Assembly: GCA_017303655.1 (NCBI GenBank)
Contig: JAFLCE010000013.1
Span: 1 to 60,225 of the forward strand
Length of the DNA stretch: 60,225 nucleotides
Direction: 5' to 3'
Source of the DNA: Anaerolineae bacterium
GTDB taxonomy: Bacteria > Chloroflexota > Anaerolineae > Anaerolineales > Villigracilaceae
Position numbers and translations under genes: made by a program. Below the pieces are notes generated by a model. That model searched no databases. It saw only the letters and a list, made by a program, of their open reading frames with translations, and was not told the origin of the DNA. This document shows, one piece after another, positions 1-60,225 of this stretch (positions are counted from its first letter, which is position 1; the number at the start of each line of letters is the position of its first letter).

Positions 1-209
1 CCGCGCTCGCCAACGACTTCGTCACCGCCCGCAAACACATGGACAAACTCCTCCCGCTCCTCCGCAACATGGAAAGCGGCGGCTACACCCAAAAGGTCAA
101 AGTCGGCTGCGAACTGCGCGGCATCCCGGTTGGAAATCCACGCCAGCCGCTGCTGCCATTGTCCGCTGAAGACCGCGCGGAATTCGAGAAGATATTCAAG
201 AGCATCTAA
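1..209 (+). CDS. DapA/DHDPS-superfamily protein, C-terminal fragment (probable pyrroline-hydroxycarboxylate deaminase)
   Basis: Only the last 68 residues are inside the window (frame from base 3, TAA at 207-209). The ending GIPVGNPRQPLLPLS is typical of the C-terminal helices of the dihydrodipicolinate synthase / N-acetylneuraminate lyase superfamily. The catalytic Tyr and Schiff-base Lys lie outside, so the substrate cannot be read from the protein. The following genes encode a 4-hydroxyproline epimerase-type protein and a D-amino-acid dehydrogenase-type protein. In known trans-4-hydroxyproline pathways the third enzyme is a DapA-family deaminase of 1-pyrroline-4-hydroxy-2-carboxylate, so that is the inferred role. 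DapA itself or another aldolase of the family remains possible. Confidence 0.75.
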   Translation, partial: ALANDFVTARKHMDKLLPLLRNMESGGYTQKVKVGCELRGIPVGNPRQPLLPLSAEDRAEFEKIFKSI

Positions 210-213
210 CCAT

Positions 214-258
214 AAAGGGTCACAAAGGAGCACGACGTTAAAACCTTTGTGACCCTTT
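214..258. repeat. 15-bp perfect inverted repeat (AAAGGGTCACAAAGG family)
   Basis: AAAGGGTCACAAAGG at 214-228 is answered by its exact reverse complement at 244-258, with a 15-nt loop. It lies between the DapA-family tail and the epimerase. The sequence after it (CCTTTGTGACACTTCGTGG) continues the same motif, and a diverged relative lies at 5834-5906. It could form an intra-operon hairpin. No U-run follows, so it is not a classical terminator. Confidence 0.7.
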
Positions 259-279
259 GTGACACTTCGTGGTGAAAAA

Positions 280-1221
280 ATGATTCGAATCCCCTTCTTG
301 GACTCCCACACTGGTGGCGAACCAACGCGATTAATTACATCGCTTCCCTTCGACCTCGGAATTGGTTCCGTTGCTGACAAATTATCCACGCTGAAAAAAG
401 ACCACGACGACCTGCGCCGCACCGTCCTGCTCGAACCCCGCGGCTCGGACGTGCTCGTCGGCGCATACCTCGTCCCGCCCGCCGACCCGACCTGTCAATT
501 CGGCGTCATCTACTTCAACAATGTCGGCTACCTCGGCATGTGCGGACACGGCACCATCGGTCTCATTGCGTCACTTGCATATTTAGGAAAAGTTCAGCCT
601 GGAATTATTCGGGTAGAAACTCCTGTTGGTGTTGTTGAAGCAACCCTGCACAAGAATGAAGCGGGTGAGTATCCGAACAAAGTCTCCGTCCAAAACATCC
701 CTGCTTACCGCCACTTGACTCACGTCCCCGTCACCGTTGACGGCAAAACCATCCACGGCGACGTGGCGTGGGGCGGCAACTGGTTCTTCCTCTGCCACGA
801 CCACGGACTTGAAGTCAACATGTCCAACCTCGAAGCGCTGACCGAATTCTCATGGCGCATTCGAGAGCAGTTCACCGCCAACGGAATCACCGGCGCGAAC
901 GGCGCAGAAGTTGACCATGTTGAGTTATTCGCATCTACACCCGAAGCCGATAGCAAAAGTTTTGTCCTCTGCCCCGGCAAAGCCTACGACCGCTCTCCCT
1001 GCGGCACGGGCACAAGCGCAAAATTGGCTTGTTTATATGAAGATGGAAAATTACAAGCGGGACAAATCTGGAAACAACAAAGCGTCGTCGGCAGTATTTT
1101 CGAGGGCAGCATCCAGATTCAGGATAACCGAATCATCCCAACGATTACGGGCGAAGCGTGGGTTATGTCCGAAGGCACGATTTTGGTGGATGAACGCGAT
1201 CCGTTTGGCAATGGGATCTAA
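280..1221 (+). CDS. 4-hydroxyproline 2-epimerase / proline racemase family
   Basis: Cofactor-independent racemase of 313 residues with two catalytic thiols: Cys88 in MCGHGT and Cys241 in SPCGTGTSA. The N-terminal DSHTGGEPTR motif is usual for the family. In the family these cysteines act as the acid/base pair that inverts the alpha carbon of L-proline or trans-4-hydroxy-L-proline. The ATG at 280 gives a normal N-terminus and places the first Cys at residue 88, as in characterised 4-hydroxyproline epimerases. The GTG at 259 lies inside the intergenic repeat and would add seven unlikely residues. The downstream FAD dehydrogenase and upstream DapA-family tail favour hydroxyproline over proline. 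Cytoplasmic. The substrate call is contextual. Confidence 0.88.
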   Translation: MIRIPFLDSHTGGEPTRLITSLPFDLGIGSVADKLSTLKKDHDDLRRTVLLEPRGSDVLVGAYLVPPADPTCQFGVIYFNNVGYLGMCGHGTIGLIASLAYLGKVQPGIIRVETPVGVVEATLHKNEAGEYPNKVSVQNIPAYRHLTHVPVTVDGKTIHGDVAWGGNWFFLCHDHGLEVNMSNLEALTEFSWRIREQFTANGITGANGAEVDHVELFASTPEADSKSFVLCPGKAYDRSPCGTGTSAKLACLYEDGKLQAGQIWKQQSVVGSIFEGSIQIQDNRIIPTITGEAWVMSEGTILVDERDPFGNGI

Positions 1222-1257
1222 TCACTCTGAGTTTCTGCACGATGAGAGGAAAATGGA

Positions 1258-1956
1258 ATGTCAATCAATTTAGGCTTTTATGATTTTTTCTCGTATTTAC
1301 TGCCTGGGTTTGTCTATCTTTATGCGATCAATGATCTTTTACGTGTGTTAGGTTTGAAGTATGTCAACCTGACGAATTTTATGCAAGCGGGTCAAGAACC
1401 AGCGTTTGGACTGGTCGCTCTCGCTTTATTCGCGGCGTATATTGTGGGGCATATCTTTGACCCACTCTCACTTAAGTTTTTCTTCCATTTTATTTTTCGA
1501 ATACGCAACCCGCTTGGCGCCACGACAATTACTTTAAATACAATCAAAGAGAGATATCCTAAACTCGGCATTAAGTTTGTGCCAAAAGATTGGGAGACGC
1601 TGCTTATTATTCTTCGTCAACGCAGTTATGAAACCGCGCAAAGCATTGACCGATTTCAAGCAGATAGTATTATGTTGAGGAATATTGCCTTTGGACTTTT
1701 ACTGATGACAGTCGCAAATGTCATTGCTTTCTTTATGACCATGACTGCGTCTTATTTGCTGATTGCCTTGGCAGAACTCTTTGCTTGTTGGATGCTGGCT
1801 TCTGAAAGCTTTAAGTTTCGGATTTGGTTCTTCACCCAAATTTTTGAAGGGTCTTTGATCTATGGCACGAGTATCGAAGAAGTCATCTCATATGAGAAAA
1901 ACCGAGACTTAAAAAGTAAAGGTCAAAAGCAAACCAATACCAAAATAAAATTGTAA
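1258..1956 (+). CDS. unknown integral membrane protein in the hydroxyproline cluster
   Basis: I do not recognise this 232-residue protein. It has about four hydrophobic segments: near residues 8-30 (YDFFSYLLPGFVYLY), 48-70 (FGLVALALFAAYIVGHIF), 140-160 and 163-180. A cytosolic, charged loop separates the two pairs and the tail is Lys-rich. AGAGGA precedes the ATG at 1258. It sits 36 bp after the epimerase and 5 bp before the dehydrogenase, so it is probably cotranscribed. It is more AT-rich than both neighbours, which hints at later insertion into the operon. Length and topology do not match a usual amino-acid permease, so a transport role would be a guess. Confidence 0.75.
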   Translation: MSINLGFYDFFSYLLPGFVYLYAINDLLRVLGLKYVNLTNFMQAGQEPAFGLVALALFAAYIVGHIFDPLSLKFFFHFIFRIRNPLGATTITLNTIKERYPKLGIKFVPKDWETLLIILRQRSYETAQSIDRFQADSIMLRNIAFGLLLMTVANVIAFFMTMTASYLLIALAELFACWMLASESFKFRIWFFTQIFEGSLIYGTSIEEVISYEKNRDLKSKGQKQTNTKIKL

Positions 1957-1961
1957 ACATC

Positions 1962-3212
1962 ATGACTAAAAAATCAGACGTACTCATCATCGGCGGTGGA
2001 CCGGTAGGCTTAAGCTGCGCGTATTACCTTTTGAAATCGGGCAGGCAAGTGACTTTGCTGGATGCCAAAGAGATCGGCAAGGGTAGTGGCTCGGGCAATG
2101 CGGGACATATCGTGCCGAGTCATATCATTCCGCTGGCAGCGCCGGGCGTGGTGGCCTCTGCCCTTAAGTGGATGCTTGACCCGGCGCACAGTCCCTTTGG
2201 CATGAAAATCAGCCTCGACCCAAATTACCTGATGTGGCTATTGCGCTTCACTCTGTCGTGCAGCCAAAACAATGTGGATCGCTCGCTGGCGCCGCTCAAT
2301 CAACTCGGTCAACTCAGCGCGAAGAATTTTGCTCAACTCATCGCAGAAGAAAAATTCAATTGTGCTTATCAAGAGATGGGCTTGTTGCATCTTTTCAAAA
2401 CAGAAAAAGCATTCCTTGAGGGACAACACGAAGGCGAGTTCATGCAGAAGCATGGCATTCCCGTCAGCGTGTACGACAAGATAAAAATCCACGAAGTGGA
2501 ACCCGCCGCAGTGGATGATGTCATCGGCGGCGTGCATTTCACGGGCGATGCACATCTCAACCCGGCAGTGTTTCTCAAGTTATTAAGTGACCGCGTCCGC
2601 GCGATGGGGGCAGAGTTGTTAGAGAATACATCCGTTACCGGTTTTGAAACGGCGAATGGCAAGATTACGAAAGTCAAAACCACAGCTGGAGCTTTTGAAG
2701 CCGAACAGATTGTTCTTGCTGCTGGGGCATTGAGTCCATCGGTTGCCAAAGACTTGAAGCTGAATATTCCCATCCAACCGGCGCGCGGATACAGTATGAC
2801 CATGTCCGCGACGAAGACAATGCTGAGCCATGCGTTGATTTTGGGTGAACGCAGAATCGCCGTTTCACCGATGGCTGGCTTGCTGCGTTTTACAGGTCGA
2901 CTCGAAGTGGGGAATTACAGTATGGAACCGAATCCCATTTGGATTCAACGCATTGAAACTTCCGCGCGTGAGTATTTGCGTTTGGATGAAAAACTGGACG
3001 TGAAAGAAACCTGGGCGGGTTTGCGTCCAACAACACCCGATGGCGTGCCGATCATTGGCAAATCACCCAAGCATAGCAATCTTGTGCTGGCAACAGGTCA
3101 CGCCATGTTGGGCTTATCGCTTGCGCCGGGGACAGGTCAGGTTGTGAGTCAACTGCTCAATGGGCAGGAACCAGCCTTCAGTTTAAGTCCGATGCGCTTG
3201 GAGCGATTTTAG
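1962..3212 (+). CDS. FAD-dependent D-amino-acid / D-hydroxyproline dehydrogenase (DadA-like)
   Basis: DAO-superfamily flavoenzyme of 416 residues. The Rossmann motif GGGPVGLSCAYYLLKSG lies at residues 11-27, followed by an acidic end of beta-2 (LLDAKEIG). The C-terminal FAD-contact segment reads GLRPTTPDGVPIIG, then ATGHAMLGLSLAPGTG. This arrangement is that of DadA-type dehydrogenases and glycine/D-amino-acid oxidases. Beside the epimerase it most plausibly oxidises cis-4-hydroxy-D-proline to 1-pyrroline-4-hydroxy-2-carboxylate. The start 5 bp after the membrane-protein stop, with no clear Shine-Dalgarno sequence, suggests translational coupling. Substrate is inferred from context; D-alanine or D-proline are alternatives. 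Confidence 0.85.
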   Translation: MTKKSDVLIIGGGPVGLSCAYYLLKSGRQVTLLDAKEIGKGSGSGNAGHIVPSHIIPLAAPGVVASALKWMLDPAHSPFGMKISLDPNYLMWLLRFTLSCSQNNVDRSLAPLNQLGQLSAKNFAQLIAEEKFNCAYQEMGLLHLFKTEKAFLEGQHEGEFMQKHGIPVSVYDKIKIHEVEPAAVDDVIGGVHFTGDAHLNPAVFLKLLSDRVRAMGAELLENTSVTGFETANGKITKVKTTAGAFEAEQIVLAAGALSPSVAKDLKLNIPIQPARGYSMTMSATKTMLSHALILGERRIAVSPMAGLLRFTGRLEVGNYSMEPNPIWIQRIETSAREYLRLDEKLDVKETWAGLRPTTPDGVPIIGKSPKHSNLVLATGHAMLGLSLAPGTGQVVSQLLNGQEPAFSLSPMRLERF

Positions 3213-3301
3213 AAATAAAAAGCGGTGAGTGGAAAGTATAATCAGCCCGCTCACCACTTTCCACTTTCTACTCATTCCTTATTTCTCATCCCTAACTTCC
3301 C

Positions 3302-4483
3302 TTGCCCCCTTCCTTCTTTATCATCCTCGTTTCCGTTTTTGTAGACATGCTCGGCTACGGCATCATGCTGCCCTTGCTGCCGTTCTTCGTGCAGGCACAG
3401 GATGGCGGTGCCGCCATCGCAGGCGGGTTGATGTCGATGTACTCGTCCATTCAACTTTTCTCCGGTCCCATTCTCGGCGCACTCTCCGACCGCTACGGGC
3501 GCAAACCCATTTTGCTGCTTTGTCTCTTGGGTACGGGTACGTCCTATCTTTTACTTGGCTTGGCGAATTCACTTCCCATTATTTTTCTTGCAATCTTCAT
3601 CGATGGTCTGACCGGCTCGAACCTAACCCTTGCGCATGCCTACGTGGCAGATACCACCAACGCTGAGAATCGCGCCCAAGGACTCAATTATTCTCAACTC
3701 GCTTTTGGATTGGGCATCATGGCGGGACCCATCCTCGGCGGACTTCTCAGCGGATATGGTCTCAGCACCCCAGCGCTCGTCGCCTCTTTCTTAGCCTTTG
3801 CCAATGCTGCTTTCGGATTCTTTTTCCTCCCCGAATCATTATCCCCTGAACGCCGCGAGACCAAGCCGTTCTCGCAAGTCTTTTCATGGGCGGGTCAATT
3901 CAGCGGCATTCTTCGGCAGAAGAACATCCAAAATTTTCTCGTCGTTCTCTTCCTACTCAACCTTGCCTTCGCCGGGTTGCAGACGAACTTTCCATTATTC
4001 TCCAACGCCCGCTTCGGCTGGACTCCCGCGCAGAATAGTTATTTCTATTTGTATGTCGGTTTGTGTGGAGTGATTGTACAGGGAGTTTTGTATGCCAAGT
4101 TGCAAGCGCGTTTCGGCGAAAGCAAACTCATCCCCGTGGGACTCACTTGCATGGTGATCGGTTTGGCGGGCATGGCATTCGTCCCTACGGCATGGATGAT
4201 CTTCCCCGCTGTGGCTGTTGTTGCGCTTGGGACGGGCATCAGCATCCCGTCGCTGACGGCATTGGTCTCGTTGCGTGTCCCTGAAAATGAGCAAGGGCGC
4301 TTGATGGGCGGCAATCAAACTTTGCTGGCTTTCACCAATATCTTCGGTCCTGCCATTGCAGGGATTTCGTTCGATGTGATCGCCATCTCCGCGCCGTATT
4401 GGCTTGGGAGTTTGTTTTCAGCATTTGCCTTGGCTATAGCTATTTTGACATTGCGAAGAAATAATCCCGAAGGGATGGAATGA
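3302..4483 (+). CDS. MFS transporter, TetA/TCR-like drug exporter family
   Basis: A 393-residue protein with twelve predicted membrane segments. The first (FFIILVSVFVDMLGYGIMLP) and the loop 2-3 motif GALSDRYGRKP are characteristic of the 12-TM proton antiporter (DHA1/Tet) group. The best start is TTG at 3302, because the first helix begins at once and no upstream ATG or GTG is in frame. A later ATG at 3347 would delete half of helix 1. The last residues (NNPEGME) are encoded by a dispersed repeat described at 4458-4525. It is convergent with the glycosyltransferase gene. The exported compound cannot be deduced; hydroxyproline import is unlikely for this subfamily. Confidence 0.85.
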   Translation: MPPSFFIILVSVFVDMLGYGIMLPLLPFFVQAQDGGAAIAGGLMSMYSSIQLFSGPILGALSDRYGRKPILLLCLLGTGTSYLLLGLANSLPIIFLAIFIDGLTGSNLTLAHAYVADTTNAENRAQGLNYSQLAFGLGIMAGPILGGLLSGYGLSTPALVASFLAFANAAFGFFFLPESLSPERRETKPFSQVFSWAGQFSGILRQKNIQNFLVVLFLLNLAFAGLQTNFPLFSNARFGWTPAQNSYFYLYVGLCGVIVQGVLYAKLQARFGESKLIPVGLTCMVIGLAGMAFVPTAWMIFPAVAVVALGTGISIPSLTALVSLRVPENEQGRLMGGNQTLLAFTNIFGPAIAGISFDVIAISAPYWLGSLFSAFALAIAILTLRRNNPEGME

Positions 4484-4525
4484 TTCTAGACTAATTTGTT
4501 CGGTCAAATAATCCCGAAGGGATGG
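4458..4525. repeat. two direct copies of a 20-bp CCGAAGGGATGG repeat
   Basis: AAATAATCCCGAAGGGATGG occurs at 4458-4477 and again, identical, at 4506-4525. The first copy lies inside the 3' end of the MFS gene and supplies its last codons. A reverse-complement core (CCCTTCGG) follows near 4553-4560, so the second copy can fold across the convergent intergenic region. Confidence 0.8.
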
Positions 4526-4564
4526 CATTGATTTGTGTCGTAAATATGTCACCCCTTCGGAGTT

Positions 4565-5827
4565 TTACAGTAGTTTTTTGATTTGACTTACAGCAACTCC
4601 AATTCCATCTTCTTTATTCAACGCTTCGCTTATCTCTATTGCTCTTGCATACATTTCTTTGTTATTCAATGCTTCAATGATTGCTTGGGCTAGATTCTTT
4701 GGATTGAGTTTCCTCTGCGGAATGGACAAGCCTACGCCCAATTTCTGAATCCGTTCGCCCCAGAAGAACTGGTCAATGGCGAGAGGCATGGTGATGGTGG
4801 GAATGCCTGCATGCAAACTCGCGGACGTGGTCCCAGCGCCGCCGTGGTGGATGGCGACTTTGACGCTTTTATACAGCCAATCATGTGGGACGTATGCAAT
4901 GGGGAAGATGTTCTTTGATTTGATCTCGCCATGATATTTTTCAGGGAGGGTTAGCACAGCTTGGGCATCCGCAAGGTTCAATGCTTCTTCAAGCATAGAC
5001 AAATATCCCTGTGTGCCGGGGCTGCCGAATCCGATGGCGATGGGATTCTTTGCCGAGTCAATAAATCTCTGCACTCGCACTAACTCGTCAACTCGTTCAC
5101 TCGTTTCTTCTTTCACTCGCCAATAACCCGTGATGACTTGCTTCTCATTCCAATCTCGTGGACGTGGCACAACAATTTCACTGAAGGCGTTGAGGGTGAG
5201 AGGCTGGGTAGCGTCAGCTTTCAGAGTAGGGTCAAGTAGTTGCGCGGGAGCAAGCCCAAAGTCCGTGTGACGCGCGTGGTTGATCTCCGAGCGCCACGAA
5301 AGCCAGGTGGCTTGAGTCACTGCCCAATGCGAGAACCAATTTCCAATCCCTGAAAGAGAAAAACGAAACGGAAGCAAAGCTGATGGAAATTCACGAGTGG
5401 GTGTGAGCGGCTGCAAATTTGCTCGAATGGCAGGAATACCCAGTCCTTCGGCGATATGTGCGCCCCAGATGGTGGGCAAGCCGTGAATGAGCAGATCGGA
5501 GCCGCGGCAGGCTTCGGCGGCAGTGTGCAGCATGTGACGGTATAACGGGCGGGCTTTTCGTAGAAATTCTTGTGTGGCTTGCAGTGACCGAATGGGATTC
5601 GTGCCAAGCGTCATCGGTGTGGAGTCGCCTTGCTCGATGAGCAGGTCAGTTGGGTTGCCGTCGAATGGAGAAAATGGGACGTGATGGTTTTGAATGAGAT
5701 TCGCAAACCCACGCGGCGCAGCAACACGGACGTTGTACCCTGCTTCGATCAACCCTTTACCAAGGGCAATATAGGGGAGGACGTCTCCGATGGTGCCGCT
5801 GGTGAGGAGGGTGATGGTTTTAGACAT
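4565..5827 (-). CDS. UDP-sugar-dependent glycosyltransferase, GT1 / sterol glucosyltransferase-like
   Basis: A 420-residue GT-B enzyme. The N-terminal Rossmann half starts MSKTITLLTSGTIGDVLPY. The C-terminal donor half holds IAIGFGSPGT and HHGGAGTTSASLHAGIPTI, followed by MPLAIDQFFWGERIQKLGVG. The HHGGAGT / D-Q pair is the nucleotide-sugar site of UDP-glucosyl or glycopeptide glycosyltransferases acting on lipids, sterols or small molecules. No signal peptide. It lies downstream of a small-molecule methyltransferase on the same strand, 76 bp away, so the two may modify one metabolite. The linker between the halves is partly encoded by a simple repeat (5072-5120). The start has no clear Shine-Dalgarno sequence. 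The acceptor is unknown. Confidence 0.85.
   Translation of the reverse strand: MSKTITLLTSGTIGDVLPYIALGKGLIEAGYNVRVAAPRGFANLIQNHHVPFSPFDGNPTDLLIEQGDSTPMTLGTNPIRSLQATQEFLRKARPLYRHMLHTAAEACRGSDLLIHGLPTIWGAHIAEGLGIPAIRANLQPLTPTREFPSALLPFRFSLSGIGNWFSHWAVTQATWLSWRSEINHARHTDFGLAPAQLLDPTLKADATQPLTLNAFSEIVVPRPRDWNEKQVITGYWRVKEETSERVDELVRVQRFIDSAKNPIAIGFGSPGTQGYLSMLEEALNLADAQAVLTLPEKYHGEIKSKNIFPIAYVPHDWLYKSVKVAIHHGGAGTTSASLHAGIPTITMPLAIDQFFWGERIQKLGVGLSIPQRKLNPKNLAQAIIEALNNKEMYARAIEISEALNKEDGIGVAVSQIKKLL
5072..5120. repeat. degenerate ACTCG simple repeat inside the glycosyltransferase gene
   Basis: Plus-strand ACTCG recurs six times in 48 bp with irregular spacers. Read in the gene it encodes a charged stretch (KEETSERVDELVR) in the inter-domain linker. 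It remains in frame and falls where GT-B enzymes tolerate length change. Confidence 0.7.
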
Positions 5828-5833
5828 TTTTTA

Positions 5834-5906
5834 TAACCGCTAAGAGCGCTAAGAACGCGAAGAAAAACCTTTTTAAACTTTGCGCCCTTTGCGTGCTTCG
5901 CGGTTA
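5834..5906. repeat. imperfect inverted repeat (AACCGC...GCGGTT)
   Basis: AACCGCTAAGAGCGCTAAG starts the left arm and CTTTGCGTGCTTCGCGGTT ends the right arm, an imperfect inverted repeat filling the gap between methyltransferase and glycosyltransferase. Its inner CTTTGCGCCCTTTGCGTGCTTCGCGG resembles CCTTTGTGACCCTTTGTGACACTTCGTGG at 244-272. The two are probably members of one dispersed family. The methyltransferase stop codon lies in the right arm. Confidence 0.65.
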
Positions 5907-6749
5907 ATTCTTTTCGAATACAAGGAAGCGATATTCTACAATCTTCATGTGCAGGCATTGTTGCAATGCCATACTACCCAGCATGGACGGGACGATGGCG
6001 TGTTTGATGGGAAGTTTTTCACCGAGGAAGAGAAGTGTGCTGGCAAGAAAATCGGGCAGGTTGCGCAGGCGGAGATAAGGTGTGAGTTCTTCGTTCTTTT
6101 TCAGTTGAAGTCCGTGGTTGTTTGCAAATGAAATGACCTGCTTAATTGTCCGCACGCCGGGGACGTACCAACCGTCAATGTAGGCTTTGAGCCATTTATT
6201 TTCATCCGCAGAGAACGGACGCGCCGCCTGATAATCATCCACGAGAATGAGCCTGCCACCTTTACGTAACAGACGGCTGGCTTCTTTGAAATATTTCTCT
6301 GGGTCAACGGCATGACAAACTGCTTCGACGGAATAGACCGCATCAAGCGATTCGCTGGGCAGGGGCACGGAAGTAAAGTCCCCTTCGGCAAAGCGGATGT
6401 GATCTTGTAAGCCAAGTTGCTGAGCAGACTCTTGCGCAAGCCTGGCTTGGACGGGGCTGAGAGTTAACCCAAGGGCGGGGGCAGGATTCTGCAAACGCGG
6501 ATAAATGTAAAACAGACTCGCACCCACGCCGCAGCCGAGGTCCGCGATGCGGGCGTTATTTGGCGCAATGGATTCGATCTCCGCTTTGATGAGCGCGTTC
6601 GAGGTGTTGAGCGCGTCTTCGAGCGTCTTCGTGTCTTGCATCCACAACGTGCGGTGGATGTTTTGGGCTTTTTTGCTCCCACTGAATTTTAGGAAGAGGC
6701 TTGTGTTTTCGTCATAATAGGTGCGGACGGAGTCGGTGGTAATAGGCAT
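5904..6749 (-). CDS. class I SAM-dependent small-molecule methyltransferase
   Basis: A 281-residue methyltransferase. Motif I is ADLGCGVGASLFYIYP, the acidic end of beta-2 gives GLTLSP, the adenine site is AEGDFTSVPLP, and the post-motif helix reads LRKGGRLILVDDY. The layout with a long C-terminal substrate-binding half resembles sarcosine/dimethylglycine, geranyl-diphosphate C- and sterol C-methyltransferases. The substrate is not readable. The ATG at 6749 is preferred over an upstream ATG at 6782 because a perfect TATAAT box lies six nt upstream and the extra N-terminus would be encoded by an intergenic palindrome. Probably cotranscribed with the downstream glycosyltransferase. Confidence 0.82.
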   Translation of the reverse strand: MPITTDSVRTYYDENTSLFLKFSGSKKAQNIHRTLWMQDTKTLEDALNTSNALIKAEIESIAPNNARIADLGCGVGASLFYIYPRLQNPAPALGLTLSPVQARLAQESAQQLGLQDHIRFAEGDFTSVPLPSESLDAVYSVEAVCHAVDPEKYFKEASRLLRKGGRLILVDDYQAARPFSADENKWLKAYIDGWYVPGVRTIKQVISFANNHGLQLKKNEELTPYLRLRNLPDFLASTLLFLGEKLPIKHAIVPSMLGSMALQQCLHMKIVEYRFLVFEKN

Positions 6750-6755
6750 GGGCAA

Positions 6756-6761
6756 ATTATA
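6756..6761 (-). promoter_or_regulatory. TATAAT -10 box, leaderless promoter of the methyltransferase
   Basis: Minus-strand TATAAT lies six nt (TTGCCC) before the ATG at 6749, with no Shine-Dalgarno sequence. Transcription would begin at or next to the start codon. Confidence 0.6.
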
Positions 6762-6762
6762 A

Positions 6763-6825
6763 TGTAGGGGCGACCCGCCCATGATGTTTTGACGTTTTGA
6801 TAATCATTGAAGGGTCGCCCCTACA
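6763..6825. repeat. TGTAGG...CCTACA palindromic element
   Basis: TGTAGGGGCGACCC (6763-6776) and GGGTCGCCCCTACA (6812-6825) are perfect 14-bp inverted arms around a 35-bp centre. It is one of the dispersed elements sharing TGTAGG/CCTACA ends (see 10334, 23398, 30916, 33582 and 53698). It lies between the divergent methyltransferase and R2lox genes. Confidence 0.85.
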
Positions 6826-6845
6826 ATCGAATTCAAGGAGAAACC

Positions 6846-7736
6846 ATGTCCCACACTGCCTTTGCCACCACCACCCGTGGACTGAATCGCGAACTGCCAC
6901 CGATGCGCTTGTATGAAAAAGCCAAGAAGCTCGGCATTTGGAATCCTTCAGATATTGACTTCACCAAAGACAAACAGGATTGGGCAGGCTTCACCGATGA
7001 AGAGAAAGATCTGTGCCTGTTACTCCTGTCCATGTTTGTGGCGGGCGAGGAGGCGGTGACGCTTGATCTACTGCCGCTTATTCAAGCCATCGCGCAGGAA
7101 GGACGTATCGAAGAGGAAATGTTCCTGACGACTTTCCTTTTTGAAGAAGCCAAGCATACCGATTTCTTCCGCCGATTTATGGATGAGGTCGCTGAGGCAG
7201 GCGTGGACTTGTCACGTTATCACGGTGGTAACTATCGTCAGCTATTCTACGAATCCCTGCCTGACGCATTGAACGCGCTTCGCTCCGACCCGTCACCTGC
7301 CAGCCAGATCCGGGCATCGGTTACCTATAACATGGTCGTTGAAGGCGTGCTGGCGGAGACGGGCTATCAAGCCTTCTTCACTATGCTCGAACGCAATGAC
7401 CTGCTGCCTGGTTTACGCAAAGGGATTGGGCTGCTCAAGCAAGATGAATCTCGCCACATTGCCTACGGCGTTTATCTTTTGTCCCGTCTCATCGCGGAGC
7501 ATCCACAGGAATGGGACAATCTCCAAATGCAGATGAATACGCTGTTGCCCTCCGCCATTGGCGTGATCGGAGATGCGTTCGCGAGATATGAAGTTGTCCC
7601 GTTTGGCTTGAAGGAAGAGGACTTTGTCAATTACGCGATGAGTCAATTTAGCAAGCGCTTTGAACGGTTGGAAAAAGCCAAAGGCGTAAGTTTGGATGAG
7701 ATCAACCGCGTGGCAAGAGAGAATGAGGAAGCTTAA
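6846..7736 (+). CDS. R2-like ligand-binding oxidase (R2lox), Mn/Fe protein
   Basis: A 296-residue ferritin-like protein. Candidate metal ligands are Glu68 (GEEAVT), Glu101 and His104 (EEAKH), Glu166 (VVEGVLAETGY), and Glu201 and His204 (DESRHIAYG). Val71 and Tyr161 match the Val-Tyr pair that forms the ether cross-link in characterised R2lox proteins. The spacing of all eight agrees with the Geobacillus enzyme minus one residue. The radical-channel features needed for a ribonucleotide reductase R2 subunit are absent, and no R1 gene is near. R2lox proteins carry a heterodinuclear Mn/Fe site and bind a fatty acid; the natural reaction is unknown. AAGGAG before ATG 6846 sets the start. The Nudix gene follows after 2 bp. 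Confidence 0.9.
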   Translation: MSHTAFATTTRGLNRELPPMRLYEKAKKLGIWNPSDIDFTKDKQDWAGFTDEEKDLCLLLLSMFVAGEEAVTLDLLPLIQAIAQEGRIEEEMFLTTFLFEEAKHTDFFRRFMDEVAEAGVDLSRYHGGNYRQLFYESLPDALNALRSDPSPASQIRASVTYNMVVEGVLAETGYQAFFTMLERNDLLPGLRKGIGLLKQDESRHIAYGVYLLSRLIAEHPQEWDNLQMQMNTLLPSAIGVIGDAFARYEVVPFGLKEEDFVNYAMSQFSKRFERLEKAKGVSLDEINRVARENEEA

Positions 7737-7738
7737 GT

Positions 7739-8275
7739 ATGACTCTTACTCCCTGGAAGATCATCGATTCGCGCCATCCCTTCCCAAAGTTTCGCATGGA
7801 CAATTGCGAACTTCCGAACGGGAAACCGTATAAGGCATTTGTGTTGGAGTTTGACTCGTGGGCAAATATTCTTGCGATCACGAAGAACAATGAAGTGGTG
7901 CTGGTAAAACAATACCGTCACGGTGTGCAGGAACTTTCGTTGGAATTGCCCGGCGGCGTGGTGGATGAGGGCGAAAGTCCGCTGGAAGGGGCGAAGCGCG
8001 AGTTGATGGAAGAGACAGGCTACAAAGCTGGGCAGATCATTGAGGTGGGGAAGTTCTATCCGAACCCGGCGATTCAGCAAAATACTTTATACTGCTATCT
8101 CGCTACCGATGTGGAATGGGCAGGCGAGCAGGACTTGGACGAATCGGAAGAGATCGAAGTTGTACTTGTTCCATTGGATGAATTGGTGCAGATGGTTCAG
8201 CAAGGCAAGCTTTTGCATGCCTTGAATGTGGCGGTTATCTTCCAAGCATTGGTGTATTTGGGGCGGATTCAGTAA
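7739..8275 (+). CDS. Nudix hydrolase, ADP-ribose pyrophosphatase-like
   Basis: A 178-residue protein with a complete Nudix box: GGVVDEGESPLEGAKRELME followed by ETGY, which satisfies GX5EX7REUXEEXGU. Upstream is the ITKNNEVVLVKQYRHG strand seen in ADP-ribose and nucleoside-diphosphate-sugar pyrophosphatases (Arg before the box). It probably hydrolyses ADP-ribose or a related diphosphate with Mg2+. The ATG is 2 bp after the R2lox stop, so the two form an operon. ADP-ribose clearance beside an oxidase could be housekeeping after oxidative damage, but this pairing is inference. Confidence 0.87.
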   Translation: MTLTPWKIIDSRHPFPKFRMDNCELPNGKPYKAFVLEFDSWANILAITKNNEVVLVKQYRHGVQELSLELPGGVVDEGESPLEGAKRELMEETGYKAGQIIEVGKFYPNPAIQQNTLYCYLATDVEWAGEQDLDESEEIEVVLVPLDELVQMVQQGKLLHALNVAVIFQALVYLGRIQ

Positions 8276-8499
8276 GTGCAAACAGCTTGGCAGAAAGTAA
8301 ATGCTTGCAGCGCTGAGTCAACTCATGGTCAAAGAAAGAGGCGCAGATTTTCATCCATGAATTTGGTTGTGCAATTCCGTCAACGGGCGTAAAATGGGCG
8401 CGGTCAAGAATCATGTATACCAACGACGAAAGTGATTTAGGTTCTGCCGAGAACAACCCGCCAAGTATAGGTGGGCGGCACGCGTTAATTCATATAACC

Positions 8500-8546
8500 G
8501 TCACGTAGGTGCGCAGCGCGCCCTTGCGTGACTATTTCACGCAAGG
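8500..8546 (+). promoter_or_regulatory. two mutually exclusive hairpins over the corA ribosome binding site
   Basis: Hairpin A pairs 8500-8514 with 8518-8532: 14 of 15 positions pair (two G-U) around an AGC loop. Hairpin B pairs 8522-8531 with 8537-8546: ten perfect pairs around CTATT, and it buries the first four bases of the AAGGAGG at 8543-8549. Both need 8522-8532, so only one can form. A leaves the ribosome site open and B hides it. This is the layout of a translational switch. The ligand or signal is not readable. Confidence 0.55.
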
Positions 8547-8554
8547 AGGCTGCC

Positions 8555-9481
8555 ATGCTGAGCATCTACAAAAATACCGAGAGCGGATTCGAAACGCTCG
8601 ATACGATCGCCAACGGCGCCTGGGTCAATGTTGTGGGCCCATCGCCAGATGAGATCGAAAAATTGGTCAACTGGGGGATGGACATGGACTATGTCAATTA
8701 TTCGTTAGATCAGGATGAAATGCCGCGTATGGAACGGGATGAAGATTACACCTTCATCTTGCTTCGCATTCCCATTCATCAACCAGATAGCGATATTCCA
8801 TATAACACGGTGCCGCTTGGCATTATGATCCTGGGCAATAAGATCATGACGGTCTGCCGCTATGACAGCGATATTTTCAAGTCGTTGACTAATGGCAAAC
8901 ACAAGCAAATGAAAACCGGCAAACGCTACCGCCTGACGCTCTACATCTTTTTGGAAACCGCCGTGCGTTATTTGAACTTGCTGCGCGAGATCAACCGCGC
9001 CACCGAGTTGGTAGAAGACCGCTTACAAAAATCAACCCAGAACCGTGAGCTGCTTGAACTGCTCAAATATCAAAAGAGTCTCACCTACTTCGCAACCGCA
9101 TTGCGCGCCAACGAAGTGATGATGGAGCGCGTGCAAAAAACGCAACTCTTCAATTATTACGAAGAAGACCAAGACCTGCTCGAAGATGTGCTCACTGAAA
9201 ACCAGCAAGCCATTCAAATGACCAGCATCAATACTGAAATTCTTTCGAGCATGATGGGCGCCTTTGCTTCGGTCATTTCGAACAATCTTAACGGCGTGAT
9301 GAAAGCCCTCGCTGCACTCACCATTATCTTCAACGTACCGACCATCGTCGCATCTTTTTACGGTATGAATGTCTATTTGCCTGGCGAGGGACACCCTCTT
9401 GCTTATCTTGGAGTCATGGGGCTCGCATTGGGTCTCACTGCATTGGCAACTGTATTTTTCTATAAAAGGAATTGGTTCTAA
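8555..9481 (+). CDS. corA: CorA-family magnesium/cobalt channel
   Basis: A 308-residue CorA family protein. A long cytosolic alpha/beta and helical domain (residues 1-245) leads to TM1 (near 252-272), which ends in the signature YGMNV, then TM2 (near 282-302) and a short basic tail (KRNWF). CorA pentamers let Mg2+, Co2+ or Ni2+ enter across the inner membrane. The ATG at 8555 has a strong AAGGAGG five nt upstream; the alternative GTG at 8528 lies inside a hairpin. That hairpin can hide the ribosome site (see 8500-8546). The stop TAA overlaps the ATG of the SMP-30 gene by one base. Confidence 0.93.
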   Translation: MLSIYKNTESGFETLDTIANGAWVNVVGPSPDEIEKLVNWGMDMDYVNYSLDQDEMPRMERDEDYTFILLRIPIHQPDSDIPYNTVPLGIMILGNKIMTVCRYDSDIFKSLTNGKHKQMKTGKRYRLTLYIFLETAVRYLNLLREINRATELVEDRLQKSTQNRELLELLKYQKSLTYFATALRANEVMMERVQKTQLFNYYEEDQDLLEDVLTENQQAIQMTSINTEILSSMMGAFASVISNNLNGVMKALAALTIIFNVPTIVASFYGMNVYLPGEGHPLAYLGVMGLALGLTALATVFFYKRNWF

Positions 9482-10329
9482 TGAATGTTGAATTAATACT
9501 CGACGCCAAAGCCACACTGGGCGAAGGTCCTGCGTGGGATGAAAAAACGCAAACCCTGTATTGGGTGGATATTCTTGAGAAACGAATCTACACCGCCGAA
9601 GGTGTGCTCGCCGAGCTGGATGAATTTATCGGCTGCCTTGCTCCGCGAAAAAATGGGAATTTGATCCTCGGAAAACGCGCCTCCTTCGTGAACTTTGACC
9701 TTGCCACATCCCAGCAGACAGTTCTCGTCGCTTTGAACGAATCTGCCACCAATCGCATGAACGATGGCAAATGTGACCCCGCGGGTCGCTTGCTGGCTGG
9801 CACCATGGACATGAACGAGAAAGACCCAACCGGTAACTTATATTCCTTCGACGGCAAATCCACTCGCACCTTGTTCGGTGATGTGACCATCTCCAACGGC
9901 ATGGCGTGGAGCCCAGACTATAAAACTTTTTATTACATCGATACGCCCACTTGCGAAGTCCGTGCTTATGATTACGACATGAAGACCGGCGAGATTGCAA
10001 ATCGCCGTCGTGCATTTGAAGTCCCCAAATCTCTTGGCTGGGCAGACGGCATGACTTCTGATGTTGATGGCAATTTGTGGATCGCCATGTGGGGTGGGGC
10101 ACAGGTCACCCGCTGGGATCCGCGTACCGGTCAATTGCTGGAGCAGATTCCTGTACCCGCTTTGCAATCATCCTGCCCGGTGTTTGGTGGGAAAGATCGC
10201 AATGAGCTTTATGTCACATCCGCGCGAGTGGGCATGAGCGAAGAGAATTTAACAAAATACCCGCTCTCTGGCGGGCTGTTCAAGGCAGTCACGAAATACG
10301 AAGGCATGCCAACGTTTGAATTTGGGTAA
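9481..10329 (+). CDS. SMP-30 / gluconolactonase family lactonase
   Basis: A 282-residue six-bladed beta-propeller of the SMP-30/LRE family. Signature pieces are LGEGPAWDEKTQTLYWVDI (metal-ligand Glu), NRMNDGKCDPAGRLLAGTM, ISNGMAWSPDYKTFYYIDT (metal-ligand Asn) and WADGMTSDVDGNLWIAMWGG (metal-ligand Asp). These enzymes hydrolyse aldonolactones such as glucono- or arabinono-lactone with a divalent metal. The start ATG 9481 overlaps the corA stop; AAAAGGA lies 11 nt upstream within corA. No signal peptide. Linkage to CorA is probably only transcriptional. The precise sugar lactone is unknown. Confidence 0.87.
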   Translation: MNVELILDAKATLGEGPAWDEKTQTLYWVDILEKRIYTAEGVLAELDEFIGCLAPRKNGNLILGKRASFVNFDLATSQQTVLVALNESATNRMNDGKCDPAGRLLAGTMDMNEKDPTGNLYSFDGKSTRTLFGDVTISNGMAWSPDYKTFYYIDTPTCEVRAYDYDMKTGEIANRRRAFEVPKSLGWADGMTSDVDGNLWIAMWGGAQVTRWDPRTGQLLEQIPVPALQSSCPVFGGKDRNELYVTSARVGMSEENLTKYPLSGGLFKAVTKYEGMPTFEFG

Positions 10330-10333
10330 ATTT

Positions 10334-10362
10334 GTAGGGGCGCATCAATGCTGCGCCCCTAC
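10334..10362. terminator. GTAGGGGCGCA palindrome between convergent genes
   Basis: Arms GTAGGGGCGCA (10334-10344) and TGCGCCCCTAC (10352-10362) flank a 7-nt loop, followed by CTTGTTTT. It separates the SMP-30 gene from the convergent ABC permease and may stop transcription. It belongs to the TGTAGG palindrome family. Confidence 0.6.
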
Positions 10363-10368
10363 CTTGTT

Positions 10369-11220
10369 TTACAGGTCGCGTTGATTGAACATACTTATTG
10401 TTGCCATCAACATAATGATTAGATAGATAACTGCATATCCGACCATTAATGGGCTGGGGACGGAGACTGTACTAAAGGGTGACATGCCAATGGCTGCGGA
10501 AATGGGGGATTGCATTTCGAATGCTGCCCGCCGCCAAAGAGACTCGCTAGGGATGAGCAGGCTGGTGATGATTCCAACCTGTACGGCGGTTTCATTTTGA
10601 AGGATCGAGCCAATCTGTTCCACCCAACTACCAATGAAGGCTAAACCATACATACCGAATACCACGCTGCCGGTTGCCAGCCCAGAGAGAAAACTGGAGC
10701 AGGCAATGGAAATCGTCATGATGAGCAGCGATTCGAGATAAATGAGAGCAACTCCCGAAAGGATGTTGTGCGGGGTGTACCCAGATAACAGCCACACGCT
10801 AAGCACTGTCCCACCGGACATGAGAAAGGCATAGCCTGCCAATAGAATGGCAAAGCCGAGCCATTTGCCAAGCACCACATCCATCCGGCGGATGGGTTTG
10901 GCAACGATGGTTTGGATCGTGCCGGATATGATCTCGCCGGAGAGCGTGTCTGCGCCAAGAAGCGCGCCCATCGCAACGGAGAGGAAGGTCACTGCATACA
11001 ACCCCGCGAGCATGAGCATATTGACCGCTTCGTTCATCATGAGATTGGTAACTGCTTCTCCTGCTGTCGGCACCTCTTGGGAAGCATTGATGAACACAAA
11101 ATGGAATCCGATTGAGAAGATCGCCAGAAACACCAACCCTAAAATCACTCCGGTGAGAATGATGCGCCTCCGAATGGCTTCGCGGAAGGTCATGCGTGCG
11201 ATGGTCCAGATATTTTTCAT
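10369..11220 (-). CDS. ABC-2 type transporter permease
   Basis: A 283-residue membrane protein with about six hydrophobic segments: near 17-37, 62-85, 103-125, 140-165, 172-200 and 255-275. The start FREAIRRRIILTGVILGLVF and the LSGEIISGTIQTIVAKPIRR segment after the second helix are typical of NatB/CcmB-like ABC-2 permeases. Its start overlaps the end of the ATPase gene by four bases (11217-11220), so they are one operon. Together they would form an exporter or membrane-remodelling complex of unknown substrate. No extra binding protein is encoded nearby. Confidence 0.87.
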   Translation of the reverse strand: MKNIWTIARMTFREAIRRRIILTGVILGLVFLAIFSIGFHFVFINASQEVPTAGEAVTNLMMNEAVNMLMLAGLYAVTFLSVAMGALLGADTLSGEIISGTIQTIVAKPIRRMDVVLGKWLGFAILLAGYAFLMSGGTVLSVWLLSGYTPHNILSGVALIYLESLLIMTISIACSSFLSGLATGSVVFGMYGLAFIGSWVEQIGSILQNETAVQVGIITSLLIPSESLWRRAAFEMQSPISAAIGMSPFSTVSVPSPLMVGYAVIYLIIMLMATISMFNQRDL

Positions 11221-12134
11221 TGCACACCGTCCTGTCCGAGGGTTTCGATAAAAATTTCTTCGAGCGAAAGCCGATTGGGAGTGAACGCATAGACTTGCAC
11301 ATTGTTTGCGATCAAAAAGCGATTGATCTCGGGCAGGTCAGTCTCGCCGCGGATGGTCATCGTCAAGTGGTCAGAATCAAGGCGCAGGTCATCGCCCCAG
11401 CGACGTAGACCAGAGACAACTTCCGGCGTAAGCCCTGAGGCGCGGATGGTCAACATCGAGATGTTTTGATTCAGTGCAGACATTTCCATCACGCGGATCA
11501 CTTCTCCGTGTTTGATGAACGCCACCCGATTGCAAGTCACTTCGATCTCGCTCAGCAAATGCGAGTTGAGGAAAACGCTCGTGCCTTCCTCGCGCAGTTC
11601 GTGGATGATGTCGCGGACCAGCCTGCGCCCAACCGGGTCAAGACCGGAGGTTGGCTCATCTAAAAATACGAGCGCGGGGCGGTTCATCAACGCCTGTGCC
11701 AAACCGATGCGCTGCAACATGCCTTTGGAGAATGTGCGTAGTTGTTTGTGCCGAAATTCCGCAAGCCCTACCCGTTCGAGTAGTTCATCACGGCGATGGT
11801 TTAGGTCAGATGCCGACATGCCGAATAGTTCGCCGTGCAGTTCGAGGAATTCATGTGCGGTCAGCCATTCTTGAAAGCGGAAGTGTTCCGGAAGAAAGCC
11901 AACATGCGCTAGCGAAGCACGATCACCGATCGGCGCGCCAAGCAGGAATCCCGCGCCGGAGGTGGGCGTAACCAACCCCAACAGCATTTTGATGGACGTG
12001 GTCTTGCCCGCACCATTAGGACCCAGAAAACCAAAAACCTCACCTTGCTCTACTTGCAGAGTGAGTCCTTTTACAGCGGCTTTGTCGCCAAATTCTTTGC
12101 GAAGAGCATCAGTTCGTATTGCGGGTGTAGTCAT
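11217..12134 (-). CDS. ABC transporter ATP-binding protein
   Basis: A 305-residue CcmA/NatA-type ATPase. Walker A is GPNGAGKTTSIK, the Q-loop is GFLPEHFRF, the signature is TFSKGMLQRIG, Walker B is ALVFLDEPTSGLDP and the switch His is in FLNSHLLSE. The C-terminal 80 residues form the accessory domain common in ABC-2 ATPases. It drives the permease encoded immediately downstream. The ATG has no Shine-Dalgarno sequence; TAAAAT lies six nt upstream with TTGCAG 17 nt further up (12141-12169), which suggests a leaderless mRNA. Confidence 0.9.
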   Translation of the reverse strand: MTTPAIRTDALRKEFGDKAAVKGLTLQVEQGEVFGFLGPNGAGKTTSIKMLLGLVTPTSGAGFLLGAPIGDRASLAHVGFLPEHFRFQEWLTAHEFLELHGELFGMSASDLNHRRDELLERVGLAEFRHKQLRTFSKGMLQRIGLAQALMNRPALVFLDEPTSGLDPVGRRLVRDIIHELREEGTSVFLNSHLLSEIEVTCNRVAFIKHGEVIRVMEMSALNQNISMLTIRASGLTPEVVSGLRRWGDDLRLDSDHLTMTIRGETDLPEINRFLIANNVQVYAFTPNRLSLEEIFIETLGQDGVQ

Positions 12135-12140
12135 GAATGT

Positions 12141-12169
12141 ATTTTAATGAGAAATGACATTGCCTGCAA
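12141..12169 (-). promoter_or_regulatory. promoter of the ABC exporter operon (TTGCAG-17-TAAAAT)
   Basis: On the minus strand TTGCAG (12169-12164), a 17-nt spacer and TAAAAT (12146-12141) precede the ATG at 12134 by six nt. The promoter overlaps the hairpin at 12152-12190, so termination of the sigma-factor operon and initiation here share DNA. Confidence 0.6.
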
Positions 12170-12190
12170 ACAATGCAGGCAATGTCATTT
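12152..12190. terminator. 17-bp perfect hairpin between the sigma and ABC operons
   Basis: AAATGACATTGCCTGCA (12152-12168) and TGCAGGCAATGTCATTT (12174-12190) pair perfectly around AACAA. It lies just beyond the stop of the anti-sigma gene on the minus strand and can end that transcript. Confidence 0.7.
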
Positions 12191-12201
12191 TGTTTAACGT
12201 A

Positions 12202-13362
12202 CTACCGAAGTGAATCCGCGATGGCGAAGGCAGCAGATGTGTCTGAACCTGCGCCGCTGATGGAATATAGAATACCATCTTTGACCCATAGCAACACATA
12301 TCCAGGAGCATATTCATTCGTGCTTTGAATATATGTGCCGGTCACGCCATCCACACTGATCTCGGAGTGGGTCGAGGCATCACGCGGAATAGGGATGACC
12401 AGAGTCGTTGCCCAGTCCACGCTGGCGGCGAAGGCTGCAGCTTCATCACTGCTCATGCCGCTGAATTCGAGCGCGATTTGCGCGAGCTGTGCCATATCCA
12501 CGCCTTCAGGCGCGTTGACCACGGGGCTGGTCATCTGGGTGAAGACAATACAATCCGGGTAGCTTTCGCCCATATTATAAGGACCTTCGCTGCGTTCTGC
12601 GTCTGGCTCAGGGCAGGTTCCAAAGGACGCGTTCACTGCGGACGGAATGTTGACGGAAATTTCTGCGCCGTCGATCGCTTCTGGCAGGGTGAGGTCTTCA
12701 CGCCCAGCACCATCGATCAACGCCTGCGCCTTTTCGCGGTCAATGGTCAATACGAACGCAGCGGAATCGGTCACGTAGATTTCTGAAGTAGCAGGTGCTT
12801 CGGGCAGGCGCACAATGAATCCTGCCAACTCACTGGCTTCATCACCATTTGCCGCTTCAACCGGTTCACCGGGTTCATCGGTCACAACCGTGGAGCTGGA
12901 TACTAACTCACTCAACTGAGTTCCGAGTGCTTCGTTACCAGTCAGGCTTTCCAAATTAGCCGGATCGATGGATAACACGGTCACCTGTTGCACGCGGAAC
13001 AAGTTCAAGAACTCGCTTGCCAACGCGCGCGTGGATGGGAACGCCAGCAAAAGCGCCAGCGCCAAAATTGCAACGACGCCGAAGCGCGCTACGGGAAATG
13101 CAAACCACTTTTTCAACATGGATGTCTCCTTTTTATTTAAATACTTTTGTGTAAAATGGACCCAGGCAGACCGGGTGGAAGGTACAGCCCTGATCTCACT
13201 GGATAAAAATGACAGCCGTTTCGCGTTTCGAAGATGCGCCTGTTTCATTTGCTTCAATTGCTTCTGACAAGCGACGCATGTGTGCAAGTGACCCAATCGC
13301 ACGGCTTCCAACTCATCATCGAGGGATGCGCGCAATTCACCTTCAGTCAAATGTCTCTTCAT
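12202..13362 (-). CDS. membrane anti-sigma factor with large extracytoplasmic domain
   Basis: A 386-residue single-pass protein. The N-terminus (LTEGELRASLDDEL...HLHTCVACQ) has the His-x3-Cys-x2-Cys zinc-finger pattern of ZAS/zf-HC2 anti-sigma factors. A TM helix lies near residues 91-110 (FGVVAILALALLLAFPS). The remaining 270 residues would be outside and carry no family I know; two Cys there (EPDAERS and SYPDC regions) might pair. Its start overlaps the sigma-factor stop by four bases (ATGA). By family rule it would hold the ECF sigma factor at the membrane until an envelope signal arrives. The signal is unknown. Confidence 0.82.
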   Translation of the reverse strand: MKRHLTEGELRASLDDELEAVRLGHLHTCVACQKQLKQMKQAHLRNAKRLSFLSSEIRAVPSTRSAWVHFTQKYLNKKETSMLKKWFAFPVARFGVVAILALALLLAFPSTRALASEFLNLFRVQQVTVLSIDPANLESLTGNEALGTQLSELVSSSTVVTDEPGEPVEAANGDEASELAGFIVRLPEAPATSEIYVTDSAAFVLTIDREKAQALIDGAGREDLTLPEAIDGAEISVNIPSAVNASFGTCPEPDAERSEGPYNMGESYPDCIVFTQMTSPVVNAPEGVDMAQLAQIALEFSGMSSDEAAAFAASVDWATTLVIPIPRDASTHSEISVDGVTGTYIQSTNEYAPGYVLLWVKDGILYSISGAGSDTSAAFAIADSLR

Positions 13363-13928
13363 AGTTCCTCCGGGGCAAGCGCCCTATACTGTTCTTCGAA
13401 TTCGCGTTCGGCTCTCGCTAACAGCGGTCCAATGGACGCTGGGGAAAGCCCAAGGGTTTCGGCGATCTCCTTGTAGGACATGCCCGAATATCGCAAAACC
13501 AACAATTGCGACTGCCGTTCGTTCATCGCAGCCAAGGCTTGTCGCGCCGTCTCGCCTTCCTCGTTCGCCGCCTGAATTTCCACCGGACGAGTTTCTGGCG
13601 CTTCGTCGAGAGCGAAACGTCCCGCAGTCAACTCATATCCCTCACGCCGTTTGAAACTGCGGATCGAACGTAGACCGAGGTTAGTCGCCACACGATACAG
13701 CCAGCCACCGGGTTGAAAGCCATCTTCCCGAAATGGGCGGCGCTGATACAGGCGAAAAAACGTCTCCAACGTCAGGTCTTCGGCTTCGGCAGGGTCAACT
13801 ACCAATCGGCGGACGATGCGGTAGACATACGCCCAATATTCCCGAAACAGAGATTCAAAATCCTCGTCCTGAGAATCCGCGCGCGCATAAACGGATTCGG
13901 CGTTACGTTTCTTCATTCCCTGAATCAT
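13359..13928 (-). CDS. ECF-type RNA polymerase sigma factor
   Basis: A 189-residue group 4 sigma factor. Region 2 spans about residues 24-90 (FESLFREYWAYVYRIVRRLV and LTLETFFRLYQ, then GGWLYRVATNLGL). Region 4 spans about 130-185 (NERQSQLLVLRYSGMSYKEI). It would direct RNA polymerase to envelope-stress or metabolic promoters and is paired with the overlapping anti-sigma gene. The first ATG at 13928 has no evident Shine-Dalgarno sequence. An internal ATG at 13916 would start MKKRNAES and is nearly as good. No self-promoter could be identified by eye. Confidence 0.9.
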   Translation of the reverse strand: MIQGMKKRNAESVYARADSQDEDFESLFREYWAYVYRIVRRLVVDPAEAEDLTLETFFRLYQRRPFREDGFQPGGWLYRVATNLGLRSIRSFKRREGYELTAGRFALDEAPETRPVEIQAANEEGETARQALAAMNERQSQLLVLRYSGMSYKEIAETLGLSPASIGPLLARAEREFEEQYRALAPEEL

Positions 13929-14060
13929 ACTCGTGTTGGGTTTGTTCTGGTCATGAATATTAAGGCTGTCCTGATTGTATAACCCCGCCCGCGCTGGAAA
14001 TGAGACAAAACCCCGCGCCTCTTTTCCTGACTTTGAGCTGGTCGCTGACCAGCGACCTTT

Positions 14061-14747
14061 TCAAACAAGGTTTAGTTTTTTCCCATTTTCTTTCAACCAC
14101 TTGCGCTGACGTTTAAAATCGGGACATAGGCTTTCGACTAATTTCCAAAAATGGGGTGAATGATTCTTTACTTTCAAGTGTGCTAATTCATGCAAGACTA
14201 CGTAATCAATAACTTCCAACGGAGCCATGACCAACCGCCAGGTGAAGTTGATCGTGCCGCTTGAGGTGCAAGAGCCCCAACGCGTTTTCGCTGAGTTAAC
14301 TTTGACTTGCTTGGGTTCAAATCCGTGCTGTGTAGCGTAGAACTGAACTCGTTCTGTAAAAACGGTGCTAGCTTGGGTTTTATACCATTTGGTAAAGGCA
14401 ACTTCTCCGCGTTCTCGCGCAGAAGCTGACAGTGTGAATCCGCCGTCGAATTTGAGAGCAGGCCGCTGAGGTGGGACGAGGCGCAGCTCGTATTCATATC
14501 CAAGAAAGAGGAAGCGTTCACCATCCACATATTCTTTTTTCGGATGTATCACCATGGCTTTGAGTTTTTCACGCGAGCGCAGGATCCAATCCGTTTTTTC
14601 TGTGATGAAGCCATGAATGTCTAGCAATGTCGCCCGCTTCGGCGCGCGGACAGTGAGGCTGCCATCCCGTTCGAGAATCAGGGCAATGGTGCGGCGTTTG
14701 GCGCGGACGAGTTTATCGATTTGAATTGGCATGGGTTCATTTGGCAC
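14061..14747 (-). CDS. YgjP-like metallopeptidase (DUF45, SprT-like fold)
   Basis: A 228-residue protein. The C-terminal half holds KTRWGSCTSSGTINFTWRL and the zinc motif HELAHLKVKNHSPHFW (HExxH plus downstream His), the signature of the YgjP/WLM-related zincins. The N-terminal half is a beta-rich region (VRAKRRTIALILERDGSLTV). E. coli YgjP has been reported to act on UTP; whether this protein is a peptidase or a phosphohydrolase is open. GTG at 14747 is chosen because TATAAT lies seven nt upstream, fitting a leaderless mRNA. An ATG at 14732 (MPIQIDKL) is the alternative. Cytoplasmic. Confidence 0.85.
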   Translation of the reverse strand: MPNEPMPIQIDKLVRAKRRTIALILERDGSLTVRAPKRATLLDIHGFITEKTDWILRSREKLKAMVIHPKKEYVDGERFLFLGYEYELRLVPPQRPALKFDGGFTLSASARERGEVAFTKWYKTQASTVFTERVQFYATQHGFEPKQVKVNSAKTRWGSCTSSGTINFTWRLVMAPLEVIDYVVLHELAHLKVKNHSPHFWKLVESLCPDFKRQRKWLKENGKKLNLV

Positions 14748-14754
14748 GCGCGAA

Positions 14755-14760
14755 ATTATA
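14755..14760 (-). promoter_or_regulatory. TATAAT -10 box before the YgjP-like gene
   Basis: Minus-strand TATAAT lies seven nt before the GTG at 14747, supporting a leaderless GTG start. Confidence 0.5.
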
Positions 14761-14781
14761 CAGGCATTCTACAAACAAAAA

Positions 14782-14812
14782 GACGGATGGGAGTCTCGAA
14801 AACCCATCCGTC
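14782..14812 (-). terminator. Rho-independent terminator of the lipoprotein operon
   Basis: GACGGATGGG (14782-14791) pairs with CCCATCCGTC (14803-14812). On the minus strand it is followed by TTTTTGTTTGT. It lies about 125 bp beyond the 37-aa ORF. The stretch 14813-14937 holds no gene that I can support. Confidence 0.85.
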
Positions 14813-14937
14813 AAGGACTGACTATGTCGGGGAAGGAGGCGAATAATGCAGCCTTCCTTTCGTTAGGGGAACGTCTGGTGCTAAAGGTTGAACTTCGACC
14901 AGCTTATGGCGTATCGCCCTTCCCTTCGTATTTTGTT

Positions 14938-15051
14938 TCAGGCGGTGTTTCTATCGCAACCTCCTTTCTTGTTCTTGAACACATCGTACACCCAATGCAG
15001 GGCGTTTACATTAAAAAGAGTTTGTAGTTTTGAAATTGGTTGTTTAGTCAT
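14938..15051 (-). CDS. candidate 37-aa peptide overlapping the end of the HExxH gene
   Basis: ATG at 15051 overlaps the stop of the upstream metallopeptidase-like gene by eight bases (ATGACTAA), a typical coupling arrangement. It encodes 37 residues: a Lys/Gln-rich start (MTKQPISKLQTLF), a hydrophobic-aromatic centre (NALHWVYDVF) and a basic tail with one Cys (KNKKGGCDRNTA). It precedes the operon terminator. I do not recognise it. It could be a small membrane-active or regulatory peptide, or a chance ORF. The position is the main support. Confidence 0.4.
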   Translation of the reverse strand: MTKQPISKLQTLFNVNALHWVYDVFKNKKGGCDRNTA

Positions 15052-15565
15052 ATTGTTTGCGTGTAACCCAATACAACATCTCTTTATGAATTGGATACAA
15101 CGGCAGGCTCCAGGCTCCATACCAAAACCCGGCGAATTTCGTCATCAGCTGTTGCGCACGTCTTAAATTTGTACGGTCAAAATTCAGGGGCAGGCTCAGT
15201 ATTTCTTCCAGTTCCGGTTTAAGTGTTTTACCAGTTAAGCGTTTGAACAAACGGAATTCATATTGCCATGCATCCAATTCGCCATAGATAGACATCGCAG
15301 TCAACATACCTTGTTCTATATGCCGCACTTCATGCACAAACATTGTCCATGCACGTGGGTTTTCAAGTGCCGACTCCATTGTGTAATGACGTGAATTCAA
15401 ATAGAAATTGCGATTTAATTTCCAAAACGCGCCGACGCTTTTCCGTGCCCGCCTCATTCCAACCCGGATGTTGTTTGCCCGTACAAAGCGTACCGCCGCC
15501 GCACCCTCTTCCGATGACGCTGCGACCTTTTCGAAATATTGTTCCAACCATTCGGCTTTGTTCAT
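15044..15565 (-). CDS. HExxH-containing metallopeptidase-like protein
   Basis: A protein of 173 residues that I cannot assign to a named family. Residues 78-82 read HEVRH, followed 14 residues later by Glu96 in GELDAW, so an HExxH...E zinc site of the gluzincin type is likely. No signal peptide or TM segment. The ATG at 15565 is one base after the lipoprotein stop, which favours it over an upstream start at 15652 that would overlap the lipoprotein by 86 bp. It may process the lipoprotein or the short peptide encoded next to it. That is inference. Confidence 0.68.
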   Translation of the reverse strand: MNKAEWLEQYFEKVAASSEEGAAAVRFVRANNIRVGMRRARKSVGAFWKLNRNFYLNSRHYTMESALENPRAWTMFVHEVRHIEQGMLTAMSIYGELDAWQYEFRLFKRLTGKTLKPELEEILSLPLNFDRTNLRRAQQLMTKFAGFWYGAWSLPLYPIHKEMLYWVTRKQYD

Positions 15566-15566
15566 C

Positions 15567-16016
15567 TTATTGCAGTGCTGCATCCATGGTCTGGCGTAGG
15601 AATTGAACCAACTCGCCCATGCCGGATTCGCCAAGCGATAGGTCATCTGCACTGGCGATCATCTTCTTTCCGCCGCTTTCGATCTCAAGCTCATACTCGA
15701 AACAATCAGCACACGCGGATGGGTTTTTAGGCGCTGAAACTTCAAGAGCAGAAATCAATGCCTGTAACGTAGTCAGGTCTACTTCGGATAAAGTCCCTGT
15801 AACGACCTTGCCAGCACGTTGATCTGCAACCGAGTAGCTGCCAGTTGAATTCACATCAATAGTACGCAGTAACCCGGCAATACCGCCGGATAAGGTCATT
15901 TTCACTGCCCAGGTTTCTTCAAGCACGGGCGGAGCGTATGTTGGGCTGGCAGATTTCGAACAAGCGGTAAGGATCAAGGTGAAGCTGGCGAAAATTGCCC
16001 AAATAGTTTTAGACAT
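15567..16016 (-). CDS. small predicted lipoprotein
   Basis: A 149-residue protein with a lipoprotein signal: MSKTIWAIFASFTLILTACS, where LTAC is the lipobox and Cys19 would be lipidated. The mature part (TWAVKMTLSGGIAGLLRTID onward) is a small beta-rich domain with a CADCFEYELEI pair of Cys. Similar folds occur in hypothetical Chloroflexota lipoproteins; no function is known to me. AAAGGAG precedes ATG 16016. First gene of the run with the HExxH protein and the 37-aa ORF. Confidence 0.8.
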   Translation of the reverse strand: MSKTIWAIFASFTLILTACSKSASPTYAPPVLEETWAVKMTLSGGIAGLLRTIDVNSTGSYSVADQRAGKVVTGTLSEVDLTTLQALISALEVSAPKNPSACADCFEYELEIESGGKKMIASADDLSLGESGMGELVQFLRQTMDAALQ

Positions 16017-16156
16017 GGAAGTCTCCTTTTGTTTCATAAGGATAGCAAGAAAAGGACGAACCCGCAACGGCCTTTGTTCCTACGGGCTTCTTATCTTATT
16101 TAAAATTCATGATAGCTCTTGAGAGGCGAATACATTAGAATCAAGAGTGAGGTGTT

Positions 16157-17308
16157 ATGAGAAAAGTAGCGATTCTTGGGATTGGTCAGACCAAAGTAGA
16201 TGAACAGTGGGATAAGTCCCTGCGCGAGATCGGGGGCGAGGCGGCTTTCCTTGCCATGCAAGATGCTGGCGTGGACAAAGTCGATGCCCTGTATGTAGGC
16301 AACATGCTCTCCTCCATGGTCAGCGGACAGAATCAGCTGGGCACTTTCTTTAGCGATTGGATCGGGCTGTGGAAACAGGAAGCGGTTAAGATCGAAGCGG
16401 CTTGCGGGTCGGGTGGGGCGGCTTTCCGCTCGGGCTTGATGGCAGTCGCCTCTGGCGAAGTTGAATCCGCACTCGTGGTGGGCGTTGAAAAGATGACTGA
16501 CAAGGCGGGCAGAGACGTCACCTCGGCGCTGGCAACCGCCGCTGACTCCGATTATGAAGTGGAACAAGGGGTATCTTTTGTTGGCATCAATGCCTTAATC
16601 ATGCGGCGTTACATGCATGAATTCGGCTGGAAACATGAAGATTTTGCGCCATTCTCGATCAATGCCCATGCCAATGCCATGCATAATCCTTATGCGCGCC
16701 TGCATGAAAAAGTATCTGTTGATAAATTCGAACGATCTGCGATGATCGCAACTCCGATCAATCTGCTCGATGCGTCACCGGTAGGGGATGGGGCGGCGGC
16801 GGCGATCATTGTGCCTGCCGATAAAGTGTTGCGCCAACCTAAGATTGTTGTGGCAGCTTCAGCCGCAGCGACGGATACTATCTCGGTCCATTCGCGTAAA
16901 GATCCGTTGTTCTTGAATGCTTCTTATCTTTCATCCAGACAGGCATATACCATGGCGGGTGTGACTCAGGATGACATTGATGTCTTTGAATTGCACGATG
17001 CTTTTTCCATCATGGCGGCGCTTTCGTTGGAAGCCACCGGCTTCGCAGAGCGTGGTCAGGGTGTGAGGCTTGGTTTGGAGAATCAGATCGGAATACAGGG
17101 CAAGATTCCCGTTTGTACGCGAGGCGGATTGAAGGCACGCGGTCATCCCGTGGGGGCGACGGGCATGTATCAGATCGTGGAAGTTGCCCAACAGTTACGC
17201 CATGAATGCGGCACGACTCAGGTGGATGGAGCCACGATTGGTATGGCTCAGAACATTGGCGGTTCGGGCGCTACCATCCTCACGCATATTCTGCGCCGGG
17301 AGAATTAA
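16157..17308 (+). CDS. thiolase (acetyl-CoA acetyltransferase / SCP-x type)
   Basis: A 383-residue thiolase-fold enzyme. The nucleophile is Cys83 in AACGSGGAAF. His sits in ELHDAFSIM and the GGLKARGHPVGATG loop supplies the second active-site His. The final GGSGAT replaces the usual C-G-G-G Cys motif. These changes place it with SCP-x/archaeal-like thiolases that work with a DUF35 OB-fold partner, often in HMG-CoA or lipid metabolism. No DUF35 gene or HMG-CoA synthase is visible nearby, so its partner must lie elsewhere. GAGGTG is the ribosome site. Divergent from the lipoprotein gene. Confidence 0.87.
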   Translation: MRKVAILGIGQTKVDEQWDKSLREIGGEAAFLAMQDAGVDKVDALYVGNMLSSMVSGQNQLGTFFSDWIGLWKQEAVKIEAACGSGGAAFRSGLMAVASGEVESALVVGVEKMTDKAGRDVTSALATAADSDYEVEQGVSFVGINALIMRRYMHEFGWKHEDFAPFSINAHANAMHNPYARLHEKVSVDKFERSAMIATPINLLDASPVGDGAAAAIIVPADKVLRQPKIVVAASAAATDTISVHSRKDPLFLNASYLSSRQAYTMAGVTQDDIDVFELHDAFSIMAALSLEATGFAERGQGVRLGLENQIGIQGKIPVCTRGGLKARGHPVGATGMYQIVEVAQQLRHECGTTQVDGATIGMAQNIGGSGATILTHILRREN

Positions 17309-17394
17309 GCACACTTCTGTGAATTTCAACGTCAGGAGAAAGTTGCAATTTCATAATAATTGACGTTTTTTCACTCTATCCGTTGGTGTATCTC

Positions 17395-17423
17395 TTGTCA
17401 CCTCATTGGGTTTGCACTACAAT
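17395..17423 (+). promoter_or_regulatory. sigma70-type promoter of the PilZ gene
   Basis: TTGTCA (17395-17400), a 17-nt spacer and TACAAT (17418-17423) lie 33 bp upstream of the PilZ ATG, which has its own GTAAGGAGG ribosome site. Confidence 0.75.
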
Positions 17424-17456
17424 GAAATTACCTATCATTTTTGTAAGGAGGTCGGC

Positions 17457-17846
17457 ATGACATCGGATAAAAGAAAATTACCACGCAGAAACTTTTCCTA
17501 CTATATGCGTGTGTTGGATAAAAATTCGGGCGAATTGATCGGCCAGATTTCAGACATCAGCACCGGCGGATTTAAGCTTGAGAGCAGTGTGCCCATTGCG
17601 ATCGGTGTCAGCAGAGAATTGTCCATCGACCAGGTCGGGCAGATTTCTCAAAAAAGTTTTATCAGTTTTTCGGCGCGAGCTTGTTGGTGTCATCGTGATC
17701 CCTATGACCCTACAATCTATAATGTTGGCTTCCAATTGATGGATATGACCCCTGCGGATTACGACGTCTTCGTAACGATGTTCAACTCGTACGGCGAGCA
17801 AAAACAAGCACATCATAAATCCAATACCAATTACATTTGGGGTTAG
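17457..17846 (+). CDS. single-domain PilZ protein (c-di-GMP receptor)
   Basis: A 129-residue PilZ protein. The c-di-GMP motif RxxxR is read in KLPRRNFSYYMRV near residues 5-17 and the second motif D-x-S-x-x-G in QISDISTGGFKL near 32-43. It has no attached enzyme domain, so it would act as a small adaptor on c-di-GMP binding. GTAAGGAGG eight nt before ATG 17457 fixes the start; an earlier ATG at 17406 lies inside the promoter region. It is monocistronic, bounded by the promoter at 17395 and the terminator at 17861. A diguanylate cyclase is encoded in the same window (36017-38560). Confidence 0.88.
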   Translation: MTSDKRKLPRRNFSYYMRVLDKNSGELIGQISDISTGGFKLESSVPIAIGVSRELSIDQVGQISQKSFISFSARACWCHRDPYDPTIYNVGFQLMDMTPADYDVFVTMFNSYGEQKQAHHKSNTNYIWG

Positions 17847-17860
17847 CGCTTTTTGAAATC

Positions 17861-17887
17861 AAATGTCCCGCTTTAAGCGGGACATTT
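17861..17887 (+). terminator. terminator of the PilZ gene
   Basis: AAATGTCCCGCTT and AAGCGGGACATTT form an almost complete palindrome followed by TTATTTTTA. Rho-independent terminator for the PilZ transcript. Confidence 0.9.
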
Positions 17888-17920
17888 TTATTTTTAACCC
17901 TTGGTAAAAATAAAAACGTG

Positions 17921-17926
17921 TAAAAT
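17921..17926 (+). promoter_or_regulatory. TAAAAT -10 box before plsC
   Basis: TAAAAT ends seven nt before the ATG at 17934 with no Shine-Dalgarno sequence. Leaderless start likely. Confidence 0.5.
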
Positions 17927-17933
17927 TGACCCT

Positions 17934-18602
17934 ATGAAAAAGTTCATCGTGCTTGTGATTCGAATTGTCATCCGGCTGATTGCAAAAGTAAAAGCAAGCG
18001 GATATGAAAACCTCCCTGAAACGGGAGGCTTTGTTATTGCTGTAAATCACCTTGGCTTTTTAGATGCCCCGCTGGCATATTATGCCTTGAATAATTGGAA
18101 TCTTTTCATACCGGTTGCCGAGAAATGGGCAGAAAGTGCCATCCTGCGCTGGCTAGGCAAACACCTCAACGCCATTTTTATCGACCGCTTCAACCCAGAC
18201 CTAAAAGCCATGCGCGAGATGATCAAACGCATGGAGGATGGGCAGACCCTCATCATTGCGCCCGAAGGCACTCGTGCCCGTGATGAAAAAATGGCGCAAG
18301 GAAAACCTGGTGTGGCGTACCTCGCCTCGAAAATGGGCTGGACCATCTTGCCGGTCGCCATTGTTGGCTCTGAAGATCGCCTTGTGATCAAAAACCTCAA
18401 GCGGTTCAAGCGCACGCCCATTCAACTCATTGCGGGCAAAGCCTTTACCCTGCCGCCTTTTCCTAAAGAGAATCGCGAAGAAAAACTACAAGAATACACT
18501 GACGAGATCATGTGCCGCATTGCGGTCATGATCCCTGAGTACAACCGCGGCTATTATGCCGAACATCCACGCCTGAAGGAACTGCTGGCGGAAACAGCAT
18601 GA
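17934..18602 (+). CDS. plsC: 1-acyl-sn-glycerol-3-phosphate acyltransferase (PlsC family), copy 1
   Basis: A 222-residue acyltransferase. Motif I is NHLGFLDAP (NHx4D, residues 38-44), motif II covers FIDRFNPD, motif III is APEGTRARDE and motif IV is LPVAIVGSED. A hydrophobic N-terminus (MKKFIVLVIRIVIRLI) anchors it to the inner membrane. PlsC places the second acyl chain on lysophosphatidic acid. ATG 17934 follows a TAAAAT box by seven nt; the longer frame from 17901 begins inside the promoter. The stop overlaps the second acyltransferase start by four bases. Confidence 0.88.
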   Translation: MKKFIVLVIRIVIRLIAKVKASGYENLPETGGFVIAVNHLGFLDAPLAYYALNNWNLFIPVAEKWAESAILRWLGKHLNAIFIDRFNPDLKAMREMIKRMEDGQTLIIAPEGTRARDEKMAQGKPGVAYLASKMGWTILPVAIVGSEDRLVIKNLKRFKRTPIQLIAGKAFTLPPFPKENREEKLQEYTDEIMCRIAVMIPEYNRGYYAEHPRLKELLAETA

Positions 18603-19285
18603 GCGCCGTCATTCGGTTTATTGCGCGAAAAATCCTGCCGCTTCTCGCAGATATCGAAGTTCATGGAGACATAAGTAAACTGCCAGCGGGTGGGTATATG
18701 TTGGCGTCCAACCATCTTGGCAGGCTCGATTCACTTGTTGTTTATTATGTGATTAATAATGACGATCTCATCCACCCACTGACGGATAAATATAAAAAAT
18801 ACTGGTATGGCAGACTCGCCGGACGAATCTTCAACGTCACCTGGTTGACTCGCGGCGAAGCAGACTTGAGCGCCATCAAGGAATTTATCTCACGTTTGAA
18901 AGGCGGAGCGGTGATGATCATCGCGCCCGAAGGCACACGCTCCAAAACAGCCAGTTTGCTGAAAGCCGAACCCGGCGCGATCTACATTGCCAATGCTGCA
19001 AATGTTGGCATTATCCCTGTGGCGCTCACTGGCACCGAAGATTCGGATGTAATCGCACGACTGAAAAAATTTAAACGACTGAAGATCACCATCACCGCCG
19101 AGAATGAAATGTACTATCCGCCCAATATCAAAGCTGTGAAAGGTGCCGAGCGAGATATACTTCTGCAAGCCTCCGTCGACGAGTTATTCTGTCGCATTGC
19201 GGCGATGTTGCCGGAAAGCTACCGTGGTTATTACAAAGACTTTCCGCGCACCAAAGAATTATTGAATCAAAAAGCCTCCGTCTAA
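18599..19285 (+). CDS. PlsC-family acyltransferase, copy 2
   Basis: A 228-residue paralogue of the gene just upstream, with NHLGRLDS (motif I), TRGEADLS (motif II), APEGTRSK (motif III) and IPVALTGTED (motif IV). The two proteins align along their whole length, including the C-terminal MLPESYRGYYKDFPRTKELL, so they arose by tandem duplication. ATGA overlap means coupled translation. Its role may be a different acyl donor or acceptor, such as ornithine or glycolipid acylation. It ends in a bidirectional terminator. Confidence 0.85.
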   Translation: MSAVIRFIARKILPLLADIEVHGDISKLPAGGYMLASNHLGRLDSLVVYYVINNDDLIHPLTDKYKKYWYGRLAGRIFNVTWLTRGEADLSAIKEFISRLKGGAVMIIAPEGTRSKTASLLKAEPGAIYIANAANVGIIPVALTGTEDSDVIARLKKFKRLKITITAENEMYYPPNIKAVKGAERDILLQASVDELFCRIAAMLPESYRGYYKDFPRTKELLNQKASV

Positions 19286-19298
19286 AACGGAGGCTTTT
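19269..19298. terminator. bidirectional terminator after the acyltransferase pair
   Basis: Arms AAAAGCCTCCGT and ACGGAGGCTTTT pair around CTAAA, with A-run and T-run on the two sides. The left arm lies in the last codons of the second acyltransferase. It serves both convergent genes. Confidence 0.88.
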
Positions 19299-19305
19299 AT
19301 GTTTG

Positions 19306-19620
19306 TTATACGATCAGCCGCACTGCCAGCAGCATGATTGCGCCTGGCGCTAGAGTTGCCAGCGCCAGCCAGCCAGCCGTGGCGTCTTTGCGTCTTGCAA
19401 ACATTACCCAGGCAGCGATACCCAACCCAATAAATACCACCGGCAGGATATACCCAAGAATCATCAGGAAATTAAATCCCGCCGATTCTTGCGCAGATTT
19501 AACTGCGCTAAACGTGAACAACACAACCACCGGCGCCAGCACGATCGCCGCCCCTGCGATCTGCGAAGAGATCAGCCACAAAGCCAGCGCCCAGCGTATG
19601 ATGGGGGATTTGTTTTCCAT
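19306..19620 (-). CDS. small three-helix membrane protein, unknown
   Basis: A 104-residue protein with hydrophobic segments near residues 10-35, 49-72 and 83-103. The middle loop ends in FARRKDATAG, so the positive side is cytosolic. I do not recognise a family. AGGAG lies nine nt before the ATG at 19620, which supports a real gene. It is encoded downstream of the SulP transporter with a 71-bp gap and may be cotranscribed with it. Confidence 0.65.
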   Translation of the reverse strand: MENKSPIIRWALALWLISSQIAGAAIVLAPVVVLFTFSAVKSAQESAGFNFLMILGYILPVVFIGLGIAAWVMFARRKDATAGWLALATLAPGAIMLLAVRLIV

Positions 19621-19691
19621 AAGTTACTTCTCCTGTGCAATAGGTTTGACTGCCCTATTATATTCCCTTCGCGAGAAATTGAGCGGATAAA

Positions 19692-21353
19692 CTACTGCGG
19701 ACAGAACGAACATCCGCGCCTCTCTGCCTCAACGATGGCTTGGTCGCTGGACCAGAAAAAATTTTCCTCGCCGATAATTTTTACGAGTCCGCCGCGCTCC
19801 ATCATTTGCTTGGCAGAGTCATGGATGCCTGCAAACATCAGCGTGCCGCCATTCTTTCGCAGGCGTGTATGCAGTTTGTGAATGGCTTCGATCCCGGCGG
19901 TGTCAATGAGGGGTACACCGCGCATTGAGAGGATTAAAGCATGCGTATCCCCTAAGTCTGCAAAGGATTCGCTGAATTGTCCAGTAGCCGCGAAAAATAA
20001 CGGACCAGTCAGAAACGCCACGCGGACGTGTTTACACTTCCCTGCGGTTTCGATCCCTTTTTGTTTGAGTCGTTCCACATCCACTTCCTGAATCGAAATA
20101 TCAATGCTGGCGCTTTTGTTGAGGAAGACTGCGCCCATCAGGAAGGTTCCGAACAAGATGGCATTCGTTAGGCTGAGGACAACGGTGGCAATGAATGCGA
20201 TCAGGAAGGCACTCATATCGGTCTTGAAAGAATTGCCAAAGCTGAACTTGACCGTGCTCAAATCCACCGAGCGGATGGCGGTGACCATCAAGACACCTGC
20301 CAGGGCTGAGAGCGGAATCATTTCAAGATAGCTTGCTAGCGAAAACATGATCAGCATAAGAATGAGCGCATGGAGGATGCCCGCGAGGCGCGTCTGCCCG
20401 CCGGAGTGGATCGCGACTTTGGTGCGCAAAATGCCCGAAGTAGTGGGAATGGCTCCAAAGAAAGGCAGGATCATATTGCCGATGCCTTGCGCGATGAGAT
20501 GTTGATTGACCTGTAAACGTTTGCCAGTTAACTCAGCTCCGGTAGCACCGCATAATAAAGTTTCGACTGCGCCCAGAGCGGTGAGGGTTAACGCAGGTGC
20601 AATGAAATCAGAAAGGTTTCCCCAGGGAATGGCTGGGATGCTGAAGTTCGGTTGCAGGAACAAGGTGCGGGGGATGGAGTCGATCACTGGGACAGACCAG
20701 CCCAGAGCGGAGTTTGAAGCGGTCGCAGCGATCACTGCGATCAGCGCGGCGGGAATCCGTTCATTCCATTTAGTTGGGTAGAGGAACATGATCCCTATCA
20801 CCAGCACACCCAGAGCGAGGCTGTGCGGGTCAGGCGTTAGATTTGGCGTGGTGAAGTAAGCGATGAGTTTTTGCGCGGCGGTGACCGTTGTGGGCGTGTG
20901 GATGCCAAGCAGCGGGTCGAATTGCCGGATGATGATAATGGCAGAGATACCCGCCGTGAAGCCGCTGATGACAGGGGCTGGGATGAAGGCAATGAAGCGA
21001 CCGAGCCGGAATAAACCGATGCCGAAGGTGAGCAAGCCTGCCATGAAAAGTGCTACCCACATGCCTTCGAGACCATATTGCTTGACCAGTACGATCAGAA
21101 CCACACTGATGACGGCTTTAGCACCGGTCATTTGATAGGGTGCGCCTGAGAGCAGACCGATGACGATGCCGCCGACGATGGACGTGACCAGACCCGCCGC
21201 AGCTGATGCGCCGGAGGCGGCTCCGAAGGCGAGGGCAAGCGGCAGTGCAACGAGTGCAACGTTTAGACCTGCGCTCAGGTCATTACGAAATTTGGCGGGT
21301 GTGTACCCTGTGAATTCGTCCCTGTAAAGGCGGGCAAGGGAACGACGAGGCAT
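19692..21353 (-). CDS. SulP-family anion transporter with C-terminal STAS domain
   Basis: A 553-residue SLC26/SulP transporter. About twelve to fourteen hydrophobic helices occupy residues 25-400 (LNVALVALPLALAFGAASGA and FTAGISAIIIIRQFDPLLG are family marks). A STAS domain follows (near 430-545, ALILSMRGVPLIDTAGIEAI). SulP proteins carry sulfate, bicarbonate or dicarboxylates in symport or exchange. No carbonic anhydrase or sulfate-assimilation gene is adjacent, so the anion cannot be named. The tail ends with a cysteine (RGCSFCPQ). GGAG precedes ATG 21353. Divergent from the Ser/Thr kinase across a 198-bp region. Confidence 0.9.
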   Translation of the reverse strand: MPRRSLARLYRDEFTGYTPAKFRNDLSAGLNVALVALPLALAFGAASGASAAAGLVTSIVGGIVIGLLSGAPYQMTGAKAVISVVLIVLVKQYGLEGMWVALFMAGLLTFGIGLFRLGRFIAFIPAPVISGFTAGISAIIIIRQFDPLLGIHTPTTVTAAQKLIAYFTTPNLTPDPHSLALGVLVIGIMFLYPTKWNERIPAALIAVIAATASNSALGWSVPVIDSIPRTLFLQPNFSIPAIPWGNLSDFIAPALTLTALGAVETLLCGATGAELTGKRLQVNQHLIAQGIGNMILPFFGAIPTTSGILRTKVAIHSGGQTRLAGILHALILMLIMFSLASYLEMIPLSALAGVLMVTAIRSVDLSTVKFSFGNSFKTDMSAFLIAFIATVVLSLTNAILFGTFLMGAVFLNKSASIDISIQEVDVERLKQKGIETAGKCKHVRVAFLTGPLFFAATGQFSESFADLGDTHALILSMRGVPLIDTAGIEAIHKLHTRLRKNGGTLMFAGIHDSAKQMMERGGLVKIIGEENFFWSSDQAIVEAERRGCSFCPQ

Positions 21354-21536
21354 AGATTGTTTCTCCGAAATGATTTTAGACCAAAGGCTCGATGCTCCCC
21401 CAAGGCGTCCTTTGGCTTATGTGGGCAGTATTTTATCACTGAAGATTTTATTTTTCGCACACGGCTTCTTAAAAATATGCTTTCGATATGTTTCGCGAAC
21501 CACGTTTATTTCTTTATCTCTCATGACTCCTGATGT

Positions 21537-21542
21537 TATAAT
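21537..21542 (+). promoter_or_regulatory. TATAAT -10 box of the Ser/Thr kinase gene
   Basis: TATAAT ends nine nt before the ATG at 21552 and there is no Shine-Dalgarno sequence. Leaderless or nearly leaderless mRNA expected. Confidence 0.55.
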
Positions 21543-21551
21543 CACTCTACA

Positions 21552-22685
21552 ATGACTGAAGGTGCATTACTTAACGACCGATATCAACTCGAAGAGGTGC
21601 TGGGCTCGGGGGGCATGGCGAATGTCTATCGCGCACGCGATGTTGTGCTCGACCGCCCTGTTGCGATTAAAGTCCTGCGCAAGGAGTACTCGAGCAACGA
21701 GAATTTCCAAAAGCAGTTCTGGCTGGAGGCGCGATCCGCTGCCAATCTTTCGCATCCCAACATTGTCACCGTGCATGACTTTGGCTCCGCTGATGATTTA
21801 CTTTATATTGTCATGGAACACGTGCCGGGCAAAGACCTCAAACAGCTTGTCCGTGAACGCGGAAGGTTTCCATTCGAGCAGGCGATTCCATTGCTCATTC
21901 AAGCGTGTGCAGGCGTTGGGTATGCCCATCGCGCCGGGCTGGTCCACTGTGACATCAAGCCGCATAACATGCTCGTCTCAAAAGATATGCGCCTCAAAGT
22001 GACCGATTTCGGGATTGCACGTGCTCTTGCCACGATCAAACCTGGCGAACGAAATGACGTTGTGTGGGGCTCGCCATTATATTTTGCTCCCGAGCAAGCC
22101 GCAGGAGAATCGCCGACACCCGCTTCCGATGTTTACTCGCTGGGGGTTGTGTTGTACGAAGTTCTTTCGGGCACAACTCCTTTTACTGCCGCCACCGCCG
22201 ACGAGCTTGCGCGCTTGCATATTTCCGCGCGCCCGCTGCCGCTAAGTGAATACGTCCCTGATGTTCCACCCGCGCTCGAAGAGATCGTTATGAAGGTGCT
22301 TTCCAAAGAGCCTGCCATGCGCTATCGCACTGCCGATCAGTTGGGGCGTGTGCTGCAAAAATTCGGCAACGAGCCTGCTCCGGTCAAAGTGAAAAAAGAG
22401 CCGATTTCTGCGCCGCCGGTGATTACGATCAACCCTGAAATTGCCGAACGACTCTCTCCTCCGAGTCAGCCTCGACCGCAGCCTGAACCTGCTCCGCAAT
22501 ATTATCAACCCGCATATCCGCCTCAAACCGTTCAGCCGGAGCCTGTTCCTGCGCATGAGGCAGAATTCCCCGCCGAACCCATTGACTGGATTACGGTTGG
22601 TTTGAGCCTCACGGCAGTGCTTGTATGGGGCGGGTTAATTCCTTTTGGATTGGTCATCTACCTTAGCTATTTCCCACCGAGTTAA
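21552..22685 (+). CDS. PknB-like Ser/Thr protein kinase with single C-terminal TM
   Basis: A 377-residue eukaryote-like kinase. The glycine loop is LGSGGMANVY (residues 17-26), the ATP Lys is Lys40 (VAIK), the catalytic loop is LVHCDIKPHN, and DFGIAR is the Mg loop. The usual HRD Arg is Cys, so this is a non-RD kinase that may not need activation-loop phosphorylation. After the kinase domain (to about 270) comes a Pro-rich linker (PPSQPRPQPEPAPQYYQ) and a TM helix near 348-372 (VGLSLTAVLVWGGLIPFGLV). There are no PASTA repeats and almost no outside part, so it cannot sense peptidoglycan by the PknB route. Confidence 0.9.
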   Translation: MTEGALLNDRYQLEEVLGSGGMANVYRARDVVLDRPVAIKVLRKEYSSNENFQKQFWLEARSAANLSHPNIVTVHDFGSADDLLYIVMEHVPGKDLKQLVRERGRFPFEQAIPLLIQACAGVGYAHRAGLVHCDIKPHNMLVSKDMRLKVTDFGIARALATIKPGERNDVVWGSPLYFAPEQAAGESPTPASDVYSLGVVLYEVLSGTTPFTAATADELARLHISARPLPLSEYVPDVPPALEEIVMKVLSKEPAMRYRTADQLGRVLQKFGNEPAPVKVKKEPISAPPVITINPEIAERLSPPSQPRPQPEPAPQYYQPAYPPQTVQPEPVPAHEAEFPAEPIDWITVGLSLTAVLVWGGLIPFGLVIYLSYFPPS

Positions 22686-22690
22686 TGAGT

Positions 22691-22727
22691 AAGACCTGAC
22701 AGGTTCTAAAACTTGTCAGGTCTTTTT
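22691..22727 (+). terminator. terminator of the Ser/Thr kinase gene
   Basis: AAGACCTGACA (22691-22701) pairs with TGTCAGGTCTT (22714-22724), followed by TTT. It ends nine nt before rpe. Confidence 0.85.
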
Positions 22728-22735
22728 GAAAATTT

Positions 22736-23401
22736 ATGAATAACTATCTGCTTGCCCCCTCTATTATTGCATCTGACTTTGCCCATATTGCCGACGAAGT
22801 TGCTGCCATCGAATCTGCTGGTGCCGACTGGATCCATGTCGATGTCATGGACGGTCACTTTGTCCCGGATATCACCATCGGACCATTATTCGTCCGCTCG
22901 CTTAAGCGGGTGACAAACCTGCCGCTGGATGTGCATTTGATGATCTCCGAGCCGGAGAAATACATCTCTGCCTTCGCCCAAGCTGGCGCGAACAATATCA
23001 CGGTCCATGTGGAAACCTGCCCAAATCTGCCGTCTGTGATCCAAAAGATAAAGTCTTTTGGCTGTATCGCTGGTGTGACCTTGAACCCTGCTACGCCAGC
23101 TTCTACTATTGATTCTGTTTTGCCTCTAGTGGATCTGGTTCTAGTGATGAGCGTTGTGCCTGGTTTTTCAGGGCAAGCCTTCATGCCAGAGATGATCGAC
23201 AAAGTGCAGGAGATCCGCGCTAAACTGAATGCATTGCGTTCATCTGCTCATCTCGAAGTCGATGGCGGCATCAATGCTGAGACGCTTCTGCTCATGAAGA
23301 AAGCCGGGGCGAATGCCTTTGTCACTGGCAATGCGGTATTCAAACATCCACAGGGCAGTGCGGCTGGCGTGCGAGCTTTGAAGGATATCCTAAACGTGTA
23401 G
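22736..23401 (+). CDS. rpe: ribulose-phosphate 3-epimerase
   Basis: A 221-residue TIM barrel: LAPSIIASDF, then DWIHVDVMDGHFVPDITIG (metal His and catalytic Asp), LPLDVHLMI, VLVMSVVPGFSGQAF and LEVDGGINAE. It interconverts ribulose-5-phosphate and xylulose-5-phosphate in the pentose phosphate pathway. The length is normal. The start ATG follows the kinase terminator closely and has no clear Shine-Dalgarno sequence. The TAG stop lies inside a palindromic element (GTGTAGGGGCGG). Confidence 0.95.
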   Translation: MNNYLLAPSIIASDFAHIADEVAAIESAGADWIHVDVMDGHFVPDITIGPLFVRSLKRVTNLPLDVHLMISEPEKYISAFAQAGANNITVHVETCPNLPSVIQKIKSFGCIAGVTLNPATPASTIDSVLPLVDLVLVMSVVPGFSGQAFMPEMIDKVQEIRAKLNALRSSAHLEVDGGINAETLLLMKKAGANAFVTGNAVFKHPQGSAAGVRALKDILNV

Positions 23402-23425
23402 GGGCGGGGTCACCCTGCCCCTACA
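23398..23425. repeat. GTAGGGGCGG palindrome overlapping the rpe stop
   Basis: GTAGGGGCGG and CCTGCCCCTAC form inverted arms with one mismatch. The rpe stop codon TAG is inside the left arm. It is a member of the TGTAGG palindrome family and is followed by ATTTTTATT, so it may also terminate rpe. Confidence 0.75.
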
Positions 23426-23440
23426 ATTTTTATTAAAACA

Positions 23441-23471
23441 AAAATCGCGGCGCTCAATGCGCCGCGATTTT
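23441..23471. terminator. bidirectional terminator between rpe and rpmB
   Basis: AAAATCGCGGCGC (23441-23453) pairs with GCGCCGCGATTTT (23459-23471) around TCAAT. It works for both convergent genes. Confidence 0.9.
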
Positions 23472-23489
23472 TGAGTCGAAGGGAAGACC

Positions 23490-23675
23490 TTACGAAGCCG
23501 ATTTACCGAGTGTTTTGATACACTTGGCGCACAGCGTCTTCTTCACGAGGCGACCCTTCTCGAGCACCGAAACCTTCTGGAGGTTGGGCTTGAACGTGCG
23601 GTTGGTGGCACGTTGGGAGAAGGAGCGGTTGTGACCAAAGGTGGTTGCCTTGCCGCAGTGATTGCACTTTGCCAT
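23490..23675 (-). CDS. rpmB: 50S ribosomal protein L28
   Basis: A 61-residue L28 starting MAKCNHCGKATTFGHNRSFS. It carries two CxxC pairs (CNHC and CAKC), the zinc-binding (C+) form found in many non-proteobacterial lineages. AAAGGA eight nt upstream of ATG 23675 sets the start; the longer frame to 23771 is promoter DNA. Divergent from the Asp23 gene, an arrangement common in Firmicutes and Chloroflexota. Confidence 0.95.
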   Translation of the reverse strand: MAKCNHCGKATTFGHNRSFSQRATNRTFKPNLQKVSVLEKGRLVKKTLCAKCIKTLGKSAS

Positions 23676-23843
23676 GTCTGAAATCCTTTCTTTCTCGTCT
23701 TTCCTTGCAAATAATTCCATTTGCCCTTTTTGAAGGCAGGGCATTTTACCATAGAACGCAACCAACTTCAAGATATGATGTTAAAATAAGAACAGGTACA
23801 CTAAAAACAGGCGATAATGCCTTAATCTGAAAATGAGGAACCT

Positions 23844-24200
23844 ATGGGCGAAGAAATGACTTCTTTAGGCGGGATCCACGTCTCACCGAATGCAGTGACG
23901 ACGATTGCATATCATGCCACCCTGCAATCCTATGGGGTGGTGGGGCTTGCCCCAAAAAATCTGGCGGACGGTATCGTCTCGACCATTACCCGTGAACCTT
24001 CACGCGGCATTTCCGTGCATTACAAAGAGGATGAGATCCATATTGATATTCACGTGATCGTGGAATATGGAACCCGCATCAACTCGGTGGCGGAAAGCGT
24101 GGCAAACACTGTGCGTTTTCATGTAGAAAAGGCACTCGGTCTTAAAGTAAACACGGTTAATGTGCATGTGGCGGGACTGCGCATTAGCAACACGGATTAG
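23844..24200 (+). CDS. Asp23/Gls24 family envelope-stress protein
   Basis: A 118-residue Asp23/YloU-type protein: GGIHVSPNAVTTIAYHATLQ at the start, IHIDIHVIVEYGTRINSVAE in the middle and VNTVNVHVAGLRI at the end. In Firmicutes the orthologue stands directly before the DhaL/FakA gene, as here (13 bp gap). GAGGAA precedes the ATG. The molecular role is not settled; family members associate with the membrane or with alkaline-stress responses. Confidence 0.88.
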   Translation: MGEEMTSLGGIHVSPNAVTTIAYHATLQSYGVVGLAPKNLADGIVSTITREPSRGISVHYKEDEIHIDIHVIVEYGTRINSVAESVANTVRFHVEKALGLKVNTVNVHVAGLRISNTD

Positions 24201-24213
24201 GAGATAGCGATAC

Positions 24214-25881
24214 ATGGCGATTGATACCGCACGAGTCGAGAAACTCCGCAAGCGAACGATAGATGGGCAGGCTTTCAAGCGCCTCGTTGAAGCCGGGGTG
24301 ACTTGGCTTCGCACCAACCAGCAGATCGTTAATGCGTTGAATGTGTTCCCCGTCCCAGACGGTGACACAGGTACGAATATGAGCCTGACCCTGCAAGCCG
24401 CCTGGAACGAGATCAAGGATAGCGGCACGCATCATTTTGGGGAGATGGCGGCGGCATTTTCAAAGGGAGCTTTGATGGGCGCGCGCGGCAACTCTGGTGT
24501 TATCACCAGCCAGATCTTGCGTGGGTTTTCACGCGGCGTGCATGATCAGAAGACCTTGACTTTGGATGCATTCGTTAAGGGGTTGAACGAGGCGCGCGAT
24601 ACGGCTTATAAGGGTGTGGTCAAGCCGGTTGAAGGGACGATCTTAACCGTCATTAAAGAAACGGCTAACGGGGCAGAAGCAGCTCGCGGGTCCGTTAAAG
24701 ATGCGGTGGAACTGCTTGAAATGGCACTCAAAGCTGCAGACGAAGCGGTCAAGAATACGCCTGAACAACTTCCCATCCTCAAACAGGCAGGTGTGGTGGA
24801 TTCGGGTGGTAAGGGTCTCTTCTTTTTTCTCGAAGGGATGTTACGTCACGTCTACGGCGAGTCGCTTGAAACGCCGACAATGCAAGTGCAACCTCTATCT
24901 GCAATGAGCCTTGAAGGTGCTTTGGAGGATGTTGAAGAAGGACAGGATTACGAGATCGTCGTGGATTTTGTTCCGAATGGCGAGTTAGACTTGCAAGGTT
25001 TTTATGCCAAGCTTGAAGAGATGGGGACGTCGATTCAGGTGGGTGAAGGGGAAGGCATGTATCGTATGCATATCCATGTGCCGACCGAGAACCGCTACGT
25101 GCCGATCGATTACATCATGGGCATTGGCACGGTGACAAAGGTTGCCATTGAAAACCTTATGGCGCAGATGGATGATATTCAAAAGAGTAAGTCAACGCAG
25201 ATCCAATTCGGCGCGGTGGAGCCCGGCAATATTGCTGTGGTGGTGGTTTCGCCGGGCACGGGCATCAGCCGCATCTTTGCCAGCCTTGGCGTGGCGGCGG
25301 TGGTGGCAGGCGGGCAGACGATGAACCCGTCTACGCAGGATATTTTGAGTTCGTTCGAAAATATGCCCACAGATAAAGTGATCATTCTGCCGAACAATAA
25401 GAACATTGTGATGGCGGCGAATCAAGCCAAAGACGTGACGGTGAAGAACGTGCAGGTGGTTCCGACCCGTACCGTGCCGCAGGGACTTGCTGCCATGCTT
25501 TCCTTCGACCCCGGTGGGGAAGTGGCGGCAGTTGCAGAACGCATGTTGAAAGCCATGACTAACGTCAAAACTGGCGAGATCACTGTGGCGACCCGCTCGG
25601 TTGAAATTGACGGCGTGACGGTCAAAGATGGTCAGGTGATCGCGCTGCTGGATGGCAAACTGGTTGCTTCTTCAGATACTGTGGAACATGGTCTGTTTGA
25701 GTTGCTCGAAAAAGCCGGAGCAAGTGAACACGAGATCGTGACCCTCTTTTTCGGTGAAAATATGACCCACGCAGAAGCCAATCGCTTTGCGGATGCGGTG
25801 CGCGGGAAATTCTCCAACCTCGAAGTCGAGGTGCAGGAGGGCGGTCAGCCGCACTACCAGTTTATTTTGTCGATTGAATAA
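24214..25881 (+). CDS. fakA: DhaL-domain fatty acid kinase (FakA/YloV family)
   Basis: A 555-residue protein. The N-terminal DhaL kinase domain (to about 210) holds NALNVFPVPDGDTGTNMSLT, whose Asp residues bind Mg-ATP, and GARGNSGVITSQILRGF. The middle and C-terminal parts (from about 230) are the FakA-specific domains that contact FakB (IILPNNKNIVMAA, VVPTRTVPQGLAAML). FakA phosphorylates a fatty acid carried by FakB, giving acyl-phosphate for phospholipid synthesis. TAGGAG precedes ATG 24214. A DegV/FakB-type gene lies at 27467. Confidence 0.9.
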   Translation: MAIDTARVEKLRKRTIDGQAFKRLVEAGVTWLRTNQQIVNALNVFPVPDGDTGTNMSLTLQAAWNEIKDSGTHHFGEMAAAFSKGALMGARGNSGVITSQILRGFSRGVHDQKTLTLDAFVKGLNEARDTAYKGVVKPVEGTILTVIKETANGAEAARGSVKDAVELLEMALKAADEAVKNTPEQLPILKQAGVVDSGGKGLFFFLEGMLRHVYGESLETPTMQVQPLSAMSLEGALEDVEEGQDYEIVVDFVPNGELDLQGFYAKLEEMGTSIQVGEGEGMYRMHIHVPTENRYVPIDYIMGIGTVTKVAIENLMAQMDDIQKSKSTQIQFGAVEPGNIAVVVVSPGTGISRIFASLGVAAVVAGGQTMNPSTQDILSSFENMPTDKVIILPNNKNIVMAANQAKDVTVKNVQVVPTRTVPQGLAAMLSFDPGGEVAAVAERMLKAMTNVKTGEITVATRSVEIDGVTVKDGQVIALLDGKLVASSDTVEHGLFELLEKAGASEHEIVTLFFGENMTHAEANRFADAVRGKFSNLEVEVQEGGQPHYQFILSIE

Positions 25882-25928
25882 TCGGAAAGAAAAATCCTGA
25901 AGTAGAACTTCAGGAATCCATTTTAAGC

Positions 25929-25963
25929 AAAGTGACAGTCACCTACGAGGTGACTGTCACTTT
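25929..25963. terminator. GTGACAGTCACC palindrome, bidirectional terminator
   Basis: AAAGTGACAGTCACC (25929-25943) and GGTGACTGTCACTTT (25949-25963) pair perfectly around TACGA, with T-run after and A-run before. A smaller hairpin (TCCTGAAGT/ACTTCAGGA) lies at 25895-25915. The CAGTCAC core recurs in the palindrome at 60104-60138. Confidence 0.85.
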
Positions 25964-25974
25964 TAATTTCAAAC

Positions 25975-26994
25975 CTATTTTGTTTCAGATCTCATTTTGA
26001 ACAAGCGATACACGGCTTTGACCAACTCGATGCTTTGGATGATGATGACGATCGCCATCACGATCGGGAACATATACGTTGCAATAGTGACGAATATTTC
26101 AGCCTGTTCAGGCTCAAAGGGTCCGTTGGCAAAAGACTTGGCACTGAAGCCGATGACGCCGGGAGTGCGAAGGATGAGCACGGTCAACGTGAGGCTGGCG
26201 GCTTCGATGATTACCTTGCCCAGCCGGGTCAGGCGATTCCAGATCGCGTTGCGTAACAGGAAAATATCGAGCAAGATCTCTGCTACGAGCACAACATTGA
26301 TCCACGGCACGAACTGAAAGAACTTCTCCGTGAACATGGGGACGAAGACTTGCTCATCACCGGTGAAGAAGATCATGCCAAGCCACTGCGGGTAGATATT
26401 CAAGATCGCCAGCGCCACGAAGGTGAACACAATCTCAGTAATGAGTTCGAAACGGCTCACAGAGTCAGGATCAGGTTCCTTGGCGAGTGAGGCGGGGTCC
26501 CAATCCTTTTCATCGTCGAAGCTGCCGATCTCTTTATCCGGCAGAACGCGCTCAAGGATAACGAAGACCAGCACCACATTCCCGAAGGCGGCGATGGCGG
26601 CGGAAAGCGCACTCCCCAAGCCCTGACCAATGATCTTCACAAAATCAGCACCCATGAAGGGCGTATCCGTCACGGCTTGAACGCCTGCCAGCACAAGCAT
26701 CACGCTGACGACAACAGTAATCACGATCTTCAAAACGAAGAGGAAGAACGGGAAGAGCTTTGGACCGATCAAGTAGGGGTGCGGATTGTAGGTCTGCGCC
26801 ACTTTTTGAGGCGAGCCATACTCCTTCAACACTTCGAGCTCCAGCGCTTCATCGCGTACACGTCCGCTGCTTTGCGCGCGGTCTTCCAACATATCTTCGA
26901 GCGTGGACTTTAATTCCTTCTCGATATCTTCACGTCCGTTCAACAACGGCAGGTTCTTGCCAACTTCAGCTACATAACGATCAATGAGGTTCAT
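25975..26994 (-). CDS. HAAS-domain (DUF1700-like) multi-pass membrane protein
   Basis: A 339-residue protein. Residues 1-75 form the helical HAAS domain (LIDRYVAEVGKNLPLLNGRE, then LKEYGSPQKVAQTY), which is the usual companion of PadR regulators. Six to seven hydrophobic segments follow (near 85-105, 125-150, 185-205, 225-250, 268-285 and 305-330). GAAAGGA precedes ATG 26994. It starts 14 bp after the PadR stop, so the operon is PadR then HAAS. HAAS proteins are thought to be sensors or partners controlled by PadR; no transport function is established. Confidence 0.82.
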   Translation of the reverse strand: MNLIDRYVAEVGKNLPLLNGREDIEKELKSTLEDMLEDRAQSSGRVRDEALELEVLKEYGSPQKVAQTYNPHPYLIGPKLFPFFLFVLKIVITVVVSVMLVLAGVQAVTDTPFMGADFVKIIGQGLGSALSAAIAAFGNVVLVFVILERVLPDKEIGSFDDEKDWDPASLAKEPDPDSVSRFELITEIVFTFVALAILNIYPQWLGMIFFTGDEQVFVPMFTEKFFQFVPWINVVLVAEILLDIFLLRNAIWNRLTRLGKVIIEAASLTLTVLILRTPGVIGFSAKSFANGPFEPEQAEIFVTIATYMFPIVMAIVIIIQSIELVKAVYRLFKMRSETK

Positions 26995-27008
26995 CACGAT
27001 TCCTTTCT

Positions 27009-27338
27009 CTACGCCAGCGTCTTATTCATAACAGCGACGATGCCAGCCCATTCTTTTTTCAACTTCGGCAAAAGTTTTTTTCCTTCTGCACTCATGACAT
27101 AATACCGACGTGGGCGCGCTTCTTCCAACTTCCAAACAGACTCGAGCAAGCCTTGCGCTTCCAACCGGCGCAGAAGGGGATACAACGTGCCCTGGTCCAC
27201 TTCCAAGCCGAGGTCGGCGAGTTTCTTCAGCAGCGAGTAACCGTATTCTTCAGTGCCCAGTTGGCTGAGCGCCGCCAGCACGATCACTCCGCGCCGTAAC
27301 TCTAGAACGACATTTTCAAGAGATTCATTGTTTACCAT
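27009..27338 (-). CDS. PadR-family transcriptional regulator
   Basis: A 109-residue winged-helix regulator: VVLELRRGVIVLAALSQL, YGYSLLKKLADLGLEVDQGT, LYPLLRRLEAQGLLES and ARPRRYYVMSAEGKKLL are the standard PadR helices, recognition helix and wing. It lacks the long C-terminal helix of the largest PadR proteins, as in the small PadR-s2 group. It would repress its own operon with the HAAS gene. A palindrome ATACTGT-N7-ACAGTAT lies inside its promoter (27356-27384). AAAGG before ATG 27338. Effector unknown. Confidence 0.92.
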   Translation of the reverse strand: MVNNESLENVVLELRRGVIVLAALSQLGTEEYGYSLLKKLADLGLEVDQGTLYPLLRRLEAQGLLESVWKLEEARPRRYYVMSAEGKKLLPKLKKEWAGIVAVMNKTLA

Positions 27339-27355
27339 ATCTCAACCTTTATGGC

Positions 27356-27384
27356 ATTATACTGTGTGAAATACAGTATGTCAA
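27356..27384 (-). promoter_or_regulatory. consensus promoter with embedded PadR operator
   Basis: On the minus strand TTGACA (27384-27379), a 17-bp spacer and TATAAT (27361-27356) form a perfect sigma70 promoter. The palindrome ATACTGT GTGAAAT ACAGTAT (27359-27379) fills the spacer and overlaps both boxes. A bound PadR dimer would block polymerase, so autorepression is expected. Confidence 0.88.
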
Positions 27385-27454
27385 GGATGAAGTATCAGGT
27401 GATTTAACCATTATTGGGGAGGCAGAGCGCCCGCAATGACAAAAACATTTATGC

Positions 27455-27460
27455 TACACT
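27455..27460 (+). promoter_or_regulatory. TACACT box before the DegV gene
   Basis: TACACT ends six nt before the ATG at 27467. There is no Shine-Dalgarno sequence. A weaker -10, but the spacing is the same as at other leaderless starts in the window. Confidence 0.35.
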
Positions 27461-27466
27461 TTGCCC

Positions 27467-28306
27467 ATGAAACTAGGAATCGTCACCGACTCAACTGCCG
27501 CCCTGCCGCCCTATCTCATTGCACAACACGAAATTCATGTTGTGCCTACTGTGCTTATTTTGGAGGGCAAAGAATACAAGGATGGGATTGGCATCTCGCG
27601 TGAAGAGTTTTACACGCGCCTGCCCTCGCTTCATACCCCGGCGACGACTGCCGCGCCTTCCATTGGAGATTTTCTTACGCCGTATCAGTCTCTGCTCAAC
27701 TCCGGCTGTGACCATATCCTGTCCATTCATGTCTCGGGCAAGTTATCTGGCGTGATCAATATCGCCCGCCGTGCTGCAGAGGAATTCCCAGGCAAGGTGA
27801 CCTGTGTGGATAGTGGCTCGCTCTCCATGGGCATTGGGTTTCAAGTATTGGCGGCGGCTGAAACGGCAGAGCTGGGAGTGAAAGCCGCTTTGGAAGCCGT
27901 TGAATTGACCAAGCAGAAGTCAAAAGTCTTCGCTGCGTTGGACACGATGGAGTACCTCAAACGCAGTGGACGAATCCCAGCTGTGGTTGCCAACATTGGC
28001 GGGATGCTTTCCATCAAGCCAGTTGTTGAGTTGCGCGAAGGCGAAGTGAAGCCGATGGCGGTTAACCGTACTCCTAGGCAGGCAGATGAATTTATTTTGA
28101 GTAAACTACTGGAAGTGGGGGAGATGGAACGCCTTGCGATTTTGCATACCAATGCCGAACATCGCGCTCATCAATTGTTGGATGGCATGATGCAAGGCAG
28201 ATCACGCACGTCCGTGCCGAGGGATGTGCTGTTCGTGAATGTCACTGCAGTGATCGGCACACATCTGGGACCGAATTGCATCGGCTTCGCGGCGGTTAAG
28301 AAGTGA
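27467..28306 (+). CDS. DegV-family fatty-acid-binding protein (FakB type)
   Basis: A 279-residue DegV protein. Two halves are visible: an N-terminal EDD-fold domain (MKLGIVTDSTAALPPYLIAQ, then TAAPSIGDFLTPY and SIHVSGKLSGVINIARRAAE) and a C-terminal lipid-binding lobe (MEYLKRSGRIPAVVANIGGM, then LSIKPVVELREGEV). In FakA/FakB systems it holds a fatty acid while FakA phosphorylates the carboxylate. FakA is encoded 1.6 kb to the left. ATG 27467 is chosen; two residues upstream are only frame extension. Cytoplasmic. Which fatty acid it prefers cannot be told. Confidence 0.88.
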   Translation: MKLGIVTDSTAALPPYLIAQHEIHVVPTVLILEGKEYKDGIGISREEFYTRLPSLHTPATTAAPSIGDFLTPYQSLLNSGCDHILSIHVSGKLSGVINIARRAAEEFPGKVTCVDSGSLSMGIGFQVLAAAETAELGVKAALEAVELTKQKSKVFAALDTMEYLKRSGRIPAVVANIGGMLSIKPVVELREGEVKPMAVNRTPRQADEFILSKLLEVGEMERLAILHTNAEHRAHQLLDGMMQGRSRTSVPRDVLFVNVTAVIGTHLGPNCIGFAAVKK

Positions 28307-28383
28307 ACAGAAGAGAGACTTGAAATAGCCCGCAGTAAGTTGTAAAATCACTTATAAATCGTCGGAATCAATTAAGGGTTGGT

Positions 28384-29913
28384 ATGGTTACAAATAACTC
28401 TCCAATTTCTCAACGTAAAATTCTTCTCGATATTTCTCTTTTTGTGCTTGATATGTTGAGTCCAGAAAAAATTAAGAGTAAATATAGTCGAGATGATGGC
28501 GTTATTTTGGAAGTGCCAAGTGCGCTTATTACCATGATTGCTGACGCTCAAGTCGGCAATATCTTGTTGAAGGAATTTATTCGAGCATATCTATATGCTT
28601 TTAAGAAGAACCCAATTCATAAAAACTCTCAAGACTTGCAAATACAAAGCATTATTAATGCAGATGACTTGGTGCTGGAAGAAATAATTAATAATGTACA
28701 TAAGACCATTCTTACAGAGTTTACACCGCTAATACGTGATATATCAAAGATAGATCAAGCTAATGAATCAAGAGATGATCAAGGTAAATATCCAATTCAA
28801 TTGTATGAACCTTTGGTGCCAGTATCACCTAATGAGTTGCATAACCTGCGGCAAGCTTATTGGCATGAGATAGAATTATCACCGCATCCATTGTTTGATG
28901 TTTATTTTCTTCAAATTTATCATGCGCAATCCGTATTTTCTGAGGCTACTGATGATGGGCGGGAATTATTGTCCGTGGGTTTGACAACATACAAAACAAT
29001 AAGAGTGTGGAGGTACGCAGTTTTTGGGAAAAAGATACATGATCAAGATGAAATAATTGAAAAACGAGATGGTAAAAAGTCGGAAATGAAAGACCGTTCA
29101 TTGGATTTTTTACGATGGTTTGCTAGTAGTTATTTCAGAAAGAAATGGGAAACTATTGTTGATGATGCAGTAGGACTTGGGGTAGAACTTGCCTTGACTT
29201 TTGCTCGTACTGGGGCCATTGGTTTACAAGATGTAGCTATGGTTGCAGTGACCATTCAAGGCGCAAAATTAATCGCTAAAGGTATTAAAGATAAGGATAG
29301 TCCGATCTTAAAGAGATTGGTAGATATTGTTTTGGGAGTTATTATGATAGGCTTCGTTTGCTTGTTTTCTGTTCCCTTAGCAATGAGATTTATAGAAGAC
29401 ATATTATCCCCATCCTCGTCTATTGTTCCCTTGCCTACAATTATAATAACTATCCAAAACACAGCAGAATCGACGTCCATAGTTTCTTCAACTCAAGATT
29501 TGTCGATATCACCAACAAACATTGTTCAGAGTACATCAACTCCAAATCTTATATATACTATTACACAATTTTCAGATTTTCCTAATTTAGATTATTGTAT
29601 GTACTTAATCCAGCCCGGTGATACAGCTCAAACTGTGGCATTCCGTTTTGGAATATCTGAGGTTGAAGTTCGTTACCCTAATGATAAAATACCGGTTAAT
29701 ACTGTTGTTACGAATCAGATAGTGCGAGTTAACTCTTCTTGTTGTTATCCAGTTAGTGGTGGGGGTATTTCCTATACAGTTCAGTATAAAGATGATTTGC
29801 TTAGCATTTCCCGATTATTTTCAGTGAGTATAGATAAGCTTATCCAAGCCAATAATTTATATAATCCTAGCTATATTCAAGGCGGGCAAATGTTGTGCAT
29901 TCCCAACAATTAA
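28384..29913 (+). CDS. AT-rich membrane protein with two C-terminal LysM domains
   Basis: A 509-residue protein, much more AT-rich than its neighbours. Residues 1-300 are cytosolic, largely helical and unrecognised. One clear TM helix lies near 311-335 (VDIVLGVIMIGFVCLFSVPL). A Ser/Thr-rich outside linker (SIVPLPTIIITIQNTAESTS) leads to two LysM units (YLIQPGDTAQTVAFRFGISE, then YTVQYKDDLLSISRLFSVSI), which would bind peptidoglycan or chitin-like glycans. AAGGG precedes ATG 28384. The composition suggests recent transfer. It could couple wall contact to a cytosolic domain of unknown activity. Confidence 0.78.
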   Translation: MVTNNSPISQRKILLDISLFVLDMLSPEKIKSKYSRDDGVILEVPSALITMIADAQVGNILLKEFIRAYLYAFKKNPIHKNSQDLQIQSIINADDLVLEEIINNVHKTILTEFTPLIRDISKIDQANESRDDQGKYPIQLYEPLVPVSPNELHNLRQAYWHEIELSPHPLFDVYFLQIYHAQSVFSEATDDGRELLSVGLTTYKTIRVWRYAVFGKKIHDQDEIIEKRDGKKSEMKDRSLDFLRWFASSYFRKKWETIVDDAVGLGVELALTFARTGAIGLQDVAMVAVTIQGAKLIAKGIKDKDSPILKRLVDIVLGVIMIGFVCLFSVPLAMRFIEDILSPSSSIVPLPTIIITIQNTAESTSIVSSTQDLSISPTNIVQSTSTPNLIYTITQFSDFPNLDYCMYLIQPGDTAQTVAFRFGISEVEVRYPNDKIPVNTVVTNQIVRVNSSCCYPVSGGGISYTVQYKDDLLSISRLFSVSIDKLIQANNLYNPSYIQGGQMLCIPNN

Positions 29914-29918
29914 ATAAC

Positions 29919-29943
29919 AAAAGCGGCTGATGAAGCCGCTTTT
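29919..29943. terminator. terminator between the LysM and CPBP genes
   Basis: AAAAGCGGCT (29919-29928) pairs with AGCCGCTTTT (29934-29943) around GATGA. Bidirectional between convergent genes. Confidence 0.9.
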
Positions 29944-29946
29944 GTT

Positions 29947-30894
29947 TTACTGAACTGGAACTTCTTGAATGTTCTCTTTGCTTTTCCAAAACAACGTGAC
30001 CGCAATTCCAATCACCAACACAATCGTGACTGCCAGACCGCCTTCGGGACCGAACTCGCCGCCGGTGAGCCAATCCGCGCCGGTTTCCATTAAGTTGATG
30101 AGGGTGCCGCCTTCTGCATTCGTGCCGCTGACCTGGAAGCCGAAGAAATTACCCTGTACCCAGTTCCAGACGCTATGTAAGGCGCTGATGCCCCACATGG
30201 AGCCTTCGCGCATGGCATACAAACCAGCAAACACGCCAAACAAAGCAAGGTTGACTAATGCAATGGCGCTCAAGCCGGGGTTGAGTCCATGCAGGAGGGC
30301 GAAGATGATGGATGAGATCAGCAAGCCAAGCCAGGGTTTGTAACGTGCGCCAATTACCGGCAACACCCAACCGCGGATCAACACTTCTTCCGCGCCACCT
30401 TGAATGACCCAGCCGATAAGGACGAGCATAACACCTGCCACAGCAGCGAGTCCTTGTTTGGAGGGATCGCCCTGTTCAAACGAGACACTCCCAAACAAGC
30501 TGAGGATGCCAACTGAGCCAGCGAACATCAAGGCACCAATCAGGAATCCGCGCCCATATTGGGAGAGGGCGTTTTTCGCTTCATAGCCAAGCGTCCAAAA
30601 TGGACGTTTCTCGAACCATTTGAGCCATGCCCAAAGGAAAACATACATGAGGATAAAGGCAAATATCAATTGCATGCCCATCCAAAAACCAGCCATTGTG
30701 TTGGAAATGCCCGCCAACGAGACGCCGGTTTCGGTAAAGCCGTAGATCAAACCGAGCACGACAATAACTGGAATCACTCCCAGTTGCCCTATAAAAGCGA
30801 AGACAAATGAAAGCGGAATGATTGCGGCAATGTGGGTGAGGCGTTGTCCCTGACGGGCGAGATCGAAAAGTCTGCTATTGTTGAACCAGTGCAT
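29947..30894 (-). CDS. CPBP-family intramembrane metalloprotease (CAAX/Abi)
   Basis: A 315-residue, eight-helix membrane protein. The three CPBP motifs are present: EEVLIRGWVLP (EExxxR), SIIFALLHGLNPG (FxxxH) and SVWNWVQGN (HxxxN/D-like third motif). These enzymes are related to Rce1 and cleave within or near the membrane; bacterial members have roles in peptide maturation, immunity or protein turnover. No bacteriocin-like precursor was seen beside it. AAGGAG precedes ATG 30894. Confidence 0.87.
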   Translation of the reverse strand: MHWFNNSRLFDLARQGQRLTHIAAIIPLSFVFAFIGQLGVIPVIVVLGLIYGFTETGVSLAGISNTMAGFWMGMQLIFAFILMYVFLWAWLKWFEKRPFWTLGYEAKNALSQYGRGFLIGALMFAGSVGILSLFGSVSFEQGDPSKQGLAAVAGVMLVLIGWVIQGGAEEVLIRGWVLPVIGARYKPWLGLLISSIIFALLHGLNPGLSAIALVNLALFGVFAGLYAMREGSMWGISALHSVWNWVQGNFFGFQVSGTNAEGGTLINLMETGADWLTGGEFGPEGGLAVTIVLVIGIAVTLFWKSKENIQEVPVQ

Positions 30895-30915
30895 GAAAGA
30901 CTCCTTGAGTGTGGG

Positions 30916-30945
30916 TGTAGGACAAGTCTATAGACTTGTCCTACA
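30916..30945. repeat. 30-bp perfect palindrome TGTAGGACAAGTCTA
   Basis: TGTAGGACAAGTCTA (30916-30930) is followed directly by its reverse complement (30931-30945). It belongs to the TGTAGG...CCTACA family with different inner arms. It lies between the divergent CPBP and recG genes. Confidence 0.88.
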
Positions 30946-30991
30946 TATTGCAGGATTATACGCCCCGTGGGGGAATTGGTTGCGCCCATGA

Positions 30992-30997
30992 TAAAAT
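30992..30997 (+). promoter_or_regulatory. TAAAAT -10 box before recG
   Basis: TAAAAT ends nine nt before the ATG at 31007, which has no Shine-Dalgarno sequence. Probable leaderless or near-leaderless start. Confidence 0.5.
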
Positions 30998-31006
30998 TAC
31001 CTTCCT

Positions 31007-33574
31007 ATGCAACCGTCTCTTGAAAAATTACGCAAATTCTTTCGTCTCGAACACGAAAACAAATACGAAAATACCGCCATCATTGGTGGACTTGCCAAAA
31101 TGCTCGATTATTGGGAAGGGGAAGCCCGCGCCGATGGCGTGGCAGAAGAAGTGATTCAAGCCGTCGTTTCGCGCTTGCGGGGCTATGAAAAGCTCAGCCC
31201 CACTGGGCGCGCGGATTCTCTCAAAGGTTTGTGGAAGCGCATCGGCGAAACCTACCCGGAAGCCGGGCAAAAGCCCAAAGGGCAACCTCAGCCACAGAGA
31301 CCGACTCAAGCTCCCCGTGTGGAGAGAAGCGATGAACCGGCGCAAGCAAAAGCCAATGACGCTGAAGCGGCTCCGGTGCAGAATCAAAGCCAGCCGAAGC
31401 AGAATCCTCCAAGACAACAGCAACAACAGCAGCAGCAAAAGCAAAGACAAAATCCTCCGCAGCGATTTGAGTCTGCCACGAGCGCCGTGCATAGCCAGAC
31501 GCCCGCCGCATTAGGCGCGGAGTTGACGGTGTTGAATGGTGTGGGTCCGAAGAATGCCGAGTCGCTTGCGAACCTTGGCATGAAGACGCTGGGCGATATG
31601 TTGTATTACTTCCCGCGTCGTTATGAAGATTACTCGCTGCTCAAGCCGATCAATGCTTTGATGTATGGAGATGTTGTGACGGTCTTGGGCACGATCCAAA
31701 GTGTTCACAACCGCCCTGTACGCGGCGGCAAGATGAATATCATTGAAGTTGTGATCAGCGATGGCACGGGCGGATTGAAGATCTCGTTCTTTAATCAGCC
31801 GTGGTTGATGAACCGCTTTAAAGTGGACGACGCCATTTCGGTTTCCGGCAAGATCGATCAGTATCTTGGGCGCATTGTGATGAATAGCCCCGATTGGGAA
31901 CCCGTGGAGATGGAAAATCTGCACACCAATCGCATTGTGCCGATCTATTCGCTCACAGAACGCATCACGCAAAAATGGCTGCGCAATCAAATGAAGCAGG
32001 TCATTACTTATTGGGCACCTGCCGTGGTGGATGCCCTGCCCGATGCGATCAAACGTGAAGCGCGTTTGGTCTCATTAGGTGAAGCGCTCACTCAGGCGCA
32101 TTTCCCTGATTCTCAAGCGCGGCTCAAACATGCGCGCGAACGCCTTGCCTTCGACGAAATTTTTTATTTGCAAATGGGCGTGCTGCGCCAAAAACGTGAC
32201 TGGCAGGAAGTGGAAGGCAAGCGCTTCACCGTCTCGGACGAGTGGCTGGATGCGCGTTTAGCGGCTTTACCTTTCACCCTGACCTCTGCCCAACAAGAAT
32301 CGCTGAACGATATTCGCCGCGACCTCGACTCTGGCAAGCCGATGAATCGACTCATTCAAGGCGATGTTGGTTCAGGCAAGACGGTCATTGCCGCGTTGGG
32401 TGCAAGCATGGTCGTTGCCAGTGGAGCGCAAGCCGCCATCATGGCGCCGACATCCATTTTGGCGGAACAGCATTATCGTAATTTCACGAATTTGCTGGCT
32501 GGCGAAAATGGATTTTTACAAAAAGAAGAGATTCGTCTCTTGGTTGGGAATACTACCGAATCAGAGAAGGAAGCGATCCGTCAGGGACTCGCCGATGGCT
32601 CGATCAAGTTCGTGATTGGCACACACGCTGTTATCGAACCGGATGTGCAGTTCAAGGAATTGCAATTCGTGGTGATCGATGAACAACATCGCTTCGGTGT
32701 GGATCAGCGCGCCGAGTTGCGTAGCAAAGGCACGAACCCGCATCTATTGGTGATGACGGCGACTCCCATTCCACGCTCGCTGGCGTTGACGGTCTTCGGC
32801 GATCTCGACCTTTCGGTAATGGATGTGATGCCGGTTGGCAGACAGCCGATTGCGACCCATGTTCTCCGTCCGCAGGAACGTGAGCGCGCATACACAATGA
32901 TCCGCTCGCAGGTGAAGAATGGCAGTCAGGCGTTCATCGTTTATCCGCTGATCGACGAGAGCGAGAAGATCAACGTCCGCGCGGCGGTGGATGATTTTGA
33001 AACGCTTTCTAATCAAGTATTTTCCGACCTCAAGGTGGGCTTGTTGCATGGACGCATGAAGCCCAGTGATAAAGATGAAGTGATGTTGAAATTCCGCGAT
33101 AGGGAATTTGACATCCTTGTTTCAACGACGGTCATCGAAGTGGGCGTGGATGTTCCCAATTCCACGCTGATGCTAATCGAAGGCGCGGATCGATTCGGGC
33201 TGGCGCAGTTGCATCAATTGCGCGGACGTGTCGGGCGCGGTTCGGTAGCTTCGACCTGTCTGCTGATTCCCACGCATGAAGACGCGGCAGAGAATGAACG
33301 TCTACAGGCGATGGCGACGACGAACAACGGTTTCGAGCTCGCCGACCTCGATTTAAAATTACGCGGACCCGGCGAATTCCTCGGCACGCGTCAGGCTGGC
33401 TTTGCTTCATCGTTGAAGATGGCGAGCATCACCGATGTGCCGCTAATCGAAAAAGCCCGTGAACAAGCCAAATCCCTGTTTGCGCGTGACCCATACCTAA
33501 CCCAACCCGAACATGCCTTATTGGCTGAAGCCTTTGAGCGATTCTGGAAGGGCACGTCGAGCGATGTATCATAA
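31007..33574 (+). CDS. recG: ATP-dependent DNA helicase RecG with long N-terminal extension
   Basis: An 855-residue protein, longer than the usual 680-700. The core starts near residue 165 with LTVLNGVGPKNAESLANLGM (HhH), then the OB wedge domain (DVVTVLGTIQSVHN), Walker A GDVGSGKTVIAAL, the DEQH box IDEQHRFGVDQR, motif III MTATPIPRSLALTVFG, and motif VI QLHQLRGRVGRG. RecG remodels stalled replication forks and branches recombination intermediates. Residues 1-90 form an extra helical domain (LEKLRKFFRLEHENKYENTA), followed by a low-complexity Pro/Gln linker with a run of eight Gln (near residues 130-150). Leaderless-type start. No neighbour suggests an operon on the left. Confidence 0.94.
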   Translation: MQPSLEKLRKFFRLEHENKYENTAIIGGLAKMLDYWEGEARADGVAEEVIQAVVSRLRGYEKLSPTGRADSLKGLWKRIGETYPEAGQKPKGQPQPQRPTQAPRVERSDEPAQAKANDAEAAPVQNQSQPKQNPPRQQQQQQQQKQRQNPPQRFESATSAVHSQTPAALGAELTVLNGVGPKNAESLANLGMKTLGDMLYYFPRRYEDYSLLKPINALMYGDVVTVLGTIQSVHNRPVRGGKMNIIEVVISDGTGGLKISFFNQPWLMNRFKVDDAISVSGKIDQYLGRIVMNSPDWEPVEMENLHTNRIVPIYSLTERITQKWLRNQMKQVITYWAPAVVDALPDAIKREARLVSLGEALTQAHFPDSQARLKHARERLAFDEIFYLQMGVLRQKRDWQEVEGKRFTVSDEWLDARLAALPFTLTSAQQESLNDIRRDLDSGKPMNRLIQGDVGSGKTVIAALGASMVVASGAQAAIMAPTSILAEQHYRNFTNLLAGENGFLQKEEIRLLVGNTTESEKEAIRQGLADGSIKFVIGTHAVIEPDVQFKELQFVVIDEQHRFGVDQRAELRSKGTNPHLLVMTATPIPRSLALTVFGDLDLSVMDVMPVGRQPIATHVLRPQERERAYTMIRSQVKNGSQAFIVYPLIDESEKINVRAAVDDFETLSNQVFSDLKVGLLHGRMKPSDKDEVMLKFRDREFDILVSTTVIEVGVDVPNSTLMLIEGADRFGLAQLHQLRGRVGRGSVASTCLLIPTHEDAAENERLQAMATTNNGFELADLDLKLRGPGEFLGTRQAGFASSLKMASITDVPLIEKAREQAKSLFARDPYLTQPEHALLAEAFERFWKGTSSDVS

Positions 33575-33581
33575 ATAACCC

Positions 33582-33610
33582 GTAGGGGCGCAGCATTGCT
33601 GCGCCCCTAC
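33582..33610. repeat. GTAGGGGCGCAGCA palindrome between recG and coaD
   Basis: GTAGGGGCGCAGCA (33582-33595) and TGCTGCGCCCCTAC (33597-33610) are perfect 14-bp arms with one base between. A TGTAGG-family element, close in sequence to the one at 10334. Confidence 0.88.
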
Positions 33611-33627
33611 AATAATATTGGAGACAA

Positions 33628-34146
33628 ATGGTTAGAGCCTTATTCCCCGGAACCTTCGACCCGATCCATTACGGTCATATGGACATTGCCAACCGCGCTT
33701 CGAAACTTTTCGATGAGGTGGTGATGGCAGTATATGACAAGCCTTTGAAGAACCTGATGTTCTCACCTGAACAGCGTATTTCTCTTGTTAAAGAATCTTT
33801 TCAAGATAACCCAAAGATAAAAGTGACAGGCTATAGCGGGCTGACCATTGAGTTCGCCAAGCAGATCGAGGCACAGGTGATTGTGCGCGGCTTGCGAGTC
33901 TTCTCCGATTTTGAGTTCGAATTCCGCATGGCATTGGCAAACCAGCGTATGGCTGGGGATGCTGTCGAAACGGTGGCATTGATCACCGCTGAACAGCACA
34001 CCTTCCTTTCCTCATCTACGGTGCGGGAGATCGCCATGCTAAATGGCAATGTCTCCAGCATGGTGCCGCCCTATGTGGAGCGTGCCCTCAAAGAGATGGT
34101 CGCCCAAATGGGGGAGCAGTCTCCGCCGAATGCATTGCGGGATTAA
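33628..34146 (+). CDS. coaD: phosphopantetheine adenylyltransferase
   Basis: A 172-residue nucleotidyltransferase: FPGTFDPIHYGHMDIANRA carries the HxGH-type site (here HYGH), RGLRVFSDFEFEFRMALANQ the phosphopantetheine site and FLSSSTVREIA the late motif (ISSTxxR). It makes dephospho-CoA from phosphopantetheine and ATP, the penultimate CoA step. GGAG lies before ATG 33628. About ten residues longer than most, at the C-terminus. It is followed by the coiled-coil gene, a neighbour it keeps in related genomes as far as I know. Confidence 0.95.
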   Translation: MVRALFPGTFDPIHYGHMDIANRASKLFDEVVMAVYDKPLKNLMFSPEQRISLVKESFQDNPKIKVTGYSGLTIEFAKQIEAQVIVRGLRVFSDFEFEFRMALANQRMAGDAVETVALITAEQHTFLSSSTVREIAMLNGNVSSMVPPYVERALKEMVAQMGEQSPPNALRD

Positions 34147-34189
34147 TGTGCTAGAATTAACAGAAATCGCTTCATTTAGTGAGTGACCT

Positions 34190-34675
34190 ATGGATATCCT
34201 ACAATTAATTGATCGCCTGGAAGAACTCTTCAACGATGCGAAGGCTGTGCCCTTCACGCATAATGTTGTTGTGGATGAAGATAAGATGCTGGAACTCATC
34301 GACCAGATGCGCATCGCCATCCCTGAGGAAGTGAAGAAAGCGCAACAGCTCGTGGCGCAGCGCGACCGCGTGATGGCTCAGGCACAAGAAGAAGCCAACC
34401 GCACCCTGCAGATCGCGCGTGATAAAGCCGATCAGCTTGTGCAGAAGGATATTGTCACGCAGGAAGCTCAACGTCGCGCCGATCAAATCTTGGCGCAGGC
34501 GCGCGCCGAAGCCGAAGGGGTACGTGCTGACGCCGATAACTATGTGCTCGACACGCTGATGCAATTGCAAGATCAGATCGCGAAGGTGAGCAATCAGGTC
34601 AACAACGGTGTGCGCATGGTGCAAGAAGATCAGATGCGCAAGAACCCGGCTGGTTTTGATAGCACTGAGAAGTAA
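34190..34675 (+). CDS. coiled-coil protein, DivIVA/ATP-synthase-b-like
   Basis: A 161-residue soluble protein. After a short N-terminal segment (MDILQLIDRLEELFNDAK) residues 45-150 are almost continuous coiled coil with Ala/Glu/Arg/Gln heptads (AQEEANRTLQIARDKADQLV, then RADQILAQARAEAEGVRADA). This resembles DivIVA and F-type ATPase b-subunit helices, but no membrane anchor or ATPase cluster exists here. It lies 43 bp after coaD. Function unknown; a scaffold for division or cell shape is a guess only. Confidence 0.7.
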   Translation: MDILQLIDRLEELFNDAKAVPFTHNVVVDEDKMLELIDQMRIAIPEEVKKAQQLVAQRDRVMAQAQEEANRTLQIARDKADQLVQKDIVTQEAQRRADQILAQARAEAEGVRADADNYVLDTLMQLQDQIAKVSNQVNNGVRMVQEDQMRKNPAGFDSTEK

Positions 34676-34686
34676 AAGTAAAAGAG

Positions 34687-34723
34687 AAAAAAACTCCCCG
34701 CTACAATGGCGGGGAGTTTTTTT
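34687..34723. terminator. bidirectional terminator after the coaD operon
   Basis: AAACTCCCCGC pairs with GCGGGGAGTTT around TACAATG, with A-run before and T-run after. Between convergent coaD-side genes and lysA. Confidence 0.92.
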
Positions 34724-34740
34724 ATGAATAGATGAAACTC

Positions 34741-36030
34741 TTAATCTTTAGATAACAAATCTGCAACCGTTTCCCGCCTTAGCATTTGCAGTACCTGTCC
34801 TTCTTCCAACATCAACACAGCCGGTTTACGCGCGCCGTTATAGTTCGAAGACATACTCAAGTGATACGCACCCGCCACCGGAATTGCGATCAGATCCCCT
34901 TCTTTGACGTTTGGCATGAGCAGGTCTTCGATGACGATATCCCCGGACTCGCAATATGGTCCGGCAATGGATACGCGTTCGCCTCCTTCTCCGCTCGGGC
35001 TTGATACCGTTAAACAAGAATATCTCGCCCCGTACAGTGCAAAGCGTGGATTATCCGCCATGCCGCCATCGGTGAGTAGCCAAGTTTTGTCGCCGCGTTT
35101 TTTTACTGCACCCACACGATACATGGCAACGCCTGCCCTTGCCACCAGGCTTCGCCCTGGCTCAAGATGCAAATGCGGTAAGTCCAATCCGCGCAGTGTA
35201 CAACCTTCGATCACGGCTTCTGAAATTCCGCGCACATAACTCTCCACCAACGGCTGCGGCAATTCATCTTCATGATAGGCCACACCCCAGCCGCCACCGG
35301 GGCAGAAATGCCATTCACCTGAAAAGCCAATTTCTTTGGTGAGGTCGAGTGCCATCTCAATGGCGGGAATCAAAGGCTCGGGGTCGCGGAAGTTGGAGCC
35401 TTGATGAAAGTGAATCCCTTTAATGGGTAGATTGTTTTCTTTGCAAAAATTGGCTGCGTTGAGTAGTTCTTCGCGAGTCATGCCAAACTTGCTTTCGTGG
35501 TGTCCAGTTTGTGTGTGGGTGTGATGCGTGGTAACGGTTACTCCGGGGAGAAGGCGCAGCCAAAGATCAGGGAATGGGGAAGAGGTGGTAGTGAATAGAT
35601 CTTTGATACGGTGGAGTTCGCTGAGATTATCGACAACGATGGTTGCGGCATTCTTGATAGCGGACTTCAAATCAGCATGTGATTTATTGACCCCATGCAC
35701 CAGAATTTTTTCACGCGGCACACCCGCAGCGACGGCAATGCCGATCTCACCTTCGCCCGTGCAATCGATGGTCAAGCTGTGCGACTGAGTCCATTGCGCG
35801 AGGGTAAGGCAGAGGAATGCCTTCCCGGCATAGGTTATAGAAGCAGCTGCGGGGTAGTATGAAGCGAGTGCGGATTTATATTCCAACGCGGCGGCATCGA
35901 GTGTCGCACGGTCATACAAGTAGAGCGGAGTTCCATATTGTTCGGCGAGATTTGTGAGGTCGTGCCCGGCAATGGAGAGGCGCTCGTTTTCGATTTTTGT
36001 TGTGATGGGAAAGAGGTCAATTCGTTTCAT
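34741..36030 (-). CDS. lysA: diaminopimelate decarboxylase
   Basis: A 429-residue fold-type III PLP enzyme. The Schiff-base Lys is in ITYAGKAFL, with HFHQGSNF, the phosphate loop GGGWGVAY, EPGRSLVA and the late substrate motif GPYCESGD. It decarboxylates meso-diaminopimelate to L-lysine in the last lysine step. ATG 36030 (MKRIDLFP) is chosen; the longer frame to 36087 lies in the upstream gene. The start overlaps the 3' end of the diguanylate cyclase gene by 14 bp, so it is coupled to it. Related decarboxylases for polyamines share the fold, but the CESGD motif fits LysA. Confidence 0.88.
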   Translation of the reverse strand: MKRIDLFPITTKIENERLSIAGHDLTNLAEQYGTPLYLYDRATLDAAALEYKSALASYYPAAASITYAGKAFLCLTLAQWTQSHSLTIDCTGEGEIGIAVAAGVPREKILVHGVNKSHADLKSAIKNAATIVVDNLSELHRIKDLFTTTSSPFPDLWLRLLPGVTVTTHHTHTQTGHHESKFGMTREELLNAANFCKENNLPIKGIHFHQGSNFRDPEPLIPAIEMALDLTKEIGFSGEWHFCPGGGWGVAYHEDELPQPLVESYVRGISEAVIEGCTLRGLDLPHLHLEPGRSLVARAGVAMYRVGAVKKRGDKTWLLTDGGMADNPRFALYGARYSCLTVSSPSGEGGERVSIAGPYCESGDIVIEDLLMPNVKEGDLIAIPVAGAYHLSMSSNYNGARKPAVLMLEEGQVLQMLRRETVADLLSKD

Positions 36031-38560
36031 AGTCACTGGCGAGTTTGATGCGGTTTCTACCCTGTTGTTTGGCACGCATAGCGGCATGGTCTGCTGCGAT
36101 CAGCAGTTCATTCGATTGAATGGCATCTTGCGGGTAGGTGGCGATCCCAATACTGAGTGTGTGCCCGGGTTTACGCTTGTCGTTTTCTGGCATTTCAGGT
36201 GACTCGATCTGTGCGCTCTGGTGCAGGCGTTCGGCGAAGGTAGAGGCATTCTGCTGGTTGCAATCTGAAAGGATGATGGCAAATTCATCTCCACCGTAGC
36301 GAGCGGCAACGTCGTATTTGCGCAGGTTCACTTTGATGATATCGGCAACTGCTTTAAGCCTTGCATCTCCAGCGGGGTGCCCCCATTGGTCGTTGTATTC
36401 TTTGAAATAATCAATATCGAAAATAATAAGTGATACAGGGGTGCCATTGCGCCCGGCGCGCTCCACCTCGGCGACTAGTGCCTGCTCGAAGACATGTCGA
36501 TTCGAAAGACCGGTCACGGCATCGGTGGTTGCCATTTTCTTGAGTTCCATATGCAATCTGGCATTATCCACTGCCACAGCAATGGGGCCTGCAATTGCGG
36601 TCAAAAGATCAACGTCAGATTGTCTCAACGGTTTCTGCGGCGTTGATTCTACGTTTAAGACTCCAAGCACAAGATCGTCTTTTAAGAGAGGTACACATAT
36701 CTCGCTGGTGACCTGTATATCGGCTCTCAGGAAGGTATCTTCCTTGGTTGTGTTCTCAATAAATTGAGCCGTCTTGGTGCGAATGGTCTTTCCGGCAACG
36801 CCCTGGCTGATGTGGATCATACGGATGACACTGTCTTCTGGGTAACCCGTCTGTGCGGCGAGGTGTAAATACTCATCTTGTAAAAAATAAATGCTGACAT
36901 GACTATATCCAAAGGCTTGCTTGAGGCTTTCCACCACCGTTTGGCTGATAGTTTCAAGATCAAGCGAACTGGCTACCAGTTTGGAAACGTCCTGAATGGT
37001 TTCAAGGGTGCGCAGATTCTCGCGGGTTTGGGCAAAGAGCAAAGCGCGTTGTAGTGATTCAGAAACTTGAGTTGCGAGCGTTTCAAGCGTAAGCACATCT
37101 TGAATATCGAATGCCTGAAGCTCAAAACTTTCGACATAAAGGACACCATACAAAACTCCCTGCTTGAAGATCGGGGTACACAGGGCTGACCCAGAACGGT
37201 CGCTGGTGGAAAAGTAATGTCTATCCTTAGATACATCCCCCGTGATATAGGTCTTTTTCAGGCTGGCGGTGTACCCGATAATGCCTGAGCCAAATTCCTG
37301 CCGGTAACCAGGTTGGTAATTGAAATCTTCAGTCCCTGAGATTACAGCGATCTCAAGCATATTGTCCGGGGTGAGCAGCGAAATGGCTGTTTCCGGGTAT
37401 CCCAATAAGCGTGTGATGGAATCCACTGTACGTTGTAATATTTCCAGTTCTTCAAAACTATCGGCAATGTGTCTGCCGGTTTCCTCGAGTAGGGATAAAA
37501 ACTGTGAACGGCGTCTTTCGGCACGTAAAAGCATTTGTTCGTTGCTGATGTCGTGGAGAATGACCGCTCGTCCGACCAGATCTGCGCCGGTCTTTGGAAT
37601 GGGAATGACCCGTGCCTCATACCATTTACTGATGCCCTCTTCTACTACATGTTCAAATTTGAAGTTGGCTTCAGGAGAGTTCCAAATTTTCTTAAATTGC
37701 TCAGGCTCGGGCAACGTGGAAAAAGCAGATTGTTTTTCGCTCGAGATTTTTAATCCCAGCCGTTTCAAAGCCGATTGATTGATATCGGTGATCTCATCAT
37801 TTTTGTTGACGACGATGATGGCATCACGTAAATTTTCCACCACCAAAACCGCCGCCAAAGGGAAAAGAGAAGAGATGCCAAAGCGGAAAAATCCAAACGC
37901 GATCAATGGAGCTGAGATCGCAAAAGATATAGGGGTAGGATCTAGTTGGTGATTTTTCCCATAGAACAGAAATATGAAATTTACGATTGCAGTTAAGAAA
38001 ACGCCAAGTAGCATGATCCCCGTTTTAACACGTAGCACTCTATCACTTTTTATGAATGCGATGATGTAAACAATGATGCCAGTAGCGATCATGCCATAGG
38101 CGATCGCGGCGCAAAGCCAGAAGGCGGGTCCGTATTCAATCATGAGCGGAGCTGGTTGATTCTGCGCGAGAGAGTGCGAAACCCATATCAGCCCATGGAA
38201 TTCATTGGTAAACCCTAGAAAAAAAGAGATTATCGCAGGAATAGTCAGTAAAAAGATTCGCCCGCGGCGCGACCACCATTCGTGGATCCCGGTATAACGC
38301 AGCGCGAACCCCAGCCATAAGGCAGGCGCAAGCCCCATGCCCAGATAGAGCATTTTACGTGCGAAGATTTTCATTGCCAGGTCTGGGTGCAGGATCTCTA
38401 TTAAGTAAAAAACTGCCCAAACCGTCATAGACAGCATTAAGAAACCCAATGTGCGTGCGCCGGGAATATTCCATTGGCGCAAGACACGGATGCTAATGCC
38501 GGTTGTTATAACGATGAGAATGGAGAGCGAAAATAAATATAAAGTAAGGGAGGTGTCCAT
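36017..38560 (-). CDS. 7TM-PAS-GAF-GAF-GGDEF diguanylate cyclase
   Basis: An 847-residue sensor enzyme. Residues 1-230 hold seven TM helices of the HisKA_7TM type. A PAS domain (near 235-345, VVENLRDAIIVVNKNDEITD) and two GAF domains (near 365-510 and 530-675) follow. The C-terminal GGDEF domain shows RYGGDEFAIIL, an intact active site, and RKYD five residues upstream is the RxxD inhibitory site. It should make c-di-GMP from GTP in response to a membrane or small-molecule cue and be limited by product. The 3' end overlaps lysA. The PilZ protein at 17457 is a possible receiver. Confidence 0.92.
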   Translation of the reverse strand: MDTSLTLYLFSLSILIVITTGISIRVLRQWNIPGARTLGFLMLSMTVWAVFYLIEILHPDLAMKIFARKMLYLGMGLAPALWLGFALRYTGIHEWWSRRGRIFLLTIPAIISFFLGFTNEFHGLIWVSHSLAQNQPAPLMIEYGPAFWLCAAIAYGMIATGIIVYIIAFIKSDRVLRVKTGIMLLGVFLTAIVNFIFLFYGKNHQLDPTPISFAISAPLIAFGFFRFGISSLFPLAAVLVVENLRDAIIVVNKNDEITDINQSALKRLGLKISSEKQSAFSTLPEPEQFKKIWNSPEANFKFEHVVEEGISKWYEARVIPIPKTGADLVGRAVILHDISNEQMLLRAERRRSQFLSLLEETGRHIADSFEELEILQRTVDSITRLLGYPETAISLLTPDNMLEIAVISGTEDFNYQPGYRQEFGSGIIGYTASLKKTYITGDVSKDRHYFSTSDRSGSALCTPIFKQGVLYGVLYVESFELQAFDIQDVLTLETLATQVSESLQRALLFAQTRENLRTLETIQDVSKLVASSLDLETISQTVVESLKQAFGYSHVSIYFLQDEYLHLAAQTGYPEDSVIRMIHISQGVAGKTIRTKTAQFIENTTKEDTFLRADIQVTSEICVPLLKDDLVLGVLNVESTPQKPLRQSDVDLLTAIAGPIAVAVDNARLHMELKKMATTDAVTGLSNRHVFEQALVAEVERAGRNGTPVSLIIFDIDYFKEYNDQWGHPAGDARLKAVADIIKVNLRKYDVAARYGGDEFAIILSDCNQQNASTFAERLHQSAQIESPEMPENDKRKPGHTLSIGIATYPQDAIQSNELLIAADHAAMRAKQQGRNRIKLASDYETN

Positions 38561-38568
38561 GCGGTATC

Positions 38569-38946
38569 TTATGGATCAAAAAACAACATCCACCAGATCT
38601 CCCAATTTTGGACGGGTGCGGCTGTAGGCAGGGGTGTGGCTACAATGACGGGCTCAACGCCAGGCACACTGACAGGGATAACCGGCTGATCGCCTTCCTG
38701 TAAATAATGTCCGTCGGTTCGCGCCCATTCTTCCACAGCATCGGTTGAAGCTGCGTAAGCTACCTGAGTTTGCAAAGCGACCTGAGTTTGTACAACCTGT
38801 GTGGCAGATAAACGCATTTCATCGCGTTGCTCATTCAAGCGGTTTAATTCTTCGAGGCGGGAGTTAAATTCAACAACAAAAAGAACAAGGATAAATATGC
38901 CTGTCATCACCGCGAGGCGCCTGAACCGGATTGGGAACTGGAACAT
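38569..38946 (-). CDS. FtsB/DivIC-like septum protein
   Basis: A 125-residue single-pass protein. A TM helix at about 10-27 (LAVMTGIFILVLFVVEF) is followed by a coiled coil (NSRLEELNRLNEQRDEMRLS), then the EWARTDGHYLQEGDQPVIPV segment typical of FtsB/DivIC proteins and a Pro-rich end. It would join the FtsL/FtsQ division complex. TAAGAT lies six nt before ATG 38946, again without Shine-Dalgarno sequence. It starts a transcript with the diguanylate cyclase 8 bp downstream and lysA. Confidence 0.85.
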   Translation of the reverse strand: MFQFPIRFRRLAVMTGIFILVLFVVEFNSRLEELNRLNEQRDEMRLSATQVVQTQVALQTQVAYAASTDAVEEWARTDGHYLQEGDQPVIPVSVPGVEPVIVATPLPTAAPVQNWEIWWMLFFDP

Positions 38947-39065
38947 GGCATTATCTTAACCGTATTCGCTTGCATTGGCAAACCCTCATTTGTGGTAAAA
39001 TCTTGCCCCGCAGGTCGTTGTACCCTTCGATCTGACACCAATTTTTGCCAGAAAGGGCTTAAATC

Positions 39066-39599
39066 ATGAAAGTACTATTGATCAAAGACGTTTACAAACT
39101 CGGACGCGCCGGTGAGATCAAGAAAGTCGCCGATGGATATGGACGCAACTTCCTGCTTCCGCAGGGGCTGGCGGTTCTCGCCACCGAAGGCGCGCTCAAG
39201 CAGGTTCAGAAGATCAAGTCTCAGGCTGAAGTTCGCCGCAACACCCAGAATAGTGAACTCAAGGGCGTTGCCGACCTTATCCAAGGTGTGACCCTGATCT
39301 TCCCCGCCAAGGCTGGCGATACCGGCAAGCTTTACGGCTCCATCACCACCGGTGATATTGCCGCCGCGCTCACCGAAAAGATCCGCTTCGAAGTCAAGCG
39401 ACAGCAGGTGGATACTCAACCCATTCGTTCCCTCGGTGAATTCACCGCTCACGTCCGCCTGACGATGGACTTGGTTCCTGACCTAAAGATCATCGTCCAC
39501 CGCGAAGGTGAAGCAGTGGAAACGGGCAGCGCCCAACACGAAGAACCTGCCAAGGCTGAGAAAATCGAAGAGCCTGCCGCAGAAGAAAAAGCAGAATAA
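39066..39599 (+). CDS. rplI: 50S ribosomal protein L9
   Basis: A 177-residue L9. The N-terminal rRNA-binding domain reads [20 protein letters not shown], then [19 protein letters not shown], followed by the long helix and the C-terminal domain. A Glu/Ala/Lys-rich tail ([19 protein letters not shown]) of about 28 residues makes it longer than the usual 148-150. AGAAAGG precedes the ATG. A TAAAAT box at 38996-39001 is a likely promoter. It is divergent from the FtsB-like gene. Confidence 0.95.
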
Positions 39600-39617
39600 G
39601 GGAATAGAAACAACATC

Positions 39618-39643
39618 ACATCACCGGCGCAAGTCGGTGATGT
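39618..39643 (+). terminator. hairpin after rplI
   Basis: ACATCACCG (39618-39626) pairs with CGGTGATGT (39635-39643) around GCGCAAGT, followed by TTGTAAT. A moderate terminator for rplI just before the RodZ-like promoter. Confidence 0.6.
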
Positions 39644-39649
39644 TTGTAA

Positions 39650-39655
39650 TACAAT
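39650..39655 (+). promoter_or_regulatory. TACAAT -10 box of the RodZ-like gene
   Basis: TACAAT ends six nt before ATG 39662; no Shine-Dalgarno sequence is present. Confidence 0.5.
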
Positions 39656-39661
39656 ACTCTT

Positions 39662-41230
39662 ATGCAAGAAACCATCGGTCAACGATTAAAACGCGAGCGT
39701 GAAGCACGTTACCTCTCGCTTGAAAAAGCAGCTGAGCAAACACGCATTCGCCGTGTCTTTTTGCAGGCGCTCGAAGCCGATGATTATTCCGTCATGCCTT
39801 CGGCGGCACAAGGGCGCGGCTTTTTACGCAACTATGCCGAATACCTCAGCCTCGATATTGATGAACTCATTGCTGAAATTCAGCGCAACCCCATTCCGCC
39901 TGCCGAAGTAAGCGGACCGTTGCCGCAAGTGAATCTTGCCGAGACGGAACTGCCCCCATTAACCGAATCTCAGGATGAAGAACCCGCGCCTCCTTTCTGG
40001 ACCCGATTCCTGAGTCGTAAACCCAAAGCTGAGCCAACGCCTGAGCAGACTCAAATTGACGCGTTGCTCGAAGAATCAGAGCCGTCGCTTTCAGTGGAAT
40101 CTCCGCTTGATGGGGAAGTGCAGGTTGAGGCGCAGGAAGAAGCGCGGCTAACTTGGTGGGAACGAGTCCGCTCACGGTTTGGGATCAAACTTCGAAAGCA
40201 AGAGTCTCTTCCGGCGGCTGTCGATCCAAAGGAAGAAGAACCGACTCCTTTGCCGCAGCCTGCCCAGCCGGAAAAGCCAGCCGATATTATTATGGCAGAG
40301 ATCGGCGTGACCTTGCGCGCGCGTCGCGAGTTGATCAGCCTCACGGTGGATGAAGTGGAACGTCATACGCATTTGCGGGCGGTGTTCGTGAAGGCGTTAG
40401 AAGAAGGTGCGTTTGATAAATTGCCTTCCACTGTGCAAACCCGTGGGATGATCTCAAACTATGCCAGCTTTCTTGACCTGGATGTAGACGAGATCTTGCT
40501 ACATTATGCAGATGCCTTACAAGCGCGGCGGCGTGAAAAATATGCTGAAACACCGCGTGAAAAAATTCAAACTCAGGTGATCCCCTCGATGCCGGTCTTA
40601 CGGACTTTCATTGCGGGCGACCTCATCTTTGGTGTTTTGATGATCACGGTGCTGGCGGGCTTATCGATCTGGGGTGTGGGACGTATCATTCGCACCCAGG
40701 AAGAGAATGCTGCTCAGCCGACCGTCCCCCCGCTCGTGGATGTGTTTGGCAATACGCCTGAGCCCACAGCTTCACTTGTGTTGACTTTTGTGGCGGTGGA
40801 CGATCCTTTGATCGCGACTTCTGAAAGTGGTGCTGACTTAACGACCCCCGAAGTGGTTGCTTCTGTATCCAATGCGAATGTGGTTGTGAGTGTCTTTGCT
40901 TTGGAGCGTGTGTTCGTGCGTATTTCAGTAGATGGCGCCATTACATTTGAAGGACGCATGGCTCCGCGTGAGACGAAGGTCTTTGAAGCCGAAAATCAGG
41001 TGGTTGTCCTTACCGGGGATGGTTCTGCCTTGCGAATCACGTATAATGGTCGCGACCTCGGTTTAATGGGCGGACCGGGTGAAGTGCTTAGCCGTGTCTA
41101 TTTGATCTCGGGTGTGGTGACACCCACGGCAACCATCCCGCCGACACCGACGAATACGCCGTTGACCACGCCGACCCTTACGCCAACATTAACTCCCACG
41201 CCTTCGGCAACGCCAACGGTAGCTCAGTAA
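39662..41230 (+). CDS. RodZ-like protein with two helix-turn-helix domains
   Basis: A 522-residue single-pass protein. The first RodZ-type HTH is at residues 1-75 (TIGQRLKREREARYLSLEKA) and a second, related HTH at about 212-285 (VTLRARRELISLTVDEVERH). Charged Pro/Glu-rich linkers separate them. The TM helix lies near 320-342 (LIFGVLMITVLAGLSIWGVG). Outside is a DUF4115/RodZ C-terminal domain (VFVRISVDGAITFEGRMAP) and a Thr/Pro tail (PTPTNTPLTTPTLTP). RodZ links MreB to the wall elongasome; one HTH is usual, so the duplication is odd. It precedes rimO, as in many genomes. Leaderless-type start. Confidence 0.87.
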   Translation: MQETIGQRLKREREARYLSLEKAAEQTRIRRVFLQALEADDYSVMPSAAQGRGFLRNYAEYLSLDIDELIAEIQRNPIPPAEVSGPLPQVNLAETELPPLTESQDEEPAPPFWTRFLSRKPKAEPTPEQTQIDALLEESEPSLSVESPLDGEVQVEAQEEARLTWWERVRSRFGIKLRKQESLPAAVDPKEEEPTPLPQPAQPEKPADIIMAEIGVTLRARRELISLTVDEVERHTHLRAVFVKALEEGAFDKLPSTVQTRGMISNYASFLDLDVDEILLHYADALQARRREKYAETPREKIQTQVIPSMPVLRTFIAGDLIFGVLMITVLAGLSIWGVGRIIRTQEENAAQPTVPPLVDVFGNTPEPTASLVLTFVAVDDPLIATSESGADLTTPEVVASVSNANVVVSVFALERVFVRISVDGAITFEGRMAPRETKVFEAENQVVVLTGDGSALRITYNGRDLGLMGGPGEVLSRVYLISGVVTPTATIPPTPTNTPLTTPTLTPTLTPTPSATPTVAQ

Positions 41231-41260
41231 TTTTTATTTGTTTCTCTTTAGGATGATAAC

Positions 41261-42613
41261 GTGACAAAAAATACTTTTCATTTGGTTTCTCTTGGTTGTT
41301 CTAAAAATACTGTCGACTCAGATTCGATGGCGCAGTTGTTGTTGCGTGATGGCTATCAGTCTGTAGAAGACCCCACCAAGGCTTCGGTGTTGATCGTGAA
41401 CACTTGTGGGTTTATTGGTCCGGCAAAAGCTGAGTCGTATCGTGTCTTGGGGGAGTTGGCAGAAGGTAAGAAAAAAAATCAAGTATTGATCGCGGCTGGC
41501 TGCCTCACTCAACGCTATGGTATTGAAGTGGCGCAGAAAGTCCCTGGTATTGATGGGGTCTTGGGAACCCGACGTTGGATGGATATTGTGCAAGTGGTGA
41601 CGGAAGCTCGCAAAGGTAAACATCCTGAGCCGATCTATCATTTACCCGAAGCTGCTACTGTCGGTTCTGATGAAAATGGTGCTTTGCGCGTGAGCATGGC
41701 GGGTGCCAGTGCCTACTTAAAAATAGCGGATGGCTGTCGTCGTCCTTGTGCGTTTTGTGCTATTCCTCTCATTAAAGGCACGGCGGTATCGCGTCCGATC
41801 GAGTCGATCATTCATGAGGCACGTGAATTGCGTGATGCCGGAGTACGTGAGTTGATCTTGATTGCGCAAGACTCCACGGATTATGGTCACGACCTGGGTA
41901 TGAAAGAAGGTCTTGCCACTCTGCTTGAGCAGTTGACCGACTCTGTGCCAGATATGGATTGGATCCGTGTTATGTATTCCTTCCCCGGTTATGTGACGGA
42001 TCGTCTGATCGATGTGATGGCAACCCGTAAACAGGTGTTGCCGTATTTGGATATTCCGCTTCAACATGCCCACCCCAAAACGCTGTATCGCATGAAGCGT
42101 CCGTCTAACATGGACTGGGTGCATAAGACCCTCGGCAAGATGCGTGCGACGATCAAAGACCTGTCCATTCGTACGACCTTTATTGTGGGTTACCCGGGTG
42201 AGACGGATGAAGAGTATCAGGCTTTATATGACTTTGTGAAAGAAACCCGTTTCGACCGTGTGGGTGCATTTCAGTTTTCCTTCGAGCCGGGGACGACCTC
42301 CGCGCCGCTGGGCGACCCTGTCCCTGCGGAGGTGAAGCAGGAACGGTACGAACGTTTGATGGAACTGCAGCAGAATATCTCTCTGCAAGTGAATCAATCC
42401 TACGTGGGCAAGACCCTGGATGTACTCGTGGAAGGTTTCGATAACGGCATTTCCATTGGACGGTCTTACCGTGACGCACCTGAGATCGATGGCTTGGTCT
42501 TCATTGAAGGCAAGGCAAAGACCGGTGAGATTGTGCCGGTGCGTATCACAGGCGCCATGGCATACGACCTGACCGGTGTACTGGTGGAACAGGGAAATTT
42601 GATCAAGCTGTAA
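41261..42613 (+). CDS. rimO: ribosomal protein S12 methylthiotransferase RimO
   Basis: A 450-residue radical-SAM methylthiotransferase. The UPF0004 domain has three Cys for the auxiliary cluster (LGCSKNTVDSD, VNTCGFIG, AAGCLTQRY). The radical-SAM triad is CRRPCAFC. The C-terminal TRAM domain begins near 375 (YVGKTLDVLVEG). The residues around the Cys3 loop and CSKNxVDSD are of RimO rather than MiaB type. It thiomethylates Asp in ribosomal protein S12. GTG at 41261 with AGGATG upstream. Probably transcribed with the RodZ-like gene, 30 bp away. Confidence 0.93.
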   Translation: MTKNTFHLVSLGCSKNTVDSDSMAQLLLRDGYQSVEDPTKASVLIVNTCGFIGPAKAESYRVLGELAEGKKKNQVLIAAGCLTQRYGIEVAQKVPGIDGVLGTRRWMDIVQVVTEARKGKHPEPIYHLPEAATVGSDENGALRVSMAGASAYLKIADGCRRPCAFCAIPLIKGTAVSRPIESIIHEARELRDAGVRELILIAQDSTDYGHDLGMKEGLATLLEQLTDSVPDMDWIRVMYSFPGYVTDRLIDVMATRKQVLPYLDIPLQHAHPKTLYRMKRPSNMDWVHKTLGKMRATIKDLSIRTTFIVGYPGETDEEYQALYDFVKETRFDRVGAFQFSFEPGTTSAPLGDPVPAEVKQERYERLMELQQNISLQVNQSYVGKTLDVLVEGFDNGISIGRSYRDAPEIDGLVFIEGKAKTGEIVPVRITGAMAYDLTGVLVEQGNLIKL

Positions 42614-42640
42614 ATTGTTAGCTCTGATTATGAAATAAAA

Positions 42641-42671
42641 AAAATCGGAAGTCGTTGAGACTTCCGATTTT
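42641..42671. terminator. bidirectional terminator after rimO
   Basis: AAAATCGGAAGT (42641-42652) pairs with ACTTCCGATTTT (42660-42671) around CGTTGAG. Between convergent rimO and the CopD-like gene. Confidence 0.92.
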
Positions 42672-42675
42672 TGAT

Positions 42676-43182
42676 TTAAGAAACTCTTGCCAGTGCGGTT
42701 GCCCCAAGGATCAATGCCGAGAGCAACAGGTTGATCCGCAGCAGCCGGACTTCGCTTTTTTGCAGGCGAGCGAGTTCGGCTTCATCTGCTTTTTCTTTTT
42801 TGAGCAAGATCCTTTGAATGGAGGGCAGCACTTCCCAAGTCTGTATGGCACTGATGACAACCATGATGACGGCAAATCCGTGTTTGACGAGGATGGCAAG
42901 CGACCATTGCGTGCTGATTGAAGCAAAGCCATCGTAATGTTCGCTGGTACTCATTTGAAATAGTCCAGTGACCAATAAAAGTCCCATGCAAAACCAAGCT
43001 AGGGGCTCAAGTCTTTTTTGTAGGGCGGTGACAAGGCTGAGTTGGTCGACCAGTTTCAAAGTCCGGGTTGCGGCGGGCAGAAAGAGCAGGTTGATCGAAG
43101 CCAAGCTGCCGATCCAGACGACCGTTGCCAGCATGTGAATCCAATAAATAACGGCGAGGACTGGAGTAGAAGGTGCAGGCAT
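42676..43182 (-). CDS. CopD-like four-helix membrane protein
   Basis: A 168-residue membrane protein with four helices: near 8-35 (VIYWIHMLATVVWIGSLASI), 55-75, 88-112 and 145-165. IHMLATVVWIG on helix 1 and the His on helix 3 (VKHGFAVIMVV) are features of CopD/DUF420-type proteins that bind haem or copper. No copper gene is adjacent, so the role is open. The ATG at 43182 is two bases after the TPR gene stop, hence coupled; the longer frame to 43260 overlaps that gene. Confidence 0.75.
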   Translation of the reverse strand: MPAPSTPVLAVIYWIHMLATVVWIGSLASINLLFLPAATRTLKLVDQLSLVTALQKRLEPLAWFCMGLLLVTGLFQMSTSEHYDGFASISTQWSLAILVKHGFAVIMVVISAIQTWEVLPSIQRILLKKEKADEAELARLQKSEVRLLRINLLLSALILGATALARVS

Positions 43183-43184
43183 GG

Positions 43185-44291
43185 TTATGGGTAAGATGGT
43201 GCGGTAGTAGCCGTAGCGGTTGGTTCGACGAAACCAGCGGTAGGTGTGGCGGGATAGCAACTGATGAAGGCTTGCGCAGAGTTATTGGCAGCCGTTCCAT
43301 CCAATACGCCGACAGTCGCCGCTTTTTGATATTGATCGTAGGCGGCGCAATAGTTTTGTGCCGTGTACAAGTCGTTCGCAAATTCAACCGATGCCATGAA
43401 GTAACGTTGACCAGCGGTCATCGTGCCATCCCACATGGAAGGCCACCCGGCGGCGACCTGCGAGAAGTAATTGGCGGCTTGTTCCCAATCCAACTCCCAG
43501 AAACTGGCACCGATCATGTAAGTGCGGGCGCCGTCGCGCAACCCCTTTGAAGTATTATCGAGCGGACCAAAGCGCTCTGCCAAGGTGATGTAATAAATGC
43601 CGCCTTCAAGATCGCCTGTGCGAGTAATAAGGTCATTGCCTTTGTTACGTAGTGCAAAATAATACATCCCGTCCACTTGAGCGGTTTTGTAATTCTGATC
43701 GAGCTTGCGGATGGTATCCAAGGCTTCGAGTGCAGCGCTCCAATCCTGTAGGCGAATGAGTTCCTGGGCACGAGCATAAGCACTTTCGGCGCCGCTGAAA
43801 TCGGGCGTGGACGTGGCAGTGGGGGCGAGGGTAGGAGTAGGGATGGTGCTCAGCACAAGCACTTCAGTCAGTTTTTCCTGAGCGCCTGGGAAGTTGGGAT
43901 CTTTTTGGATGATGTATTCCAAACGTTGACGCGCATTTTCATAACGCCCAAATTCGATATCGACTAGGGCAAACGAGAATTGCTGCGAAAGCTGTGTAGC
44001 GAGAATGGCTTGCTGCGCATTTTCACGTACAGAGAGCGCTCGGTTATAACCGCTAAAGCTGCCCAAACCGATTAGCAATAGAAAACCCAATACGCCAATC
44101 AGGATTGAACGCCAGCGTGACGTTTTTTTGACGGGCGGTTCTGTCTTCGGTTCTTCCGCCGCCGAGGGTTGATCCTCCACCTGCAACGGTTTACGCGGCT
44201 GAGTATCATCCGGTTTGAGAGTTTTCATCTTTTGAGTGCCGTTTGGGTCGGCGGGTTGATTTGGTTGTGTAGATTCGATTTCTTCAGACAT
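43185..44291 (-). CDS. membrane-anchored TPR protein
   Basis: A 368-residue protein. The cytosolic 80 residues are rich in Pro/Glu/Lys/Thr; a TM helix lies near 82-102 (SILIGVLGFLLLIGLGSFSG). Outside, two or more TPR-like helix pairs occur (FGRYENARQRLEYIIQKDPN and LIRLQDWSAALEALDTI), separated by a Thr/Pro linker (IPTPTLAPTATSTP). The last residues are again Pro/Thr-rich. Such proteins act as scaffolds. TATAAT lies seven nt before ATG 44291 and there is no Shine-Dalgarno sequence. Followed by the CopD-like gene. Function unknown. Confidence 0.78.
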   Translation of the reverse strand: MSEEIESTQPNQPADPNGTQKMKTLKPDDTQPRKPLQVEDQPSAAEEPKTEPPVKKTSRWRSILIGVLGFLLLIGLGSFSGYNRALSVRENAQQAILATQLSQQFSFALVDIEFGRYENARQRLEYIIQKDPNFPGAQEKLTEVLVLSTIPTPTLAPTATSTPDFSGAESAYARAQELIRLQDWSAALEALDTIRKLDQNYKTAQVDGMYYFALRNKGNDLITRTGDLEGGIYYITLAERFGPLDNTSKGLRDGARTYMIGASFWELDWEQAANYFSQVAAGWPSMWDGTMTAGQRYFMASVEFANDLYTAQNYCAAYDQYQKAATVGVLDGTAANNSAQAFISCYPATPTAGFVEPTATATTAPSYP

Positions 44292-44298
44292 GGCGATG

Positions 44299-44304
44299 AT
44301 TATA
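44299..44304 (-). promoter_or_regulatory. TATAAT -10 box of the TPR gene
   Basis: Minus-strand TATAAT lies seven nt before the ATG at 44291. Probable leaderless start. Confidence 0.55.
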
Positions 44305-44373
44305 CATTCTTTTAATTGAACGGTTTTTTTTCTTAATTGCAATTTATGGTGTGTAAAGTGCGTCGCACGGTCA

Positions 44374-45879
44374 TTACAACTTAATAATCTGCTTCGCCTC
44401 AGACCAAACGATAGCCAGCGCGATCGCTCCGCCGACGATCATGCCGATTAATGAAGTGACCACGGCTCCGCCGGGCAGATACAGCGCGATCAGATAAGTC
44501 ACAATTCCGCCAACGACGGCGGCGACGAGTCCTTTGAAGACGGCGCTATTTGTTTTCAAGGGCTCATGAGTTCGGCGCGAAAGCCATACAAGCAGAAGCA
44601 ATGCTTCAATAAGCAAAGCAAACTCCGCCAGCGCAATGATAGGCGCACCCACTTGCGGGAAGAATGTGAGACCCAGCACACCGAACCCAAAGAAGATGCC
44701 AAGCCGCAACAGCACCGCGTACAAGGGGATCATCGGTTCTTTGCGTGCATAGAATGCACGGACTGCTACTTCGTGAATGACATAGCCTGTCAATGTGGCG
44801 AGATAGGCGCGGGTTGTCCAAGTTAATAAGGTAGTGATGGACTCGTCAAAGCCGAAGATCGCCCGCACGAGCGGATTGATGCCCGCCGCCATCACTGCTG
44901 CAATCGGCAAGGTAAGTGCGATCAAGATTCGGAGGGCACGTTCCACTGTAGCGCCGAATTCTTTCCAGTCTTGTTTGGCGGCGAGTTCAGAAAGAGTTGG
45001 CAGCAGCGCTGTAGCAAGCGCCGTCCCGAGAATCGTCTCAGGCACTTGCATGATCATCCAGCCATACGTTAACGATGTGACCGCGCCAACTTGATCCAGT
45101 CGCGACGCAAGGTTATCGCGCGCAATAAAGATCAACTGAATCCCCGCCATCGTCAACAAGCGTGGAGCCATTAACTTCACTGCTGCTACCAAACCCGTGT
45201 GACGGATATCTAATGCGGGCGTCCAACGGAAGCCGAACTTAAAGAGCATCGGCAGTTGCACCAGCAAATGTAACGCCGCACCGATAATGGTTCCATAGAC
45301 CAATCCATAAATTCCATAGATCGGCACCAGCACGATCGCGCCAAAGATCTGCCCTACGTTATAGACGCTGGGTGCGATGGCGGGCATCACAAAATGTTGA
45401 TTGGCTTGCAGCGATGCCATCACCAGCCCGCTGATCGAGAAGATCAACGTGCCGACCAAATTCAATCGCATCAACTCTGCCAGCAGAGTACGCTGTTCCT
45501 GACCAAAGCCCGGCGCAATGCCGATCTCCGCATCTACAATTTGCTGCGCGAAGATCGCCACTACAAGCGCGAAAAGTGCAGTCACCACAAAACCAAAATT
45601 CGCCACGCGTGAGAACAAGTCCCATGCAGCGGCGCGATCTTTGGTGGTGAGATATTCCGTCAATAAAGGAATGAATGCCATCGCCAGCGCGCCGCCTGAG
45701 ATCAACGCGAATAATAGATCAGGTAAATTGTTCGCCGCATTGAACGTATCCAACAATTCCACTTCATTCGAATAAATGCGCGAGACGATGACCGTATCTC
45801 CCAATGCCAGCACTTTATTGATAAAAAAGAGAAACGCAACGATCAACGAGTTTCGTGCCAAAGGTGAAAGTTTATTCAT
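44374..45879 (-). CDS. murJ: lipid II flippase MurJ (MviN family)
   Basis: A 501-residue MOP-superfamily protein with about fourteen TM helices. The start LSPLARNSLIVAFLFFINKV, the ALISGGALAMAFIPLLTEYL segment and the AGGG-like turn at the fifth helix fit MurJ rather than MATE drug pumps. It flips lipid II across the membrane for peptidoglycan synthesis. AAGGAAC precedes ATG 45879, and the SDR stop is directly upstream with no gap, so the two are coupled. The C-terminus is a short basic tail. Confidence 0.86.
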   Translation of the reverse strand: MNKLSPLARNSLIVAFLFFINKVLALGDTVIVSRIYSNEVELLDTFNAANNLPDLLFALISGGALAMAFIPLLTEYLTTKDRAAAWDLFSRVANFGFVVTALFALVVAIFAQQIVDAEIGIAPGFGQEQRTLLAELMRLNLVGTLIFSISGLVMASLQANQHFVMPAIAPSVYNVGQIFGAIVLVPIYGIYGLVYGTIIGAALHLLVQLPMLFKFGFRWTPALDIRHTGLVAAVKLMAPRLLTMAGIQLIFIARDNLASRLDQVGAVTSLTYGWMIMQVPETILGTALATALLPTLSELAAKQDWKEFGATVERALRILIALTLPIAAVMAAGINPLVRAIFGFDESITTLLTWTTRAYLATLTGYVIHEVAVRAFYARKEPMIPLYAVLLRLGIFFGFGVLGLTFFPQVGAPIIALAEFALLIEALLLLVWLSRRTHEPLKTNSAVFKGLVAAVVGGIVTYLIALYLPGGAVVTSLIGMIVGGAIALAIVWSEAKQIIKL

Positions 45880-46671
45880 TTACAAAGTTCCTTTAAAGTT
45901 TCCGCCATCCACAAGCAGCATCACACCGGTGATGAACGATGCGGCAGGGCTGACCAAAAATACCGCGGCATTGGCAAACTCTGCGGGCTGACCCATCCTC
46001 CCAAGCGGAATCTCCGCCACCTGCCGCTGCGCCTCTTCCTCCGCCGAGGTTTGATTCGCGGTTGCCCGGGCATTTAGCAACTCTGAGACTCGTTCCGTCT
46101 CCGTCCAACCCGGCAAGATTGAATTGACGCGAATGCCTTCCTTGCCAAGATCATTTGCTAGAGACTTGGTCAATCCCACCGTCGCCGCGCGGACGCTGTT
46201 CGAGATCAGCAGATTCGGAATCGGTTGTTTGACCGCATAGGATGTGACTGTCAGAATGCTCGCCGCAGCAGATTTCCTCAAATGCGGGAGCGCCGATTTT
46301 ATCAAACGGACATGAGTCATCAGGCACATGTCCACGCCTTTTTGCCAGGCTTCTTCATCCAACGCTTCAATCGGACCTGGCTTCGGTCCGCCAGTGTTGG
46401 TGATGAGAATATCCAAGCCACCAAAAGCCTCAACCGTTTGTTGAATCAGTTTTGCAGGCATATCCAGCAGAGATGCATCGCCCACAAGAGCTATGACCTG
46501 CGTCCCAGTTTCCTTGCTGATCTTTTCTGCCGCACTCTTTATCTTTGCTTCATCCCGCCCATTGATAGCAACCTTGCAACCTTCCCTTGCCAGTTGCAAC
46601 GCTGTGGCATAGCCCAGTCCGCGTGACGAACCGGTGACGAGGGCGATCTTGTCTTTGAGGTGTAAGTCCAT
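45880..46671 (-). CDS. short-chain dehydrogenase/reductase, FabG-like
   Basis: A 263-residue classical SDR. NADP motif TGSSRGLGYATALQLAREG, NTGG in place of NNAG, and a displaced active site: TSYAVKQPIPNLLISNSVR has Ser/Asn where YxxxK would sit, so the usual catalytic Tyr is not evident. The C-terminal FLVSPAASFITGVMLLVDGG is normal. This Tyr loss is seen in the 3-oxoacyl-ACP reductase-like subgroup with the ISNSVR motif, whose activity is unclear. AAAGGAG lies before ATG 46671. It abuts murJ. Confidence 0.82.
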   Translation of the reverse strand: MDLHLKDKIALVTGSSRGLGYATALQLAREGCKVAINGRDEAKIKSAAEKISKETGTQVIALVGDASLLDMPAKLIQQTVEAFGGLDILITNTGGPKPGPIEALDEEAWQKGVDMCLMTHVRLIKSALPHLRKSAAASILTVTSYAVKQPIPNLLISNSVRAATVGLTKSLANDLGKEGIRVNSILPGWTETERVSELLNARATANQTSAEEEAQRQVAEIPLGRMGQPAEFANAAVFLVSPAASFITGVMLLVDGGNFKGTL

Positions 46672-46688
46672 GAAAGTCTCCTTTTACC

Positions 46689-46738
46689 AATTACGTATCA
46701 CGCATTACGTATTCCGTAATTCGTAATGCGTAAAGAAC
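46689..46738. repeat. TACGTA-rich intergenic repeat
   Basis: AATTACGTATCACGCATTAC followed by CGTAATGCGTAAAGAAC makes a region dense in ACGTA/TACGT inverted pieces between the DUF503 gene and the SDR. A close copy lies inside folC at 48598-48634; the last 17 bp (CGTAATGCGTAAAGAAC) are identical. Confidence 0.8.
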
Positions 46739-47022
46739 TATCCCACCAATTCTATCCTGCTATCCCAAACATCCCCATCGCGCCAATTCGCTTCCGCCCA
46801 TTTTGCCACAGTTCCCAGCGTGGACTGTAAAAATGCATGGTCATTTCCCACCATCGCACAGACGATGATGGCTTCTTCCCATTTGTCGTGCAAATCCATC
46901 TCTGCGACAGAGACGTTGAACTCACGATGCAAACGCGACGTGAACGGCTTGATCCGTCCGCGTTTTTCTTTGAGGGAGGAGCAAAGGGGGATGCGTAGGT
47001 GAAGGGTGAGGGTGGCGAGCAT
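46738..47022 (-). CDS. DUF503 family protein (YlxP-like)
   Basis: A 94-residue DUF503 protein: LTLHLRIPLCSSLKEKRGRI at the start and FNVSVAEMDLHDKWEEAIIV in the middle are the family pattern. Family members are small alpha/beta ferredoxin-like proteins, often near rbfA in Firmicutes; the function is not established. The ATG has no good Shine-Dalgarno sequence. The stop lies at the edge of the TACGTA repeat. Confidence 0.85.
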   Translation of the reverse strand: MLATLTLHLRIPLCSSLKEKRGRIKPFTSRLHREFNVSVAEMDLHDKWEEAIIVCAMVGNDHAFLQSTLGTVAKWAEANWRDGDVWDSRIELVG

Positions 47023-47055
47023 GGGAAATTTTTTAAGTAGAATGAAATAGGAATG

Positions 47056-47817
47056 TTAAGGTATTTTGCTTTTTAGAACCCTAATCTCTTTTTTATCATC
47101 GAAGATTACATCATATAAGACAGCAAAATAAATGTCAAAGATTTTCTCAAATGTTTCATTTTGGATTTGGAAATATTTCAACCACTTCTTTTTATTTTCT
47201 GCCAAGGATTTTTTGTAAATCGGGGTAATTAATTTGCTAAAGGAGGCGGTGTCGTTAATGAAAAGTTCTAGAAAAACAAGCCGATCTAAGTCGTCATCTT
47301 TATATCGGTTCTGGTGTACATGACGACTTCTTATTGCATTTATGACGTTAAAATACTCACTCAGTTTTTCATTTAAAATTGCAAGCTTTTTAAGCTTATT
47401 GGTTGTGTCTTTGTTGAATTTATATAACCTTGATATTTTTGTTGTGTACGCTTCAATCCTTTTAGTCAGGATATAGGTTTCGTTTAAATAACCCGTAATT
47501 ACAAGTTCTAAATATTTAGATTTTGATGGTAGTTTTCCAGGAAGTTGGCGAAGAAAATAAGGAGTTTCTTTTAGGGAGTTGTATGATGATTCGATTTCAA
47601 AGAACCCTTCCAGTATTTTCGCCAATAACTCTTCTTTAGGATCTCTTTTTCTATTTAATATTCTTTGTCCTTCATTAAGTATTATGTTTAGTGTTACTTG
47701 CCCCCACTCTTCACGATTTTCGGAGATTATTTTCTGTGTAGTCTGCCCTAAGATACTTAGAGCTTCCTTTTTGAATTTTCTGTGCCTTCCAATCAATTCT
47801 TCTGGTATCTCAAACAT
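47056..47817 (-). CDS. AT-rich hypothetical protein, helical
   Basis: I do not recognise this protein of 253 residues. It is Lys/Glu/Leu/Ile-rich, mostly helical, without TM or signal. A central segment (NAIRSRHVHQNRYKDDDLDR) has the RxxxxH look of HEPN-type or AbiV-like proteins, but that is weak. It is clearly more AT-rich than its neighbours, which suggests transfer. ATG 47817 is chosen because AGAGGA lies at the right distance. An ATG at 47862 abuts the folC ATG head to head (CATATG) and is also possible. Confidence 0.6.
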   Translation of the reverse strand: MFEIPEELIGRHRKFKKEALSILGQTTQKIISENREEWGQVTLNIILNEGQRILNRKRDPKEELLAKILEGFFEIESSYNSLKETPYFLRQLPGKLPSKSKYLELVITGYLNETYILTKRIEAYTTKISRLYKFNKDTTNKLKKLAILNEKLSEYFNVINAIRSRHVHQNRYKDDDLDRLVFLELFINDTASFSKLITPIYKKSLAENKKKWLKYFQIQNETFEKIFDIYFAVLYDVIFDDKKEIRVLKSKIP

Positions 47818-47827
47818 GACCATCCTC

Positions 47828-47856
47828 TTGTCTGGGTTCTTTACGCAGATTACAAT
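47828..47856 (+). promoter_or_regulatory. promoter of folC (TTGTCT-17-TACAAT)
   Basis: TTGTCT (47828-47833), a 17-nt spacer and TACAAT (47851-47856) precede the ATG at 47863 by six nt. A leaderless folC mRNA is expected. The box lies within the longer version of the divergent hypothetical gene. Confidence 0.65.
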
Positions 47857-47862
47857 CTTCAT

Positions 47863-49200
47863 ATGGATATAGAAACCCGATACAACCAAGCCCTTGATTA
47901 CCTATATTCCTTCGTGGATTATAGCCTGAAACATTCGTCCGAATTAGCGAAGGCAGACTTCAACCTCGACCGCATGTTCGCGCTGATGAAGTCGCTGGGT
48001 GACCCGCAGACGAAATATCCCATCATCCATGTGGCGGGGACGAAAGGGAAGGGGTCTACGTCCGCGTTGTGTGCGGCGGGACTGATGGCGGCGGGATACA
48101 AGACGGGGTTGTACACGTCTCCGCATTTGTTGGATTATGTCGAGCGGATTCAAATTAACGGCGAGCCTATAACTCATGAGCAGTTGATCGATTTAGTGGA
48201 AGAGATCAAGCCGCATGTGGCGCAGATCGAAAAACTCACGACGTTTGAGATTACTACAGCATTAGCGTTCATGGCATTTGCCAAGTATGGCGTTACCGCG
48301 GCGGTGTTTGAAGTCGGCTTGGGCGGGCGCTTGGATGCGACCAATGTCGTCACGCCGAAGGTTTCGGTCATCACGTCACTGTCGTATGACCATATGGCAG
48401 TGTTGGGTAACACCCTCGCATTGATAGCAGGGGAGAAGGCGGGCATTATCAAAGAAGGTGTGCCGGTTGTCTCTTCCCCACAGAAGGATGAAGCACTTCA
48501 AGTCTTACTGCGTGTAGCCAGTGAAAGAAATTCTGATATAACTCTTGTAGGACGGGATGTAGGGTTTGAATTTGTGGAGTCATCTTTGCAGGGGCAGGAA
48601 TTACGTATTACGTATTACGTAATGCGTAAAGAACCAATCACAATTCATATTCCGCTTCTTGGAAAACATCAAATTGAGAATGCCACTACAGCGTATACAG
48701 CCTTGAAAACCAGTGGGATTCCGATCACGGATGAACAGATAAAACTGGGCTTTTCTCAGGTACAATGGCGCGCTCGCTTTGAGGTGGCAAGGGTCGAACC
48801 GCCGGTGATCTTCGACTCGGCGCATAATCAGGATTCGTTCGAGAAGCTGCGCGAGACGTTGGAAGAGTATTTCCCCGGAAAGAAAGTCTATCTCATCTTC
48901 GGCGCGTCGGAGGATAAGAACATTCCCGGCATGTTTGCGGAGATGAAACCGAAGATTCAAAAGATTATTATCACGCGAGCCGATCATCCACGCGCTCTCA
49001 GCGTTGAGTATATTTCGGATCTCGCCGAACAGGCTGGAGCGGAGTGGGAGGCGCTGGTCCCCGTCAAGGAAGCCTTGCGGCGCGCGTTGGAATTGTCGTC
49101 AAAAGATGGTAGTATCGTGCTATCCGCTGGTTCGATGTTTGTGACTGCGGAAGTGATGAGAGAATGGAAATTTTTGAATGAGTCAACCAAATTGGAATGA
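47863..49200 (+). CDS. folC: bifunctional folylpolyglutamate/dihydrofolate synthase
   Basis: A 445-residue Mur-ligase-fold enzyme. The P-loop is [14 protein letters not shown], with [14 protein letters not shown], the Mg site [22 protein letters not shown] and the final [13 protein letters not shown]. It adds Glu to folates and may also make dihydrofolate. The ATG at 47863 follows a TACAAT box by six nt; the longer frame to 47782 runs into the divergent gene. Residues about 245-258 ([12 protein letters not shown]) are encoded by an intergenic-type repeat. The 3' end overlaps lon by 23 bp. Confidence 0.92.
48598..48634. repeat. TACGTA repeat copy inside folC
   Basis: GAATTACGTATTACGTATTA followed by CGTAATGCGTAAAGAAC lies in frame within folC. 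The last 17 bp match the intergenic copy at 46722-46738 exactly. It keeps the reading frame and encodes [11 protein letters not shown]. Confidence 0.85.
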
Positions 49201-51640
49201 AGATGATTTTGATCTGACGCTCTCGCAGCGGACGGAGGAACTGTATCGCATCCCGAACATGGAGCCGAAAGCCGATGGTTTGATCGAGGCGGCTGTGCTC
49301 CCGTTGCGGGATATGGTCATTTTTCCGCGTATGGTCTCGCCAATTTTTATTGGTCGCGAGGCTTCGCTGCTGGCGTTGGAGGAAGCGCATACAAAAGAAC
49401 ATACGGTGATCGGGCTGACCCAGCGCGACCCCGATGTGGAAGAACCGGGTCCTGAAGATTTTCTGCCCATCGGTGTGGAGATGGCAGTGGGGCGCTTGTT
49501 GGATATGCCCGACGGTTCGCACTCTGCGCTTGTGCAGGGACGTCGCCGTTTGGAGATCGTGGAGTTCATTCGCCTCAAGCCGTACATCCGTGTGCGTGCG
49601 CGCATTATCCATGAGCCGACATCCGCAGATAGACAAACGCAAGCCATGATGCGCTCGGTCTTGAATCAATTCGAACGTTGTATTCAATTGGATCGTTCCA
49701 TCCCCGAAGAAGCGCATGTCTTTGCGTTGAACATTGCCGAGCCGGGCTGGCTTGCAGATATGATCTCGACCTCGCTGGGTCTGACTTATGAAGCCAAGCT
49801 GCGTCTGTTGATGATCCTTGACCCCAAGGCACGCCTCACACAACTGAATAACTTGCTCGCTGCCGAAGTGGACGTGCTTGAACTCGAAGATGAAATTCAT
49901 ACTCGCGTTCAGAACGAAGTGGATAAGAGTCAGCGCGAGTATTATCTGCGCGAACAAATGAAGCAGATCCAAACTGAACTTGGCGAAGGCGATATCTTTA
50001 CCCGAGACTCGGTCGATCTGAAAAAACGTGTCGAAGCCGCGACCTTGCCGGATGAAGTCCGCAAGGTGGCGATGAAGGAAGTGGAGCGCCTCAACCAAAT
50101 GCCGCCGATGGCGCCTGAAGTCGGCATCATCCGCACCTACATTGATTGGATCCTTGACCTGCCTTGGAGCAATTCCACGGCGGATAATTTGGATGTAAAA
50201 AATGCGGCGAAGATTTTAGACCGTGATCACTTTGGTTTGAAGAAAGCCAAAGAACGCATCCTTGAATATATCGCGGTGCGTTCACTCAAGCCGAAGAAGG
50301 AACGTCAGCCCATCTTGTGTTTCGTCGGACCTCCTGGTGTCGGCAAGACTTCGCTGGGTCGTTCCATTGCGGATGCGCTTGGGCGCAAGTTTGTGCGCGT
50401 CTCTTTGGGCGGCGTGCGTGATGAAGCCGAAATCCGTGGACACAGACGCACGTATATTGGCGCATTGCCGGGTCGCATCATTCAGACGATGAAGCGGGCT
50501 GGGACTTCCAATCCGTTGTTCATGCTGGATGAAATTGATAAACTGTATTCAGACTTCCGCGGCGATCCTGCCTCGGCGATGCTTGAAGTGCTCGACCCGG
50601 AACAGAACTACGCCTTTAGCGATCACTATCTCGAACTGCCTTTCGATTTATCAAAGGTGATGTTCGTGACGACTGCCAATTCGCTGGGAAATATCCCCGC
50701 GCCCTTGCTCGACCGCATGGAAGTGATCGAATTCCCCGGTTATATCGAAGAAGAAAAAGTTGAGATCGCCAATCGTTATCTCATTCCGCGCCAGATCGAA
50801 GAGAATGGCATTGATGAACTCGGCTTGACCTTTGAAGCGTCTGCCATGCAGCGCGTTATCCGCGAATATACTTATGAAGCCGGTGTGCGCGGACTGGAAC
50901 GTGAGATCAGCCGCATTTGCCGCAAGGTCGCACGCCTGAAAGCGGAAGGGAAGAAATATCCCACCGCGATCGTGGGTGAAGGCATTGAGAAATTGCTCGG
51001 ACCTCAGCAAGTCTTCCCCTCTGAAGCCGAACGGACAGACGAAGTGGGCGTCGCTACCAGCCTGGCATGGACGGAAACCGGCGGCGAGATCATGGCGGTG
51101 GAAGTTGCCATCATCGAAGGCAAAGGCGGCTTGCAGATGACTGGTCAGATGGGCGAAGTGATGCAGGAATCCGCTCAAGCTGCGATGACTTACATTAAAT
51201 CCCGTGCGGCGGCGCTCAAGATTGACACCGATGTTTTTGAACGCATGGACATTCATATCCATATGCCTGAAGGTGGCATTCCGAAAGATGGTCCTTCTGC
51301 AGGCATTACGATGGCAAGCGCCATCATCTCCGCGCTCACAGGTCGCCCCGTGCTCAAGCATGTTGGCATGACCGGTGAGATCACCCTGCGCGGACGTGTC
51401 TTGCCCATCGGTGGTGTACGCGAAAAAGTCCTCGCCGCTCATCGTGCCGGGTTGCGAACCGTCATCCTCCCCGAAAAGAATCTCAAAGATCTGGTTGACT
51501 TGCCCAAAACAGCCAAGTCTGAAATGAAGATTGTCCCGGTCAAACACATGGATGATGTTTTGGATATTGCGTTGGGAAAGACCAAAGTCATCGAGCCGCC
51601 CAAGCCACGCAAACGTCAAGACGAGCAGGGCGAAGAGTAA
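49178..51640 (+). CDS. lon: ATP-dependent protease Lon
   Basis: An 820-residue LonA. The N-terminal substrate domain ([20 protein letters not shown]) leads to a coiled coil, the AAA+ module (Walker [12 protein letters not shown]; Walker [10 protein letters not shown]; sensor-1 Asn in [12 protein letters not shown]) and the protease domain with Ser in [12 protein letters not shown] and Lys in the following [14 protein letters not shown]. It degrades misfolded and regulatory proteins in the cytosol. ATG 49178 lies 23 bp inside the folC 3' end, so the two are coupled. A strong hairpin follows. Confidence 0.95.
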
Positions 51641-51657
51641 TAAAGAGCTGGAATTTC

Positions 51658-51701
51658 AGACCGCTGACCGCAGACCACCGTCTGCAGTCGGCGGTCTTTT
51701 T
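51658..51701 (+). terminator. terminator of lon
   Basis: AGACCGCTGACCGCAGAC (51658-51675) pairs with GTCTGCAGTCGGCGGTCT (51680-51697), 17 of 18 positions, around CACC. TTTT follows. Confidence 0.92.
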
Positions 51702-51742
51702 ATGCAATGAACTTATGATTTCACCAATTCCATTTTTCGTTT

Positions 51743-51748
51743 TACAAT
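51743..51748 (+). promoter_or_regulatory. TACAAT -10 box before the second SDR
   Basis: TACAAT ends nine nt before the ATG at 51758 without a Shine-Dalgarno sequence. Confidence 0.5.
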
Positions 51749-51757
51749 AGCCCTGCC

Positions 51758-52579
51758 ATGAACTTATTTCCCATCCCCCTTGAAAACAAAGTCGTCCTCA
51801 TCACCGGCGCATCCTCAGGCTTTGGCGAAGATGCCGCCTGGCTGTTCGCTCAGGAAGGTTGCAAAGTGATCCTTGCCGCGCGGCGGTTGGACCGTTTGCA
51901 ACGCCTTGCCGCAAAGATACAGGATGCGGGCGGTGAAGCCCTCGCCATCCCGGTCGATATCGTCAACCCAGACGATGTGGACAACATGGTGCAAACTGCA
52001 ATTGAGCTCTACGACCGTGTCGACATCCTCTTCAACAATGCGGGTATGGGGCGTGTCAGCTGGTACGAAGAACACGAACCCGACCGTGATATTGACCTGC
52101 TCATTAAAGTGAATCTCATCGGCACGATGCGCGTCACCCGCATGGTGTTGCCGCATATGATCGCACGCGGTGAAGGTCATATCATCAATATGATCTCAGT
52201 TGCGGGTCTTATCTCTCCGCCGCTAATCGCCAGTTATTCTGCCAGTAAATTTGGGCTCAAGGCGTTCAACAATGCCCTTCGTCGTGAAGTCGCTCCGCTC
52301 GGCATTCAGGTCAGCGGAATTTATCCCGGTCCTGCTTCCACCGAGTTTGGTTCGCATGTCGGTAAAAGTTCAGCGTATCAATCGGTGCGTTCCAGCCTCG
52401 GCATCCGTCTCACCTCGGCTTATGTTGCCAAACGTGTCGTCGATGTTGCCAAACGTCCGCGCCGCAGCCTGATCATTCCGTGGTGGTTCCATCTTGCCAC
52501 CTTTCTTGAATCCTATTTTCCCTTCATTGTGGATTGGGGTTCGTATCTCTTTTCAAAACTCAAACATAAACAGGATTAG
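51758..52579 (+). CDS. short-chain dehydrogenase/reductase, classical type
   Basis: A 273-residue SDR with cofactor loop TGASSGFGEDAAWLFAQEG, NNAGMG, Ser in MISVAGLIS and the catalytic YSASKFGLKAF (YxxxK). The Arg pair in AARRLDR after beta-2 fits NADP. The tail (WWFHLATFLESYFPFIVDWG) is hydrophobic and may sit on the membrane, as in DltE- or SDR-type sterol/lipid reductases. The substrate is not readable. It lies 9 bp before the aminopeptidase and shares its transcript. Confidence 0.87.
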   Translation: MNLFPIPLENKVVLITGASSGFGEDAAWLFAQEGCKVILAARRLDRLQRLAAKIQDAGGEALAIPVDIVNPDDVDNMVQTAIELYDRVDILFNNAGMGRVSWYEEHEPDRDIDLLIKVNLIGTMRVTRMVLPHMIARGEGHIINMISVAGLISPPLIASYSASKFGLKAFNNALRREVAPLGIQVSGIYPGPASTEFGSHVGKSSAYQSVRSSLGIRLTSAYVAKRVVDVAKRPRRSLIIPWWFHLATFLESYFPFIVDWGSYLFSKLKHKQD

Positions 52580-52588
52580 GAGACACGC

Positions 52589-53695
52589 ATGACTCAATCC
52601 CGCCTCGACAAACTTACCGCTTCACTCTTAACCTCGAACCTGGATGCGGTTATCCTGAATCCGGGTCCTACGCTGAAATATCTCACCGGGTTGAACTTCC
52701 ACCTCATGGAACGCCCGGTGGTTTTGTTTGTTGCACCCGGCAAAGACCCGGTGCTCGTCCTCCCTGAACTCGAACTCCCCAAAGTAGACTTGTTCCCCTA
52801 CAAAGTACAAGGCATCACCTATGGCGAGAATCCGCTCGAGTGGGATGACGCGTTCAGAAAAGCCGTTCAAGCCCTCGGCGTAGATGGGAAGCGCATCGGT
52901 GTCGAGCCGCGTCAACTGCGTTTGCTGGAGTTTCGCCATGTCAAATCCGGCGCACCCGAAGCGGACTTCCCTGATGCAAGCGATGTCCTCGCCGATTTGC
53001 GTCTGCGTAAAGACAAAGCCGAAGTGGATGCCATGCGCGTGGCGGTGAAGATCGCTCAAGATGCGTTGGAGGCAACAATTCCACAGATCAAAATTGGCAT
53101 GACCGAAAGAGAAGTTGCCTCTGAGTTGGTCATGCAGTTGTTGAAGCATGGTTCTGAATCTGAAATGCCATTCGCGCCCATCGTCTCTGCCGGACCGAAC
53201 TCAGCGAACCCACATGCTTCTCCCACCGATAGAAAACTGCAAGCCGGTGACCTGCTCGTTGTTGATTGGGGCGCGGCATACGACGGCTACATCTCCGATC
53301 TGACACGCACCTTTGCAGTAGGGGAGGTAGATGCGGAATGTCAGAATATCCACAAGATTGTGCAGGAAGCGAATGCTGCCGGTCGCGCCGCCGGAAAGCC
53401 GGGCGCTCCCTGCGCAAATGTGGATAAAGCGGCAAGAGATGTCATCGAAAAAGCGGGTTACGGAAAATACTTCACGCATCGCACCGGTCACGGCATCGGC
53501 ATGGAAGGACACGAAGCTCCCTACATGCGCGGGGATAATATGCAAATTTTGGAACCCGGTATGGCATACACGGTCGAGCCAGGTATTTACCTCACCAATC
53601 GCAATGGCGTGAGAATTGAAGATAATATGGTTGTTACCGAGAATGGCGCAGAAAGCCTCTCCGATATGCCGCGAGAGATTCGAGTTGTGGGTTAA
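52589..53695 (+). CDS. Xaa-Pro aminopeptidase / creatinase-fold M24 peptidase
   Basis: A 368-residue M24 protein. A creatinase-type N-terminal domain (to about 130) precedes a pita-bread domain. Metal ligands are the two Asp in VVDWGAAYDGYISDLTRTF, the His in HRTGHGIGMEGHEAP, and Glu residues in YTVEPGIYL and GVRIEDNMVV. It would remove N-terminal residues before proline in cytosolic peptides. TAGGAGA precedes ATG 52589. A palindromic element follows. Confidence 0.9.
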   Translation: MTQSRLDKLTASLLTSNLDAVILNPGPTLKYLTGLNFHLMERPVVLFVAPGKDPVLVLPELELPKVDLFPYKVQGITYGENPLEWDDAFRKAVQALGVDGKRIGVEPRQLRLLEFRHVKSGAPEADFPDASDVLADLRLRKDKAEVDAMRVAVKIAQDALEATIPQIKIGMTEREVASELVMQLLKHGSESEMPFAPIVSAGPNSANPHASPTDRKLQAGDLLVVDWGAAYDGYISDLTRTFAVGEVDAECQNIHKIVQEANAAGRAAGKPGAPCANVDKAARDVIEKAGYGKYFTHRTGHGIGMEGHEAPYMRGDNMQILEPGMAYTVEPGIYLTNRNGVRIEDNMVVTENGAESLSDMPREIRVVG

Positions 53696-53697
53696 TG

Positions 53698-53781
53698 TAG
53701 GTCAGGCTATGTGCCCGTAGGGTATTTAGCTTGACTGCTTTTAATAGTCAAGGAGATGGCGGGTTACAAACCCGCCCTACA
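53698..53781. repeat. composite inverted repeats of the TGTAGG...CCTACA family
   Basis: GTAGGTCAGG begins and GCCCTACA ends this 85-bp region. Inside are CTTGACT/AGTCAAG (53730-53752) and GGCGGGTT/AACCCGCC (53758-53776). It separates the peptidase gene from the DinB operon. Confidence 0.65.
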
Positions 53782-53783
53782 AA

Positions 53784-54326
53784 ATGAGCCGAAATATCGT
53801 TGATACCTACCTCACCCTCATGGACGCGCAGCGCGAATCTGTATTCACAGTTTTGGATGGTCTTACCGACGCCCAGCTCTGGGAACGACCCGCCCCAAAA
53901 GAATGGAGCATCGGCGAGATCCTCGACCATAATTACTTGCTGATGGCTTCTTCTTATCCCATTGTCAAATTCATGTGGGGGTGGCTCGGCTGGTATGGAC
54001 GGATAAAGCGCAATCGCCCCTACCCGACTGAAATTGGCGATGTCTACCGTGACCCGAAATTTCCCCAATGGGTCGGTTTCATGTGGACGCCGCGTTTCAA
54101 TCCGCGCAAGCCTGTGCCGTTGAAACAGCTCAAAAAAGAAGTCCGCGATCTGCATACCAACATCCGTCTCTTTTTTGAAGGCAAGGACGAAGATATATTG
54201 GGCAATCTCTACATTTATGATCCGGTCTTCGGCTGGTGTAATTTGATCGTCACCCTGCGCATCGGCATCTATCACGACCAATTGCATTTCGATGATGTGC
54301 TTAAACAGGCAGCGGCATTCAAATGA
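53784..54326 (+). CDS. DinB-family protein
   Basis: A 180-residue DinB/YfiT-type four-helix protein. The metal His triad appears as the His in WSIGEILDHNYL and the HxxxH in YHDQLHFDDV. Family members use a metal for thiol-dependent transfer or isomerase reactions; many have no known substrate. It starts the DinB-GNAT-Tag operon, with four-base overlaps between successive genes. No Shine-Dalgarno sequence; the upstream palindrome ends three bases before the ATG. Confidence 0.82.
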   Translation: MSRNIVDTYLTLMDAQRESVFTVLDGLTDAQLWERPAPKEWSIGEILDHNYLLMASSYPIVKFMWGWLGWYGRIKRNRPYPTEIGDVYRDPKFPQWVGFMWTPRFNPRKPVPLKQLKKEVRDLHTNIRLFFEGKDEDILGNLYIYDPVFGWCNLIVTLRIGIYHDQLHFDDVLKQAAAFK

Positions 54327-54772
54327 TCGTCCGCGCCCAGCCTCAACACGCAGACGCCCTCACCCAAATTGCCATCGCTGCTAAACGTCATTGGAATTAC
54401 CCCGAAGTATGGATTCAATTTTGGATTCCACAGTTGACAATCTCTGCCGAATATATTTCTTCTAATGAAGTTTGGATGATGGCGGAGAAAGAAAAGCCAA
54501 TGGCTTTCTATGCTTTGAGCCAAAACGAAGGTGATTGGGAATTAGGTCACCTTTGGGTCTTGCCTGAATATATAGGCAAAGGAATTGGTAAACAGCTATA
54601 CAATCACGCACTTGAAAGATGTAAATTTCTCAATATCCATACGTTGAAAATTTATGCAGACCCGAACGCCCAGACCTTTTACGAAAAAATGGGCGCAACC
54701 AAAATTAGTGAGCATCATTCCGACTTGTTTGGTGAAGACCGCGTTTTACCCATCATGGAGATCAAGTTATGA
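54323..54772 (+). CDS. GNAT-family N-acetyltransferase
   Basis: A 149-residue acetyltransferase. The acetyl-CoA loop is LPEYIGKGIGKQLYNHAL (R/Q-x-x-G-x-G/A form) after the LGHLWV strand; the end MGATKISEHHSDLFGEDRVL is usual for the group. The substrate is unknown. Overlaps DinB (ATGA) and Tag. Confidence 0.87.
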   Translation: MIVRAQPQHADALTQIAIAAKRHWNYPEVWIQFWIPQLTISAEYISSNEVWMMAEKEKPMAFYALSQNEGDWELGHLWVLPEYIGKGIGKQLYNHALERCKFLNIHTLKIYADPNAQTFYEKMGATKISEHHSDLFGEDRVLPIMEIKL

Positions 54773-55236
54773 CGACCTACTGCGACTATTGCAATTCTCA
54801 CCCTGAAGATACTTTCAATAAGACCTATCATGACACCCAATATGGCTTTCCTATTGACGATGATAACGAGTTATTCGAGCGGCTCGTGCTTGAGATCAAC
54901 CAGGCTGGGCTATCGTGGATTCTGATCCTGAAGCGCGCGCAGAACTTTCGAAAAGCCTTTCATAAGTTCAACATCAAAAAGGTTGCCAAGTACACCGAAG
55001 CGGATCGTGAAAGACTCATGAGTGATGAAGGCATCATCCGTAATAAATTAAAGGTCAATGCCGCCATCGTCAACGCGCAAAAGATAATCGAATTGCAAAA
55101 AGAATATGGCTCGTTCAAAGGTTGGTTGGATGCACATCATCCGCTCACAAAAGAGGAATGGACCAAGCTGTTCAAGAAGAACTTAACACAATATCCTCCT
55201 CGCTATTCGGTAATTCACATGACACATGCAATTTGA
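54769..55236 (+). pseudogene. tag: DNA-3-methyladenine glycosylase I (Tag-like), 3' end cut by a serine-recombinase element
   Basis: A Tag-family base-excision glycosylase is recognisable to Lys137-Asn138: TTYCDYCNSHPEDTF, YHDTQYGFPIDDDNELFERL, NQAGLSWILILKRAQNF and DEGIIRNKLKVNAAIVNAQK. Intact members continue with an F-x-F-T-G-G-E-I segment and a C-terminal G-A-H-x3-C that supplies two zinc ligands. Here the frame instead reads LTQYPPRYSVIHMTHAI and stops. The change falls at the end of the opposing serine recombinase gene. About 35-50 native residues are lost, with two of four zinc ligands, so activity is doubtful. The residual 138 residues include the catalytic helix region. Confidence 0.85.
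55171..55186. other. probable left attachment junction in tag
   Basis: TTCAAGAAGAACTTAA marks where Tag homology stops on the plus strand (codons for F-K-K-N) and recombinase-element sequence begins. The recombinase stop codon (minus-strand TGA at 55174-55172) lies in the tag-derived part, so its last residues come from the host gene. Confidence 0.6.
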
Positions 55237-56737
55237 TTTGATCGCCAAGGTCATGAAATTGAACTTTTACTTGGAAAAGCTCAAGCAAATCACGCATATC
55301 TTCAAAGGTTGCTGCAGGTAGATTTCCTCGTACATTTGCTGATATTTCCAGAATTCTGTTTTCCAAATTAGGGCTGATTTCCAGCGCAGCCAAATCTTCC
55401 TCAAGTTTTTCTTTTTCCTCAAAAAGAAGTTTTTGTTCAGATTCTAATTGACGTATTTTTTCCTTGATTGCTATCTTTACAGTTTCACCTTCAAAGTCGG
55501 CAAGCTCATCAACCATTCGTTGAATTTTTTCAGACGTGGTATTTAAAATTTTGACTACATACCCATAGCGTTCGCGCTTGGGTTCTAATTCTTCTTCCCT
55601 TTTTTCTGACATATCGTGTACGCCCGCCAACAGTGCCTCTTCATCCATCAATAATGAAGTAAGCCACTTCCAGACTGCCTCATCCGCTTTCCTCATTTTT
55701 ACACTTCGTTTTCGGTGCCAGCAAACGGCAATCTTGTTGTTGTAACTTGCACAACGATAATATGGAACAGCCCCATCCCATTTTCGGAAGCCATACATAG
55801 CCAGTTTGCAGCTTGCACATCGGATGTGCCCTACAAGGAGATATTCATGTTTTCTATTACGCTTCGCAAACTCCTGATTACGCCTTGCCCTCACTTGTGC
55901 AGCATCAAATGTGGCTCTATCCACCAAGGCTAAATGAGGTACATCAATCGGAATCCATTCCTCCTTTGGGCGCGGAACCTGCCTTCCGTCCTTGAGGATT
56001 TGAGTTTTTGCGTAGTAGTTTAGGCCGGCATATGTTTCATTAATCAGGATCATGCGAATTGAATTGGGTTGCCAAACGTTTGAAGACCGGGGTTTGATAC
56101 CCATTTCATCAAGGCGTTTAGCGATTGCCATCAAGGAAAGCGGACCACCGTCCTCATGAGTGGTGTACCAGCGGAAAATCAATTTTACAATTTCGGATTC
56201 GAAGGAATCAATAATCATTTCTGCATCGCGTGATTTTCCAATGCGCCCGTATCCATAGGGGACTTGCCCGGTCATAACAGGTTTTTTATCATCCTTGGCT
56301 TTTTTGAGCCGCCCATTTTTTGTACGGTCAAGTATCTTTAATCTTTCGGTATGGGCAAGCATTGCAAAAATGCCATCTGAGATCATGCCTTGAAGGTCAT
56401 TATGAGATTGTCCGCGATCAACAAAATGAAGTTCAATATTTTTGTCCTGCCATTTACCAATTAATGGAACATAGTCATAATAATTTCTGGAGATTCGGTC
56501 CGAAGTGTAGGCAATTACAACTTGAGCCTCACGATTGGCTAGCATGGACTCAAGTTGGGTAAAACCGGGGCGATCCAGTGTAGCGCCGGATGTGTTGTCC
56601 ACAAACTCACGGATGACGTGAAACCCCAATCTGTTTGCATAAGCACGGCATTCTTCCAATTGGAAAGGCAGGCTATGCCCCTTTTCCGCTTGTTCATCTG
56701 TACTAACTCTGGTGTAAATAACAGCGTATTTTTTCAT
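55172..56737 (-). CDS. large serine recombinase / integrase
   Basis: A 521-residue large serine recombinase. The catalytic domain has the nucleophile Ser12 in YTRVSTDEQAEKG, then YTSDRISRNYYDY. The recombinase domain follows (GQVPYGYGRIG to YAGLNYYAKTQ, about 165-270). A zinc ribbon (HIRCASCKLAMYG with YYRCASYNNK and CWHRKR) lies at about 300-345, and a coiled coil (EEKEKLEEDLAALEI) near 430-465. Such enzymes integrate phages or mobile elements by attP x attB recombination. AAAGGA precedes ATG 56737. Its stop lies inside host tag DNA, consistent with integration there. The intact protein looks active. Confidence 0.92.
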   Translation of the reverse strand: MKKYAVIYTRVSTDEQAEKGHSLPFQLEECRAYANRLGFHVIREFVDNTSGATLDRPGFTQLESMLANREAQVVIAYTSDRISRNYYDYVPLIGKWQDKNIELHFVDRGQSHNDLQGMISDGIFAMLAHTERLKILDRTKNGRLKKAKDDKKPVMTGQVPYGYGRIGKSRDAEMIIDSFESEIVKLIFRWYTTHEDGGPLSLMAIAKRLDEMGIKPRSSNVWQPNSIRMILINETYAGLNYYAKTQILKDGRQVPRPKEEWIPIDVPHLALVDRATFDAAQVRARRNQEFAKRNRKHEYLLVGHIRCASCKLAMYGFRKWDGAVPYYRCASYNNKIAVCWHRKRSVKMRKADEAVWKWLTSLLMDEEALLAGVHDMSEKREEELEPKRERYGYVVKILNTTSEKIQRMVDELADFEGETVKIAIKEKIRQLESEQKLLFEEKEKLEEDLAALEISPNLENRILEISANVRGNLPAATFEDMRDLLELFQVKVQFHDLGDQIKLHVSCELPNSEEDIVLSSS

Positions 56738-56787
56738 TAGAAAATCCTTTGGATATTTTTTTCCAGCCGTCCGGCCGGCTGGTTGAT

Positions 56788-57027
56788 TTAATTGTTGCGG
56801 GCAGGGGAGTGCAGGAAATCTTTTAGCTCCTGATACAAATCAGCGCCAAGGACTTGAACCTGCTCGGTAGTTCCAAGGTCAATGCCATTGATCAGATCGG
56901 CAAGCAACATGCCCATATTGCCGTCCACTTCGATCAGGCTGTTGCTCCCGGCAGCATCCTGCCATTCATGACGAATGCGTGAAAGGGTTGAAATCAGTTG
57001 AGTACGGGGTGATGAGGGGTTGAACAT
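56788..57027 (-). CDS. small hypothetical gene of the mobile element
   Basis: A 79-residue acidic protein: FNPSSPRTQLISTLSRIRHE, then EVDGNMGMLLADLINGIDLG and LYQELKDFLHSPARNN. No family known to me. Helical, soluble. AAAGGAGAT lies six nt before ATG 57027, a strong sign of translation. It sits between the excisionase-like gene and the integrase, where small regulatory genes of mobile elements are usual. CCAGCCG/CGGCTGG inverted arms at 56763-56782 separate it from the integrase. Confidence 0.65.
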   Translation of the reverse strand: MFNPSSPRTQLISTLSRIRHEWQDAAGSNSLIEVDGNMGMLLADLINGIDLGTTEQVQVLGADLYQELKDFLHSPARNN

Positions 57028-57231
57028 GGAAATCTCCTTTGATTTTTTGTTTGGATGGCGATCTGCTTGTCCCTGTCCGGAAAGGGAAAACAAATCGCCC
57101 TGATGGAATCCCACCCGGGCGAATCAAAGGGGCTGTATAATCAAACCAGCCCTTCCCTCCGCTACTACCGGTGGGTTGGGTAAGGGTCGTATCGGTGCTC
57201 TAACACCAGTGCGGCCCGTTTTTCTGGCAGG

Positions 57232-57257
57232 TAATTTCATTGCCAGCAATGAAATTA
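57232..57257. repeat. 26-bp near-perfect palindrome in the mobile element
   Basis: TAATTTCATTGC (57232-57243) and GCAATGAAATTA (57246-57257) pair completely around CA. It lies in the 276-bp gap between the excisionase-like gene and the 79-aa gene. Nothing codes in that gap. A dimeric regulator site or a replication or recombination site are possible. Confidence 0.8.
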
Positions 57258-57303
57258 TTATAGCACATTTATTCTACATATCAAGTCTCAAACTTCCAAA
57301 TGG

Positions 57304-57531
57304 CTACTTCTTGTCTCGTGGAATGGGCTTGCGGCCGCGCTTCTGTCCCTCATGTTCCCTGGATTTCAGGAACGCCAGAAGAGAGGCTCGACTGACCTGC
57401 CAGGATTGTCCCCACTTACGCCCAACGATCTTTTCGGCGCGCACTAATTTTCGGATGTAATCCAATTCATAACCGCTGATGCGGACGGCTTCGTATGTGG
57501 TCAACCAATCTTCCATGAAATGGGCCTCCAT
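57304..57531 (-). CDS. excisionase-like helix-turn-helix protein
   Basis: A 75-residue protein with a MerR/HTH_17-type fold: WLTTYEAVRISGYELDYIRK is the recognition helix pair, then VGRKWGQSWQVSRASLLAFL is the wing. The C-terminus is strongly basic (KRGRKPIPRDKK). Such proteins serve as recombination directionality factors or element regulators. TATAAT lies five nt before ATG 57531, giving a leaderless start; an internal ATG at 57516 with GGAGG upstream is a second choice. It is the first gene of the element's minus-strand run. Confidence 0.78.
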   Translation of the reverse strand: MEAHFMEDWLTTYEAVRISGYELDYIRKLVRAEKIVGRKWGQSWQVSRASLLAFLKSREHEGQKRGRKPIPRDKK

Positions 57532-57536
57532 GTGAG

Positions 57537-57542
57537 ATTATA
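57537..57542 (-). promoter_or_regulatory. TATAAT -10 box before the excisionase-like gene
   Basis: Minus-strand TATAAT lies five nt before the ATG at 57531. A leaderless start is likely for the element's first gene. Confidence 0.5.
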
Positions 57543-57790
57543 CCCAGTGTGGGCATTAAATAATGTCTACATAAATGGGTATCGGACTGGTGTTATTGGG
57601 TTGGTAAGGTTCCTGCCGCTGTTTATAGCTTGTGGGAGTACGGTTACCCTACGGGTTTGTCTCCGAATATTCCCAGTCATGGATTGAAAATGAGTTAAAT
57701 CCCATCAAATTAGTACCAAATATCAGTTGTCTTATCCATAAGGTTTTTCTAAAATATACCGCCCTACCATATTGTTTGAGGTTAACAACA

Positions 57791-58435
57791 ATGAACCACA
57801 TCAAGAGGCTATGGGGGCATTACCTGTCGTTACTGATCCTCATTGCCTTCCTCGCTTACCCCATTTACTGGGTCCGCAAATTCTTTCATTCCAAATTCGG
57901 ACCTGAAGCCGCATTGATCGCGCTGACTCTCTCCATGATGATCGTCCTGATCTTTGTGGTCCGCGGAGCCGTGCATACGCATAGACTGGTCCATGACTTG
58001 AAACGGGACATTGAAAAACAAAACGGGAATCAGAGCCCGGACCTGCCCACTTCCCTGATCTTAAAGCTATTCAAGATCGATCCTTCCCCCAGAAAACAAA
58101 CAAACCCGGTTGATGAGAACCCGCAGGAGGGAATTGAATTCCCCAAACTCCTTGACCCTTCCCCCAATCGTCATCGCGGAAAACCGCCGCGCTTCCCCAG
58201 GGAACAAATACGCAAAGCTGTCCTGAAGTGGGAGCGCCGCGATCCATCCATCACCGCATTAACACTTGAACAATTCCTTGCCCAGGAATTTGGCAGCAGC
58301 CCCGACGGCATCCTGCTCATGGCAACCACCGCAGATGAACTGCGGTTTGAAGATTCCGCCGAAGAGGTCGTAGATCAGGTCGGGGTTGGGGAGGTTATTC
58401 ATTGGGACTCCAAACATAACCATCCGCCGTGGTGA
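57791..58435 (+). CDS. hypothetical membrane-anchored protein
   Basis: A 214-residue protein of unknown family. Two TM helices occur near residues 10-29 (YLSLLILIAFLAYPIYW) and 40-60 (ALIALTLSMMIVLIFVV). A Pro/Asn-rich linker leads to a soluble domain (PPRFPREQIRKAVLKWERRD, then TLEQFLAQEFGSSPDGILLM). The longer frame from 57632 adds an unlikely N-terminus. The last 14 codons overlap the 3' end of the opposing GNAT gene by 41 bp, so its end may have been created by a junction. It may be element cargo or host. No Shine-Dalgarno sequence is clear. Confidence 0.55.
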   Translation: MNHIKRLWGHYLSLLILIAFLAYPIYWVRKFFHSKFGPEAALIALTLSMMIVLIFVVRGAVHTHRLVHDLKRDIEKQNGNQSPDLPTSLILKLFKIDPSPRKQTNPVDENPQEGIEFPKLLDPSPNRHRGKPPRFPREQIRKAVLKWERRDPSITALTLEQFLAQEFGSSPDGILLMATTADELRFEDSAEEVVDQVGVGEVIHWDSKHNHPPW

Positions 58436-59198
58436 CGGTTTCAAACCCAAGTTGCTTGTAAATCGGAAAGCCCGATGGCGTGGCGAACAAAATGGATTGC
58501 TTGTGTCCAGCGCGGCGCGCGGACTGCATGGCGGCGAGGGTGAGCGCTTTGCCGAGTCCGTGACCGCGATACCGCGGCAATGTGGTGACGTGGTAAACGC
58601 CTGCGCCGTGTTCCGCATGGAGTAAGGTCGAGATGGCACACGGCTCGCCTTGCCAACGCGCGAGGAAATGCTCGAAGACGGGTTCAGGTTCAGTCAGGGA
58701 GTTGGCGAGGAACTGTTCAAAGTCAACGCGGCTTGGTTCGGGTTCTTCGAAGCCTTCCATGAGGACGTTCAGCCAGTCCGCTCGATCTTGCGCAGATCGG
58801 ACGCGCACGAGTTCCACTTCTTTTGGGAGCGACACTTCGGGCAGGTCGTCCAGTCCGCGCGTCATGCAGGGCATTCCCTTGAAAGTTTCCCAGCGAATGG
58901 TTTTTGAATTCAGGTAATCGCCCAATCCAGGCGTGCCACCATCGGGAAAGTCCGCCCAGAAAAACGGAAGATGTTTCGAGAGGAACGTTTCGAGGATGGG
59001 TTCGGCGAGTCCGCCTAATTTTTCGGGGCGAGTCGCTGTGCGGACAACGCCGTTGAAACGGTACAGACTCCGCCGTCCCGTCGTGAACCAGGCGATCTCG
59101 TCCGTTTCGATAAAGCGACCATCCAACAGGCGGGCGATGCCTTTGTAGTAGGTCAGGGCGTTTTCTTCAATGGCTTGGATGTGCGTCATACGACTCAT
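58395..59198 (-). CDS. GNAT-family acetyltransferase with N-terminal domain
   Basis: A protein of 267 residues. The first 140 form a GNAT-like, degenerate domain (GIARLLDGRFIETDEIAWFT). The C-terminal GNAT domain holds TLPRYRGHGLGKALTLAAM (acetyl-CoA loop) and SGFPIYKQLGFETV. The tandem layout is common among unassigned bacterial acetyltransferases. Start is uncertain: ATG at 59198 has GGAA just upstream; ATG at 59213 or 59189 are possible. It lies downstream of the ArsM-like gene on the same strand. The substrate is unknown. Confidence 0.83.
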   Translation of the reverse strand: MSRMTHIQAIEENALTYYKGIARLLDGRFIETDEIAWFTTGRRSLYRFNGVVRTATRPEKLGGLAEPILETFLSKHLPFFWADFPDGGTPGLGDYLNSKTIRWETFKGMPCMTRGLDDLPEVSLPKEVELVRVRSAQDRADWLNVLMEGFEEPEPSRVDFEQFLANSLTEPEPVFEHFLARWQGEPCAISTLLHAEHGAGVYHVTTLPRYRGHGLGKALTLAAMQSARRAGHKQSILFATPSGFPIYKQLGFETVTTADGYVWSPNE

Positions 59199-59218
59199 TG
59201 TTTCCATAGGCAACGATC

Positions 59219-59253
59219 GGGCGCGGAAATCAATACATCATTCTTCCGCGCCC
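59219..59253. repeat. GGGCGCGGAA inverted repeat
   Basis: GGGCGCGGAA (59219-59228) and TTCCGCGCCC (59244-59253) form a 10-bp stem with a 15-nt loop between the ArsM-like tail and the GNAT gene. No U-run follows. Confidence 0.7.
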
Positions 59254-59266
59254 TGTTCTTCATCAA

Positions 59267-59420
59267 CTATATCAGCTTGCGGGCCTGGAACGTGATGCCA
59301 TGCGTGCCGAAGTCCAATGCGTCCGAGGGATCGGGCGTACTTGTGAACGATCTTGCCGTCTTCAAAACCAGCCGCGCTCACGGCGCGGAGCAACTCTGCA
59401 TCCAGCAGAGCGCCGGCAAT
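59267..59420 (-). pseudogene. C-terminal part of the ArsM-like gene beyond UGA, with a +1 frame change
   Basis: After the UGA, the same frame continues with clear family sequence IAGALLDAELLRAVSAAGFE, then DGKIVHKY. From about 59335 the conserved ending appears instead in the +1 frame (DALDFGTHGITFQARKLI, TAG at 59269-59267). So the gene needs both UGA read-through and a one-base correction to give a full protein. Either the gene is decaying, or UGA is decoded and the frameshift is an assembly error. Confidence 0.75.
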
Positions 59421-59423
59421 TCA
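59394..59423 (-). promoter_or_regulatory. in-frame UGA with SECIS-like hairpin
   Basis: TGA (59423-59421) is followed after 16 nt by CTCTGC-TGGAT-GCAGAG: a six-pair stem (59410-59405 with 59399-59394) and a five-nt loop whose second and third bases are G. The distance and the G in the early loop fit bacterial SECIS elements such as that of fdhF. The UGA stands where ArsM-type proteins have a conserved Cys (W-x-G-C-x-x-G-A). Confidence 0.4.
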
Positions 59424-60035
59424 GCCCGTCCATAGCGAGATGTCATCCAGCGCATCGGATGGCACTTCGCGTTCGACGAGAATATCTCCGACCTGCAATC
59501 GTCCGCCTGGCTTGAGGATGCGGAACCACTCGCGCAGGGTCTCGGTCTTGTCGAGGGTCAGGTTGAGGACGCCGCTGCTAATGACAACGTCCGCGAAGTT
59601 ATCGGGGAGGGGAAGCGACTCGGCGAGTCCTTCGCGGAACTCGACGTTGGACGCGTCCATCGCCTCCGCCCCCGCCCGTGCCTTTTTCAACATCTCCTCG
59701 GTCATGTCCACGCCAACGACGCGTCCCGCCAAACCGACAAGCCGCGAGGCAATCAACGAATCGAAGCCTGCACCCGACCCCACGTCCACGACCGTTTCTC
59801 CAGCGTGGACGTCGCCTACAGAAAACGGATTCCCCGTCCCTGCGAAAGAGGCGATATTCGATTCGGGCAAGTCGGCATAGAGGGACTTGTCATATCCGAG
59901 GATGTCCGCGAGTTTGCGACCCATGTGGAAGTGATACCCTTTGTTCGGGTCGAGGGCGACGTTGGTGTATTCTTTTTGAATCTCCACCCTGAGTTCTTCG
60001 AGCGAAATTTTTGGAAGGTTTTGATGGTGTGTCAT
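59421..60035 (-). CDS. ArsM-like SAM methyltransferase, N-terminal 204 residues up to UGA
   Basis: A class I methyltransferase of the arsenite-methyltransferase (ArsM) group. The start (LEELRVEIQKEYTNVALDPN) leads to GTGNPFSVGDVHAGETVVDV, the SAM site VVDVGSGAGFDSLIASRLVG, GVDMTEEMLKKARAGAE, and LKPGGRLQVGDILVE. Of three ArsM cysteines, the first is Thr (GTGNP), the second Ser-Gly (VISSGVLNL), and the third is the UGA at the end of this ORF (LWTG-UGA-IAGAL). AAAGGAG precedes ATG 60035. It may be a truncated ORF or the main part of a selenoprotein. Arsenite as substrate is doubtful because of the lost cysteines. Confidence 0.75.
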   Translation of the reverse strand: MTHHQNLPKISLEELRVEIQKEYTNVALDPNKGYHFHMGRKLADILGYDKSLYADLPESNIASFAGTGNPFSVGDVHAGETVVDVGSGAGFDSLIASRLVGLAGRVVGVDMTEEMLKKARAGAEAMDASNVEFREGLAESLPLPDNFADVVISSGVLNLTLDKTETLREWFRILKPGGRLQVGDILVEREVPSDALDDISLWTG

Positions 60036-60103
60036 GTGTCTCTCCTTTGGCTTGAAACAAACGACGACAGAAAACTTTACAAGCGCCTCCTTTTTGTTTT
60101 TTC

Positions 60104-60138
60104 AACGTAACAGTCACTTCCAAAGTGACTGTTACGTT
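60104..60138. terminator. AACGTAACAGTCACTT palindrome
   Basis: AACGTAACAGTCACTT (60104-60119) and AAGTGACTGTTACGTT (60123-60138) pair perfectly around CCA. On the minus strand it follows the gene ending at 60149. It shares the CAGTCAC core with 25929-25963. A terminator or a dispersed palindrome. Confidence 0.75.
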
Positions 60139-60148
60139 GTCCGTGACC

Positions 60149-60225
60149 CTACGCAGGGGTAATAATCGCTTCGAGCGTCTTTACCAGATCCGCCTTCTGC
60201 TCCCCGGTCATCGAGTTGAAAATTT
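60149..60225 (-). CDS. C-terminal end of an unidentified gene
   Basis: The minus strand reads 24 residues to the TAG at 60151-60149: IFNSMTGEQKADLVKTLEAI, then ITPA. Too short to assign. It is upstream of the ArsM-like gene on the same strand. Confidence 0.5.
   Translation of the reverse strand, partial: IFNSMTGEQKADLVKTLEAIITPA

Follow-up and report, generated by a model that had tools for sequence, protein, structure and literature searches.

Does the UGA codon that interrupts an ArsM-like methyltransferase gene at the place of a conserved cysteine encode selenocysteine (Sec), or does it end a decaying reading frame? The question is raised by a contig of an Anaerolineae bacterium, the whole 60,225-nt stretch of which is referred to here as the window. 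Its ORF from 60035 to 59421 on the minus strand, with the contig end 190 nt upstream of the start codon, terminates in TGA at 59423-59421, and reading the frame past this codon yields IAGALLDAELLRAVSAAGFEDGKIVHKY, which relatives match in the same frame. Sequence comparison indicates that the UGA of this family is very probably read as selenocysteine; we regard the family as a selenoprotein family because its UGA column is conserved as UGA or Cys, a hairpin with compensatory changes follows the codon, and the genome contains Sec machinery.

Table 1. Parts of the methyltransferase gene in the window.
Feature	Position	Strand	Basis
ArsM-like methyltransferase, 204 codons ahead of UGA, ATG at 60035	59424..60035	-	ORF; Pfam methyltransferase matches above, and ArsM-type NCBIfam matches below, their cut-offs
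Predicted selenocysteine 205 codon (UGA), aligned with Cys224 of ArsM	59421..59423	-	Of 79 named relatives, 71 with UGA and 8 with Cys; aligned against 5evj and 5eg5
SECIS-type hairpin, 7 pairs (6-pair core 59394-59410), 5-nt loop from 16 nt past UGA	59393..59411	-	
In-frame continuation matching relatives, 27 codons and 1 nt, up to the 17-nt deletion	59339..59420	-	Homology, alignment
Rest of ancestral C-terminal frame, shifted out of frame by the deletion	59267..59338	-	Alignment with L050, L051, L060 and L062

The UGA column and the Sec machinery

A scan of genome contigs returned 194 relatives, the best 80 of which gave 79 named loci, all inspected. These loci were fetched with the patterns [KR]G[YF]HFH[TM]G and [FM]AGTGNPF, so that the HFH motif and T67, which the patterns contain, are partly preselected among them; position 155 lies outside the patterns. 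A scan of the class, in which window-type UGA genes occurred in 15 of 396 genomes, added 16 profile hits (L139-L154, one being the window itself) that were found without the fetch patterns, using a profile built from the window clade.

Among the named loci (best 80 of 194 relatives), the Sec column is UGA in 71 of 79 and Cys, encoded by TGC or TGT, in the other eight (L092, L094, L104, L106, L123, L124, L125 and L128); the profile hits have UGA in 15 cases and Cys in one. No codon other than UGA or a Cys codon thus occurs at this column in the 79 named loci or the 16 profile hits, the pattern by which a bacterial selenoprotein is recognized. The homologue search proposed by a first-pass annotation of the window therefore bears out its placement of the UGA at a conserved ArsM cysteine, and the 27 codons that match relatives behind the UGA agree with its claim of continuing in-frame homology. 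Random stops elsewhere in the gene, which it had named as a possible refutation, did not appear: additional internal stops were found in only two of 95 loci (L083, at position 170, and L130, at position 242), while the stops at 260-261 in L104, L123 and L147 are the ends of the proteins. A candidate variant with TAG for Sec in G361 was rejected, the Sec column there being TGT and the TAG, at position 260, the end of the protein. In two genomes of the same genus (G018 and G031; 91 and 90% identical) and two of the same order (G039 and G059; 75 and 70%), the frame is full-length and broken by the UGA alone.

Several loci depart from a single intact gene. L058 (G017) is an N-terminal piece alone and L055 (G052) a piece whose match is lost ahead of the Sec site, as if the gene were lost occasionally. 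Two window-type UGA genes, L096 and L100, lie about 10 kb apart on one contig, and in 12 of 82 loci the main gene is accompanied by members of the cluster around the L101 methyltransferase ORF, which belongs to the window family; extra ArsM-like copies nearby are therefore common.

The frameshift that the first-pass annotation had counted against its own proposal reflects the absence of 17 nt after nt 82 behind the UGA, between 59339 and 59338, an absence not shared by the four relatives aligned (L050, L051, L060 and L062). The C-terminal codons past this point remain recognizable in another frame; the window frame as it stands has 265 residues, the last ∼32 forming an unrelated tail. The gap is either a recent deletion or an assembly error, and the window allele may therefore be damaged or misassembled, with an uncertain product; the chances that this allele still works are about even.

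The genome (4.6 Mb, 172 contigs, 93.55% complete, 5.82% contaminated) contains the Sec genes that the first-pass annotation had advised looking for, with selA, selB and selD over curated cut-offs (SelA, 443 bits; SelB, 343 bits, cut-off 242; SelD, 361 bits, cut-off 125) and a tRNA-Sec gene with anticodon tca (UCA; 68.5 bits, gathering 47), although all sit on other contigs than the window in a genome of which 5.82% is contamination. The selD gene carries an in-frame UGA of its own, at CAG-U-ASK. Presence of selA in 14 of the 15 UGA genomes (all except G166) proves little, because it is so common across the class (316 of 396 genomes); it was also found in 50 of 61 relatives.

A SECIS-type hairpin behind the UGA

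The core stem, CTCTGC/GCAGAG at 59410-59394, is extended to 59411-59393 by a seventh, G-U pair. It starts at nt 11 after the UGA, and the 5-nt loop UGGAU, with G second, starts after 16 nt; the six-pair stem, the early-loop G and the bacterial SECIS distance described in the first-pass annotation thus stand, except that the 16 nt lead to the loop and not to the stem. A published model for bacterial SECIS elements specifies a stem of 4-16 bp, a loop of 3-9 nt with G within its first two positions, 16-37 nt between UGA and loop, and an energy of at most -7.5 kcal/mol (PMC13188914). The window hairpin fits this model with 7 bp, its 5-nt UGGAU loop at the minimum distance of 16 nt, and -10.5 kcal/mol for the seven-pair hairpin alone. 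The 44-nt stretch folds no better than chance (z = -1.16; 26 of 200 shuffles as good), its minimum-energy fold being a longer, different helix that shares the apical hairpin, and Rfam at gathering scores gave no match across the window. Directly behind the hairpin, at 59372-59388 on the minus strand, lies a second GC-rich inverted repeat, CCGCGC/GCGCGG, identical by eye in the four nearest relatives aligned.

Conservation of the hairpin was surveyed in 85 genes (the 79 named loci, the window and five unnamed non-duplicates), a hairpin being counted as complete when all six stem pairs form and G occupies one of the first two positions of the loop. It is present in 64 of 76 UGA genes, versus 0.72 expected when synonymous codons are resampled for the same proteins, and in none of the nine Cys genes. 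The 12 UGA genes lacking the strict form are L074, L076-L080, L082, L083, L089, L108, L112 and L116; the first eight of these account for eight of the ten rows in one tree clade, and L089 has the full stem without the early G. Codon choice in the stem is locked, with Ala codon 4 being GCT in 62 of 63 genes and Ala codon 8 GCA in 67 of 69, compared with GCC in 58 of 76 at Ala codon 2 and in 44 of 71 at Ala codon 17.

On 70 distinct rows, 96.7% of cells pair, versus 92.6% in shuffles, both-sided changes occur in four of seven pairs (3 of 500 shuffles as high), and the stem has 15 double-change cells against a shuffled mean of 1.6 (0 of 500 as high), in a control that kinship among the rows inflates. 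The tally of additional pair types does not stand out from the shuffles (55 of 500). Structures slid along the alignment pair at 20-45%, one slide also reaching 11 double-change cells, and in L069, L071, L072 and L145 two pairs change jointly with an Ala-to-Ile change in the protein.

Ligands, fold, history and neighbors

In a profile alignment, the predicted Sec205 falls on the cysteine of GECLAGAL, T67 on that of FWGCGNP and G155 on that of ISNC, the last of which we take to be residue 174 of ArsM. In place of the classical ArsM set of Cys at 72, 174 and 224, the window protein thus has T67, G155 and Sec205, in agreement with the earlier observation that the other two cysteines are replaced. 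Gly occupies position 155 throughout, in the 79 named loci and the 16 profile hits alike. At position 67, 94 of the 95 loci have Thr, among them all 16 profile hits, and one has Val; the profile hits were found without the fetch patterns but with a profile itself derived from the window clade. An HFH motif near the N-terminus is present in every named locus (79 of 79, a set partly chosen by this motif) and in every profile hit (16 of 16). Among the 72 UGA members (71 named loci and the window), 39 lack any Cys in the aligned part.

For comparison we aligned 39 other ArsM-like rows, a 40th (L171) being set aside as a Cys member of the window clade. In 37 of the 39, the Sec column is Cys and the second column reads SNC, and 36 of these 37 classical rows have Cys at the T67 column (L156 has Ser). 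Where classical rows were aligned over the N-terminal stretch, it is mostly Cys-rich, in a region where the alignment is loose. L169 and L170 (G273 and G364) form a second Sec lineage, ULGGA with ISNG, and UGA accompanied by NG at the Cys174 column was found in L056 and L057 (G019 and G039; UIAGAK) and in 11 fused-type rows (L182-L192; UEGGA). The Cys174 column is therefore Gly in all four Sec lineages seen (UIAGAL/UIAGGL, ULGGA, UIAGAK and UEGGA), and Cys members within the window clade retain it; that this Gly accompanies Sec in every lineage and persists after a change from Sec to Cys suggests one substrate change away from free arsenite. G019 and G039 each carry a window-type gene in addition to the UIAGAK gene, in the Cys form and the UGA form, respectively.

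A tree of 126 proteins, with a long-branch warning at L169 and L170, groups 76 Sec and nine Cys rows in one clade (support 93/88, short of the tool's star). Within it, the Cys rows fall into two nested clades, one of seven rows and one of two, which we read as two Sec-to-Cys changes; three changes are required over the entire tree. Sec rows are labeled Chloroflexota, Thermodesulfobacteriota, Myxococcota, Fidelibacterota, Acidobacteriota, Gemmatimonadota, Nitrospirota, Actinomycetota, Latescibacterota and Poribacteria, although single labels may be wrong, because nearly all of these rows are metagenome bins; L084 comes from a named strain, Desulfatitalea alkaliphila.

The SAM-site residues D84, G88, D92, M111 and T112 are invariant in 49 rows. 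For a structure model of L061 (49 sequences, mean pLDDT 91.2), the 13 top-ranked PDB matches are all ArsM or AS3MT, and the titles of two of these name the mutants C224A and C72A. None of the ArsM-type NCBIfam models shown reached its curated cut-off for the five subfamily proteins scanned (two partial, and the window protein to residue 231). Arsenite methyltransferase model NF008823, which requires at least 263 bits, scored 215.2 for the window protein to residue 231, 222.5 and 234.9 for full-length L051 and L054, and 219.6 and 229.2 for the partial L084 and L125. The models with a second Sec domain, NF041537, NF041536 and NF047649 (510, 575 and 460 bits), reached at most 241 bits, with full-length L051, and 233.3 with the window protein; the frames of L050-L053 end about 55-60 codons past the UGA.

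An OsmC-like match lies on the same strand, on either side, within about 750 nt in 15 of 79 loci (L061, L069-L073, L089, L092, L094, L096, L101, L102, L104, L128 and L132), a DsrE-like match within 1 kb in seven, and a rhodanese or metallo-beta-lactamase protein within 5 kb in eight; these counts stand without a background rate, the families being Pfam-confirmed for representatives only, and flanks of 700 nt were covered upstream in 71 and downstream in 72 of the 79 loci. Among these named neighbors in the representatives scanned, the only known arsenic gene is one ArsR-type regulator. No OsmC gene lies beside the window gene in the stretch seen, the next gene encoding a GNAT acetyltransferase (58395-59213). 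Elsewhere in the window, two ORFs that we name from sequence alone overlap: one on the minus strand (55172-56737) that resembles a serine recombinase covers the 3′ end of one on the plus strand (54769-55236) that resembles DNA-3-methyladenine glycosylase I, an arrangement suggestive of an element inserted into the latter gene.

Competing readings and known Sec methyltransferases

The view that translation simply ends at the UGA, be it a normal stop codon or a nonsense mutation in an ArsM gene undergoing decay, could draw on the 17-nt deletion of the window copy, the gene pieces in G017 and G052, and the two loci with a further internal stop. We consider it extremely improbable and reject it: UGA occupies the identical column in 71 of 79 named loci, with Cys in the rest, homology continues past it, and hairpin and codon choice are conserved.

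Readings that accept Sec differ over its role. In one, the enzyme is a classical arsenite methyltransferase that uses Sec in the role of Cys224 and receives arsenite bound to glutathione or other thiols. This would accord with the ArsM fold and with the Sec form listed as experimentally verified (PMC13188914), but we judge it unlikely, since position 155 is Gly in 95 of 95 loci and position 67 Thr in 94, versus Cys in 37 of 37 classical rows at the SNC column and 36 of 37 at the T67 column, and the named neighbors of the representatives scanned include no known arsenic gene other than the ArsR-type regulator. The OsmC-like (15 of 79), DsrE-like (seven) and rhodanese or metallo-beta-lactamase (eight) neighbors would instead suit a redox enzyme built on a methyltransferase scaffold and partnered with OsmC-type peroxidases; against this still less probable reading, the SAM-site residues are invariant in the 49 rows, and there is no conserved second Cys to resolve an oxidized Sec, 39 of 72 UGA members having none in the aligned part.

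Under the selenoprotein reading that we prefer, SelB and tRNA-Sec(UCA), together with the hairpin that follows the UGA directly, would have the ribosome place selenocysteine at residue 205 of an ArsM-derived, SAM-dependent methyltransferase. We infer that the selenolate at the place of Cys224, the only conserved chalcogen ligand, would hold a soft substrate for SAM methylation, perhaps a thiol-complexed metalloid or a sulfur or selenium species, although this substrate assignment is doubtful; the conserved HFH, replacing the Cys-rich N-terminus, may provide other ligands. Because of the deletion or assembly error past the Sec codon, the tail of the protein made from the window copy may be altered. 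More broadly, we tentatively propose, as an idea less likely than not, a widespread class of single-domain methyltransferases that depend on Sec and conserve no other chalcogen ligand. Their substrate would no longer be free arsenite but perhaps a sulfur or selenium species or a metalloid that already carries methyl groups, and they would work with OsmC-type partners and a metal site formed by HFH.

A 2026 review that describes most cataloged selenoproteins as thought to be redox enzymes lists in its Table 1 an arsenite methyltransferase with one Sec in UxxG as experimentally verified (NF008823, representative WP_011987699.1, after Fomenko 2007), together with three fused selenoprotein families, after Haft and Tolstoy 2025 (PMC13188914). 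Sec forms of arsM were counted in a 2008 marine survey (PMC2398784), and a Sec arsenite methyltransferase is also listed in PMC9312934; the abstract and term-searched text of the deep-Sep paper (PMC12013277) do not name it. The Sec arsenite methyltransferase as such is thus already known, and the "new selenoprotein variant" of the first-pass annotation holds for the subfamily: no description of one without the other arsenic cysteines was found in the literature searched, although Haft and Tolstoy 2025 could already describe it.

Like the NF008823 selenoprotein, as described there, the window family has a single Sec in U-x-x-G of an ArsM-type methyltransferase, but it scores below that cut-off; WP_011987699.1, compared by description only, could belong to the same clade or keep the other cysteines. 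The best profile match of the window family is NF041537 (AhpD), one of the fused double selenoproteins with NF041536 (DUF2284) and NF047649 (UXPK-star), and L182, which exceeds the NF041537 cut-off, and its kin share the UGA at this column, with ISNG or SNG. Unlike these, the window family lacks a second domain and has one Sec only, in UIAGAL or UIAGGL (rows printed) rather than UEGGA, and its AGTGNP stretch lacks the Cys of the corresponding YCGVGNP. With classical ArsM and AS3MT (PDB 4fr0, 5evj and 8xt7) it shares the fold and the position of Sec at Cys224, but it lacks equivalents of Cys72 and Cys174 and the Cys-rich N-terminus, having HFH instead.

Window-type genes are at risk of being truncated at the UGA in routine annotation. 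In records labeled with many phyla, a methyltransferase family appears to have kept Sec while losing the other arsenic ligands, and its substrate, if found, would reveal the role of Sec in methyl transfer.
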